Origin: Ruminococcus flavefaciens | Lineage (GTDB): Bacteria; Bacillota; Clostridia; Oscillospirales; Ruminococcaceae | Direction: 5' to 3' | Length of the DNA: 44,450 nucleotides | Assembly: GCA_002373775.1 (NCBI GenBank) | Contig: DFJW01000054.1 | Coordinates: forward strand, 1-44,450 | Shown here: one piece after another, positions 1 through 44,450 of the stretch | Position numbering within the stretch: position 1 is the stretch's first letter | Layout: the number at the start of each line of letters is the position of its first letter | Notes under the pieces: generated by a model | Databases searched by the model: none | What the model saw: only the letters and a program-made list of their open reading frames with translations | What the model was told of the DNA's origin: nothing | Position numbers and translations under genes: made by a program

Positions 1-786
1 CAGTACCGTCATGAGAATTACTGCGCACCTATAATTGATGAAACAACTTGGAAACAGGCACAGTTCATGCTGGAGCAGAGGTCAAAGATAAATCCTCGCT
101 CACAGTGCGGACGGAACATTCACAGGTATGCAGGAATTATCAAATGTGCCGAGTGTGGTGCAAGTCTTATTGCAAAGCGGAGGCGATGGAAGGATAAGGA
201 GTACATTGAGTACACCTGCAACAGCAATCACCGCTACGGCAAGGAATACTGCACACCACATTCGGTCCGAGAGGAACAGCTTGATGCACTGATAAATATC
301 GAGATCGTATCGTTGCTTGAATATATACAAGCTGAGAGTGCGAAATACGAAAAGATCGTCAAGAATTGGCTCAAAAAGAAGCCAAAGTACGACAGAGAGA
401 TACAGCGCAACAATGAAAAAATCAAGCGATGCCGTGATGAGATAGAGCAGCTCATCATCGAGCGTATCAATGACCGTGAACACGCAAGGGTCTACAATGA
501 TATGATTGAAAAGCGTGAAGCAGAGATACGTTTTCTCGAACAGAAGATAACCGACCTGCGGCATTATGATGAGGTCTGCAAGAAGCGCCGCGAGGAACTG
601 AAAAATACTTCCGAACTGATCGAAACAATACTCGCGGGCGGCCACATCTCGAATGTCAACCTGAGAATGCTCGTCCGGCAAATCACGGTCCACCAGAATG
701 ATGACAAGTCTATCGACATCAACTTCGAGATGAACGGTGCGTTCAATTACAACATCATGGAAGATGTTACGGCTGATATACTGTGA
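1..786 (+). CDS. Large serine recombinase, C-terminal part (5' end outside window)
   Basis: The frame is open from base 1 and ends in TGA, so only the C-terminal 261 residues are present and the catalytic resolvase domain lies upstream. The first residues (NYCAPIIDETTWKQAQ) fit the recombinase DNA-binding domain. A zinc ribbon follows (CAEC, then further Cys in TCNSNH and KEYC), and then a long charged coiled coil of KxxE/ExxK type. This order is typical of the large serine integrases/transposases of integrative elements in Clostridia. These enzymes cut and rejoin att sites through an N-terminal serine. The gene is followed by a tRNA gene and chromosomal genes, so this is probably the edge of an integrated element lying to the left; that is inference. 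Whether the full gene is intact cannot be seen. Confidence 0.85.
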   Translation, partial: QYRHENYCAPIIDETTWKQAQFMLEQRSKINPRSQCGRNIHRYAGIIKCAECGASLIAKRRRWKDKEYIEYTCNSNHRYGKEYCTPHSVREEQLDALINIEIVSLLEYIQAESAKYEKIVKNWLKKKPKYDREIQRNNEKIKRCRDEIEQLIIERINDREHARVYNDMIEKREAEIRFLEQKITDLRHYDEVCKKRREELKNTSELIETILAGGHISNVNLRMLVRQITVHQNDDKSIDINFEMNGAFNYNIMEDVTADIL

Positions 787-813
787 TATCGCCTAAAAGA
801 AACCGAAATTGGA

Positions 814-842
814 TTGACATAACTTCTGTAATATGATATAAT
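814..842 (+). promoter_or_regulatory. Perfect sigma-A consensus promoter facing tRNA-Leu
   Basis: TTGACA at 814-819 and TATAAT at 837-842 are separated by 17 bases, an exact match to the vegetative consensus. The expected start near 849 falls in the first bases of the hairpin at 847-913. No protein-coding gene lies downstream on this strand before 1162, and reading on would run antisense through tRNA-Leu. Confidence 0.75.
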
Positions 843-846
843 AACA

Positions 847-913
847 AAGAGTGCCCAGCAAATCTTATGAGTCGTATGTTCCCTTTCCTCATAACCTTTG
901 CTAAGACACTCTT
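847..913. repeat. Interrupted hairpin, three helices, possible small RNA or terminator
   Basis: Three perfect helices stack: 847-853 with 907-913 (7 bp), 857-862 with 897-902 (6 bp) and 865-871 with 888-894 (7 bp). They are separated by a 3x4 and a 2x2 internal loop and closed by a 16-nt loop at 872-887. On the plus strand the structure begins at the predicted start of the promoter at 814-842. On the minus strand it follows the tRNA-Leu gene and is trailed by a T-rich stretch, so a tRNA terminator is the main alternative. No known RNA family is recognised. Confidence 0.5.
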
Positions 914-918
914 CACTT

Positions 919-1005
919 TGGTGCGGATAACAGGAGTTGAACCTGCACCGAGTTGCCCCGACTGGCACCTGAAGCCAGCGCGTCTGCCTATTCCGCCATA
1001 TCCGC
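919..1005 (-). tRNA. tRNA-Leu (anticodon CAG)
   Basis: On the minus strand the acceptor stem GCGGATA (5') pairs with TATCCGC (3'), followed by discriminator A and an encoded CCA. The anticodon arm is CTGGC-TTCAGGT-GCCAG, giving CAG, which reads CUG leucine codons. A variable arm (GTCGGGGCAACTCGGT region) of class II size fits leucine, and the T arm holds GGTTCAACTCC. The length of 87 nt is normal. A consensus promoter lies directly upstream. Confidence 0.95.
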
Positions 1006-1016
1006 ATTGCTTAAAT

Positions 1017-1045
1017 ATTATATCACAATTTTTATGAGTTGTCAA
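1017..1045 (-). promoter_or_regulatory. Consensus promoter for tRNA-Leu
   Basis: Read on the minus strand, TTGACA (1045-1040) and TATAAT (1022-1017) are 17 bases apart. The predicted start is a few bases upstream of the mature tRNA 5' end at 1005. Confidence 0.85.
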
Positions 1046-1096
1046 GTCTTTTCAATAAAGATTTATGTTTAAACTATTATACCGACTACATCCGGA

Positions 1097-1125
1097 TTGA
1101 CTTTTCATCTGTTGAGATGTATAAT
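1097..1125 (+). promoter_or_regulatory. Promoter for the YjbR/EVE-like gene
   Basis: TTGACT (1097-1102) and TATAAT (1120-1125) with a 17-base spacer, 36 bases before the ATG of the next gene. Confidence 0.75.
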
Positions 1126-1161
1126 TAATACATATATTCAGAAAGGTACGGTGCAGCGCTA

Positions 1162-1911
1162 ATGTCTGTTTCTATGCGTACAGAGATCATTAACTATATT
1201 TCCGGTAATTTCAAAGCAGAGCCTGAGTATCTCTGGGCAAAATTCCCGGATTATGCCGTCTTCCGTCATGGCGACAACAAGAAGTGGTTCGCGATCCTCA
1301 TGGATATCCAGTATGAAAAGTTAGACAGGGACAAAAGCGGCATGATTGACGTGCTGAATGTCAAGCTTGGTGATCCCTTGCTGCGAGATCTTCTCATTCA
1401 GCAGGACGGTTACTATGCAGGCTATCATATCAGCCGCGGGAACTGGATATCTGTAGTTCTCGACGGAACTGTCCCCCTCAGCGATATCTGCCGGTTCATT
1501 GACATGAGTTTCAGCGTGACTGCTTCAAGCAGCAAGAAAAATGAGATACGTCCTCCGAAAGAATGGCTCATTCCCTCAAATCCTAAATACTACGATATCA
1601 TCAGCGCTTTCAATGAAAATGATATTATCGACTGGAAACAGGGACAGGGGATCAAGAAAAACGACACCGTTTTCCTATATGTGGGAGCTCCGGTTTCGGC
1701 TGTTCTGTATAAGTGCAAAGTCATCGAGACCGATATCCCTTACGAATTCAACAACGGCAGTCTGAGCATCCGGAAACTCATGAAGATAAAACTGCAAAAG
1801 AGATATCCGCCTGAATGCTTTACTTTTGAACGACTGAGATCTGAATTCGGTATTTTCGCTGTCAGAGGTCCGCGCGGTATACCCAACAGTCTCAGCGCTG
1901 CTCTCAGGTGA
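1162..1911 (+). CDS. MmcQ/YjbR domain fused to an EVE/PUA-like domain
   Basis: This 249-residue protein looks like two domains. Residues about 1-118 (WAKFPDYAVFRH..KKWFAIL, then LLRDLL, GYYAGYHISRGNWISV) match the MmcQ/YjbR fold, a small CyaY-like domain of unclear function. Residues about 134-249 (WLIPSNPKYYDIISAF, WKQGQGIKKNDTVFLYVG, VLYKCKVIETDIP) match the EVE/PUA-like pattern, in which the domain senses modified bases in DNA or RNA. It has its own promoter and stands alone. GAAAGG at 1141-1146 is rather far (15 nt) from the ATG, so the MRTEII codon five residues in is a possible alternative start. No signal peptide or membrane segment is seen, so it should be cytosolic. The function is not established, and the EVE call rests on the pattern alone. 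Confidence 0.75.
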   Translation: MSVSMRTEIINYISGNFKAEPEYLWAKFPDYAVFRHGDNKKWFAILMDIQYEKLDRDKSGMIDVLNVKLGDPLLRDLLIQQDGYYAGYHISRGNWISVVLDGTVPLSDICRFIDMSFSVTASSSKKNEIRPPKEWLIPSNPKYYDIISAFNENDIIDWKQGQGIKKNDTVFLYVGAPVSAVLYKCKVIETDIPYEFNNGSLSIRKLMKIKLQKRYPPECFTFERLRSEFGIFAVRGPRGIPNSLSAALR

Positions 1912-1952
1912 TCTGCGGCACGTTCCGCATCAGGTCAGTTTAATATTTCTCC

Positions 1953-1981
1953 TTGATATTTTTATAAACATGTGCTAATAT
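1953..1981 (+). promoter_or_regulatory. Promoter for the SGNH lipoprotein gene
   Basis: TTGATA (1953-1958) and TAATAT (1976-1981) with a 17-base spacer. AGGAGG at 2002-2007 serves the ATG at 2013. Confidence 0.55.
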
Positions 1982-2012
1982 ATAATCAATATCTTATGAT
2001 AGGAGGAGTTTA

Positions 2013-3311
2013 ATGAAAAAAGCACTTACACTTGCAGTTTCCTCTCTGACTGCACTATCGCTCGTTTGCTGCGGAAATAAAGGCGATGATCCCGGCACAT
2101 CAACGAGTTCCGGTACAGTTCCTTCAGAGAGCGGCTCTGCCACTGAGGCAGCTGTTGCTGCCCCTTATCAGGATACAGCATCCCCTGCTGTTAGCATCGT
2201 CCCTCATGATGAAATGTTCGGGAAGTATGTATCCAACACTTATATCGCTACCGGCAGCAATCAGGTCACAGAATCGGCAGATCACGTCACTTACTGTGCC
2301 TACTTTCCGGTCGAGCAGTCCGGATCCCTTGAATACTGCTTCTATTTCTCGAACACCGTTGATTCCACCTACAGCAACGGCTTCAAGGCTTTTGCCGGCA
2401 GAACGGACAGCACATTCACTATCGAAAGCGCCTGTGTTTCAGCAGTTTCTGAAGTCAGCGATTCGCTGCCTGAGTCACTCACTCAGGTGACTTTCAGCGG
2501 GAACACGTCCCGGAAAACTGCTCCCGGAGACTGTTTCTGGAGCGATCCTGTCACAGTCGATGTCCCGGACGGCGGCTACCTGCTATGGGTATGGACTCTC
2601 ACCGGCGAGAATATTCCCTGCACTCAGATGTCCAATCTTACTAAAGCCGGAGCCTTCTACAACGGTTCTGACACCATTTCCTACTGCGATGAAGTTCCTC
2701 TCCCGAAACTCATCGGCGCTGACAGGAAAGCTAAATACCGCGTCGCTGCTATCGGCGATTCCATAACGCAGGGCTGTCAGACTGAATTTATGGCTTACGA
2801 ATTCTGGGCGGCACGCATCGCTCAGAAGCTGGGCAGCGAATACAGTTTCTGGAACTGCGGTCTCGGCTGGTCGCGTACCAGCGACGCTGCACTTTGCGGT
2901 GACTGGCTGGAACGCACGGCAAATTCCGATATCGTGATCGTTGCATTCGGAACCAACGACATCGTTTCAGGTGAGTACGGAGGTGACGGCGGAAACTCCG
3001 CTGCCGAGATCGACGCTTATCTGCGCAAAGTTCTCGACGCTCTCAAAGCCCATGGCTGCCAGATAATCGTATTCAATGCACCGCCGGAAGATTACAAGGA
3101 ACCCATGGAATCCGTCCGCACTGAATACAATGAGATGCTGAAAAAGACCTGCGAGGAGTACGAAGTGGACTATTTCGACTTTGCATCCCTGCTTTCCTCT
3201 CCTTCTGAACCGGCAAAGGCACTCTACGGCGGACATCCTAACGGTGAAGGCGGCGAGATCGTCGCGCAGGCATTTTTAGAAAAATACGGTACCTTCCTAA
3301 ACTGCAAATAA
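2013..3311 (+). CDS. Secreted SGNH/GDSL hydrolase lipoprotein
   Basis: This 432-residue protein starts with a lipoprotein signal (MKKALTLAVSSLTAL, lipobox around SLVC-C), followed by a Ser/Thr/Gly-rich linker of about 30 residues. A beta-rich domain of about 170 residues comes next. The C-terminal SGNH hydrolase domain carries the block I serine in AAIGDSITQG, block III GTND, and the block V Asp/His pair near GGHPNGEGGE. Such enzymes remove acetyl or other acyl groups from polysaccharides, and carbohydrate esterase activity on plant cell wall glycans is the natural guess for this organism. It would be anchored on the outer face of the membrane. It has its own promoter, a strong RBS and a terminator, so it is monocistronic. 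The substrate is not deducible. Confidence 0.85.
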   Translation: MKKALTLAVSSLTALSLVCCGNKGDDPGTSTSSGTVPSESGSATEAAVAAPYQDTASPAVSIVPHDEMFGKYVSNTYIATGSNQVTESADHVTYCAYFPVEQSGSLEYCFYFSNTVDSTYSNGFKAFAGRTDSTFTIESACVSAVSEVSDSLPESLTQVTFSGNTSRKTAPGDCFWSDPVTVDVPDGGYLLWVWTLTGENIPCTQMSNLTKAGAFYNGSDTISYCDEVPLPKLIGADRKAKYRVAAIGDSITQGCQTEFMAYEFWAARIAQKLGSEYSFWNCGLGWSRTSDAALCGDWLERTANSDIVIVAFGTNDIVSGEYGGDGGNSAAEIDAYLRKVLDALKAHGCQIIVFNAPPEDYKEPMESVRTEYNEMLKKTCEEYEVDYFDFASLLSSPSEPAKALYGGHPNGEGGEIVAQAFLEKYGTFLNCK

Positions 3312-3316
3312 CGAAT

Positions 3317-3361
3317 ATGACCGCACCCAAAGCGAAACGCCGGGTACGGTCATCTTTTTTT
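3317..3361 (+). terminator. Intrinsic terminator of the SGNH gene
   Basis: ATGACCG (3317-3323) pairs with CGGTCAT (3347-3353) and ACCC (3325-3328) with GGGT (3342-3345), with one C/A mismatch, followed by a run of T at 3355-3361. The T run is also the end of the converging minus-strand gene, where it encodes the lysines of its C-terminal KKKR. Confidence 0.85.
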
Positions 3362-3889
3362 CTTCAGTTTTGCCGCAAATCTGCGCCGGTATATGTTATA
3401 GCATGCGTCAAGGTTCACATCGTACATCAGGAACACCACATTACAGAGCGCAAGCATGGCGTATGCGCCGTATTTTCCGTAATCGTCAAACTCCTCCAGC
3501 ATCTCGTCCAGACCAAAGATATATACCGTGACGTAAAAGTATGACAGCACGCAGATGTTGAATATGATAAGCTTGATGAACGCCCGCAGTCCTTTTAATG
3601 GTATCTTCTGAAGATACAACCGGACTATGGGATAATGCCCGAATATCATGATGAATACAAGTGCTGCTTCCTTATCAAAGGTCACAAGAAGGGACAGAAG
3701 GCTGACCGCTATATATGTCAGGAAAGCCCAGCTCCTGCTGACTTCCACTGCTATTATCATCATCAGCACTCCGGCTATCATCGGCAGCAGCAGATAAAAT
3801 GCCGGAAGCACTCCGGCGAGGAACATCGTTACGAGGCATAGTGCCGAGACTATGCCTCCCAGTGCGACTCTGTAGCTCACATCTTTCAT
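3350..3889 (-). CDS. Small integral membrane protein, ECF S-component-like
   Basis: This 179-residue protein has about five hydrophobic segments. The N-terminal pattern ALGGIVSALCLVTMFLAG resembles substrate-binding (S) components of ECF vitamin transporters and related clostridial membrane proteins. No substrate motif is recognisable. The C-terminus is strongly basic (RRRFAAKLKKKR). Its start overlaps the stop of the SDR gene by one base (TAATG), so it is translationally coupled and is the last gene of the alaS unit. An uptake role is inference from fold only. Confidence 0.6.
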   Translation of the reverse strand: MKDVSYRVALGGIVSALCLVTMFLAGVLPAFYLLLPMIAGVLMMIIAVEVSRSWAFLTYIAVSLLSLLVTFDKEAALVFIMIFGHYPIVRLYLQKIPLKGLRAFIKLIIFNICVLSYFYVTVYIFGLDEMLEEFDDYGKYGAYAMLALCNVVFLMYDVNLDACYNIYRRRFAAKLKKKR

Positions 3890-4665
3890 TATTTCAGTGC
3901 CCTGCCGTTTCCGTCAGCTCTCTTCTTTGCCTTCTGCACATTGTATGTCAGTGCAGCCATGATCTTATGCGGAACAAAACGCTGACCTATACATGCGGCT
4001 TTTATTGAAAGCCCCGGAACCGCGAACAGCTTACCGGAAAGTGCCTTCTTCAGTCCATACTCCGCTGCGTACTCCGCCGAGATAGGTCTTGCACTGAAGG
4101 AAACTCCGGCGCGGTTGTTGAAGTTGGTATCTACAGGTCCCGGACAGAGTACTGTCACCGTTACAGCTGAATGGTCACGGCGCAGTTCTTCATATATCGC
4201 AAGCGTCAGCCTGAGCACATAATTCTTGGAGGCGTAGTAGGATGAGAGCAGAGGTCCGGTCATGAATCCGGCTGCTGATGCTACATTGAGTATCCTTCCG
4301 CTGTTGCGCTTCTTGAAATCCCTGAGAAAAAGCTTAGTGAGGATATGGAGCGCAGTTATATTTACTGAAAGCATGTTCAGTTCATCTTCAAGGTCGGTCT
4401 CTTCGAATCGTCCGAATATGCCGTATCCTGCATTGTTCACCAGCATATCTATGTCCTCGTTCCGGCATTCCTCATACACCCTGAAAACATCTTCGCGCCT
4501 GCTGAGATCTGCTCTGATCGTCTTTACATTAGGAAGCTGCTCTTCCATGGTCCTGAGCACTTCTTCGTTTCTGCCTGTGAGTATGAGATCCCAGCCCTTT
4601 GCACTGAGCTGCTCTGCCATTTTCCTTCCGATACCGGATGTAGCTCCGGTTATAAGTGCCTTCAT
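3889..4665 (-). CDS. Short-chain dehydrogenase/reductase
   Basis: This 258-residue cytosolic oxidoreductase has a classical SDR layout. The cofactor motif TGATSGIG is at residues 7-14, NNAG at 77-80, a serine in NVASAAG near 130, and the catalytic Tyr143-xxx-Lys147 lies in SSYYASKN. TGRN after the second strand suggests NADP(H) preference. GGAGG precedes the ATG, 11 bases after the DHHW-like gene. The C-terminal tail is basic (KAKKRADGNGRALK). The substrate is unknown. Similar SDRs are often labelled fatty-acid or 3-oxoacyl reductases, but nothing here proves that. Confidence 0.88.
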   Translation of the reverse strand: MKALITGATSGIGRKMAEQLSAKGWDLILTGRNEEVLRTMEEQLPNVKTIRADLSRREDVFRVYEECRNEDIDMLVNNAGYGIFGRFEETDLEDELNMLSVNITALHILTKLFLRDFKKRNSGRILNVASAAGFMTGPLLSSYYASKNYVLRLTLAIYEELRRDHSAVTVTVLCPGPVDTNFNNRAGVSFSARPISAEYAAEYGLKKALSGKLFAVPGLSIKAACIGQRFVPHKIMAALTYNVQKAKKRADGNGRALK

Positions 4666-4676
4666 ACTATTCCTCC

Positions 4677-5804
4677 TTAGTTCAATTTACTGAATAATCT
4701 GCTGTTTTCAAGAGATTCGATACTGAACAGGAAAAGTGTCTGTTCATAGCTGTTTATATCCACCAGACTGCTGAGGCTGCTGTCAAGCAGTCCGGGATCA
4801 ACAACGGTTATCTCGCTGTAATGCTGGATCAGGAACTGGATGAAACAATCTGCAAAGCTGTCCTTGATGAGCAGCAGTTTTTTGTCATTGTTCAGCGAGG
4901 TATTTATCACTGTTACCGGTGAACTTCCGCCCATGAAAACTTTGTAGCTGTCTCCGGTGCCAAGCAGAGACCTGTCCCCTATCTTCTTATTTTTCCACCT
5001 GCCTGAACTGTCAAGGCTGACACAGCTGACCACCGATACTCCGGAAGGGTATCTGTAGAGATCTATTATATCCGGCTTTATCCTGTCATACTGTGAACGG
5101 TAATAAAGCCCTCCGCGGTAATCGCTGCTGACGTGATCTATGGTGTATTTATCATAGGATATGGGGTTGAATCCAAGTTTCTGTATAGCAGTCCTGTAGA
5201 CGTAATATGCTCCGTAACTTGTCCATTTCTTATCACTGCGGTAATAGATGTAGTTTTCCTTCTGGCTGCGCAGGATATTGTACGCATCTATACGCCTTAT
5301 GCTCCCTGAAAGATGATCGCTGAAACGGTTTATTCTCCGGTTCTCCGGATCGGTCTGCATATACTTAGGCAGCATCTCGCCGTATATACCGGCTGATGTG
5401 GGAACGGCTGCTATATACACTGCTCCGCTGTAATTCTGCGCAAATCGGTTTATCTCGTAGGCAGTTCCGGAAAGATCGGATAATTCCGGACTTTCTGAAT
5501 CCAGCAGCATGTCATTGCCGATGTATACGCCGTTCACTATGCTCTCGCTCAGTTCGGCACTCAGCTTGGCGTTCATGGATATCCATGTGTCACGGGCTGC
5601 AAAATGGTCAGCCATGTATGCGGAAAGCTCTTCCGTCACGCTGCCGTCATACAGCGAATGGAACGACATCTCCGGAAGTGATGCAAGGTCTCTCTCCTCT
5701 TTTGAAGAGTGTCCCTCCTTCTCCGAGAAAAGCGTCCACAGAAATACAGACGATATGAAAACGATCATTAGTACAGCTGTCAGTTTACTCGATAATCTCG
5801 ACAT
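4677..5804 (-). CDS. DHHW/AlgX-J-like SGNH protein with DKKW in place of DHHW
   Basis: This 375-residue protein has one N-terminal membrane anchor (residues about 8-26) and an extracellular part. DHFAARDTW near residues 66-74 and LLIKDSF (Ser316) match the DHHW family, the exported partners of MBOAT acyltransferases that move acetyl groups to surface polymers (AlgX/AlgJ type). In that family the Asp and His of the D-x-H-W motif act with the Ser. Here the motif reads D191-K192-K193-W194 (codons gat aag aaa tgg), so the histidine is missing. The gene sits 12 bases after the MBOAT gene, the usual pairing. It may be a non-catalytic partner, or the chemistry may differ. Confidence 0.8.
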   Translation of the reverse strand: MSRLSSKLTAVLMIVFISSVFLWTLFSEKEGHSSKEERDLASLPEMSFHSLYDGSVTEELSAYMADHFAARDTWISMNAKLSAELSESIVNGVYIGNDMLLDSESPELSDLSGTAYEINRFAQNYSGAVYIAAVPTSAGIYGEMLPKYMQTDPENRRINRFSDHLSGSIRRIDAYNILRSQKENYIYYRSDKKWTSYGAYYVYRTAIQKLGFNPISYDKYTIDHVSSDYRGGLYYRSQYDRIKPDIIDLYRYPSGVSVVSCVSLDSSGRWKNKKIGDRSLLGTGDSYKVFMGGSSPVTVINTSLNNDKKLLLIKDSFADCFIQFLIQHYSEITVVDPGLLDSSLSSLVDINSYEQTLFLFSIESLENSRLFSKLN

Positions 5805-5816
5805 ATAATCGCCTCC

Positions 5817-7196
5817 TTACAGTCTGAAAAGTATCATTCCGGAACTTCCGGTGTATGACATCATTATAGTACTGAGTATGAGAAGTGCAAGAACGATCAG
5901 CGGTGAGGCAGCTGTCACTGCTGTCCGCACACGGTTCTTTCCGGAACGCAGCATCATGTTCCTGAACAGATTCGTGGATGCGTATATGCCTATCAGTATG
6001 AGCACGATATAGGATTTCAGCAGATACAGTGATAATTCATCCAGCAGTATACGGTTCCCGCCTATCATCGCGAACAGGTATCTGAAGGAATATGAAATGC
6101 TGCTGCCTGACAGAAATACTGATGCTATGAGCGTTATGATGTATGTGTATATCATGCCGGTCGCATCCATTATCTTCCAGTGTCTGAGCCTGCCTTCGAT
6201 AACTATCCCCGTGCCTATTATGAAGCCCCATATCATTCCGTTAAGGCTGAAGCCGTACCAGAATCCGAGGATGCCCCATGCGAATATCAGCGATGCCTTG
6301 CGTAACAATCTGCCTCTGAACACCGATGTCAGCGGCTTTGTGATATACCTTCTGAACCACTGCACTACCTGTACATGCCACCTTGCCGAGAAGTATCTCA
6401 CCCTTGAACTGAGCAGCGGATAGTTGAAGCTCTGCGGCAGACGGAATCCGAAACAGTAGCCGATACCTGTACCCATGTCCGCAAATCCGGAAAGCGTGAA
6501 GTATGCACACAGGAGATATGCGGTTATTCCCAGCCATGCCGTCAGCAGTGACATTTCCTGTACGTCCACACTGCGGACCGCTGTGTAAAGCATATAAAGC
6601 TGGTCAGCAAGGACAGCTTTCTTTACCAGTCCTTTTACGAATATAGTGAATCCTACTCCGATATCTTCAAGGTCGTTCCTCTTTTCGCGGAGTATCTTTG
6701 AGAACACCGAGTACCTCAGCAGAGGTCCCATTATTATACGCGGAAAGAACAGAAAATACAGCGAGAAACGGACTATGCTCCGGTCAGCATGCTCTTTTCC
6801 GTTGTATACATCCACCAGCATGCCTATTGCACCAAGCACCATGAACGATACTCCCAGCGGAAAGAAACCTTCCGGCACTCCGAGCAGCCGGCGCAGCCCG
6901 GAGATGTTCTCCGTCCTGAAAAGGAACAGCGTCAGCATATCGTATACTATACCGATAGAAAACGGCAGTACACAGACCTCGCCTTTCTTCCTCAGCCGGT
7001 CAGTCATTACAGCTGCGCAGTAATTCACAAGTGTAAATACCGAGACAAATCCGAGATAGTACAGACCGAACATACCGCAGAATACCAAACTGAGTACAAG
7101 CAGCACAGCATCGCGTACTTTTTTGGGCGATACATAGTTTATCAGCAATGAGACCGGCAGAAAGCCATAAATGAACAGCAGACTGCTATATAGCAT
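5817..7196 (-). CDS. MBOAT-family membrane protein (AlgI/DltB-like) lacking the active-site His
   Basis: This 459-residue polytopic membrane protein has roughly ten hydrophobic segments. It keeps the MBOAT landmarks FFPLGVSF, YFLFFPRIIMGPLLRY, and ARWH(274)..QWFRRYITKPL. The second landmark, normally LWHG..F..WG with the acyl-transfer histidine (His322 in AlgI), reads G-F-W-Y314-G-F-S-L-N-G-M-I-W-G. The codon is TAC, one base from CAC. MBOAT proteins pass acyl groups across the membrane to cell-surface polymers. The loss suggests an inactive or altered enzyme. The gene overlaps the RNase M5-like gene by 11 bases, has a good GGAGG site, and is followed by its DHHW partner. Confidence 0.85.
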   Translation of the reverse strand: MLYSSLLFIYGFLPVSLLINYVSPKKVRDAVLLVLSLVFCGMFGLYYLGFVSVFTLVNYCAAVMTDRLRKKGEVCVLPFSIGIVYDMLTLFLFRTENISGLRRLLGVPEGFFPLGVSFMVLGAIGMLVDVYNGKEHADRSIVRFSLYFLFFPRIIMGPLLRYSVFSKILREKRNDLEDIGVGFTIFVKGLVKKAVLADQLYMLYTAVRSVDVQEMSLLTAWLGITAYLLCAYFTLSGFADMGTGIGYCFGFRLPQSFNYPLLSSRVRYFSARWHVQVVQWFRRYITKPLTSVFRGRLLRKASLIFAWGILGFWYGFSLNGMIWGFIIGTGIVIEGRLRHWKIMDATGMIYTYIITLIASVFLSGSSISYSFRYLFAMIGGNRILLDELSLYLLKSYIVLILIGIYASTNLFRNMMLRSGKNRVRTAVTAASPLIVLALLILSTIMMSYTGSSGMILFRL

Positions 7197-7785
7197 TTTT
7201 GTCCTCCTTCAGCGCTTTTATACGTTCTGTCAGTTCTGAGGCATCCATCATCGTATTCAGCACTTCTATCAGTGCAGATGCTGACATCAGTGACGGCAGT
7301 CCCAGACTTTTCTGCAATTTCTGACGAAGCAGACTGCTTTCCCTGCCGCCGCTCAGACCAAGTTCATACAGAGTGGTCACTGTTATATCATGCTTTCTTT
7401 CATTATCGCCGGATTCTATGCCGGCTTTTCTGAAAGCCTCCCTTATGACATCCGCACTCACGCCTTCAACTCCGAGTTTCCCTTCTGCTGAGGGCTTTTC
7501 CTTGCGTTTCTCCTTGCCGAATATATCGGGTATGTACACGTTCCTGACATTTCCGCCGACTGCGCCCTTGATGTAGCCGCGTATGCGCCTTCCGGCACTG
7601 TCGGAATCTGTCAGGATGACTATGCCTGTAGTCTTTGCGTAATACCTTATCAGTTCCATTTTTTCCTTGTCCTTGAATATGCGGAAACCGTTAGTCACGA
7701 TAATCACTGCATCGACCAGAGAACTGAGTTTTATCTTATCGTACTTTCCCTCGACTACTATAGCCTCTTTGATACTTACCATCAT
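7186..7785 (-). CDS. rnmV: RNase M5-like TOPRIM protein (DUF4093 type)
   Basis: This 199-residue protein begins with a TOPRIM domain: the acidic residue in IVVEGKYDK (Glu12) and the D60-S-D62-SAG motif, both needed for Mg2+-dependent nucleic acid cleavage. RIRGYIK follows. The C-terminal half, beginning near KLGVEGVSADVIREAF, matches the extra domain of Firmicute RNase M5, which matures 5S rRNA in the 50S precursor. Clostridia may carry a canonical M5 beside ksgA as well as divergent paralogues, and this one sits in an alaS/holA context, so the symbol is provisional. ATG overlaps the holA stop (ATGA). A second ATG follows directly; GGAGG suits either. Confidence 0.72.
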   Translation of the reverse strand: MMVSIKEAIVVEGKYDKIKLSSLVDAVIIVTNGFRIFKDKEKMELIRYYAKTTGIVILTDSDSAGRRIRGYIKGAVGGNVRNVYIPDIFGKEKRKEKPSAEGKLGVEGVSADVIREAFRKAGIESGDNERKHDITVTTLYELGLSGGRESSLLRQKLQKSLGLPSLMSASALIEVLNTMMDASELTERIKALKEDKNAI

Positions 7786-8855
7786 TTCCTCCCGGAACTG
7801 CCTGTGAGCAGCATCTCTGCCACCATTTTCTCAAGCATTATCTTTTCGTCACCGCCGCTTGAATTCAGCTTGACCGCTGTATCACGAAGTATGGCTATGC
7901 ACTCCCTGAGCCGTCTGATATTCATTCTCGGACCACTTCTGTAAAGCTTGTCTATAACGAATCCGCGGCTGAAATATTCAAAATCCTGCTTTACTGTTTC
8001 TGCATTCTTTCCCGAGGACTTCGCCAGCTGGATCCTGTAGAGATCAAGGAAGGAATTTGTGATATTTCCAAGGACTGCACCACGGTTCTTTTTGTCCTGC
8101 ATAAGCTCATCAAGTGCAGCAAATGCGGCTTTTCCGTTCATGGCTACGACCGCATCTGCAAGTTCAAAAAACGTTGTCGCAGACTGACGGTGTACCATTG
8201 AATCTATGATTTCCAGTGTGATCTCACTGCCCTGAGTGTAGGCACACAGCTTGTCTATCTCATTGCGTATGGCAAGGGTGTCCGAAAGGCATCTCTCGGC
8301 GATCTCACGGGCGTTCGGAAGAGTTATAAGTCCTCCGCGTGCAGATACGGCTGCTGCAATATCCTTTGCCAGTTCCTGAGGTGTCTTTATGGCACATTCC
8401 GTGAGAACACCGTTTTTTGCCGCGATATCAGCTATCTTCTTGTTCTTGTCTGCGATCACATATGATCTGGTCTTCTTGTCATATTTCTTTTTGACCTCGA
8501 ATCCTGTGACGTTGAAAATCACCACCGTATGCGGCGGGATATTCTTCAGCGCGTCAACAAGCTGCTTTATATCATCCTCACGCTGTTCTTCGCAGTTGTA
8601 GTCGTTCACAAGTATGCAGTTATGCTCAGACATCATCGGCATCATTTCGGTCATGTCACGGAATTCTGATATGTCCAGTGCCTTTCCGTCAAGCCGGTTC
8701 AGTGCCAGTGCTTCGTCATCTCCGACCGCAGCACTTATTATCTTGTCCGTGAGCTTTTCCACTGAGCTTACGTCCTGTCCGAATATGTAATAGCAGTTGC
8801 TCAGTTCGCCTCGTTTAAGCTGAGCTTCAACTGCCTTTCTCTCGATCTGTGGCAT
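7782..8855 (-). CDS. holA: DNA polymerase III delta subunit
   Basis: This 357-residue AAA+-like clamp-loader subunit opens the beta clamp during replication in complex with tau/gamma and delta'. The N-terminal pattern NCYYIFGQDVSSVEKL, LNRLDGKALDISEF and HNCILVNDYN, then SDTLAIRNEIDKLCAY and the C-terminal LYRIQLAKSSGK and RECIAILRDTAVKLNSSG, fit HolA throughout. Length is normal for Firmicutes. It follows comEC with an ATGA overlap, a gene order (comEC-holA) conserved across Firmicutes, and is coupled in the same way to the RNase M5-like gene after it. Confidence 0.92.
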   Translation of the reverse strand: MPQIERKAVEAQLKRGELSNCYYIFGQDVSSVEKLTDKIISAAVGDDEALALNRLDGKALDISEFRDMTEMMPMMSEHNCILVNDYNCEEQREDDIKQLVDALKNIPPHTVVIFNVTGFEVKKKYDKKTRSYVIADKNKKIADIAAKNGVLTECAIKTPQELAKDIAAAVSARGGLITLPNAREIAERCLSDTLAIRNEIDKLCAYTQGSEITLEIIDSMVHRQSATTFFELADAVVAMNGKAAFAALDELMQDKKNRGAVLGNITNSFLDLYRIQLAKSSGKNAETVKQDFEYFSRGFVIDKLYRSGPRMNIRRLRECIAILRDTAVKLNSSGGDEKIMLEKMVAEMLLTGSSGRK

Positions 8856-10912
8856 CAGAGCCTCCTTAATCTGTATCCGCCGCCGCTTTCCGGCATTATC
8901 TCAAAATTGTTCATATCTTCCGCTTCCTTGTTTCCGAGATATATCACATTTTCCGCACGTTCCGGATCCTCGGACTTCCTGCCATAGCACACCACAAGTC
9001 CGTTTTCTTCGCCGGTGACATCAGAAGGCTTCTCAAATGTTATATCTGTATCCCCGTAACTGATAACGAGCCTGTCATCGCTGAAAAAGATATCGTATCC
9101 TTCACATGATATCATACCTTCACTGCCATAGCAGCTGACCGGTCCTCCGCCGAGGACTTCCGTTTCTCCGCTGACCAGCCACTCCTCAGTGGAGACGAAC
9201 TCCAGCTCTCCCTTATATGCCGAATACTGGGACTGTATGTCCTCCATAAGCACCAGATCCCGTATATTCCCGATATTGTTGCGCGAGAGATATTTCTTGA
9301 CATACATCGGCGAACGATAGCTGCCGCTTATGTCTATCACGTCTGTATTGCCTTTGAAAGACACAACTACCGCCGCATTGTTACCACTCCCAAGGACTGC
9401 AACAGTGAACGTATCATAGAGCATCCTGCCGTTCAGTGCGGAAAACAGGAATATAAGGCTGCATGAAAGCGAGGCAGCTGCTCCTGTATAAAGCCTGCTC
9501 CGGAATACTGCCTGCACCAGTATCACAGCAGCAGCACAGAAAAATGAAAACGCGACTACCCTTTCACTGCTCGCTGTAAAATACGTCGCACTTATCCTCG
9601 CGAGCTTATCGGATATGGTGAATAACATCTGTATCACTGCGCCGGCAAATCCGAGCAGGTCTATAGATCCGCCGGTGAACACATACACCACTCCTGTTAT
9701 CATACATACCGAACAAAACGGCACTATAATGACATTTGTGACCGGTGATATGAGTGATGTTTCATCAAAGTACTTCATGCTCAGCGGCATTATACAGAGC
9801 ATGGCGCAGAACGCCCCTGTCAGTTTGCTCAGAAACGATGTCAGGTATCCTTTATCAGGTATCAGCTCAGCCATATACGTTCCGAATACGCCTATGCCGA
9901 ACGTTCCGGCGACCGACATGAGAAAACCGCTGCTGTATATGACATAAGGATCAGCCAGACATATCAGCAGTACCGCTGCTGCAAGCGAATTGAAAGTGTC
10001 GTTCTGTCTGCGAAAAAGTCTTGCAGAATACATTATCTCCACCATTATTGCCGCTCTTATGGCTGATACCGGGGAGTCAGCCATGACTGTGATGACCGCC
10101 AGCAGCACGGTCACCATGGCAAAAGAGGCATACTTGTTCACTCTCAGCTTTCTCAGCAGCCAGATGAGTGCAAGAGCAATGACCGAAACGTGAAGTCCGG
10201 ATACTGCAAGAACGTGTCCTATACCGCATCGGTACAGCGATGTCTTTACATCATCGTCCAGCCCCTGCTTTTCGCCGAACACCATTCCCGCAAGGAAGTC
10301 ACCTGCATCTGCGCCGAGTGCTATGCGGAATTCTGATATCATCCGTTCACGGTATCCCATGATACCGGCTCTGATGCTCCGGCTGTCCCTGTGTATCACT
10401 TCTGCCGTCTCAGCTCTGTCAACTCTCAGAAATATATGCCGGGAACGTAGATCACCTCTGCTGTTATAGGCATAATCGCCCTCCGGTGCTGAAAACTCAC
10501 ATCCGCTGAGACGTATAGTGTCTCCGTATCCCACATCAGCATCAGCTGAATAATAGCTTACCTTTGCTGCTTTATCTCCGTCGATATGACCTTTCAGCAC
10601 ATAGGATGCATGTTCTCCGTCATATCTGCGTATATCGGTGACCACACCTTCAAACGAGCCGGTCTTTCCGTCGTGTGCAGCAACCGGTCTGTATACAGCA
10701 TAGGTATAGACTGTGCTTATCAGGACTGCTGAGCAGAAAAAGAGCGAAATGATGATATAGTCGTTTTTCCTGTATCCGGAATACCTGCCGGCAGCCAGAA
10801 ATATCACTGAAGCTGCCGCAAGTATGAGCAGCGTACCTATCCCGTTAAAAAAGGAAGCGAAAAACAATCCTGTCATATACGCTGCAGCAGCACCGATCAT
10901 TTTTCGCTTCAT
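8855..10912 (-). CDS. comEC: ComEC/Rec2-family DNA uptake channel, degenerate hydrolase domain
   Basis: This 685-residue membrane protein has N-terminal hydrophobic segments, an extracellular OB-like region (residues about 75-165), and the competence domain (GHVLAVSGLHVSVIALAL, DSPVSAIRAAIM, SLAAAVLLICLADPYVIYSSGFLMSVAGTFGIG) with many membrane helices. It forms the channel that takes up single-stranded DNA. The C-terminal part from about residue 500 follows the metallo-beta-lactamase fold order (VAVLGSGNNAAVVVSF, VIDISGS, IRDLVLMEDIQSQYSAYKGELE), but the HxHxDH metal motif is absent. It is therefore likely a dead or non-metal domain. AAGGA precedes the ATG, 10 bases after the phosphoribosyltransferase gene. 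Confidence 0.88.
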   Translation of the reverse strand: MKRKMIGAAAAYMTGLFFASFFNGIGTLLILAAASVIFLAAGRYSGYRKNDYIIISLFFCSAVLISTVYTYAVYRPVAAHDGKTGSFEGVVTDIRRYDGEHASYVLKGHIDGDKAAKVSYYSADADVGYGDTIRLSGCEFSAPEGDYAYNSRGDLRSRHIFLRVDRAETAEVIHRDSRSIRAGIMGYRERMISEFRIALGADAGDFLAGMVFGEKQGLDDDVKTSLYRCGIGHVLAVSGLHVSVIALALIWLLRKLRVNKYASFAMVTVLLAVITVMADSPVSAIRAAIMVEIMYSARLFRRQNDTFNSLAAAVLLICLADPYVIYSSGFLMSVAGTFGIGVFGTYMAELIPDKGYLTSFLSKLTGAFCAMLCIMPLSMKYFDETSLISPVTNVIIVPFCSVCMITGVVYVFTGGSIDLLGFAGAVIQMLFTISDKLARISATYFTASSERVVAFSFFCAAAVILVQAVFRSRLYTGAAASLSCSLIFLFSALNGRMLYDTFTVAVLGSGNNAAVVVSFKGNTDVIDISGSYRSPMYVKKYLSRNNIGNIRDLVLMEDIQSQYSAYKGELEFVSTEEWLVSGETEVLGGGPVSCYGSEGMISCEGYDIFFSDDRLVISYGDTDITFEKPSDVTGEENGLVVCYGRKSEDPERAENVIYLGNKEAEDMNNFEIMPESGGGYRLRRL

Positions 10913-10922
10913 ATATTATTCC

Positions 10923-11462
10923 TTACTTAAAAAACAGAGGAAGCTCTTCGAGGAAGATTATATCGTCCCTCTTTGCTGCGTCGCCTTCTGCAAGGACAGC
11001 AGCTTCGCCTGCAACTTTACCGCCGGCTGCCTCTGTGAGTTTCTCAAGAGCTATGACAGACTCACCTGTACTTATGACATCATCCACCAGCAGCACTCTC
11101 TTTCCTCTCAGCATTGCTGCCTTTTCCTGCGAAAGATAGAGCTTCTGGACTGCTTCTGTGGTTATGGACTTTACTGTTACTGCGATAGGATCAGTCATAT
11201 AAAGCTTTACCGACTTTCTCGCTACCACATAAGGCTTTCCGCACTGTCTTGACATCTCATAGGCAAGCGGTATGCCCTTTGACTCAGCAGTGAGTATCAC
11301 ATCGAAATCTCCGCACTTCTTCAGCAGTTCCTCTGCACATGCTATAGTCAGCTCAACGTCAGAGAACATGATGAATGCCGCTATATCCAGCTTTTCATTC
11401 AGCGGACAACGCATAAGCTCGCGTTCAAGTCCTGCGATCTTCATTTTGTATGTTTCAGCCAT
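10923..11462 (-). CDS. Adenine phosphoribosyltransferase-like protein
   Basis: This 179-residue type I phosphoribosyltransferase carries the PRPP-binding motif VLLVDDVISTGES and an upstream base-recognition region (VILTAESKGIPLAYEMSRQCGKPYVVARKSVK) close to that of adenine and xanthine PRTases. It would make a nucleotide from a purine base and PRPP in the cytosol. The amino end differs from standard Apt (it begins MAETYKMKIAGLERELMRCPL), so the symbol apt is withheld. It lies 10 bases after the HIT gene and 10 before comEC in the alaS unit. Substrate is undecided between adenine and other purines. Confidence 0.78.
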   Translation of the reverse strand: MAETYKMKIAGLERELMRCPLNEKLDIAAFIMFSDVELTIACAEELLKKCGDFDVILTAESKGIPLAYEMSRQCGKPYVVARKSVKLYMTDPIAVTVKSITTEAVQKLYLSQEKAAMLRGKRVLLVDDVISTGESVIALEKLTEAAGGKVAGEAAVLAEGDAAKRDDIIFLEELPLFFK

Positions 11463-11472
11463 AACTGTATCC

Positions 11473-11826
11473 TCACTCAGTCTTGCCGAGGGACTCAGGT
11501 CCCCAGCCCATTTTTACTCCTGCGAGCATATGGAAGTGGATGTGCTTTACTGTCTGTCCTGCATCGTCGCCGCAGTTGTTGATTATGCGGAAGCTTCCTA
11601 TACCTTCCTGCTTAGCTATCTTTGCAGCTGCTTCAAACACCTTTGCAACGAGCTGTGAGTTTTCCTCTGTTATCTGGTCTGCACCGCTGATATGTGCCTT
11701 GGGTATGATAAGGCAGTGGAAAGGTGCTATTGGTGCGATATCTTTGAATGCGAACACATAATCGTCTTCGTAGACCTTTGTGCTCGGGATATCGCCGTCG
11801 ATTATCTTACAGAATAAACAATCCAT
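11473..11826 (-). CDS. hinT: HIT-family nucleotide-binding hydrolase
   Basis: This 117-residue protein has the histidine triad His95-x-His97-x-His99 (KHIHFHML) near the C-terminus and the family N-terminus CLFCKIIDGDIPS with a KVYEDDYVFAFKDI strand. HinT enzymes hydrolyse nucleoside phosphoramidates, including aminoacyl-adenylates released by tRNA synthetases. That fits its position 18 bases after alaS. The family is small and conserved, and this copy looks complete. The two Cys of the N-terminal CxxC may bind zinc. Confidence 0.93.
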   Translation of the reverse strand: MDCLFCKIIDGDIPSTKVYEDDYVFAFKDIAPIAPFHCLIIPKAHISGADQITEENSQLVAKVFEAAAKIAKQEGIGSFRIINNCGDDAGQTVKHIHFHMLAGVKMGWGPESLGKTE

Positions 11827-11844
11827 AATGTACCTCCGCTTTTA

Positions 11845-14475
11845 TCACTTGATAATATCTGCAACGATGCTCTCTGCCTGTGCGAGTGCCTCGTCGATCT
11901 TTGCTGCGTCTCCTGCACCAGCCATAGCTCCGTCGGGCTTTCCGCCGCCCTTGCCGCCTGTTACTGCGGCTACGCTGCGGACGATATTTCCAGCATTGGC
12001 ACCCTTTGCTACAGCATCCTTTGTGCATACGCAATAGAATGTGCCCTTCTCGCCGACTGTTCCTGCGAACAGTGCTACTACTGCGCCGCCCTTGTCCTTG
12101 ACGCTGTCACCGAGTTTTCTCAGTGCATCGGGAGCTGTGCCGTCAAGTCTTGCCTGAACGAACTTTACGCCGTTTATCTCCTTGGCATTGTCAAAGAGAG
12201 ATGCTGTCTTAGCGTTAGCTATCTGCTGATTAAGGCTCTCAAGCTTCTTTTCCTTGTCCTTGAGTTCAGCTGTCATTGCTGCACACTTCTCGGGAAGTTC
12301 TGTTGTATTTGCAAGCTTCAGTGCCTTTGCAGAACGTGCGATAGTGTCCTTGAAACCGTTGAGAAGTCCGAGTACGCCAAGTCCGGTTACTGCTTCTATA
12401 CGTCTTACTCCGGCTGCAACAGAGCTTTCGGATACGATCTTGAAAAGTCCAAGCTGTGCTGTATTCGATACATGTGTACCGCCGCAGAACTCAACAGAAG
12501 GTCCGGCTGTTACTACTCTTACTGTATCGCCGTACTTCTCGCCAAACAGTGCCATTGCGCCAAGCTTTCTTGCTTCGTCGATAGGCATTTCCTGCATGGT
12601 AACAGGAATGCTTCTGAGGATGTAGCTGTTTACTATCTCCTCCACCTTTGCTATCTCCTCTTCAGTCATTGCCGAGAAGTGGTTGAAGTCGAAACGGCAT
12701 GTCTTGTCATTGACAAGCTGTCCTGCCTGATGAACATGGTCACCGAGAACTTCACGGAGAGCATTCTGGAGAAGATGAGCTGCTGTGTGGTTTCTCATAA
12801 TGGTCCAGCGCCTGCTGTCGTCAATCTTTGCGAGCACCTTGTCTCCCTTGGAGAGTGTGCCGTTCGCTACTGATGCGATGTGGAGGAAGTGTCCCTCGGA
12901 CTTGATAGTGTCCTCAACATTTGCATAGCTGCTGCCGTTGTCGATGACACCGGTATCGCCTACCTGTCCGCCGCTCTCAGCGTAGAAAGGAGTCTTGTCA
13001 AGCACGATGACTACATCATCGCCCTCAACAGCTGTCTGCACTTCTTCGCCGTCCTTGTAGATCGCCAGTATCTGCGCATCATCTGCTTCGAAGTCCGTGT
13101 AGCCTGTGAATACTGTTGCAGGTGCATCTATCTTTATGCTGTTGTCAGCCCATGATGAACCAGCCTTTGCAAGATGGTCTGCCTTTGCTCTTGCTCTCTG
13201 CTCCTTTGCAAGCTCAGTAAAGCGGTCGCGGTCAACGCTTATGCCCTTTTCCTCGCATATCTCAACTGTAAGGTCTATCGGGAAGCCGTATGTATCTGCA
13301 AGCTTGAATGCGTCATCGCCGGAAAGAACATTCTTGCCCTCTGCGCCGAGTTTCTCGATGAACTGTGTGAGAAGCTCAGAGCCTTTGTCGATAGTCTTTG
13401 CGAATGCTTCCTCTTCAACGCCGATTATCTTCTTGATGTAATCGCGCTTTTCAACAAGTTCAGGATATGCAGAAGCATTTTCATTTATAACTGTATCGCA
13501 CACTTCGGTCAGGAAAGGTCTTGTGATGCCGAGAAGTCTGCCGTGACGTGCAGCTCTTCTGAGAAGACGGCGGAGAACATAGCCGCGTCCGGAATTTGAA
13601 GGCTGTATGCCGTCGCCTACCATGAGTGTTGTGCTTCTGATATGGTCGGTTATGACACGGAGAGATACATCTGTCTTTGCATCCTTCTTATACTCGACTC
13701 CTGCTATGGATGAGATATGCTTCATTATGTTCTGAACTGTATCGACTTCGAAGATATTGTCCACGCCCTGCATTACGCATGCAAGTCTTTCAAGTCCCAT
13801 ACCTGTGTCGATGTTCTTGCTCTTCATTTCCTCATAGTGACCGTTGCCGTCGCTGTCGAACTGGCTGAATACAAGGTTCCATATCTCGATCACGCGGTCG
13901 CAGTCGCTTGCCTGCTCGAAGTTCTCGAAAGGTCCGTATGCCTCTCCGCGGTCGAAGTGGATCTCAGAACATGGACCACAGGGACCTGAGCCGTGCTCCC
14001 AGAAGTTATCCTTCTTGCCGAGACGGATTATCCTGTCATGAGGTATACCTATCTTGTTTTCCCAGATCTGCTCTGCTTCATCGTCGCTCTCGAATATAGT
14101 TATCCAGAGACGGTCAGCAGGTATCTCCAGTGTCTTTGTAAGGAATTCCCACGCCCACTCGATAGCCTCGTTCTTGAAATAATCACCGAAAGAGAAATTA
14201 CCGAGCATCTCGAAATATGTACCGTGACGTGCAGTCTTGCCAACACTCTCGATATCGGGAGTTCTGATACACTTCTGGCAGGTAGTGACTCTCTTGTTGG
14301 GAGGTGTAGCCTGTCCGAGGAAGAATTTTTTAAGAGGAGCCATACCTGAATTGATGAGCAGAAGGCTCTTGTCGCCCTGAGGTACAAGAGATGCGCTCGC
14401 CATTCTTGTATGGTTCTTGCTCTCGAAGAACGAGAGATACTTTTCACGAAGATCATTAAGACCTGTCCACTGCAT
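11845..14475 (-). CDS. alaS: Alanyl-tRNA synthetase
   Basis: This 876-residue class II synthetase attaches alanine to tRNA-Ala. The catalytic core shows NHTRMASASLVPQGD, LINSGMAPLKKFFLG, RVTTCQKCIRTPDIESVGKT and FEMLGNFSFGDYFK. The editing domain has the metal-binding HTAAHLL, with the second site in CGGTHVSNTAQLG. The C-terminal C-Ala domain has KGGGKPDGAMAGAG. The start is ATG at 14475 with AAAGGAG upstream. The open frame continues 52 codons further up, but that stretch is the T-box leader and is not coding. It is the first gene of a ten-gene unit and is controlled by the leader. Confidence 0.97.
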   Translation of the reverse strand: MQWTGLNDLREKYLSFFESKNHTRMASASLVPQGDKSLLLINSGMAPLKKFFLGQATPPNKRVTTCQKCIRTPDIESVGKTARHGTYFEMLGNFSFGDYFKNEAIEWAWEFLTKTLEIPADRLWITIFESDDEAEQIWENKIGIPHDRIIRLGKKDNFWEHGSGPCGPCSEIHFDRGEAYGPFENFEQASDCDRVIEIWNLVFSQFDSDGNGHYEEMKSKNIDTGMGLERLACVMQGVDNIFEVDTVQNIMKHISSIAGVEYKKDAKTDVSLRVITDHIRSTTLMVGDGIQPSNSGRGYVLRRLLRRAARHGRLLGITRPFLTEVCDTVINENASAYPELVEKRDYIKKIIGVEEEAFAKTIDKGSELLTQFIEKLGAEGKNVLSGDDAFKLADTYGFPIDLTVEICEEKGISVDRDRFTELAKEQRARAKADHLAKAGSSWADNSIKIDAPATVFTGYTDFEADDAQILAIYKDGEEVQTAVEGDDVVIVLDKTPFYAESGGQVGDTGVIDNGSSYANVEDTIKSEGHFLHIASVANGTLSKGDKVLAKIDDSRRWTIMRNHTAAHLLQNALREVLGDHVHQAGQLVNDKTCRFDFNHFSAMTEEEIAKVEEIVNSYILRSIPVTMQEMPIDEARKLGAMALFGEKYGDTVRVVTAGPSVEFCGGTHVSNTAQLGLFKIVSESSVAAGVRRIEAVTGLGVLGLLNGFKDTIARSAKALKLANTTELPEKCAAMTAELKDKEKKLESLNQQIANAKTASLFDNAKEINGVKFVQARLDGTAPDALRKLGDSVKDKGGAVVALFAGTVGEKGTFYCVCTKDAVAKGANAGNIVRSVAAVTGGKGGGKPDGAMAGAGDAAKIDEALAQAESIVADIIK

Positions 14476-14517
14476 AGATATATCTCCTTTTAATAAAAAA
14501 ATAATACAAAGCAATAC

Positions 14518-14731
14518 AAAAAAAGCCTCGCCGCCAATGGGACGAAGGCTCTCGTGGTACCACCCAAATTCAAAGGAACGCTGTGTTCCTTCCTCTTTGC
14601 CCTTAACGCAGGCTACGCCGTGATTTCTCACGGATGCTCAGGGGCAGCACCCGCATTGCACACAAAGGCTCGCACCATCCGCCTTCTCTCTGAACTGCAC
14701 TTCCTGCGGTCAATCCCTTCAACGCTATACA
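14518..14731 (-). promoter_or_regulatory. T-box riboswitch leader of alaS with terminator
   Basis: Read on the minus strand, the leader holds the T-box sequence UGGGUGGUACCACG (14566-14553), then a terminator whose arms lie in 14525-14550 followed by a U run (14524-14518). Upstream are Stem I landmarks (AAGUGCAGUUCAGAGAGAAGG, then GGUGCGAGCC). A likely alanine specifier GCU is at 14648-14646, just before GCCCCUGAGCAUCC. Uncharged tRNA-Ala should pair with the specifier and the T-box to form the antiterminator and let alaS and the genes after it be read. Confidence 0.93.
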
Positions 14732-14736
14732 TTAAT

Positions 14737-14765
14737 ATTATAATACGCCGGATATAAAAAGTCAA
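14737..14765 (-). promoter_or_regulatory. Promoter of the alaS T-box operon
   Basis: On the minus strand TTGACT (14765-14760) and TATAAT (14742-14737) are 17 bases apart. The start would be near 14730, at the 5' end of the T-box leader. It is divergent from the SPFH promoter, with the two -35 boxes about 40 bases apart. Confidence 0.85.
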
Positions 14766-14803
14766 TGGTTTTGGATTTTTTTCCGGAAAATTCGTTTTAC
14801 CTC

Positions 14804-14832
14804 TTGACAAATCGAAATAATTGTGATATCAT
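14804..14832 (+). promoter_or_regulatory. Promoter of the SPFH/RHH operon
   Basis: TTGACA (14804-14809) and TATCAT (14827-14832), 17-base spacer. The -10 box lies inside the dyad at 14824-14842. Confidence 0.8.
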
Positions 14833-14842
14833 AATGATATCA
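14824..14842. promoter_or_regulatory. 19-bp dyad over the -10 box, candidate operator
   Basis: TGATATCAT-A-ATGATATCA is a perfect inverted repeat with 9-bp arms about one central base. It covers the -10 box and start site of the SPFH/RHH operon, the classic place for a repressor site. The ribbon-helix-helix protein of the same operon is the obvious candidate ligand; that is inference. Confidence 0.65.
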
Positions 14843-14877
14843 AATACATATTCACCATTAACACGGAGGATAATATC

Positions 14878-15882
14878 ATGAATGAAAAAGTAATATCAAA
14901 AAGAAAAAACGGCATGTCTGTACTGTTTATCACAACACTTCTCCTGATCGCAGCAGTGTTTGCTGTGATATACGGCGCTGATCTCGAAAAGCACTGGCTT
15001 TCCGGTATCGGTGTATTCTGGCTTTGCATCGGCTGGTTCCCTTATCTGGGACTTAAAGTGCTAAAGCCGCAGGAAGCTCTTGTGCTCACACTCTTCGGCA
15101 AGTACAAGGGAACTCTCAAAGGCGACGGCTTCTACTTCGTGAACCCGTTCTGCACCGCTGTGAACCCTGCCGCTACAACTAAGCTCCGTCAGAGCGGTGA
15201 CGTAGGAGATTCTCCGGTGAAGACCTCTGTAAACAGTCTCAACGGCAAAAATGCTTACGAAATGATGAGCAGGAAGATCTCCCTGAAGATCATGACTCTC
15301 AACAACAACCGCCAGAAGATAAACGACTGTCTCGGTAATCCTATTGAGATAGGCATCGCTGTTACTTGGCGTGTCGTTGATACAGCAAAGGCTGTCTTCA
15401 ATGTGGACAATTTCAAGGAGTATCTCTCTCTTCAGTGTGATACGGCTCTCAGAAATATCGTCCGCCTTTATCCTTACGACGTTGCTCCGAATATTGACAC
15501 TACCGGCGACGGCATTGCCGACGAGGGCAGCCTGCGCGGATCAAGCGATCTGGTAGCTGCACGCATCCGCGATGAGATACAGCTGAAGGTGGAGAATGCC
15601 GGCCTCGAAATAGTTGAGGCTCGTATAACTTACCTCGCATACGCTCCCGAGATCGCAGCCGTTATGCTTCAGAGACAGCAGGCTTCCGCTATCATCGACG
15701 CAAGAAAAATGATCGTTGACGGCGCTGTAGGCATGGTGGAAATGGCTCTCGAAAGACTCAATGAAAACAATGTCGTTGAACTGGATGAGGAACGCAAGGC
15801 TGCTATGGTATCAAATCTGCTCGTAGTTCTCTGCGGCAATCACGACGCTCAGCCTATCGTCAACTCAGGAAGCTTATACTGA
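14878..15882 (+). CDS. SPFH/band 7 domain membrane protein
   Basis: This 334-residue protein has two hydrophobic segments at the N-terminus (residues about 14-32 and 40-58), followed by an SPFH domain: [71 protein letters not shown] and [20 protein letters not shown]. It ends in an [35 protein letters not shown] helix. Bacterial stomatin/flotillin-like proteins form membrane scaffolds. A loop [17 protein letters not shown] interrupts the domain. GGAGGA precedes the ATG. The stop overlaps the next start (TGATG), so the pair is coupled. The specific role is unknown. Confidence 0.88.
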
Positions 15883-16094
15883 TGGCTCAGAAGAAGCAAG
15901 TCCCGCTCCGGTTATCGGAAAAGCTGTATAACGATATCGCCGCATGGGCGGAAGATGACTTCCGTTCAGTCAACGGGCAGATAGAATACCTGCTGACTGA
16001 ATGTGTAAAACAGCGAAAGAAAAACGGAAAATATGTGTCCGACGAGATCGATGCCCCGCTTGATGTGGACGTTGAACAGTTCGGAAAGCAATGA
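15882..16094 (+). CDS. Arc-like ribbon-helix-helix DNA-binding protein
   Basis: This 70-residue protein begins KKQVPLRLSEKLYNDIAAWAEDDFRSVNGQIEYLLTECVKQRKK, an Arc/MetJ ribbon-helix-helix pattern: a basic beta strand (VPLRL) that reads DNA, two helices, and NGQIEYLL as the dimer helix. The acidic tail is disordered-looking. It is translationally coupled to the SPFH gene, and the operon promoter carries a perfect dyad, so autoregulation is likely. Similar SPFH plus Arc pairs occur in Clostridia and Actinobacteria. The alternative is that it acts on other promoters. Confidence 0.8.
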   Translation: MAQKKQVPLRLSEKLYNDIAAWAEDDFRSVNGQIEYLLTECVKQRKKNGKYVSDEIDAPLDVDVEQFGKQ

Positions 16095-16099
16095 TCGTA

Positions 16100-16129
16100 C
16101 AGTTCAGTCTGATATCTCAGACTGAACTG
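16100..16129. terminator. Perfect 13-bp hairpin between convergent genes
   Basis: Bases 16100-16112 pair fully with 16117-16129 around a TATC loop. It lies between the ends of the RHH gene (16094) and the converging PBP gene (16104) and takes up the last nine codons of the latter. T runs are poor on both sides, so termination is plausible but not certain. Confidence 0.55.
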
Positions 16130-17702
16130 CTTCTGCTATCTCCCTGAAAACAGGTGCCGCAGCATCATTGCCGTATCCGCCGTCCTCTATCAGCACCGTA
16201 AGTGCATATTCAGGCGCATAAGCCGGGAAGAATCCTGTTATCCACGCATGGCAGAGTTCGTTCCCGGCTTTGTCATATCTGCCTGTCTGCGCAGTTGAAG
16301 TTTTGGCTGCTATCGGTACTTCCAGAGTTCGTGCATTGGAATCCAGGTTGTCGCGTATGGCAGATATCATCATATCCCGCAGCTTTCCTGCCGTTTCATC
16401 GTCCATGACTCGGCTGACCTGCGGCGCTTTCTCATTCCCGACACTGATGCCGTCCTTAGTAAGCCCTTTTATGAGACGCAGCTGAGGCATATACCCGTCA
16501 CCTGCTATGGCACAGGTCAGCTGAGTTATTTGCAGCGGCGTTGCCGTGAGTTTTCCCTGACCGAATGAAAAATTCGCCAGCTCCGCCGGTATGTCAAGCT
16601 CATCAGCTGTCGGCAGCACTCCGGCGCTTCCTGCTATCCCCCTGCAAAGATAAGTCTCCCTGCCGAATCCAAGTGAATAGGCAAGGTCATGGAGAGAATC
16701 TATGTCAAGTCTGCTGCTCAGAGTTATGAAATAAGTGTTGCAGGAATTCCGCATTGCCTCGGTCATGTCCTGCCAGCCGTGGCCGTCAAGTCGGTGACAG
16801 TTGAATATCTGTCCGGATATATCTGTACTGCCTTTGCATTTATATAAATATCCGCCCTTACCCTCATTTATAGCTTCGCATGCTGTGACCAGTTTGAATA
16901 TGGAGCCTACACCATATGAATAGAGCGCACGGTTTATCAGCGGACTTCTCTTATCGCTGAGGGCTCCTGCCATATCCTCTGTATCATATGAGGGGAAGCT
17001 TGCCATTGCCAGTATGTCGCCTGTACGGACATCAGCCATCACTATTGCGCCTTTTTCGATGTTTCTGCCTGCGTCTTCGCATATCTTCTGGATATCCATG
17101 TCAAGAGCAGTCACGACTCCCGGAATATCTGCTTTACTGCGGTATACTTCCTTTCCGTCACCTATGAGCACCCTTCCGAATCCGTCCGTCTGATAAGTCA
17201 CACTGCTCTCCCGGTAATCTCCGCGAAGTATGCTGTCATAGGCGTATTCTATGCCGGATACGCCTTTTCCTTCGGACAGACTGCCGATAACGTGCTTGGC
17301 AAGCTGTGTTTTGCCTGTGCGGACCGGTATCCTGAATACGGTGACCGCATCAGAATCCTTTACACCTTCCCTGCATTCAAACACGAAAGGCTCGCCCTTG
17401 TCGTATGATTCGCAGAAGCTGCTTGCGTCCACCGCGTATCTCTTCAGCTCTTCACGGTCAGCCGCCTGCGGTACTGCCGCCGCATAGTACCGGTATTCAG
17501 TATTTACAAGCGGCATCATATTCCTGTCGTATATCGTTCCCTGACTCTCGCCGGATACTATTTTCAATTCCGCTCTCGCCTCTGCCAGTTCCATGTGTTC
17601 GCGGTTATAGGAAATGATAAAATATCTCATGATCACCGCCGTGAACATCATAAAGAACACTGCTGTCAGGACTATAATTCCGCTTTCACAGCGCCTTCGC
17701 AT
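16104..17702 (-). CDS. Class B penicillin-binding protein (transpeptidase)
   Basis: This 532-residue protein has an N-terminal membrane anchor (residues about 8-30) and a dimerisation region beginning GESQGTIYDRNMMPLVN. The transpeptidase domain carries S267-I-F-K270 (nucleophile), S320-C-N322, and K467-T-S469 where KTG is usual. It would cross-link peptidoglycan outside the membrane, as PBP2/SpoVD/FtsI-type enzymes do. KTS for KTG is a tolerated but uncommon change near the beta-lactam pocket. The start is ATG at 17702; its GAGGTG site lies inside a hairpin (see 17703-17740). Which morphogenetic role it has cannot be told from context. Confidence 0.85.
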   Translation of the reverse strand: MRRRCESGIIVLTAVFFMMFTAVIMRYFIISYNREHMELAEARAELKIVSGESQGTIYDRNMMPLVNTEYRYYAAAVPQAADREELKRYAVDASSFCESYDKGEPFVFECREGVKDSDAVTVFRIPVRTGKTQLAKHVIGSLSEGKGVSGIEYAYDSILRGDYRESSVTYQTDGFGRVLIGDGKEVYRSKADIPGVVTALDMDIQKICEDAGRNIEKGAIVMADVRTGDILAMASFPSYDTEDMAGALSDKRSPLINRALYSYGVGSIFKLVTACEAINEGKGGYLYKCKGSTDISGQIFNCHRLDGHGWQDMTEAMRNSCNTYFITLSSRLDIDSLHDLAYSLGFGRETYLCRGIAGSAGVLPTADELDIPAELANFSFGQGKLTATPLQITQLTCAIAGDGYMPQLRLIKGLTKDGISVGNEKAPQVSRVMDDETAGKLRDMMISAIRDNLDSNARTLEVPIAAKTSTAQTGRYDKAGNELCHAWITGFFPAYAPEYALTVLIEDGGYGNDAAAPVFREIAEAVQSEISD

Positions 17703-17740
17703 AAAAAATCACCTCATAGGCATTATCTGCAAATGAGGTG
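17703..17740 (-). promoter_or_regulatory. Hairpin holding the RBS of the PBP gene
   Basis: On the minus strand CACCTCAT (17740-17733) pairs with ATGAGGTG (17717-17710) around a 15-nt loop. The 3' arm contains the GAGGTG ribosome binding site. A run of six T (17708-17703) then leads directly into the ATG at 17702. The same stretch thus looks like a terminator for the truncated metallo-hydrolase gene and like a block on PBP translation. Confidence 0.6.
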
Positions 17741-17749
17741 GTTTTATGC

Positions 17750-18139
17750 TTATTTTGGTATATCTCTAAAACGATTCTTAGTCGGCTTGCCATGACCGTA
17801 ATACAGCGTCCTGCTGCCAAGTCCTCTTATTCTTTCAGCACTCTTTTTCAGCGCAGTCAGATCACTGTACAGATGTCCGGCAGAAGGAAAGATCCAGTTA
17901 TCGAGCGCATCGCCTGTGATGAGTGCTTTGCCAGCCACATCAATGCCCACTGAGCCTTTAGTATGTCCGGGAAGTTCGATTATCTTTGCTTCTATGCCGT
18001 ATTCCGAAAGACTGTCGCCTTCCTTGATAAAGATCATTTTTTCAGGCTTTTCTATTTTGGTATATCTCAGATCTCTGGCAGACAAACCAAGAACTAACTT
18101 TCCGACAATACCAAATGATTTTATAGGATCCTTTTTCAC
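17750..18139 (-). pseudogene. Metallo-beta-lactamase-fold hydrolase, N-terminal half missing
   Basis: About 129 residues remain. They contain the C-terminal motifs of the fold: IIELPGHTKGSVGI (metal His), ITGDALDN (metal Asp) and LYYGHGKPT (last His). The N-terminal half with HxHxDH is absent. The frame is closed by TGA at 18167-18169, and the dtd gene ends at 18199, so there is no room for the lost part. The possible start is GTG at 18139 with no clear RBS. A shortened gene or remnant is more likely than a working enzyme. The terminator-like hairpin at 17703-17740 follows it. Confidence 0.7.
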
Positions 18140-18198
18140 TTTAACGATCGTCAGATCTGAGGATGCTCAAAGAATACTTATAGTATAACTTCCTTTTA

Positions 18199-18633
18199 TC
18201 ACTCAAGGACCAGTGTGAACGGACCGTCATTGAGCAGCTCGACCTTCATGTCTGCGCCGAATACACCTGTCTCAACATGCTTGCCTTTTGAACGACAGTA
18301 ATCCACGAAATACTCGTATAGCCGCTCTGCTATATCAGGCTTTGCTGCCTGTATGAAATTCGGACGGTTTCCCTTACGGCAATCTGCATAGAGTGTGAAC
18401 TGCGGAACTATCAGCAGTGAGCCGCCCACATCTGCCAGCGAAAGATTTATCTTGCCGTTCTCGTCTGAGAATATGCGCAGATTTATGATCTTGTCAGCAA
18501 GTCTGCGGCAGTCCTCTTCCGAATCTTCATGTCCTGCTCCGAAAAGGAGCAGATATCCTTTGTCGATCCTGCCAGTCACTTCTCCGTCTACTTTTACGTA
18601 TGCCGAAGTGACGCGCTGCAATACTATCTTCAT
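18199..18633 (-). CDS. dtd: D-aminoacyl-tRNA deacylase
   Basis: This 144-residue cytosolic proofreading enzyme frees tRNAs from D-amino acids and mischarged glycine. The N-terminus [21 protein letters not shown], the [16 protein letters not shown] region and the C-terminal [13 protein letters not shown] are DTD signatures. The usual SQFT motif reads PQFT here, which may affect the first active-site element. Length is standard. It starts 7 bases after the GH42 gene and is probably the last intact gene of the asp23-led unit. Confidence 0.92.
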
Positions 18634-18640
18634 ATCACGC

Positions 18641-20611
18641 CTACTTCTTTACTATATCGAATCCGAAAGGCTTCAGATCAAGCTGATCCTTCGCTATGGA
18701 ATCTATTATGCTGAACATCGCCTTAGGCAGATTGATGGATGCAGGCTTCTCGGAATTATTGAAGAAGAATATGAAATCGTCAAGTCCGTTTGTGCGCGTT
18801 GTAACTTCAACTCCGCGCGGCAGTCCTTTAAGACGCGGGATGCCTGTCTGCTTCATGATATTGCCAACAAAGCTCTCGTAGAAATCCATTTTGCATACTG
18901 TTCCCACATAGTATACAACTCCGTTGCAGTATCTGTTCAGCGTTACTGCCGGAAGCGAACGGTAGAAACTGTCATCGTATTCTGCATAGGCTTTTGCCGT
19001 GGTCAGTGTAAGTATATCGCACCACTGACGGCATGTGAAGATATTGCCGGCAAAGTCGCGTATCTTCTGCTCATGTGAGCCTATAGGATCGTATTCCGCT
19101 ACCTCTGCGCCTACCAGTTCCTTGAATACTGTAGGCAGCTTGTCTGCGATGCAGTTATTGAGCTGATCTTTCACACCACTCCTGTTTGTCAGCACCAGTG
19201 TTCCGCCGGCAGTCGCATATCTGTAAAGATTCTCTGCTGCTGTCTGGTCGTACACGAACATAGTCGGCGCTACGACTACCTTGTATCCGGAAAGGTCTGC
19301 ATTCGGAGGAACTACATCCACATTCGCTCCGTAATGCGAGAACGCCGCGTGAAAGTATTTCAGCTGTTCAAGGTAATACATTCCCTCGACCTGAGGCTGT
19401 ATCCTGAATGCTGCTTCGTTGTCAGGAGAATAGATTATCGCTACGTCAGATACTATCTCCGTAGTATCAATAACTCCCAGCTTTGAAACAGTCTTGCAAA
19501 GCTCGGAAAATTCAAAGAAACGTCTTCCGGGGACTCCGCTGTGATCTATCAGTCCGTGCCAGAACATCTCTGCACCTGCTACAGCTGTACGCCAGCGGAA
19601 ATGGAGAATGGTATCTGCACCGTGAGCTATCGCCTGAAGAGAATATCCCATGAGCTGACCGGGACGTGTCGTGGATGACATCGGCATCCAGCTTCCCGTG
19701 GGACCGCTGAGCTGTTCCATTATCCAGAAGTTCCTGCCCTTTATACCTCTCATCAGATCAAGGTGGAAGGCATGTGAATAGAATTCATCAGGATCCTCCG
19801 GGACGCGTACCGGAGGATAGTTGTCATAGGAAACAAAATCCAGCTGCTCGTACATCTTATAGAAATCCGGTGTATTCTCACAGAACCATGTATTTGTGGT
19901 GAGCTTTGCTCTTGAAAGTTCACGCTTAATCACCATGGCTATCTCATGGATGAAATTCGCGGTCACATCATTGGTGAACCTGTTGTACTCCAGACATAAA
20001 GCCGGATTCTGCCACATCTGAGGGTATGCTGTGGGCGGTTCTATCTGTGATATGTCACTGTATTCGTTGCTCCAGACGTTCGTGCCGAAAAATGCGTTGA
20101 TGTTCTGGAGATTGTCGTGCTTGTCGATTAGCCACGCTCTGAACTGATTCCTGCACTCGTCACAGCAGCACGGATATGCTTCAAGCTCGTTGTCTATCTG
20201 CCATGCCACTATGGAAGTGATCGAAGCATAGTGCCTTACCATGCGCTCAGTTATCTTCTTTGCATAGCGCATGAATACCGGCGACATCAGGCATCTGTGT
20301 CCGCGTATGCCGAGCTGTAGCCTTTTGCCGTCCGGACCTACACGGATCATCTCCGGATGTGCCTCATACAGCCATTTCGGCGGGCAGTTCGTAGGTATCG
20401 ACATAACGATCTCTATGCCGTATCTGGAAAAGATACGGACCACCTCATCAAGCCATGCGAAATCGTACACGCCTTCTGAAGGTTCGAGTTTTGTCCATGC
20501 GAATTCTGCAAGCCGTACTACCTTTACGCCGGTAGTTGCCATTGCTTCTGCATCTCTTTCCCACATCGACTGATCCCATTGCTCGGGATAATAATCCACT
20601 CCTATTTTCAT
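18641..20611 (-). CDS. GH42 beta-galactosidase
   Basis: This 656-residue glycoside hydrolase of family 42 cleaves terminal beta-galactose from short oligosaccharides. [24 protein letters not shown] is the family start. The acid/base is Glu142 in [10 protein letters not shown] and the nucleophile Glu299 in [15 protein letters not shown] Cys cluster (148-150 and 153, CCCDEC) matches the zinc site of many GH42 enzymes. No signal peptide is present, so it acts in the cytosol on imported sugars. It starts 12 bases after the histidine phosphatase gene with AGAGGTG upstream. Its presence in a housekeeping unit is unusual. Confidence 0.93.
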
Positions 20612-20623
20612 AATACACCTCTC

Positions 20624-21166
20624 TTATCTGTCAGTATCGTATTCTATAAGCTGACAATTCCCCATGAACCAGCCGGAAAACTCCTCCGTGGTCATATCAT
20701 GGAAATATGTCTCTATCACACGGCATACTCCTCCGTGACTGACAAGCAGTACAGTCATGCCGCTGTATTCATTAATATAATCATCTATGGCAGAGTATAC
20801 CCTGTGAGCCAGCTGTATCAGCGACTCACCGGTCATGCCCATTTTCACGCCGAACTGCGTTTTGTTTTCAGCAAATCCTTCGGTATAGCGTGAACGTCCT
20901 TCGTATCCGCCGTAATCCCATTCCCTGAGCCGTTCATCCGTTATGAGCTTTATCCCTGTACGCTCTGCAACGATCTCTGCGGTCCTGAGCGCACGCTTCA
21001 TGGGAGATGCTATTATCAGCTCTATGCCGTCTATAGCTGCCACTCTTTCTGCAAGCTCATGTGCCTGTGCGAGACCTGTATCGTTCAGTTCAATATCTGT
21101 AGTGCCGAGAATGATATCCTTCCTGTTGTACTCTGTCTGTCCGTGACGGGTAGATAGTATCTTCAT
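20624..21166 (-). CDS. Histidine phosphatase family protein (phosphoglycerate mutase-like)
   Basis: This 180-residue protein has the TRHGQTEYN motif (phosphorylated His) at the start, with ELNDTGLAQAHELAERV and IIASPMKRALRTAEIV, and the second His in LLVSHGGVCRVIE. The family includes broad phosphatases, CobC and GpmB-like enzymes, so the substrate is open. The start was set at ATG 21166, with GGAG 8 bases upstream. A TTG two codons earlier sits too close to that site. The gene begins 2 bases after the recN stop. Confidence 0.85.
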   Translation of the reverse strand: MKILSTRHGQTEYNRKDIILGTTDIELNDTGLAQAHELAERVAAIDGIELIIASPMKRALRTAEIVAERTGIKLITDERLREWDYGGYEGRSRYTEGFAENKTQFGVKMGMTGESLIQLAHRVYSAIDDYINEYSGMTVLLVSHGGVCRVIETYFHDMTTEEFSGWFMGNCQLIEYDTDR

Positions 21167-21168
21167 AT

Positions 21169-22830
21169 TCAAGCTCCTGAGTATTTTCTTATCTCTGCCC
21201 TTGCATTATCGAGCATGAGACTGCTGGGAGAATCACCGCCCATGATACGCGCTATCTCCCTTACTCTGCCCTCTTCATCGAGCTGTGTGACGTGAGTCTC
21301 TGTGCGGTCGCCAACGATATTCTTCTCTATCATCAGGTGATTATCCGCCATTACTGCGATCTGCGAAAGATGTGTGACGCATATCACCTGCCGCACTCTG
21401 CCGATCTCACGCAGCTTTATACCTATCTTCTGAGCAGCTTTTCCGCTTACTCCGGTGTCTATCTCATCGAATATCATCGTAGGTATGCTGTCTTTGTCCG
21501 CGATAACGCTCTTCAGCGCAAGCATTATCCTCGAAAGCTCACCGCCGGATGCTATCTTTGATATGGGCTTGGGCTCTTCGCCCTTGTTCGCTGATATCAG
21601 GAATTCTACGGTGTCCATGCCGTTTACCGTGAGTTTTCCTTTTTCGTGCCGGACTGTCAGCACGACTCCTGCCATGTTCAGGAATTCCAGTTCAGCAGTG
21701 ACCTGCTCAACAAAACGGGCAGCATTCTTTTCGCGCTGTTCAAACAGCGCCTTCGCCTGTTCGGTCACCGTATGCAGGAGTTTGTCCTTCTGCTTCGTCA
21801 GAGATTCTATCTCTTCCCTTGAACTGTCAAATCCGACTATCTCTTCACAGGCTTCATCATACAGTCTGATGAGGCCTTCGCAGTCTGTTGCGTACTTCCT
21901 TTTCAGCTTATTGTAAAGTCCGATCCTCGTACTGAGGTATTCAAGACGCTGACCGTCAAGTTCGATCTTGTCCGCAAGGTCTTCAAGCTCGGATGCGATA
22001 TCGGAAAGCTCTATCTCTGCGCCGGAAAGCCGCTCATAGAGTTCGCCGAGCTTGTCGATGCCGTCGGTGAAACCTGCTATGCCTGCTTCGGCTGTGGCTA
22101 TCAGCTCATTTGCTGCTTCTTCGCCTGTGATTAGCTGGACGGCATTCTTTATGGCAACTATCGTGCGCTCGGAATCCCGGGCAGTTTCGTATTCCTTTTC
22201 AAGCTTCTCATCTTCGCCTTCAACGGGTTCAAGTTCGCCCATATCGTTTATTATCTCATTGAGATAACGGCTCCTCTCGATCCTTGACTGCTCCTGTTTT
22301 TTCAGTTCACCGAGCCTGCGTGCCGTATGCTGAAGATCACGGAAAGTACTGCGGTATTCATTGAGCAATGTATCGTCTCCGCCGAAATCATCCAGTATCT
22401 GCAAATGGCGGTCGCTGTCAAGAAGTATCTGATTGTCATGCTGTCCGTGTATGTTTATGAGCATGCTGCCTATCTCGCGCAGGAGAGATGCTGATGCCGT
22501 TCTCTGGTTCACTCTCGACACGCTTCCGCCGTCTGCGCTTATCTCACGGGTAACGGTTATCTCTCCGTCGTCATGGGATATGCCGAGTTCATCGAGTTTA
22601 GCTGTCACCTCGGGAGAAAGATCGGTAAAAAGCGCTGTTATGACCGCTTTATCACATCCCGTGCGGACTATATCCTTGGTGCATCTCTGACCGAGCACTG
22701 CATTTATTCCGTTTATAAGTATGGACTTTCCTGCTCCGGTCTCGCCGGTGAATATGTTCAGTTCATTTGTCAGCGGTATGACTGCTTCGCGTATTACAGC
22801 AAGGTTGCGGATATAGATCTCTTTGAGCAT
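21169..22830 (-). CDS. recN: DNA repair protein RecN
   Basis: This 553-residue SMC-like ATPase acts early at double-strand breaks. MLKEIYIRNLAVI leads to Walker A GETGAGKSILINGI. Two long coiled-coil stretches surround the centre, and the C-terminal half has the signature GGELSRIMLALKSV and Walker B with the D-loop (PTMIFDEIDTGVSGKAAQKIG), then RQVICVTHLSQIAVMAD. Length is normal. It sits after argR with a 9-base gap, the conserved argR-recN order of Firmicutes. Confidence 0.96.
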   Translation of the reverse strand: MLKEIYIRNLAVIREAVIPLTNELNIFTGETGAGKSILINGINAVLGQRCTKDIVRTGCDKAVITALFTDLSPEVTAKLDELGISHDDGEITVTREISADGGSVSRVNQRTASASLLREIGSMLINIHGQHDNQILLDSDRHLQILDDFGGDDTLLNEYRSTFRDLQHTARRLGELKKQEQSRIERSRYLNEIINDMGELEPVEGEDEKLEKEYETARDSERTIVAIKNAVQLITGEEAANELIATAEAGIAGFTDGIDKLGELYERLSGAEIELSDIASELEDLADKIELDGQRLEYLSTRIGLYNKLKRKYATDCEGLIRLYDEACEEIVGFDSSREEIESLTKQKDKLLHTVTEQAKALFEQREKNAARFVEQVTAELEFLNMAGVVLTVRHEKGKLTVNGMDTVEFLISANKGEEPKPISKIASGGELSRIMLALKSVIADKDSIPTMIFDEIDTGVSGKAAQKIGIKLREIGRVRQVICVTHLSQIAVMADNHLMIEKNIVGDRTETHVTQLDEEGRVREIARIMGGDSPSSLMLDNARAEIRKYSGA

Positions 22831-22839
22831 CGCTGCCGT

Positions 22840-23283
22840 TTACCTCCTTGGGAAAAGCTCGCTTCTGAATTTCTTTGAAAGCTTCTTTGCATCAGCTTCA
22901 CTGCGCACAAGAATGAATATGGTATCATCACCGGCTATCGTTCCGACAACGCCCTGATGATTCACAGAATCTATAGCAGCGCATGTTCCCTGTGCCATGC
23001 CGACTCTGCATTTCAGTACTATCGTATTCATGGCGTAGTCAACTGAGACCACAGCCTCTTCAAACAGCGACTTTTCCACGGCTGCTGCCGGAGGAAGGGC
23101 GTATCTGTATACGCCGTTCTCGTCGCGCTGCTTTATGAGTGAAAGCTGCTGGATATCACGCGACAGTGTAGCCTGAGTCGTCTTTATACCGCGGCGTTCG
23201 AGCTGCTCTATAAGTTCGCCCTGAGTGGCTATTGGCTGTTCTGATATTATTTCCAGTATAGCTTCATGTCTTCGGTTCTTCAT
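22840..23283 (-). CDS. argR: Arginine repressor ArgR/AhrC
   Basis: This 147-residue transcription factor has an N-terminal winged helix (RRHEAILEIISEQPIATQGELIEQL and the recognition helix TTQATLSRDIQQL) and a C-terminal arginine-binding hexamer domain (GTCAAIDSVNHQGVVGTIAGDDTIFILV). It represses arginine synthesis and activates catabolism when arginine is bound. The start was put at ATG 23283 because the family begins MKxxRH; a GTG three codons earlier is also possible with AGGA close by. Confidence 0.93.
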   Translation of the reverse strand: MKNRRHEAILEIISEQPIATQGELIEQLERRGIKTTQATLSRDIQQLSLIKQRDENGVYRYALPPAAAVEKSLFEEAVVSVDYAMNTIVLKCRVGMAQGTCAAIDSVNHQGVVGTIAGDDTIFILVRSEADAKKLSKKFRSELFPRR

Positions 23284-23296
23284 ATCTATCACGTTC

Positions 23297-24151
23297 CTAT
23301 TTTATCGGTCTGCAAAGCTTCCTGCACAGCGATTCGTGGAAGGAATTTCCGATAAGGTCTATAAACTTTATATTGTGTTTGCCCCGGCTTATCTCGATGG
23401 ATTCATTTTCAAGCAGATTGAAATGCTGCTCGCCGTCAACGTTAATCACCATATACTCGCTGCCGGTCGTCTTTCCGGTCAGTCTGAGCTTTCTGTTCGA
23501 TGCGAAGAGCGTAGCTCTTGAAAACAGAGAATGCGGGCATATCAGCGTCATTTCAATACATTCAAGGTCCGGTTCTATGACAGGTCCGCCTGCTGAGAGC
23601 GCGTATGCTGTTGAACCTGACGGCGTGCTGAAAAGTACACCGTCTGCCCTGTATCTGCCGATGAGATACCCTTCGGAGTATACCTCAAAATCGCTGATAC
23701 GGAAACTTCCTGAACGGGCAGACACTTCGTTCAGCGCTGTATGGACTACGTCTCCGTCCTTTTCATGGAATACAACATCCAGCGTCATGCGCTCTGATAC
23801 CTCGTATTCGCCGGTCTTCAGAAGTGCCAGCTTATCCAGCTGGTCTGCTTCAAGTCCTGCCATGAAACCGAGAGTTCCGGTATTTATGCCCAGCAGCTTT
23901 GTATCTGTACCCATGAGCATCTTTGCACACCTGAGTATCGTTCCATCTCCGCCTATAGCTAAAACTACATCGGCATTCCTTGCGGATTCGCAGATATCCT
24001 CAAAAACAACAAACGGCTTATCCGCAAAGTCACTGCGGAAATTCTCACTGACACAGACCTCTATGCCGGCATCATGCAGTATATCACACGCCTCCCTTGC
24101 ACATGGGAGTGCGTTTTTCTTCTGGAAATTCGGATATAACGCTGCTTTCAT
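23297..24151 (-). CDS. nadK: NAD kinase
   Basis: This 284-residue enzyme phosphorylates NAD to NADP in the cytosol. The hallmark GGDGTILR is present, with LGINTGTLGFMAGLE and DGVLFSTPSGSTAYALSAGGP. The start is ATG 24151 with AGGAGG at good spacing; the 12 codons upstream in frame are noncoding. It lies between tlyA and argR as in many Firmicutes. Confidence 0.95.
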   Translation of the reverse strand: MKAALYPNFQKKNALPCAREACDILHDAGIEVCVSENFRSDFADKPFVVFEDICESARNADVVLAIGGDGTILRCAKMLMGTDTKLLGINTGTLGFMAGLEADQLDKLALLKTGEYEVSERMTLDVVFHEKDGDVVHTALNEVSARSGSFRISDFEVYSEGYLIGRYRADGVLFSTPSGSTAYALSAGGPVIEPDLECIEMTLICPHSLFSRATLFASNRKLRLTGKTTGSEYMVINVDGEQHFNLLENESIEISRGKHNIKFIDLIGNSFHESLCRKLCRPIK

Positions 24152-24183
24152 ATATTCCTCCTTGCTTCTCCGCTGACTGCGGT

Positions 24184-24969
24184 TCACAGCTGAGAAAATG
24201 CGTTTTCGACTATCATCTTCAGATCACACGGCTCGCTCTGTGCCGGACCGTGGGTGATCTTCACCAGATATTCTATATTGCCGCTTCCTCCTTTTACAGG
24301 AGAATATGCGTACCTCTCAGGTACCATTCCCATGCTTCTGATAAAACTGTCAAGCTCTGTCAGTACGCGGAGATGTACCCGCCTGTCTTTTACTATGCCG
24401 TTCTTTCCTACATCTTTTTTGCCGGCTTCGAACTGAGGCTTTATGAGGACGGCGGCTGTTCCGTTCTCTGCAAGCAGTTCGCTTACCTTCGGCAGAACCA
24501 GCCTCAGTGAGATGAATGAAACATCCACCGATATGATATCAGCTCTGCCGCCTATATCTCCGGCGGTGACGTTCCGTATATCCGTCCCCTCCATGTTCAT
24601 TACCCGGCTGTCATTGCGAAGCTGCTCGGCAAGCTGACCGTGCCCGACATCCACAGCGGCAACTCTTTCTGCACCTCTCCGGAGAAGCAGATCCGTGAAG
24701 CCGCCGGTGGAAGCTCCGATATCGAGACAGGCTTTGCCGTTTACATCTATCCCGAAGCTGTCAAGGGCTTTTTCAAGTTTCAGTGCTCCCCTGCCGACGT
24801 ACATCTCCTGCCGGGATGATATTATCTCATCCTCGCTGGTAACTTCGTCAGAAGGCTTGCGGGCTGTCCTGCCGTTTACGGTCACGCATCCGGACTTTAT
24901 CATCTCTTTCGCCCTTTCACGGCTTCGCGCGATACCTCTGAGGACAAGTTCACTGTCAAGCCTTGCCAT
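24184..24969 (-). CDS. tlyA: TlyA-family rRNA 2'-O-methyltransferase
   Basis: This 261-residue protein has an N-terminal S4 RNA-binding domain (MARLDSELVLRGIARSRERAKEMIKSG) and an FtsJ-like methyltransferase domain (LDIGASTGGFTDLLLRRGA as the SAM site, AVDVGHGQLAEQLR, and IISVDVSFISLRLVLP). Relatives methylate 16S/23S rRNA; many are mislabelled hemolysin. Its start overlaps the end of dxs by 14 bases. Confidence 0.93.
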   Translation of the reverse strand: MARLDSELVLRGIARSRERAKEMIKSGCVTVNGRTARKPSDEVTSEDEIISSRQEMYVGRGALKLEKALDSFGIDVNGKACLDIGASTGGFTDLLLRRGAERVAAVDVGHGQLAEQLRNDSRVMNMEGTDIRNVTAGDIGGRADIISVDVSFISLRLVLPKVSELLAENGTAAVLIKPQFEAGKKDVGKNGIVKDRRVHLRVLTELDSFIRSMGMVPERYAYSPVKGGSGNIEYLVKITHGPAQSEPCDLKMIVENAFSQL

Positions 24970-26851
24970 TGCCGCTGATCCTGTCTTTTATATATGCAGC
25001 CATTTTTTCACTGCTGAGTCCGAGGGCGTCAAGACATTCCATTACAGATGCCTGCTTTACAAAATTTTCCGCAGTTACTCTGCTGTAATCGCCGCTGTAC
25101 GAACGTTCTGCCAGCATGCTGCCTGTCTTTTCGGAAATACTGCCGGCTCCCATAGACTCCTCGAAGAATACGATGTGCTCATATTCCTTCATCTTACTGA
25201 TGATCTCAGGCTTTATCGGATAGATCTGTGTGAGTTTGAGAGTGTCACAGCTGATGCCTTCCGACTTCAGCTTCTTCCTTGCCTTACAGACTTCGTTATA
25301 GAGCCTGCCGTAGGTAACTATCAGAGTGTCTCCGCCTTCATGCCTGAACTTATAGCCGGTGGTGATATCAGCGGTATCTGTATCAGGACATTCGCTTCCT
25401 CTCGGATATCTTACGGCAGCTATGCCCTTGTCTTCATAGAATGCCTTCTTCATGCAGAGTTTCATCTCTTCATAGCATGACGGCGAGTATATCACAGTGC
25501 CCGGTATTGTCGTAAGTATCGGCACATCGAGAAGTCCCTGATGTGTCTCTCCGTCTTCTCCGACTATGCCTGCTCGGTCTACGCCGAGGACGATATGCAG
25601 TCCTCCTATGGCTATGTCATGGACGAGCTGATCGTATGCACGCTGAAGGAATGTGGAGTATACCGCAAATACCGGAATGAATCCGGCAGCTGCAAGCCCT
25701 CCGGAAAATGTTACAGCATGCTGCTCGGCTATTCCCACATCGTAAAATCTCTCGGGGAAACGGTTGTGGAAAAACTGCAAGCCTGTTCCGTATTTCATTG
25801 CAGCCGTCACTGCGCAGATACGATCATCCTTTTCCGCGTATTCAACTATCTCCTTGCCGAATACCGTAGAATAGCATTCATTGGCAGATACTTCCGGATT
25901 TCCGGTCTCTATGTCAAATTTCGGTATGCCGTGGTATTCTCCGGGATTCTTCTCAGCCGGGAGATACCCCTTTCCCTTGACCGTCTTTACATGGATGAAC
26001 ACAGGGCGGTGGAAAGACTTCGCCATGTGCATGACTTCTTCAAGCTCGGAAAGGCTGTGTCCGTTCACAGGACCGAGGTATATGAACCCCATATCCTCAA
26101 ACAGATTGCTCTGCTCAAGTATCTTTGATTTTACGGTGTCCTTTACCGTCTTTATGCCCTTTGCTGTTGGATTGCCGATGAACGGGATCTTTACAAGCCC
26201 TTTTTCAACTGCCCTCTTGGTATTGAGATACTTTTCGGTATTTCTCAGAGATGTAAGATATTTCGAAAGTGAACCTACGCTCTTTGATATGGACATATCA
26301 TTATCGTTCAGTATCACTATCAGATTGCTGTCAAGTTCCCTGCGGCAGTTATTCATGCCTTCATAAAACATGCCGCCTGTCATTGCGCCGTCTCCAATTA
26401 CGGCGACCGCATAGTTGTCTTTGCCCTGAAGCTTCATCGCCTCCGCAAATCCGCATGCAACAGATACGGAAGTGCTGCTGTGGCCGCTTATGAATGAATC
26501 GTGCTCGGATTCATCGGGCTTGGGAAATCCGGAAATACCGCCTTTCTGGCGCAGTGTCTGGAATCTGTTCAGCCTGCCGGTAAGTATCTTGTGTGTATAT
26601 GACTGGTGACCTACGTCCCATATTATTTTGTCATCTGGAGAATTGAAATTGCGGTGCAGAGCTACGGTAAGCTCCACTACGCCCAGGTTGGATGCAAGGT
26701 GTCCTCCGGTCTTTGATACCGTAGAGATAAGCAGGTTCCTTATCTCAGTACAAAGCAGCCTGCACTGCTTTAAAGACAGATCATGCAGATCTCCGGGGAG
26801 ATCAAGTTCCGAAAGTGTCACTCTCTTCTCCGAATTTATGTTATCCTTCAT
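24956..26851 (-). CDS. dxs: 1-deoxy-D-xylulose-5-phosphate synthase
   Basis: This enzyme joins pyruvate and glyceraldehyde 3-phosphate in the first step of the MEP isoprenoid pathway, using thiamine diphosphate. TGGHLASNLGVVELTVALH, VGHQSYTHKILTGR, the GDG...NDND thiamine diphosphate motif (VIGDGAMTGG and ILNDNDMSIS) and IAEQHAVTFSGGLA are present. ATG 26851 gives 631 residues and matches the usual N-terminus of the family. No good RBS precedes it, and a GTG at 26923 would add 24 unconserved residues, so the start is uncertain. It follows ispA, giving two steps of one pathway. Confidence 0.93.
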   Translation of the reverse strand: MKDNINSEKRVTLSELDLPGDLHDLSLKQCRLLCTEIRNLLISTVSKTGGHLASNLGVVELTVALHRNFNSPDDKIIWDVGHQSYTHKILTGRLNRFQTLRQKGGISGFPKPDESEHDSFISGHSSTSVSVACGFAEAMKLQGKDNYAVAVIGDGAMTGGMFYEGMNNCRRELDSNLIVILNDNDMSISKSVGSLSKYLTSLRNTEKYLNTKRAVEKGLVKIPFIGNPTAKGIKTVKDTVKSKILEQSNLFEDMGFIYLGPVNGHSLSELEEVMHMAKSFHRPVFIHVKTVKGKGYLPAEKNPGEYHGIPKFDIETGNPEVSANECYSTVFGKEIVEYAEKDDRICAVTAAMKYGTGLQFFHNRFPERFYDVGIAEQHAVTFSGGLAAAGFIPVFAVYSTFLQRAYDQLVHDIAIGGLHIVLGVDRAGIVGEDGETHQGLLDVPILTTIPGTVIYSPSCYEEMKLCMKKAFYEDKGIAAVRYPRGSECPDTDTADITTGYKFRHEGGDTLIVTYGRLYNEVCKARKKLKSEGISCDTLKLTQIYPIKPEIISKMKEYEHIVFFEESMGAGSISEKTGSMLAERSYSGDYSRVTAENFVKQASVMECLDALGLSSEKMAAYIKDRISGNGKA

Positions 26852-26949
26852 TTTAAACTTGCAGAAGAGCCGGTATACTGCCGGATCCACGCACATCTGA
26901 TATGTGCTTTTCCGGAAATACACGACTCTGCCGTTCTGCAGCTCCTTTA

Positions 26950-27840
26950 TTATTTTTTCCTTTTCAGAAGCATATCCGTAAGCTCTCTGAGGAATTCGCT
27001 TCTGCCGAATTTTTCAAGGCATTCCAGTGCATCAGCTGTTATGCCGTTAGCTATTTCCTGTGCCTTTTCAACACCGTAGAGATCCACAAACGTGGTCTTG
27101 TTCTCTTCTGAATCGCTGCCGACCGGCTTGCCGAGTTCCTCTGTGGTGCTCGTCACATCGAGGATGTCGTCGATGATCTGGAACGCAAGTCCCAGTTTGT
27201 AGCCGTAATCAGCCGCTGCACCTATGAGTTCATAGGATGCGTCAGCACAGATACATCCCATGACACAGGACACTGCGATGAGTTCGCCGGTCTTGTGTCT
27301 GTACATATTGCGGAGATTGGTCTCATCCACATCGGTCCGTTCTTCGTTTTCCATATCTATGACCTGTCCGCCTATCATGCCGTCACGTCCGGCTGCTTTG
27401 GCGAGACAGGATATTATCCTGACTTTCTGCTCGGGTGAAAGAGCACTGTCGCCTGCTATCACACCGAAAGGAAGCACTGCCAGTGCGTCTCCGGCAAGTA
27501 TAGCCATAGCCTCTCCGTATGCTTTGTGGCAGGAGGGACGTCCCCGGCGGTAATCATCATCATCCATTGCCGGAAGGTCATCATGTATGAGTGAGAAAGT
27601 GTGCATCATCTCTATTGCAGCAGCAGGTGCATCTGCCTTTCTGACATCGCCGCCGAGTGCCTCACAGAATGCGTAGACCAGCACCGGTCTTATGCGCTTG
27701 CCTCCTGCTTCAAGAGAATAATTCATAGCGTCGATAAGATCCTTCTGCTCTTTCTCTTCCTCTGACTGACAGTTGTATTTTTTTAATGAAGTCTCAACGT
27801 AAGAGATATACTCTGATAATTTTGTACTGAAATCGCTCAT
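26950..27840 (-). CDS. ispA: Farnesyl/geranyl diphosphate synthase
   Basis: This 296-residue polyprenyl synthase adds isopentenyl diphosphate to short allylic primers. The first Asp-rich motif is in LIHDDLPAMDDDDYRRGRPSCH and the second in QIIDDILDVT, with GGKRIRPVLV and GDALAVLPFGVI also typical. It starts one base before the end of xseB (in tight array), ends 98 bases before the chosen dxs start, and is conserved in this neighbourhood. Confidence 0.95.
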   Translation of the reverse strand: MSDFSTKLSEYISYVETSLKKYNCQSEEEKEQKDLIDAMNYSLEAGGKRIRPVLVYAFCEALGGDVRKADAPAAAIEMMHTFSLIHDDLPAMDDDDYRRGRPSCHKAYGEAMAILAGDALAVLPFGVIAGDSALSPEQKVRIISCLAKAAGRDGMIGGQVIDMENEERTDVDETNLRNMYRHKTGELIAVSCVMGCICADASYELIGAAADYGYKLGLAFQIIDDILDVTSTTEELGKPVGSDSEENKTTFVDLYGVEKAQEIANGITADALECLEKFGRSEFLRELTDMLLKRKK

Positions 27841-27841
27841 A

Positions 27842-28045
27842 TCATTCTTCTCCCGGCAATTCGCCGTGATCCTCCGTTATCTTTATCTTTGCGTCATCAA
27901 GCTGCCGGCGGCATATGGCTGAGAGCTTCACGCCCTCGCCGTAGAGTTCCACCGCTCTTTCAAGCGGTATATCGCCTTTTTCCAGTTCGGCTACCAGCTT
28001 GCTGAGCCTGTCCATATTATACTCAAATGTGTTATTATCATCCAT
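27842..28045 (-). CDS. xseB: Exodeoxyribonuclease VII small subunit
   Basis: This 67-residue partner of XseA has the family core MDRLSKLVAELEKGDIPLERAVELYGEGVKL followed by CRRQLDDAKIKI. It binds the large subunit, and the complex degrades single-stranded DNA. It lies 6 bases after xseA. Confidence 0.94.
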   Translation of the reverse strand: MDDNNTFEYNMDRLSKLVAELEKGDIPLERAVELYGEGVKLSAICRRQLDDAKIKITEDHGELPGEE

Positions 28046-28051
28046 ATGTTT

Positions 28052-29242
28052 TCACCAGATCCGTTTTATCTCAGCTTCCGCTCCGCCCTTGTCGAAACGC
28101 AGTTCTATCATATCGCCCTCGCTGACTGCGGAGGAATCCTTGACGAGCTGCCCTTCGCGGTATGCCAGCGAATAGCCGCGCGAAAGTATCTTCAGCGGAC
28201 TGAGCGCATCAAGACGCGCCGCACTTCTTCCGAGCTCCGCACCAAGTCTGTCGCAGTAATGCGCAAACGCCGTACTGCTGCGTTTTGTAAGGCTTTCCAG
28301 CCTTTCTGATGCAAGTTTCAGCCTGTTCTCAGGCGACTGCACCGCAAGCCGTCCGGAAAGCAGCGCAAGCTGTTCTTTCTTAGCCTTGTAACGATCATCC
28401 ACTGCTTTTCTGCCGCGCTTTCCGAGCATGCTCAGCCGTTCGTAAAGGCTTTCTATGGACGGCGACGCAAGTTCCGCCGCCGCTGAAGGTGTGGGTGCTC
28501 GCATATCCGCTGCAAGGTCGGCAAGGGAATAGTCCGTCTCATGTCCGACCGCTGATATCACAGGCACCCGGCAGTTGTATACTGCGTATACGACTTTCTC
28601 GTTATTGAAAGCGCTGAGGTCTTCGCTGGAACCTCCTCCGCGCCCTACTATTATCACTTCACAGCCTGCCGTTTCCGCTCTGAGTATCCCCCTGCATATG
28701 GAATCAGGCGCTTCCTCGCCCTGAACAGTTGCATTCACTGCATAGACTTCGCACAGCGGATACCTTCTCGTCAGGACATTGATAACGTCCCGCACTGCTG
28801 CACCGCTCAGAGATGTAACTACGCCTATCTTTTTCGGCATTGCAGGCAGCGGACGTTTATGTGACTGATCGAATATCCCTTCTTTGGCAAGCTTCTTCCT
28901 GAGCTGTTCAAGGGCTATACTTGCTTTGCCTGCTCCGTCAGGGATTATATCATTGGCATAAAGCTGATAGACACCGCCGGGTTCGTATACTCCTACACTT
29001 CCGGTGACCACTACAGACATACCGTCCTCAGGTCTGAATCTGAGGCGTGATGCTGCTGACGCAAACATCACTGCCTTTATGGTGCTCTCACTGTCTTTCA
29101 GCGTGAAGTACATATGACCGCTGCGGTAGTGGCAGACAAAATCCGCTATCTCGCCCTTCACCGCTATTCCCTGAAGATTGCGGTCACCTTTCAGCATGAA
29201 ACCGATATACTTGTTTATCTGTGTAACTGTTATAACAGGCAT
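28052..29242 (-). CDS. xseA: Exodeoxyribonuclease VII large subunit
   Basis: This 396-residue protein begins with the OB domain (TVTQINKYIGFMLKGDRNLQGIAVKGEI) and has the catalytic core (IGVVTSLSGAAVRDVINVLTRRYP, IIVGRGGGSSEDLSAFN, ISAVGHETDYSLADLAADMRAPTPSAAAEL). A coiled coil follows. The start was set at ATG 29242, which has AGGAG upstream; the 20 codons above it belong to the end of the TsaD-like gene. Confidence 0.95.
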   Translation of the reverse strand: MPVITVTQINKYIGFMLKGDRNLQGIAVKGEIADFVCHYRSGHMYFTLKDSESTIKAVMFASAASRLRFRPEDGMSVVVTGSVGVYEPGGVYQLYANDIIPDGAGKASIALEQLRKKLAKEGIFDQSHKRPLPAMPKKIGVVTSLSGAAVRDVINVLTRRYPLCEVYAVNATVQGEEAPDSICRGILRAETAGCEVIIVGRGGGSSEDLSAFNNEKVVYAVYNCRVPVISAVGHETDYSLADLAADMRAPTPSAAAELASPSIESLYERLSMLGKRGRKAVDDRYKAKKEQLALLSGRLAVQSPENRLKLASERLESLTKRSSTAFAHYCDRLGAELGRSAARLDALSPLKILSRGYSLAYREGQLVKDSSAVSEGDMIELRFDKGGAEAEIKRIW

Positions 29243-30189
29243 TTCTCTGCTCCTGTATGTTTCATATATCCGAATATCGCCACTCCTGCCGCATTGTCGC
29301 ATGAGAACTGCGGTTCTGCGAATGCAGCCTCGGGGAAGCTTTCGAGCAGGCGCCGGCGTATGATAGCATCCGACATAACTCCGCCGGCAAATACGAGCGG
29401 AAGCTTGCCGTGCTGTTCAAGCGCATAGCCGGTCATGGCAGCTATCGTCTCGCCTATGAAATCGAGACAATACCTTGCTATGTTCTCGTGTGAGACGCCC
29501 TTTTCAAGCATGCTCCTGCATTTATTCTCGACTCCCGAAAGGCAGCAGTCACCATTTTTCAGCACAGGTCGTACTTTTTCAAATCGGTCCGCATTATTTG
29601 CAAGTTCCTCAAGCTGCTGACCGCACGGGAATCTCAGACCGAGCATGAGACCTGTTCTGTCCACTGCCTGTCCGGCTTTCAGATCAAGGGATGTACCGAT
29701 CTCTGTGATGTGTACTATCTCTTCATCGTCAGGCTCACAGAGCAGACAATCCGTAGTACCGCCGCTGACGTGGAAAGCTATGAACCTCTCTCTCACAAGC
29801 GGAAGCCTGCCGGCTGAATAGAGCGCAGCAAGGATATGCCCCACCTGATGAGATGTGGTGTAGACCGGAATCCCGTTCACAGCCGCAAGGGAACGCGCTG
29901 TACCTTCTCCGCAGAGGAAGCAGGGCATATACGAGCCTTCGGCATTCCGCGGTCTTGCAGATGCAGTGACCGCCGCAGGCATGCTCAGCTGATTGCTGCC
30001 AAACAGGTTCTCTATCATATCAGGCAGCTGCTTTGTATGGTGAAAGACCGCATCGCTCTGACGCAGACCGAGTTCTCCCTCTTTAACAGGCAGCAGCTTT
30101 TTCGACTGGTATATCAAGCCGCTTTCGCTGTCATATACCGCCGCAGATGTGGTATAATTGCTGGTATCTATACCAAGGAACTCAGGCAT
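29230..30189 (-). CDS. TsaD/Kae1-like paralogue (M22 family)
   Basis: This 319-residue ASKHA-fold protein has FLGIDTSNYTTSAAVYD, the metal-binding H114-Q-V-G-H118 motif, FHVSGGTTDCLL, LDLKAGQAVDRTGLMLGL and LVFAGGVMSD. True TsaD makes the threonylcarbamoyl (t6A) modification of tRNA. This copy differs across the nucleotide-binding loop (GTSLDLKAGQAVDR) and lies in the xseA-nusB gap, where clostridial genomes carry a separate paralogue, so a second tsaD elsewhere is expected. Function of the paralogue is not known to me. It overlaps nusB and xseA by a few bases. Confidence 0.8.
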   Translation of the reverse strand: MPEFLGIDTSNYTTSAAVYDSESGLIYQSKKLLPVKEGELGLRQSDAVFHHTKQLPDMIENLFGSNQLSMPAAVTASARPRNAEGSYMPCFLCGEGTARSLAAVNGIPVYTTSHQVGHILAALYSAGRLPLVRERFIAFHVSGGTTDCLLCEPDDEEIVHITEIGTSLDLKAGQAVDRTGLMLGLRFPCGQQLEELANNADRFEKVRPVLKNGDCCLSGVENKCRSMLEKGVSHENIARYCLDFIGETIAAMTGYALEQHGKLPLVFAGGVMSDAIIRRRLLESFPEAAFAEPQFSCDNAAGVAIFGYMKHTGAEKCLL

Positions 30190-30598
30190 TTTCTTCCTCT
30201 GCCTTCTTCCTGTCCCTTGAAAATGCTCCGAGTACGCCGTTTATGAACGATGTATCCTCCTGATATGTATACATCATCGAAAGCTTTATAGCTTCGCTGA
30301 TAGCCGCATTCATCGGGGTGTTATCGTCATAGAGGGATTCGTACATAGCTATGCGGAGTATCGCAAGGTTTAGCTTTGAAATACGCGAAAGGCTCCTCGA
30401 ACGGCTGTATCCGGCTATGATATTGTCCAGTTCCTCAGCGTGAGCTATGGTGCCTTCAACCAGCTTCTTCACCTCGTCGTTCACTGTGATCTCGTCGATC
30501 TCTTCTGCTATGTCGTAAAGTTCGTTTATATCATCGTCGCGCAAAAGCTGCTCAAAAACCAGCTTGAATGCGCTGTCTCTTATTTCACGTCTTGTCAT
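30182..30598 (-). CDS. nusB: Transcription antitermination factor NusB
   Basis: This 138-residue all-helical protein binds the boxA RNA with NusE/S10 in rRNA antitermination. The family start TRREIRDSAFKLVFEQLL and the core SRSLSRISKLNLAILRIAMYESLYDDNTPMNAAISEAIKLS are clear, as is FINGVLGAFSRD at the end. It is the second gene after asp23. Confidence 0.94.
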   Translation of the reverse strand: MTRREIRDSAFKLVFEQLLRDDDINELYDIAEEIDEITVNDEVKKLVEGTIAHAEELDNIIAGYSRSRSLSRISKLNLAILRIAMYESLYDDNTPMNAAISEAIKLSMMYTYQEDTSFINGVLGAFSRDRKKAEEENA

Positions 30599-30614
30599 TT
30601 ATTATCTCCTTGAA

Positions 30615-30953
30615 TCATGTATCGAAAGTAACGCCGCTGACAGTAACATTTACCTGAGCAACAGCAAGCCCTGTCATATTCTGCACATTCTCCTTGACCG
30701 CATCCTGCACTTCCTGAGCAACAGTACATGCCTTCTCGCCGTTCTTCACGATAATGCGCACACCTATCGAAACTACGTCGCCTATCATCCCGATAGAGAT
30801 AGGTCCGTTCTTTCTCAGCTTGCTCATATTATTGACCTCACCGCTGAGACCTGCCACACCCTTGACATCAAGGGCGGCAAGTCTTGCAATGGTTATAATA
30901 ACGTCATTTGATATCTTGATCCTGCTCTTGACAGCTTCCTGATTAACTTCCAT
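30615..30953 (-). CDS. Asp23/Gls24 family protein
   Basis: This 112-residue protein has IKISNDVIITIARLAALDVKGVAGLSG and VQDAVKENVQNMTGLAVAQVNVTVSGV, the Asp23/DUF322 pattern. Such proteins are linked to cell envelope homeostasis in Firmicutes. A promoter lies directly upstream and a strong GGAGG site precedes the ATG; it leads the long nusB to dtd unit. Confidence 0.9.
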   Translation of the reverse strand: MEVNQEAVKSRIKISNDVIITIARLAALDVKGVAGLSGEVNNMSKLRKNGPISIGMIGDVVSIGVRIIVKNGEKACTVAQEVQDAVKENVQNMTGLAVAQVNVTVSGVTFDT

Positions 30954-31023
30954 TTTTTACCTCCGGGCAGCATATTTTGGAATGTATATTTAACAATATC
31001 AGCATATACACTCATACATTTAT

Positions 31024-31052
31024 ATTATACCAAAAAAAACATTACATTTCAA
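31024..31052 (-). promoter_or_regulatory. Promoter of the asp23-led operon
   Basis: On the minus strand TTGAAA (31052-31047) and TATAAT (31029-31024) with a 17-base spacer. The -35 box touches the stop codon of spoIIIAH, so the two operons abut. Confidence 0.75.
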
Positions 31053-31613
31053 CTACTTTACTTCAAAAATTCTTATATTTTCAGCAGATACTTCCGTCTC
31101 ACCGAGAATGATGTCCTTGATAGACGCAGCCTGCGCCTTATTGAGCCCTTCTGTCTTGACTACTATCTTCGCTGTTTCGCCGTCAAGATAGGCTACACAA
31201 TCCTCGAATCCCTGCGCACGGATGAGCGATTCGATAGTTCCCTCAGACTCTATCAGCTTCGATACTTCCACTGCATCAAGCGCGTTCATGACCATTTCGT
31301 CCTCTGTGATATCTCCTCCGCCGATTATGGTCTGTAGCGTCTGGACAGCTTCGTCGCGGTTGTTCATCTTATCCAGTCTTGCCTGAGCAAAATAATCCGA
31401 TGCACTGTCCGCCCCGATATCCGCTCCCGCATTCACGAATTCAGTCTCACCGTAGTTGATGTCGTCAACGGCATCTGCTGATACGGGTTTATCGTCATTT
31501 CTGCCTATCTTTGGCGCTGTGGCGTAGTTTATGTAGACCGCTGCCGCAAGCATGAGTGTAAGGCATGTCATGATTATCTGTTTCTTGCCGATGATGATTG
31601 CTGGTTTTTTCAT
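31053..31613 (-). CDS. spoIIIAH: Stage III sporulation protein AH
   Basis: This 186-residue protein is a mother-cell membrane protein with one N-terminal hydrophobic segment (IIMTCLTLMLAAAVYINYA) and an outside domain with SpoIIIAH features (LDKMNNRDEAVQTLQTII, MVMNALDAVEVSKLIESEGTIESLIRAQGFEDCVAYL, VVKTEGLNKAQAASIKDII). It binds SpoIIQ to form the feeding-tube channel to the forespore. Start at ATG 31613 has AGGAG upstream; the 38 codons above it are inside spoIIIAG. Confidence 0.92.
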   Translation of the reverse strand: MKKPAIIIGKKQIIMTCLTLMLAAAVYINYATAPKIGRNDDKPVSADAVDDINYGETEFVNAGADIGADSASDYFAQARLDKMNNRDEAVQTLQTIIGGGDITEDEMVMNALDAVEVSKLIESEGTIESLIRAQGFEDCVAYLDGETAKIVVKTEGLNKAQAASIKDIILGETEVSAENIRIFEVK

Positions 31614-31615
31614 AA

Positions 31616-32149
31616 TTATTCTCCTTTTAAGCTTGTTACATATATCTTGCCTGTCGGTATACCAAGGGCTGCTGATGCAGCTCTGTATATCTGCTCTCTG
31701 ACGGCTGCACTGCCGCCGCCTGTGCATGCTATCACTGCTCCGCGTATTTCCGGAACTTCCACCGTTTCTACCAGAGCTTCCTTCTCGCTGCCGCTGCCAA
31801 CGATCACATATTTCTCTTCCTCCTCTGTCTTGTTATCTGTAATGCTCCTTCTCCCCTCTGTTGCATACACATACCTCTGCTGGCTGCCGACTGTGATGTA
31901 GACCTTCACTCTTCCGGCTCCGTCAATGCTCCCGAGGAATTCTTCAAGACGTGTCTGGACAGCGTCCTGATAGCTCTCAGCTTCAGACATATCAGCTGCC
32001 TGCCGCATGTCAGCACTGCTCCGGCTTTTTTCCTCCGGAAGAAACGACGATATCATTATCAGCAGCATCCCGATGATGCCGAAGGTCACCATTGCAGCAG
32101 TTATCTTCTTCTCTTTCGGCATAGCAGCGATCTTTTTAAGCACTTCCAT
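31616..32149 (-). CDS. spoIIIAG: Stage III sporulation protein AG
   Basis: This 177-residue protein has one membrane segment (MVTFGIIGMLLIMISSF) and a ring-building domain. GAGRVKVYITVGSQQRYVYATE, EKEALVETVEVPEIRGAVIACTGGG and REQIYRAASAALGIPTGKIYVTSLK match SpoIIIAG, the secretin-like ring of the mother cell-forespore channel. It overlaps spoIIIAF. Confidence 0.93.
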   Translation of the reverse strand: MEVLKKIAAMPKEKKITAAMVTFGIIGMLLIMISSFLPEEKSRSSADMRQAADMSEAESYQDAVQTRLEEFLGSIDGAGRVKVYITVGSQQRYVYATEGRRSITDNKTEEEEKYVIVGSGSEKEALVETVEVPEIRGAVIACTGGGSAAVREQIYRAASAALGIPTGKIYVTSLKGE

Positions 32150-32597
32150 CTATGACCTCCGTTTCTTCGCCGAGACTTTCCCGGATAAGCCCGGCTGCTG
32201 CTTCCGGATCGTCTGCTGTTACCGTAACCCTATAAATATCTATGCAGCCGTCCGGCGAAATATTAACATCTACTTCGATCTCACTCACGCTAATCCCCGC
32301 TGCCGAAAGCTGTTCAACGAGGATCTCTCTCACGTTCTCTGCTGTCTGCATCCTCATTGCATTCATATATATTTCCTCCCCGTCATAAGCTATATCACTG
32401 CCGTATCCGCTGATATCCGGCAATTCAGACGAAAAACCCCTGTTCACAAAAGGCGCTGCTATGACTGCTGCCATGATGAGCTTCATCAGCATATCCATGA
32501 CCGTATGCAGTTTCGTTCCCCCGGTCAGGCTCCTTATGATACATACTGCTGCCGATACATAGCAGACCGCACGGACAGAATTCTTGAGTTCCTCCAT
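32136..32597 (-). CDS. spoIIIAF: Stage III sporulation protein AF
   Basis: This 153-residue protein has two hydrophobic N-terminal segments (VRAVCYVSAAVCIIRSL and LIMAAVIAAPFV) and a ring-building C-terminal domain (NVREILVEQLSAAGISVSEIEVDVN). It starts 8 bases after the spoIIIAE stop and overlaps spoIIIAG by 14 bases. Confidence 0.88.
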   Translation of the reverse strand: MEELKNSVRAVCYVSAAVCIIRSLTGGTKLHTVMDMLMKLIMAAVIAAPFVNRGFSSELPDISGYGSDIAYDGEEIYMNAMRMQTAENVREILVEQLSAAGISVSEIEVDVNISPDGCIDIYRVTVTADDPEAAAGLIRESLGEETEVIDGSA

Positions 32598-32605
32598 ATT
32601 TCCTC

Positions 32606-33703
32606 CTATGAGAGTGATTGAAGCAGGATCGCTGCCGAAAATATGAGCATCACGCCGTACCCGATAAGAACGCTCTGCGCAACTGCAAGCCCGCTGTCAA
32701 ACCCTTTGAGCAGTTTCACAAGAGGTTCAGCCGAAAGCAGTTCAGATACCGCGATGCCTGCCCACATGATGACGCGGTACACAAATACTTCTATGAGCGG
32801 CGGAAGAAGCAGCACTGCCACTGCGATAGTACCTGCCGCACCAGCTGTGCTCCCTATGAGTTCAAGGCTTCCGCGGACCGTGGAATACGCATCAGATACC
32901 GCGCCGCCTATGATCGGAACAAAGCCTGATATCATGTATTTTGCCGTCTTTGATGCAACACCGTCGGCTTTTCCGGCAAGGGATGTTTTAAGCGTGACAA
33001 ATCCCACAAAAAGCGTCATGGAAGCAGTGATAAAAAGGGTGACCGCCTTTTTAATGAACGTTATTACGCCGTCTACAGAAGAGTTTCTGAATACGCTGCC
33101 GCATATGGCAAGGGCTGTTGTTACGCTGAGTATCGGGATAAGATACATCTTTGACAGCGCGACTGTCATTTCAGATGCTGCAAGCGTGAGAAAATTGTAA
33201 GCGCCGCCTGCTGCCGCATGACCTGAAGCAGCTGTGATCCCTGCAAATACCGGAACGAACACAAGTATGAAACCGGCTGTGCGGTCAAGTGCATCAATGA
33301 TACCTCCGTAGACACTGAACAGCATCGGCGATGCAGCTGTCACTGCTGTAACAGTGCATACCATGTCATACATGCTCCCGGCAGTACCGTTCACCAGAAG
33401 TTCGCTGCCTATGCTTTTCATGACCGCAGTAAAAACGGATATCATCAGTATCACTCCGAGCAGACGCAGAGGAGTGCTTATCCTTGCTGTAACACTCTCT
33501 TTCAGTCTGCTGAACAACTCACTAAAGCTGAGCCCGGATATGTCTTTCATCCCGTAGCCAATTTCGTAATCACGGAGCAGTTCGTCAACAGAATCGCTCA
33601 CTTCATCCTGCACCTCGGTTATTTCTGCCGCTTCTGCACTCATCGGTACCGACAGCATCAATAAAACGATCGTAAATAATATCACAATGACAGTTCTTTT
33701 CAT
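32606..33703 (-). CDS. spoIIIAE: Stage III sporulation protein AE
   Basis: This 365-residue protein starts with a cleavable signal peptide (MKRTVIVILFTIVLLMLSVPMSAEA) and then has a polytopic membrane part. ISTPLRLLGVILMISVFTAVMKS, FVPVFAGITAASGH, MVALSK-like segments and FVPIIGGAVSDAYSTVRGSLEL match SpoIIIAE. It is a core membrane part of the feeding tube. ATG 33703 gives the proper signal sequence; in-frame codons higher up lie within spoIIIAD. Confidence 0.92.
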   Translation of the reverse strand: MKRTVIVILFTIVLLMLSVPMSAEAAEITEVQDEVSDSVDELLRDYEIGYGMKDISGLSFSELFSRLKESVTARISTPLRLLGVILMISVFTAVMKSIGSELLVNGTAGSMYDMVCTVTAVTAASPMLFSVYGGIIDALDRTAGFILVFVPVFAGITAASGHAAAGGAYNFLTLAASEMTVALSKMYLIPILSVTTALAICGSVFRNSSVDGVITFIKKAVTLFITASMTLFVGFVTLKTSLAGKADGVASKTAKYMISGFVPIIGGAVSDAYSTVRGSLELIGSTAGAAGTIAVAVLLLPPLIEVFVYRVIMWAGIAVSELLSAEPLVKLLKGFDSGLAVAQSVLIGYGVMLIFSAAILLQSLS

Positions 33704-33711
33704 ATTCTTAC

Positions 33712-34101
33712 CTATATGACGTCGTTGACCATGCTGAGCAATGCCCGTATAACAGGCAGGCTCATGAATGTGACAGCTCCCCTTCCCCAGAGTTCGGCAG
33801 CAGATGACAGCGCTGTTTCTCCGCAGTCCCTGCAAATATCACTGGTCATCTGTGTGATGAAACATATGGCAGCCGCCTTGAAAACTATTGAAATATAGCC
33901 ATCTGACAATCCTGCATCGTAAAAGATATCACGCAGCTCGTCCAGAACAGGCGCAAGATAGTTAAAGAATCCGGCTATGACTGCTGCGCCTGCCGCAATG
34001 GTCAGCAGAACTGACTGTTCCGCACAGTATTGTTTCAGAAGTACCGAGAGCAATGCGGCACAAATACAGAAAACCGCTACAGAAAGGCTGCCTTCTACCA
34101 T
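33712..34101 (-). CDS. spoIIIAD: Stage III sporulation protein AD
   Basis: This 129-residue membrane protein has about four hydrophobic segments and matches SpoIIIAD in VLDELRDIFYDAGLSDGYISIVFKAAAICFITQMTSDICRDCGETALSSAAELWGRGAV. It overlaps spoIIIAC by 7 bases. Confidence 0.92.
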   Translation of the reverse strand: MVEGSLSVAVFCICAALLSVLLKQYCAEQSVLLTIAAGAAVIAGFFNYLAPVLDELRDIFYDAGLSDGYISIVFKAAAICFITQMTSDICRDCGETALSSAAELWGRGAVTFMSLPVIRALLSMVNDVI

Positions 34102-34292
34102 AAGCCGAATACCGTTTTCACTGTTTCAAACAGATTCCCGATCTCCCTGACTATGACCACAAGCACTACTATCAGTCCTGCAAGAGTGGTCATCATCGCC
34201 TGTTCTTCGCGCTCTGCACGTTTCAGTACAAGATTCAGGACCGCAACTATTATGCCTGTCCCCGCGATCTTGAAGATGAGATCAATATCCAT
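34095..34292 (-). CDS. spoIIIAC: Stage III sporulation protein AC
   Basis: This 65-residue protein has two hydrophobic helices around a basic/acidic turn (LIFKIAGTGIIVAVLNLVLKRAEREEQAMMTTLAGLIVVLVVIVREIGNLF). ATG 34292 is preferred because GAGG is 8 bases upstream; earlier GTG/ATG codons overlap that site. Size agrees with the B. subtilis protein. Confidence 0.92.
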   Translation of the reverse strand: MDIDLIFKIAGTGIIVAVLNLVLKRAEREEQAMMTTLAGLIVVLVVIVREIGNLFETVKTVFGLW

Positions 34293-34304
34293 TTTCATCA
34301 CCTC

Positions 34305-34808
34305 TCATATTATGATTATACCAGCCATTGCACCGAACAGCGTTCCGACACTGCGGTATAACCTGCCTTTTGATGTGTATGCTTCGCTTGCCGCTGTATG
34401 AATCCCACGCGCCTTTTCAGTGAGTGCTGACAGCACTTTCAGCTGACCTTCACAGTCGCTTGTGCCGATACATCTTCCAAGTTCTGAGAGCAGTGCACAT
34501 TCATCAGCAGTCAGATCAGTCTGCGAACTCACTGCCTCCTGCCATATCACATGAAAATCCTCAGTGATGTCGTGCTGCGCGGGAAGTCTGTCGCGGAATC
34601 TGAGTTCATTGAAGCTGCTGTCAGAAGCAAGTATGCGGCAAATGCTGTACACATCACTGCCGGTCGTGCGTATGATGACAGCGATCCTTTCAAGCATCGA
34701 CACTATCTCCTCCGAGCGCTTTACCCGCGTCCTCAGACCGAGAGAACGCGATACACCGTACATCGCGCCGGCGAATGTGAACATCAGCGCTGCAATTATC
34801 CTCAGCAT
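34305..34808 (-). CDS. spoIIIAB: Stage III sporulation protein AB
   Basis: This 167-residue protein has a short N-terminal membrane helix, a long helical inside domain (LRTRVKRSEEIVSMLERIAVIIRTT), and a C-terminal membrane segment (LYRSVGTLFGAMAGIIII). It resembles the type II secretion protein GspF-like SpoIIIAB. It overlaps spoIIIAA by 7 bases. Confidence 0.9.
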   Translation of the reverse strand: MLRIIAALMFTFAGAMYGVSRSLGLRTRVKRSEEIVSMLERIAVIIRTTGSDVYSICRILASDSSFNELRFRDRLPAQHDITEDFHVIWQEAVSSQTDLTADECALLSELGRCIGTSDCEGQLKVLSALTEKARGIHTAASEAYTSKGRLYRSVGTLFGAMAGIIII

Positions 34809-35725
34809 AATTCATCCACCCTCACGACAGAACTGATCTTTGCCGGCGCAGTGCATCCGACAAGGAAGGCTGCATATTCAAAGCACCCGGCACGGATGAG
34901 CTTCTGTGCCACAGATCTATTCAGAAGGTCATTGCGGTCGGCTGCATGTATAGTCGCAGCGATCCGGACTCCGCTGCCATGCACAGAGAGCAGAGCAGTC
35001 ACATCAGACTCAGCGGAGATCTCATCACAGACGATAAGCTGAGGAGACAACGTTCTGAGTGCAGAGATCATTCCCTTGCAGCGCTCTGAGCCGGTGATGA
35101 TATCAGTCATGATGCCGACGTCGTTGGACGGGATGCCATTTCGGACAGCTGCGATCTCACCGCGCTCGTCAATAAGCGCAGTTCTGAGACTGCTACCGCA
35201 AAGGCGGCAGTAATCCCTGAGGATCGTAGTCTTTCCGGAATTGACTTCACCGCATATCAGCACACTGCTTCCGACACCTATCCGCTCTGTCAGTTCCGCT
35301 GCACATCCATTGACCTCTCTCGCAACGCGGAAATTAATGGAGTTCACATCAGTGTAGACAGGAGACTCGGTCTGTGTCACAGTTCCGCCGATCCCTGCTC
35401 TTACGCCTGTTTCAAGGATAAAGTATCCCTCTCTGAACTCCTTCTGACAACTGTACACGGAGTACCTGCACATCTTCTCAACAGCAGATTTTATGTCACC
35501 CATATCGGCACATAAAAGTTCAGGGCTCGACAGATCCTGCGTCACTTTTCCACCGCCTGTTATACCGTATACCGCATCCGGACAGACAATAGTGACTGGG
35601 CGATCCACCCTCAGCCTTATCTCACACGCCCTGCATCTGACACGTTCCGGCACATTCAGAAGTGCGCTTCTGATTCTTTCGCATGTATACTCAGCTATGA
35701 CCTCATAGCTTGTACGTTTTTTCAT
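34802..35725 (-). CDS. spoIIIAA: Stage III sporulation protein AA (ATPase)
   Basis: This 307-residue secretion-type ATPase is thought to drive the feeding tube. The Walker A motif is LICGEVNSGKTTILRDYCR, with ALIDERGEIAAV and LIVCDEISAESDVTAL as later motifs, and ATIHAADRNDLLNRSVAQKL near the end. The start was set at ATG 35725 with AAGGAG 8 bases upstream, ahead of KKRTSYEVI. It is the first gene of the eight-gene operon. A sigma-E promoter is expected upstream by family knowledge, but no clear match was seen. Confidence 0.94.
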   Translation of the reverse strand: MKKRTSYEVIAEYTCERIRSALLNVPERVRCRACEIRLRVDRPVTIVCPDAVYGITGGGKVTQDLSSPELLCADMGDIKSAVEKMCRYSVYSCQKEFREGYFILETGVRAGIGGTVTQTESPVYTDVNSINFRVAREVNGCAAELTERIGVGSSVLICGEVNSGKTTILRDYCRLCGSSLRTALIDERGEIAAVRNGIPSNDVGIMTDIITGSERCKGMISALRTLSPQLIVCDEISAESDVTALLSVHGSGVRIAATIHAADRNDLLNRSVAQKLIRAGCFEYAAFLVGCTAPAKISSVVRVDELC

Positions 35726-35775
35726 CCCTCTCACTCCTTTGATATATCTTATTCAGATGCAGACAAGAATATAAC

Positions 35776-35797
35776 AAAAAAGGACGCCGAAGCGTCC
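35776..35797 (-). terminator. Second of two tandem UUCG terminators
   Basis: On the minus strand GGACGC-TTCG-GCGTCC (35797-35782) is followed by a T run (35781-35776). It lies before the spoIIIA operon and after the first terminator at 35800-35827. Confidence 0.85.
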
Positions 35798-35799
35798 AC

Positions 35800-35827
35800 A
35801 AAAAAACAGCACACCGAAGTGTGCTGT
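35800..35827 (-). terminator. First of two tandem UUCG terminators
   Basis: On the minus strand ACAGCACAC-TTCG-GTGTGCTGT (35827-35806) is followed by seven T (35806-35800). It ends the sugar ABC importer operon. Confidence 0.9.
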
Positions 35828-35838
35828 TGATATTGAGA

Positions 35839-36738
35839 TTATTCCTTTACACCACCGAGTGCAACACCAGCAATGATGAATCTTGAAAGTGCTACATAAG
35901 CAACAACAACAGGAAGGATAGACAGTGCGATAGCAAGATAGATAGCACCGTTATCGTTGAAGTTCTGTGATGTCTGGATAGCGGAGATCATAAGAGGAAG
36001 TGTCTTCTTATCGATCTGAACTGTAGCAAGGATCATGCTGGGGGTATACAGGTTGTTCCAGCTTGCGATGAAAGCGAAGATCGCCTGAACAGCGATAGCC
36101 GGCTTCATCATCGGGATAGCTATTGTAAGGAATGTACGGAACTCGCCGCATCCGTCGATACGAGCTGCCTCAACGATGTCCAGCGGGAAGGATGACTTCA
36201 TGTAAGAACGCATGAAGTATACAACTGCGGGAGCTGCGATAGCAGGTATGAACAGAGGAGCAAGGTGACCGGTCAGGTGAAGCTTTGACATAAAGTTTAC
36301 GAAACCGGCAGCAGTAACCTGAGTAGGAACCATCATTACGAGGAGGATAACTGTATAAGAGATCTCCTTGAGCTTGAAGTCGTAAACGTGGATACCGTAA
36401 GCTGTAAGAGCAGAGAAGAAAACAGTCAGGAATGTTGCTGCAGCAGCAACGATAAGGCTGTTCTTATAACCTGTCCAGAGCTTGAAAACTGTATAGTAGT
36501 TTACGTCCTTGAAGAGCTTGTCAATGTTGTTCTTGAGATTACCGCCAGGTATAAATGACAGTGTATTAGCAATGTCAACAGATGATCTCGTAGCATTTAC
36601 GAAAAGTATGTAAATGGGGAGGAGACAAATAAGTGTAAGAATAACGAACCACGCAAAGAGAATACCGGACTTAAGCTTGATCTTAAATGAGTAATTATCC
36701 TTAGCGTCGCCATAAACAGATTTCATTTTACCGCTCAT
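35839..36738 (-). CDS. Carbohydrate ABC transporter permease (MalG type)
   Basis: This 299-residue inner membrane protein has six predicted helices and the EAA loop EAARIDGCGEFRTFLTIAIPMMKPAIAVQ, the docking point for the ATPase. With the other permease it forms the channel for an oligosaccharide. ATG overlaps the stop of the MalF-type gene (ATGA). Two tandem terminators follow it, so it ends the operon. The ATPase is not in the operon; a shared MsmK/UgpC-type subunit elsewhere is expected. Confidence 0.93.
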   Translation of the reverse strand: MSGKMKSVYGDAKDNYSFKIKLKSGILFAWFVILTLICLLPIYILFVNATRSSVDIANTLSFIPGGNLKNNIDKLFKDVNYYTVFKLWTGYKNSLIVAAAATFLTVFFSALTAYGIHVYDFKLKEISYTVILLVMMVPTQVTAAGFVNFMSKLHLTGHLAPLFIPAIAAPAVVYFMRSYMKSSFPLDIVEAARIDGCGEFRTFLTIAIPMMKPAIAVQAIFAFIASWNNLYTPSMILATVQIDKKTLPLMISAIQTSQNFNDNGAIYLAIALSILPVVVAYVALSRFIIAGVALGGVKE

Positions 36739-37793
36739 ATTGAAAAACCTCCAAACTGTTTATTTTCACGCTTATTCTGTTTTGCAATCTTCTTGCGCTG
36801 CTTCTTCTTAGCTATCTCATCCTTATCACGAGAGATGAAGAATGCGATGATACCAAGTATAAGTGTTACAAGGAAGAGCAGTACAGACGCTGCACCTGAG
36901 TAACCCATGTTATAAGCATTTACATTACCGGTGTTGATAGAGTTGTACTTCTCAAGAATAAACATAGCAACTGTTCTTACGTTGTCAGGTGACTTGTGGT
37001 TTGTAGAACGGTTGAACAGGTAAGGCATATCGAACATCTGGAGACCACCGATCATAGATGTAACCAGAGTGTAGGACATGATGGGGCTGAGCAGAGGCAG
37101 AGTGATCTTTCTGAAAGTCTGACCTGAGCTTGCGCCGTCAATACTTGCAGCTTCGAAAAGTGAAGGATTGATACCCATGATACCGGACATGAGCATGATC
37201 ATAGTATTACCAAACCACATCCAAGTCTGGATGAACATGATAACACCGCGGCGGATAACATTGTTCTTGTCACCGTCACCAATGAACTGGATAGGTGAAT
37301 CAATGAGATGGAGCTTAGAAAGCGCCTGGTTTACAGGTCCGACCGGCTCAGACTCACCGCAGAGCTGGAGGAACAGTACAGCAACAGACGCTGCTGTAAT
37401 GATGTTGGGAAGATACATTACTACCTTGAAGAATCCCTTTCCCGGGATCTTGAGCTTGGCATCAGTGAACCATACAGCAAGTGACAGGGAGAGAATGATC
37501 TGGGGAATGAAGTTACCTACCCAAAGGATTACAGTATTCTTAAAGCACTGGATAAATTCCTTTGAGATATTCTTCTGGCTTCTTCCGCCCTTACCAGTAA
37601 GAAGTATCTTAAAGTTATCCAGTCCAACAAATTTTTCATAATCTGAAGTATTACCCTTAAAAGAAAGGATAAAAGTATTAATTAATGGCCAGAGTTGAAA
37701 AAAGAAATAAACAAGAAAAAACGGAAGTATGAAAAGATATCCATACTTTGCATAACTTATGGATTTGATTCGTTTCTGCGCAGCAGATGCCAT
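36735..37793 (-). CDS. Carbohydrate ABC transporter permease (MalF type)
   Basis: This 352-residue membrane protein has the permease EAA loop (EAASIDGASSGQTFRKITLPLLSPIMSY) and a cytosolic, strongly basic C-terminus (KKKQRKKIAKQNKRENK). LFILPFFLVYFFFQLWPLI is the first helix, typical for sugar permeases. The start was set at ATG 37793, with GAGGG 8 bases before; a GTG three codons up is inside the gap too close to the site. An inverted repeat lies between this gene and the lipoprotein gene. Confidence 0.92.
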   Translation of the reverse strand: MASAAQKRIKSISYAKYGYLFILPFFLVYFFFQLWPLINTFILSFKGNTSDYEKFVGLDNFKILLTGKGGRSQKNISKEFIQCFKNTVILWVGNFIPQIILSLSLAVWFTDAKLKIPGKGFFKVVMYLPNIITAASVAVLFLQLCGESEPVGPVNQALSKLHLIDSPIQFIGDGDKNNVIRRGVIMFIQTWMWFGNTMIMLMSGIMGINPSLFEAASIDGASSGQTFRKITLPLLSPIMSYTLVTSMIGGLQMFDMPYLFNRSTNHKSPDNVRTVAMFILEKYNSINTGNVNAYNMGYSGAASVLLFLVTLILGIIAFFISRDKDEIAKKKQRKKIAKQNKRENKQFGGFSI

Positions 37794-37831
37794 AACACAC
37801 ACCCTCTCAGAAATTTGTTAATAAATATACA

Positions 37832-37859
37832 CCTACGGGATACCGCAGTATCCCGTAGG
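37832..37859 (-). terminator. 12-bp perfect hairpin between sugar lipoprotein and permease genes
   Basis: Bases 37832-37843 pair fully with 37848-37859 (loop CGCA), between the lipoprotein stop (37899) and the MalF-type ATG. No U run follows directly, so it is more likely an mRNA-stability or partial-termination element than a full terminator. Such elements let the binding protein be made in excess over the permeases. Confidence 0.6.
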
Positions 37860-37898
37860 CATACTTAATTATGACTGTTAGTTAGACTTAATCAGATA

Positions 37899-39431
37899 TT
37901 AGTCCCAGTTGAGACCAGGAAGATCGATGGAAGCCTTGTCGAGGAATGCCTCTGTAGCATCCTCATAAGTGCCGCCGCCAACGAGGATCTCTTCCTTAAC
38001 AGCGTTGATGAAGTCACCCTTGAGAGTAGCATCGTAAGGTGTGATGAGGCCGTTGAAGTCGATTGACTTAGCGTTGTCAGCGAGAACAGCATAGATGTTC
38101 TGGTTGTCAACGAAGTTGCCTGTGATGTCAGCGTTGAATACAACGTCGTCAGCAATGAGCTTATCCATAACAGCCTTGTTGTTTACATACTCAGGCTTAG
38201 CCTGTGCATATGCAGCCATCTTGTCAGCGTCAACTGTAGCAGCCTTGATGAAGTCACGAGCTTCTTCAGCGTTATCAGTCTTCGGATTTACAACGATCCA
38301 AGTACCGCCCCAGAAGTACGGAACAGGACCCTGGCAAACTGCCCACTTACCGTAAGTGTCTCCACCTACTCCGCCAGCAGCATCAAGGAAGAATCCGCCG
38401 TAGCCCCATGTGGATACGAAGTAACCCATGCAAGCACCTGTTGCACCTGAACCTGTCCAAGCAGCATCAACCCACTGGTTGTTCTGTGTTACACCGCCGC
38501 AATCCCAGAGCTGCTTAGCAACGTCTGCGAACTTCTCGCAAGAATCGTCGAGTGAAACAACGTCGTTCTGAACCCAAGGAGTCTTTCTGCCAGCAGCGAA
38601 TGCCTGCCACATACCACCGAGTGAGTCAGCGAGAGCTGTCTTACCGTCTGTAGCTTCAGAAATTGTCTTAGCAGCCTCAACGAACTTATCCCAGTCGCCG
38701 ATCTTCTCCTGCATTTCCTCAGGGCTCTTTACGCCGAGGTACTGCTCAGCAAGGTCAGCTCTGTAAGCGAAACCGCCTGCTGCAGCCTGCCATGAAACGC
38801 CCTTACGAACGCCGTTAGCATCCTTACCGATATCATCTGTGTAACCATAGATGTCAGCGAAGTTTGCATCTGTGAAACCGAGCTTCTCGAGAGGAGCTGT
38901 TCTCTCGTCATCGTTGATATACTGGAGAGCCCAGTCAGCCTCAACGAAGTAAACGTCGAGATCCTTGCCCTCGTTGAAGAGCTGGTTGTACTTTTCAGCA
39001 GCATCGCCGCCGCCGCAGTTGAAGTTTACGAAATCGATACCAGCAACTTCGCCGTTTGTTACCTTCTCCTTGTAAGCAGCGAAATCTGTCTCGCCCTTCC
39101 ATGAAGCGATAAGAGCAGGAACGTCATCAGCATTCCATGCAGCGAATGTTACTGTTGAACCGCCTGTAGCGAGCTGAACGTCGCCAACCTCTGTTGAGCC
39201 AGCAGGAGTAGCAGGTGCATCTGTAGCAGCCTCTGTGTCGCCCTCTGTGTCAGCCTCTGTGTCAGCCTGTGTGTCAGCCTCTGTGTCGCCTTCTGTAGCA
39301 GCATCTGTAGAAGCGTCTGTAGCAGCCTCAGATGTTGAAGAAGATGAATCACTGCTTCCGCATCCAACGAAAGCTGTTGTAGCCATAGCAAGTGTAGCTA
39401 CTAAAGCTAATGTTCTCTTAAGTGTGTTCAT
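37899..39431 (-). CDS. Extracellular carbohydrate-binding lipoprotein of ABC importer
   Basis: This 510-residue protein starts with a lipoprotein signal (lipobox AFVGC) and a long acidic Thr/Asp/Ala/Glu linker with DTEADTQADTEADTEGD type repeats. A family 1 solute-binding fold follows (STVTFAAWNADDVPALIASW, KYNQLFNEGKDLDVYFVEADWALQYI, ADSLGGMWQAFAAGRKTPWV, and aromatic residues such as GYFVSTWGYGGFF). It captures a sugar outside the cell and hands it to the permeases coded downstream. Strong AAGGAGG precedes the ATG. Its message has a 372-nt leader. Substrate is unknown. Confidence 0.93.
   Translation of the reverse strand: MNTLKRTLALVATLAMATTAFVGCGSSDSSSSTSEAATDASTDAATEGDTEADTQADTEADTEGDTEAATDAPATPAGSTEVGDVQLATGGSTVTFAAWNADDVPALIASWKGETDFAAYKEKVTNGEVAGIDFVNFNCGGGDAAEKYNQLFNEGKDLDVYFVEADWALQYINDDERTAPLEKLGFTDANFADIYGYTDDIGKDANGVRKGVSWQAAAGGFAYRADLAEQYLGVKSPEEMQEKIGDWDKFVEAAKTISEATDGKTALADSLGGMWQAFAAGRKTPWVQNDVVSLDDSCEKFADVAKQLWDCGGVTQNNQWVDAAWTGSGATGACMGYFVSTWGYGGFFLDAAGGVGGDTYGKWAVCQGPVPYFWGGTWIVVNPKTDNAEEARDFIKAATVDADKMAAYAQAKPEYVNNKAVMDKLIADDVVFNADITGNFVDNQNIYAVLADNAKSIDFNGLITPYDATLKGDFINAVKEEILVGGGTYEDATEAFLDKASIDLPGLNWD
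39229..39288 (-). repeat. 12-bp tandem repeat in lipoprotein linker
   Basis: Five near-identical 12-bp units (gcctctgtgtcg type, plus strand) run in tandem from 39229 to 39288 and encode acidic DT/E/A tetrads in the linker of the sugar-binding lipoprotein. A degenerate sixth unit follows. In-frame gain or loss of units would change the linker length only. Confidence 0.8.
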
Positions 39432-39803
39432 TAGATTTTTCCTCCTTAAATATGTATATTATACTCGATATGAAGTATAATATGTTTGGATAATTTTTAC
39501 GGTGTTCTCAGCTTTGCATGTTACTTGTGATGAATGTCCTCATCAGAGTCACCTGTTCGGCTAAGCCTTACCGTATTTGCTGTCGTATTAGGCAGCCATT
39601 ACTCTGAAATTCAGAATAATGTGCGACCGCGCTGGTTTACGCCATTGCCTTTCCCCTAAATGCAAATATTACTCATGTGCTCTGCGATCACTCGCTTCAT
39701 ACACAAGCATGCCGACTGCACTTGTTTCCGGCAAGTCCTGATCGTGACAGGTTCCTTTTATAGTCGCCTGTTTGCACAACTCGGGCGCTGCGATTGCTTT
39801 TGT
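39432..39803 (-). promoter_or_regulatory. Long structured 5' leader of sugar-binding lipoprotein gene
   Basis: This 372-nt leader runs from the promoter at 39810-39838 to the ATG. On the minus strand it can form hairpins at 39747-39771, 39720-39736, 39672-39707 (7 bp with G-U pairs around a small inner hairpin), 39598-39620, 39528-39545 (6 bp perfect), and a 10-bp perfect hairpin at 39456-39483 next to the RBS. Long-range pairs 39575-39580/39662-39667 and 39590-39594/39646-39650 enclose the middle. No coding frame with an RBS is evident. A structured cis-regulatory RNA is likely; I could not match it to a known riboswitch. Confidence 0.55.
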
Positions 39804-39809
39804 ACTTAA

Positions 39810-39838
39810 AATATACCGTATTTTTTGTGCAAAGTCAA
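39810..39838 (-). promoter_or_regulatory. Promoter of the sugar ABC operon
   Basis: On the minus strand TTGACT (39838-39833) and TATATT (39815-39810) have a 17-base spacer. One copy of the repeated TATTTTTTGTGCA (plus strand, 39819-39831) fills most of the spacer. Confidence 0.7.
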
Positions 39839-39871
39839 TGTTTTGTATCGTTCTTTAATATTTTTTGTGCA
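39819..39871. promoter_or_regulatory. Two 13-bp direct repeats spaced 40 bp, candidate regulator sites
   Basis: TATTTTTTGTGCA occurs at 39819-39831 and 39859-39871 (plus strand), exactly 40 bases apart. One copy is inside the -10/-35 spacer and the other lies upstream of the -35. That equals about four turns of helix, a layout common for sugar regulators. Confidence 0.5.
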
Positions 39872-40119
39872 TACAGTACACTTTCAACATCTCTTTTTCG
39901 GTAATAATCACATAAATCAGAATACGTTAATGTAAATATTACAATTTGGTAACATACATTTTCACTCTTATTTCACAAATTACCCACTGCTCTTTTATGC
40001 CTTTTGCATAACTGTTACATTTTATGGCAATTTCAACGCTTCGATTTGTGCATCTTTACTCGTCAGTTTATGCGTTCATCTGAACCGCAAAAGTGTTCGT
40101 ATTTCTACATATTGCACAA
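39872..40119. other. AT-rich intergenic region without recognised gene
   Basis: Between the importer promoter region and the end of the dockerin protease gene. Very AT-rich, with several TTTTATG/CATAA-like stretches. I see no coding frame with RBS, no clear terminator behind the protease, and no tRNA. Confidence 0.6.
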
Positions 40120-43100
40120 TCACCCGGCATTTTCCGCCGATCTGTCTGCGTAAACTCCAAGTATCAGCGTCGCGTCTTTTCCGGTAACGCTGCCGTCCCT
40201 ATCAGTATCAGCGCGTCTCTTCTGATCCTCGGTCAGGCTGCCTGCTATGCCGGAAGAATTGTCCGCATACTCAGCAAGTGCCATTGAAGCATCTCTTCCG
40301 TCCACAAGTCCGTCGGCATTCACGTCTCCCGGCTCATATTCCGTAAAAATGATGCCCTTGGAGGCAAAGCTTTCCTGCGTCGCCTGATACCTTATCATGT
40401 ACTCTTTGCCGAATCCGGGAGCTTCTTCTGTGTCCCAGTAACCGGCTATGTAGTGTTCCAGTTCTTCGTCTGTGCTGATGCCGAGGCGTGCTTTCATAAG
40501 TCCGGCATACTTTTCAGTATCGCTGTATCCGCGGTATTCTGCGTGATCTGTGATATTTCCGAAATAGGAGATGCTCTGCTCTGCCCATTCGTAAACGTTG
40601 CCGTCAAAGTGCATCCTGCCGTCCTCGTATGTGTATTCTGGCAGCACTGCCGGTCCTTCGGGAGCTTCCGGTATATTATATGTATAGACCTCGCTGGCAA
40701 AGCAGCCGTTGCCTGCTGCGATTTGCAGATAAAGCGTCTCTCCGGGGATCACATCCACTGCCTTGTTCATTATCATTCCCGAGTTCAGTTGTGTTCCGTC
40801 ACGAAGACGGTCTTTTGCCGGCATAAACGACGACTCAGGATGCCCCTCGGTTATCGAGTACCTGAGCAGTTCCGCTGTTGCATTCGGGATATATCCCAAG
40901 ACTTCATAGTAATAGTCTATCTCCAGATCGGGCATCTTTGCTCTCTCCGGAACATCTACCGCCACCTCAGTGCCGTTGTCATCCGCATACAGCTTCTGAC
41001 CTATGTAAGGTGTGACCGTATCACCGTCGCTCAGCAGCTCTCCGCTTTCTGTTCTTACCGTAATATCCCCGCTGAAATTTATGCGCTCATTTGTCAGGTC
41101 GAATCCCACAGGATCGCGCTTTATTCGCAGCGTCACAGTATTGTCCGCTTTCCCGGGTTCAGTCAGTTCATATGTCAGCACCGTTTCACCGTAGTTCACC
41201 TGCATCTTCTCGCTGAGCACAGCCGCCGCCACCGGTTTGCCGTTCAGCGTTATGCTCGCGCTGGTGTACGGGAAAAGCTGCAATTCATCGCTGTTCATCC
41301 CCACATCTATGACGTACTCAGAATCGCTTATCCTCTCAGCCATGCCGGACAAATAACTCGTATCTGTAAAATACGCCCTGTAGGCAATGCCGTTGAACTG
41401 TGCCTTTGCCGGATAGTATTCCCTTCTGTCAAGCTTCACATAGTCAAGGGAAGCGTCTATAGTCGTAGGTCCGGTGATCTCGACAGGTCCTGTATAGGGA
41501 ACAAAATCTCCGCCATTTATGGATACGAAAATATCGCCGTCGGCTGTGAGTTCAACTTTCTCCCCTGCCGCCACCTGTCCGGAAGGATGCGAGAAATGCA
41601 CTGTCCCCACCGGATTTGCAAGTGCCTTCATGGATATGTTTCCCATTCTGACTTTAAGTGTGCCCTTGCTCATGTTTTCCTGATACGCGCCTATGATGTC
41701 ATCCACCTGCTGTATCAGTTCAGTCTCGTAGTCCCAGACGCCGTAAAGGAGACGCTCATGGAAGTCGTCGATCATCTCCTGCTCTTCTTCCTCAGTGAAT
41801 ATGTACTCTGCATCCTTCATGTCCTCCCACTCGACTCCGTCCACGCTTATAAAGCTCTCGCCGGCGCCGGTGTAAGTGTCTATCTGATACTTGGTAGTGT
41901 AGTTTCCGATGTCGATCACAGATCCGTCGGACTCATCTTCAACGTACATACAGCTTTCAAGAGGTATCACATACGGAGATCCCTCGCAGAAAAGCTTTGC
42001 AGTGATGCTGTATTTCTCACCCGCATGAACTACCGCGCTTTCGTCAAGTTCTATAGTCATATAGCCAGGAAGTTCATTCTTTCCCTTCGTCACTGCTGAG
42101 GCAGTTCCGGATGAAGGCACATTTTCATCCGTCAGGTCAGTATAGACCGTTATCTCATAATCAGTGGCGGAATTATTGAAGTACAGCGACACCGCATCCA
42201 CGCTGATATCCTCCTCCGCAGTGAAAACATTGGATATGTACGACGGACCTGAGCCGTCATCGGAGGCTGATATAGCCTGAGTCGGAATATATGTATCGTG
42301 ATGATAATTGTACCTGTAGTCGTCCTTGTCAGAGAGTTCGTAAACTGCAAGGTCATTGAGGGACTTGTCATAGTAGGAGATCCAGAAGTAACCGTCGATA
42401 CCGTTCTCAAGTCCCCAGCTGTTCTTTGCCAGCCAAGCCCCGTTGCCTTCCGGGTGGTTCCTGAAATATGATGCCGGCATGCTGTCATCCCAGCCTACTA
42501 TCGTCACCGCATGGTTGGAAAATCTTGCCGGACGTAAAGAATAGCTGGTCTCATAGGTATAATTGTAGTTATCGACCTCCGACTGGAAGGATGCGTCAAC
42601 AGCATGCCCTGTGTACAGCATATTCTTTATAACAGCGTTCACTTCTTCAAGATCGGTCTTTTTCAGGTCGTAATCGAACAGATAGGCGTTCTTCATATGA
42701 TAATCGCTTGCCTTACTCAGACTGTAGAGCTTTTCGTCATCGTCGAACACATCGAATCCAAGATACGGCATAGTCTCTTCGCTTACCGGTCCGTGCCACT
42801 GTGACCACAGATTGGATACCACATAAGCCGAACCTCCGACGTTGAGGATGTCATAGACAGATTCCAGTCCTGTGTCTATCTGATCCATATTATAATATGA
42901 AAAGTAGGCAGTGTGAAATTCCGAAAGGTCGATGTAAGGTATCGAATCTATCATACTTGTCTCAGCACTCGCCGCAGATGAATGAGTCCAACAAGTGCCG
43001 TACACGCCCTGATTTCTGACAGGGCTCACTTTTCCGGTGTCTCTGAGGTCAAATGCTGACGGCAGCTCGTCCGCACTCAGTGCTGCGCTCTCAACATTTA

Positions 43101-43305
43101 CCGGTGAGTATGGTATAGATGGAGTGTATTGCCCCGAACCTTTTGTCACAAGTTCAGTAAACTCCGGCATAGCCATAGAAAATGATGTCTCTTTCAGCTG
43201 TGGCGCACTTGATACGTAGTCAGCTGATACTATCGCAGGACAGCACAGTTCAGTGGACATTGCTGCTGCGGTGAGTACCGCCGCCAGTCCGTTCAGTTTT
43301 TTCAA
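40120..43305 (-). CDS. Secreted papain-like (C1) cysteine protease with dockerin
   Basis: This 1061-residue secreted protein starts with TTG (AAA AAA follows), with GGAGG 10 bases upstream, and a signal peptide of about 28 residues. The papain-like domain has the oxyanion Gln99, catalytic Cys105 (YGTCWTHSS), His265 (FSNHAVTIVGW) and Asn295 (AKNSWG). A lectin-like beta domain follows (residues about 330-440), then FN3/chitobiase-like modules. It ends in a type I dockerin (993-1061) with two calcium loops, DVNADGLVDGRD and DTDRDGSVTGKD. It should sit in or bind a cohesin complex on the cell surface. A protease in a cellulosome setting is uncommon. Its own promoter is at 43341-43369. Confidence 0.93.
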   Translation of the reverse strand: MKKLNGLAAVLTAAAMSTELCCPAIVSADYVSSAPQLKETSFSMAMPEFTELVTKGSGQYTPSIPYSPVNVESAALSADELPSAFDLRDTGKVSPVRNQGVYGTCWTHSSAASAETSMIDSIPYIDLSEFHTAYFSYYNMDQIDTGLESVYDILNVGGSAYVVSNLWSQWHGPVSEETMPYLGFDVFDDDEKLYSLSKASDYHMKNAYLFDYDLKKTDLEEVNAVIKNMLYTGHAVDASFQSEVDNYNYTYETSYSLRPARFSNHAVTIVGWDDSMPASYFRNHPEGNGAWLAKNSWGLENGIDGYFWISYYDKSLNDLAVYELSDKDDYRYNYHHDTYIPTQAISASDDGSGPSYISNVFTAEEDISVDAVSLYFNNSATDYEITVYTDLTDENVPSSGTASAVTKGKNELPGYMTIELDESAVVHAGEKYSITAKLFCEGSPYVIPLESCMYVEDESDGSVIDIGNYTTKYQIDTYTGAGESFISVDGVEWEDMKDAEYIFTEEEEQEMIDDFHERLLYGVWDYETELIQQVDDIIGAYQENMSKGTLKVRMGNISMKALANPVGTVHFSHPSGQVAAGEKVELTADGDIFVSINGGDFVPYTGPVEITGPTTIDASLDYVKLDRREYYPAKAQFNGIAYRAYFTDTSYLSGMAERISDSEYVIDVGMNSDELQLFPYTSASITLNGKPVAAAVLSEKMQVNYGETVLTYELTEPGKADNTVTLRIKRDPVGFDLTNERINFSGDITVRTESGELLSDGDTVTPYIGQKLYADDNGTEVAVDVPERAKMPDLEIDYYYEVLGYIPNATAELLRYSITEGHPESSFMPAKDRLRDGTQLNSGMIMNKAVDVIPGETLYLQIAAGNGCFASEVYTYNIPEAPEGPAVLPEYTYEDGRMHFDGNVYEWAEQSISYFGNITDHAEYRGYSDTEKYAGLMKARLGISTDEELEHYIAGYWDTEEAPGFGKEYMIRYQATQESFASKGIIFTEYEPGDVNADGLVDGRDASMALAEYADNSSGIAGSLTEDQKRRADTDRDGSVTGKDATLILGVYADRSAENAG

Positions 43306-43340
43306 TGTTACAACACCTCCGTGTTCGTTATATGCAACTA

Positions 43341-43369
43341 ATTATAACACATAATTTGGGAAAGAGCAA
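43341..43369 (-). promoter_or_regulatory. Promoter of the dockerin protease gene
   Basis: On the minus strand TTGCTC (43369-43364) and TATAAT (43346-43341), with a 17-base spacer, 36 bases before the start. Confidence 0.7.
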
Positions 43370-43388
43370 GTAGTTAATAGAGAGCAGA

Positions 43389-43414
43389 ATGTAGGGGCGG
43401 TGTTCCGCCGCCCG
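43389..43414. repeat. GC-rich palindromic element, REP-like
   Basis: The sequence atgtaggggcggtgttccgc and the CGCCCG after it form a GC-rich hairpin (GGGGCGG/CCGCCGCCC) in an otherwise AT-rich gap. Short palindromes starting GTAGGGGCGG are known as dispersed intergenic repeats in gut Clostridia. Only one copy is seen in this window. Confidence 0.4.
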
Positions 43415-43463
43415 AGGTTTCCGACAAATGTATGGAAAATCCCGCCGCCAGTGGTTCAGAACA

Positions 43464-43489
43464 GAAAAAGGACCTTCTTTCGAAGGTCC
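43464..43489 (-). terminator. Terminator of the acyl-CoA synthetase gene
   Basis: On the minus strand GGACCTTC-GAAA-GAAGGTCC (43489-43470) is followed by a T run (43469-43464), 10 bases after the stop codon at 43500. Confidence 0.9.
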
Positions 43490-43499
43490 TCAGACAAAC

Positions 43500-44450
43500 T
43501 TATGCAGTTACGATGCTGTCAGCCTTGTGAAGTCTGAGCTTCTCAACAGCCTGCTCACGCATCTTGTATTTGAGTATTTTTCCGGCAGCATTCATGGGGA
43601 AGCCGTCAACGAAGTCAACGTACCTCGGGCACTTGTGCTTAGCCATTCTCGCAAGGCAGAAATCCTTGATCTCCTGCTCAGTAGCAGTCTCGCCGTCCTG
43701 AAGCACGATACAAGCCATGATCTCTTCGCCGTAGTCTTCATCGGGAACGCCTATTACCTGTACATCCTTTACCTTCGGATATGTGTAGAGGAAGTCCTCG
43801 ATCTCCTTCGGATAGATGTTCTCACCTCCACGGATTATCATATCCTTGATGCGTCCGGTGATCTTGTAGTATCCGTCTGAAGAACGTCTGCGGGCAAGGT
43901 CGCCTGTGTGCAGCCAGCCTTCGGAGTCGATAGCAGCTGCTGTAGCCTCGGGCATCTTGTAGTAGCCCTTCATGATGTTGTATCCTCTCGCAACGAACTC
44001 GCCGTCAGTATCGTCCGGCAGTTCCTCGTTGGTCTCGGGATCAACGATCTTGCACTCTACGCCGAATATAGGTCCGCCGACTGTATTTACACGCTGTTCG
44101 ATAGTATCGGTGGTCTTGCTCATGGTGGTAGCCGGAGATGCTTCGGTCTGTCCGTATGTGATACATATCTCGGACATGTGCATCTTCTCGATAACTTCCT
44201 CCATGGTCTTTATAGGACAGGGTGAACCAGCCATGATACCCGTCCTCATGTATGAGAAGTCAGTCTTGTCAAAGTCCTCGTGTCCCAGCATTGCGATAAA
44301 CATGGTGGGAACGCCGTGGAAGCAGGTTATCTTCTCCTTGTTGATGCAGGCAAGTCCCTTTCTCGGAGAGAATCTTGTGATAGGTGACATTGTAGTTCCG
44401 TGTGTCATGGAAGCTGTCATAGCAAGAACCATGCCGAAGCAGTGGAACAT
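43500..44450 (-). CDS. AMP-dependent acyl-CoA synthetase, C-terminal part (5' end outside window)
   Basis: The 316 residues present are the C-terminal part of an adenylate-forming enzyme that activates a carboxylic acid with ATP and joins it to CoA. ICITYGQTEASPATT (A5 motif), HTGDLARRRSSDGYYKITGRIKDMIIRGGENIYPKEIEDFL (A7 to A8 hinge) and NAAGKILKYKMREQ (A10 lysine) are conserved. The N-terminal ATP-binding motif lies beyond the window end. It is probably medium- or long-chain fatty acyl-CoA ligase type. A GAAA-loop terminator follows it. Confidence 0.9.
   Translation of the reverse strand: MFHCFGMVLAMTASMTHGTTMSPITRFSPRKGLACINKEKITCFHGVPTMFIAMLGHEDFDKTDFSYMRTGIMAGSPCPIKTMEEVIEKMHMSEICITYGQTEASPATTMSKTTDTIEQRVNTVGGPIFGVECKIVDPETNEELPDDTDGEFVARGYNIMKGYYKMPEATAAAIDSEGWLHTGDLARRRSSDGYYKITGRIKDMIIRGGENIYPKEIEDFLYTYPKVKDVQVIGVPDEDYGEEIMACIVLQDGETATEQEIKDFCLARMAKHKCPRYVDFVDGFPMNAAGKILKYKMREQAVEKLRLHKADSIVTA

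Follow-up and report, generated by a model that had tools for sequence, protein, structure and literature searches.

What does an acyltransferase gene pair do when residues required for acyl transfer are replaced in both of its members? This question is raised by two neighbouring genes of the window, i.e. the whole stretch of 44,450 nucleotides that was analysed, which is one entire contig of a Ruminococcus flavefaciens genome (code G000:C10; 87% complete, 5.8% contamination). The pair is composed as follows.

5817..7196, minus strand: MBOAT protein, catalytically degenerate, 459 amino acids, intact frame.
4677..5804, minus strand: DHHW (SGNH-type) partner, catalytically degenerate, 375 amino acids with an N-terminal helix at residues 2-26, intact frame.

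The first product is assigned to the MBOAT fold by Pfam (51.6 bits, cut-off 27) and the second to the curated DHHW profile (PF14286; 126.1 bits, cut-off 25), even though it reads D-K-K-W where the eponymous D-H-H-W motif is expected. In NCBIfam, the MBOAT protein gave just a sub-threshold DltB match (98 bits for a cut-off of 375) and the partner gave no match. The two genes are adjacent, as in pairs of the PatA1/PatB1 type, and the predicted folds of both proteins appear intact. Named relatives of the pair come mostly from R. flavefaciens and other Ruminococcus genomes.

The neighbours of the pair, those upstream being syntenic markers, are listed here.

8855..10912, minus strand: ComEC-like competence protein, upstream marker (Pfam Competence, 153.4 bits).
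7782..8855, minus strand: HolA, DNA polymerase III delta, upstream marker (Pfam DNA_pol3_delta).
7186..7785, minus strand: Toprim and DUF4093 protein, upstream marker (Pfam DUF4093, 72.8 bits), overlapping the MBOAT start by 11 bases.
3889..4665, minus strand: short-chain dehydrogenase (SDR; Pfam adh_short), downstream, found after the pair across the genus.
3350..3889, minus strand: 179-residue protein (MEM179) without a Pfam match, downstream, found after the SDR gene across the genus.

The DUF4093 gene also lies upstream of the MBOAT gene in relatives. The complete order HIT-PRTase-ComEC-HolA-DUF4093-MBOAT-DHHW-SDR-MEM179 was found in 65 of the 80 named genus loci, many of the others being short contigs. 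According to the gene-order strings, the DHHW gene follows the MBOAT gene in 78 of these 80 loci; the strings were used because strict non-overlap adjacency (39/80) is an artefact of overlapping stop-to-stop frames. Of the two exceptions, L114 ends inside the MBOAT gene and L062 (G304:C3) is rearranged, its DHHW gene being open in frame and located about 9 kb from the MBOAT gene on the opposite strand.

Some other features of the contig were also recorded. At 2013-3311, on the strand opposite to the pair, lies the gene of a putative lipoprotein whose lipase domain is of the GDSL (SGNH) type; with a relative next to just a single locus among the 80 named ones of the genus, it falls outside the conserved block. 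At the contig edge, a partial recombinase-like protein (67-786 and 919-1005; Pfam Zn_ribbon_recom) is found beside a tRNA-Leu gene (anticodon cag), possibly marking the end of an integrated element. A scan of positions 3200-12500 for promoters and terminators returned 13 and 8 sites, respectively, to be compared with 13.2 and 6.1 in shuffled sequences, and no claim about transcription units is therefore based on it.

Within the pair, the positions of interest are the following.

6375..6389, minus strand: S-A-R-W-H (residues 270-274), in place of the W-R-R-W-H of canonical relatives (motif comparison).
6255..6257, minus strand: TAC codon of Tyr314, in place of the essential MBOAT His (aligned with the His of GFWH in DltB, 6bug/8jem).
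5820..5837, minus strand: C-terminus M-I-L-F-R-L (the protein ends in GMILFRL), in place of the acyl-shuttle hexapeptide FxYxxF.
5223..5234, minus strand: D191-K192-K193-W194, in place of D-H-H-W with the catalytic Asp and His (aligned with the TDHHW of 4nzk and BcPatB1).
4857..4865, minus strand: K314-D315-S316, the former nucleophile block, with its Ser present here (alignment).
4788..4799, minus strand: D336-P-G-L339, in place of D-x-R-Y with the oxyanion Arg (alignment).

The initial annotation had described two full-length, intact genes in which Tyr314 takes the place of the MBOAT His and D-K-K-W that of D-H-H-W. Both frames are indeed open on the minus strand, the TAC codon and the alignment with DltB agree on Tyr314, and the alignment with the TDHHW of 4nzk and BcPatB1 yields the same reading of the partner. 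It had further stated that Asp191 and Ser316 remain. This is true of the present genome, but not of the family as far as Ser316 is concerned: the residue is kept in 86 of 120 listed DHHW homologues and in 41 of the 78 named loci where the partner was found. Ser316 therefore varies within the family and does not count among its invariant catalytic residues.

On the MBOAT side, the His that corresponds to that of GFWH is reported as an active residue of DltB, His336 (PMC11035591). Tyr314 occupies this position in all 120 listed homologues (of 258 found) and in 78 of the 80 named genus loci, the other two being a Phe (L118) and the sequence cut by its contig end (L114). All 56 canonical syntenic MBOAT proteins carry the motif W[RKT][RKN]WH, which is missing from the 16 degenerate ones of the same set and from the 120 listed homologues; Asn stands at residue 274, the second active-site position, in all 11 degenerate rows outside g1, the genus of the window. 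The hexapeptide FxYxxF follows the same pattern: 54 of the 56 canonical syntenic proteins carry it, both misses being contig-end cuts, and it was found in 0/16 degenerate syntenic proteins, 0/80 named loci (one of them cut) and 0/120 listed homologues. In PatA, the acetyl group is described as being passed by the MBOAT protein to the Tyr of this C-terminal hexapeptide; auto-acetylation needs both the shuttle Tyr and the His, and the acetylated peptide can be used by PatB (PMC12148441). The same association was seen in a second homologue set of 119 new listed proteins, which contained 94 with Tyr314 and without the shuttle motif, 22 with His, of which 21 have the motif, one with Leu at 314 and two that do not cover the position. 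The core residues W221, S236, G237, D240, W273, W280, W313 and E334 are identical in the canonical and genus rows.

Of the 120 listed homologues of the DHHW partner (318 found), 112 have Lys and eight have Arg at position 193, none has His there, and Asp191 is present in every one of them. Likewise, the 78 named loci have Asp191 throughout, with Lys (69) or Arg (9) at 193. The window protein therefore retains the Asp191 and Ser316 of a Ser-His-Asp triad, with Lys193 instead of the His. The oxyanion Arg of D-x-R-Y is absent from all 78 named genus loci. For BcPatB1, it is reported that replacement of this Arg by Ala abolished activity, that R359K retained some, and that His or Asp replacement merely lowered it (PMC9487903). 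As changes of His or Asp only reduce activity in that enzyme, the His-to-Lys change is weak evidence by itself, and the case is made by the sum of the losses.

The same site was then compared outside the genus, in a further 80 loci that belong nearly all to other genera of the family. They were picked by a strong MBOAT match or by an MBOAT gene adjoining DUF4093, a selection which shows that the site is common to genera and not how frequent it is. DUF4093, MBOAT and DHHW genes were all present in 68 of these loci; seven lacked DUF4093, one (L217) had DUF4093 without the pair and four ended before the DHHW gene. The 68 syntenic pairs, ten chosen among the 80 named genus loci and the window pair gave 79 scored pairs, which fall into two states.

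All 52 canonical pairs (30 genera), at the site HolA-DUF4093-MBOAT-DHHW, have His314 and the shuttle Tyr in the MBOAT protein as well as His193, Ser316 and Arg338 in the partner. The other 27 pairs are degenerate; they belong to five genera (g1, g51, g52, g93 and g38) and none of them has the shuttle Tyr or Arg338; His314 is found in one, His193 in three, Ser316 in 14 and Asp191 in 26. The losses were not all-or-none. L181 (g38) is an informative intermediate whose MBOAT protein keeps the His (WHG) without the shuttle Tyr and whose partner has lost His, Ser and Arg alike, and the three pairs of g52 keep the partner His without the Arg, the Ser being gone in two of them. In g93, Tyr at residue 314 goes with Asn, Ser or Met at position 193.

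The number of origins was examined on the flanking genes. In the ComEC+HolA+DUF4093 tree (82 rows, LG+G4), three state changes were obtained, all of them forced by starred branches: g1+g51+g52 (98*), g93 beside canonical g136 (99*) and g38 beside canonical g69 (96*). Three changes were also found with a mixture model on 43 chosen rows, g38 grouping with g69 at 87. One row of the flanking-gene tree, L091, comes from a record titled Alistipes senegalensis and sits inside Ruminococcus; it is probably a mislabelled MAG. In AU tests, for which the clades were defined after the tree had been inspected, a single clade of all degenerate rows was rejected (p 3e-42), as were the topologies that place g93 (p 1e-53) or g38 (p 3e-7) with the Ruminococcus group, whereas a joint origin of g93 and g38 was not (p 0.064). 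Two independent losses are thereby forced. Taken alone, the MBOAT and DHHW trees each place the canonical rows together, with one change and with long branches present. In AU tests on the pair genes, vertical placement was not rejected and scored higher (lnL +33, +21 and +22). A single origin followed by transfer of the pair was therefore discarded, because the flanking genes reject one degenerate clade and the tests on the pair genes do not reject vertical placement. There appear to have been at least two separate losses, and probably three; Tyr314 is found in both the Ruminococcus group and g93. A single-genome accident or sequencing error is ruled out by the genus-wide changes.

The losses and their co-occurrence, the open frames, the selection, the intact predicted folds and the conserved gene order are read directly from the sequences. 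Since each known step lacks at least one residue needed in the systems studied, we infer that the pair moves no acyl groups. The copy in the window, with Ser316 and Asp191, may have weak or altered chemistry. The preserved MBOAT core residues and both predicted folds are suggestive of a binding role. That the pair is non-catalytic and under selection seems to us very likely. The fuller reading, a conserved pseudo-acyltransferase pair that forms a selected, non-catalytic membrane complex and possibly regulates active paralogues, we regard as probable.

Two other readings were considered. In one of them the chemistry has changed, Tyr314 and Asp-Lys-Ser forming a new active site with another mechanism or acceptor. 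The near invariance of Tyr314 in the genus (120/120 listed homologues, 78/80 loci), its presence also in g93, for which the flanking-gene trees indicate an independent loss, and the association of D191 with a basic residue 193 in 120/120 listed homologues are what such a site would lead one to expect. A Ser-Lys pair can act catalytically in other enzymes. However, the Ser of the proposed site is present in just over half of the named loci (41/78) and the oxyanion Arg in none (0/78), the shuttle and WRRWH motifs are both lost, and the residues themselves vary, with Phe at 314 in L118 and Asn, Ser or Met at 193 in g93. Moreover, in the column comparison no new common set of catalytic-type residues was seen across the degenerate genera. 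Changed chemistry is for these reasons considered unlikely.

In the other, the MBOAT barrel would serve as a channel or as a device handling lipid or polymer, and the DHHW protein as a binding protein, both independently of acylation. The MBOAT core is the same in canonical and genus rows while the acyl-handling elements are not, and the tunnels of DltB are described as reaching the active site from both faces (PMC11035591). Nevertheless, the exchange of His for Tyr would tend to fill the site rather than open it, and the neighbours HolA, ComEC and DUF4093 point to no substrate, which leaves the channel as a rather improbable explanation.

Selection was estimated in close pairs within the genus. 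The dN/dS value was about 0.10 for the genes of interest and 0.045 and 0.068 for the flanking genes, the degenerate MBOAT gene giving a value roughly double that of HolA from the same comparisons. In canonical pairs, the order is reversed, with 0.061 for MBOAT and 0.10 for the flanks. The degenerate proteins also have longer branches than their canonical orthologues. Constraint on the pair is thus relaxed relative to its neighbours, but not lost. The pair is kept in 33 of 36 genus genomes; the three others, 64-86% complete, lack both genes and also a DUF4093 match. Two MBOAT copies, in L115 and G004, are split between frames.

These values bear on the idea of a slowly decaying relic, in which active paralogues replaced the pair after it had lost catalysis, and the genes, now without function, are disappearing. 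Active-looking paralogues in the genome, the raised dN/dS and longer branches, the two split copies and the three genomes devoid of the pair would all suit it, but it is quite improbable in view of the dN/dS of about 0.10, Tyr314 in 120/120 listed homologues, the retention in 33/36 genomes (with DUF4093 missing from the other three as well) and the age of the loss, which by parsimony occurred at or before the g1+g51+g52 ancestor, so that unselected frames would not have survived. The initial annotation had favoured, over decay, the view that the two proteins lost acyl transfer together or took up another role, and had asked whether relatives share the changes under a low dN/dS. The proposal is sustained: relatives share both replacements across the genus (120/120 at 314 and at 193 among the listed homologues), the frames are open and dN/dS is near 0.10. 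The expectation of a low dN/dS holds as such, with the reservation that constraint is weaker than on the flanking genes. The pattern is wider than first described: it extends over the clade, takes in the shuttle Tyr and the oxyanion Arg as well, and has had at least two origins.

To place the pair in its cellular context, the other MBOAT genes of the same genome were inspected. All three MBOAT paralogues of the R. flavefaciens genome keep WHG and FxYxxF, which rules out a general loss of the His in its MBOAT proteins. One of the genome's pairs, L122, looks active by its motifs, with WHG, the shuttle motif, TDHHW, KDS and DIRY all present. The third paralogue (L121, 4671-6275), which has WHG and FxYxxF, has no recognised DHHW gene in the 10 kb around it. 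Of the 33 genus genomes that carry the dead pair, 32 gave a further MBOAT match and one, which is 66% complete, did not. By hand count, at least two MBOAT matches (E 1e-40) occur in 10/11 degenerate genomes outside g1 as against 35/56 canonical genomes, a difference that is only suggestive, since kinship and thresholds matter.

The history behind a conserved pseudo-acyltransferase pair could be the following. The ancestral module would have carried an acyl group (acetyl or other) from CoA via the MBOAT His to the C-terminal Tyr, and the ancestral Ser-His-Asp site of the DHHW partner would then have transferred it to a polymer of the cell surface. In Ruminococcus and, independently, in one or two further lineages of this family, Tyr took over the position of the MBOAT His and the shuttle Tyr motif disappeared, the partner being left without catalytic His or oxyanion Arg and frequently without Ser. 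Both membrane-anchored folds would have been held together at one locus under purifying selection. The former Asp-His dyad reads Asp-Lys/Arg in the genus, a pairing compatible with a structural salt bridge; in the MBOAT protein, the site would be filled by Tyr. By analogy with HHATL, which is reported to damp HHAT, the pair may now bind, either as a membrane or surface scaffold or as a competitor regulating the active MBOAT-SGNH pairs of the cell. Such a competitor or scaffold beside active pairs is the mechanism judged the most likely, and is put forward tentatively. It is conceivable, if doubtful, that an entire acylation machine, membrane donor and surface transferase alike, was turned at least twice, at one site, into a device of two pseudoenzymes that controls or replaces active pairs. 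Such a device would correspond in bacteria to HHATL, though with both partners inactive, and His-to-Tyr would have been reached independently.

These results matter for annotation, as some source annotations name an AlgI-like O-acetyltransferase and would predict an acetylation by the pair that probably does not occur. Natural controls are at hand in other genera, where canonical orthologues occupy this site, and because the loss happened repeatedly, the role of an acyltransferase complex without acyl transfer becomes a testable question. The fold and the families are known; in the open-access literature searched, no catalytically dead bacterial MBOAT-SGNH pair was found, and a conserved pair with both partners apparently disabled, and of repeated origin, was likewise not met there.

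Among the known systems, the closest in layout is PatA1/PatB1 of Bacillus cereus, also an MBOAT and DHHW pair, whose PatB1 is described as keeping Ser-His-Asp and the DxRY Arg (PMC9487903); the window pair has neither that His and Arg in its DHHW protein nor the His and shuttle Tyr in its MBOAT protein. As for CcsH/CcsI of Clostridioides, the likeness is one of pair type. Compared with the shuttle systems PatA/PatB, AlgI/AlgX and DltB/DltX/DltD, the pair lacks FxYxxF and the catalytic His, both of which are reported as required in PatA (PMC12148441). The DHHW protein EUBSIR_00411 of Eubacterium siraeum (PDB 4nzk) keeps TDHHW, KDS and DIRY, unlike the window partner. Finally, HHATL, a mammalian MBOAT protein, has Leu where the His is expected; it is reported to bind Shh, to lower its palmitoylation and to regulate HHAT negatively (PMC5831804). 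The window protein resembles it in being an MBOAT without the His, and the homologues in its own genome look active by their motifs. It differs from this animal protein, in whose published account no SGNH partner figures (PMC5831804), in that the residue is Tyr rather than Leu and that the partner is disabled as well.
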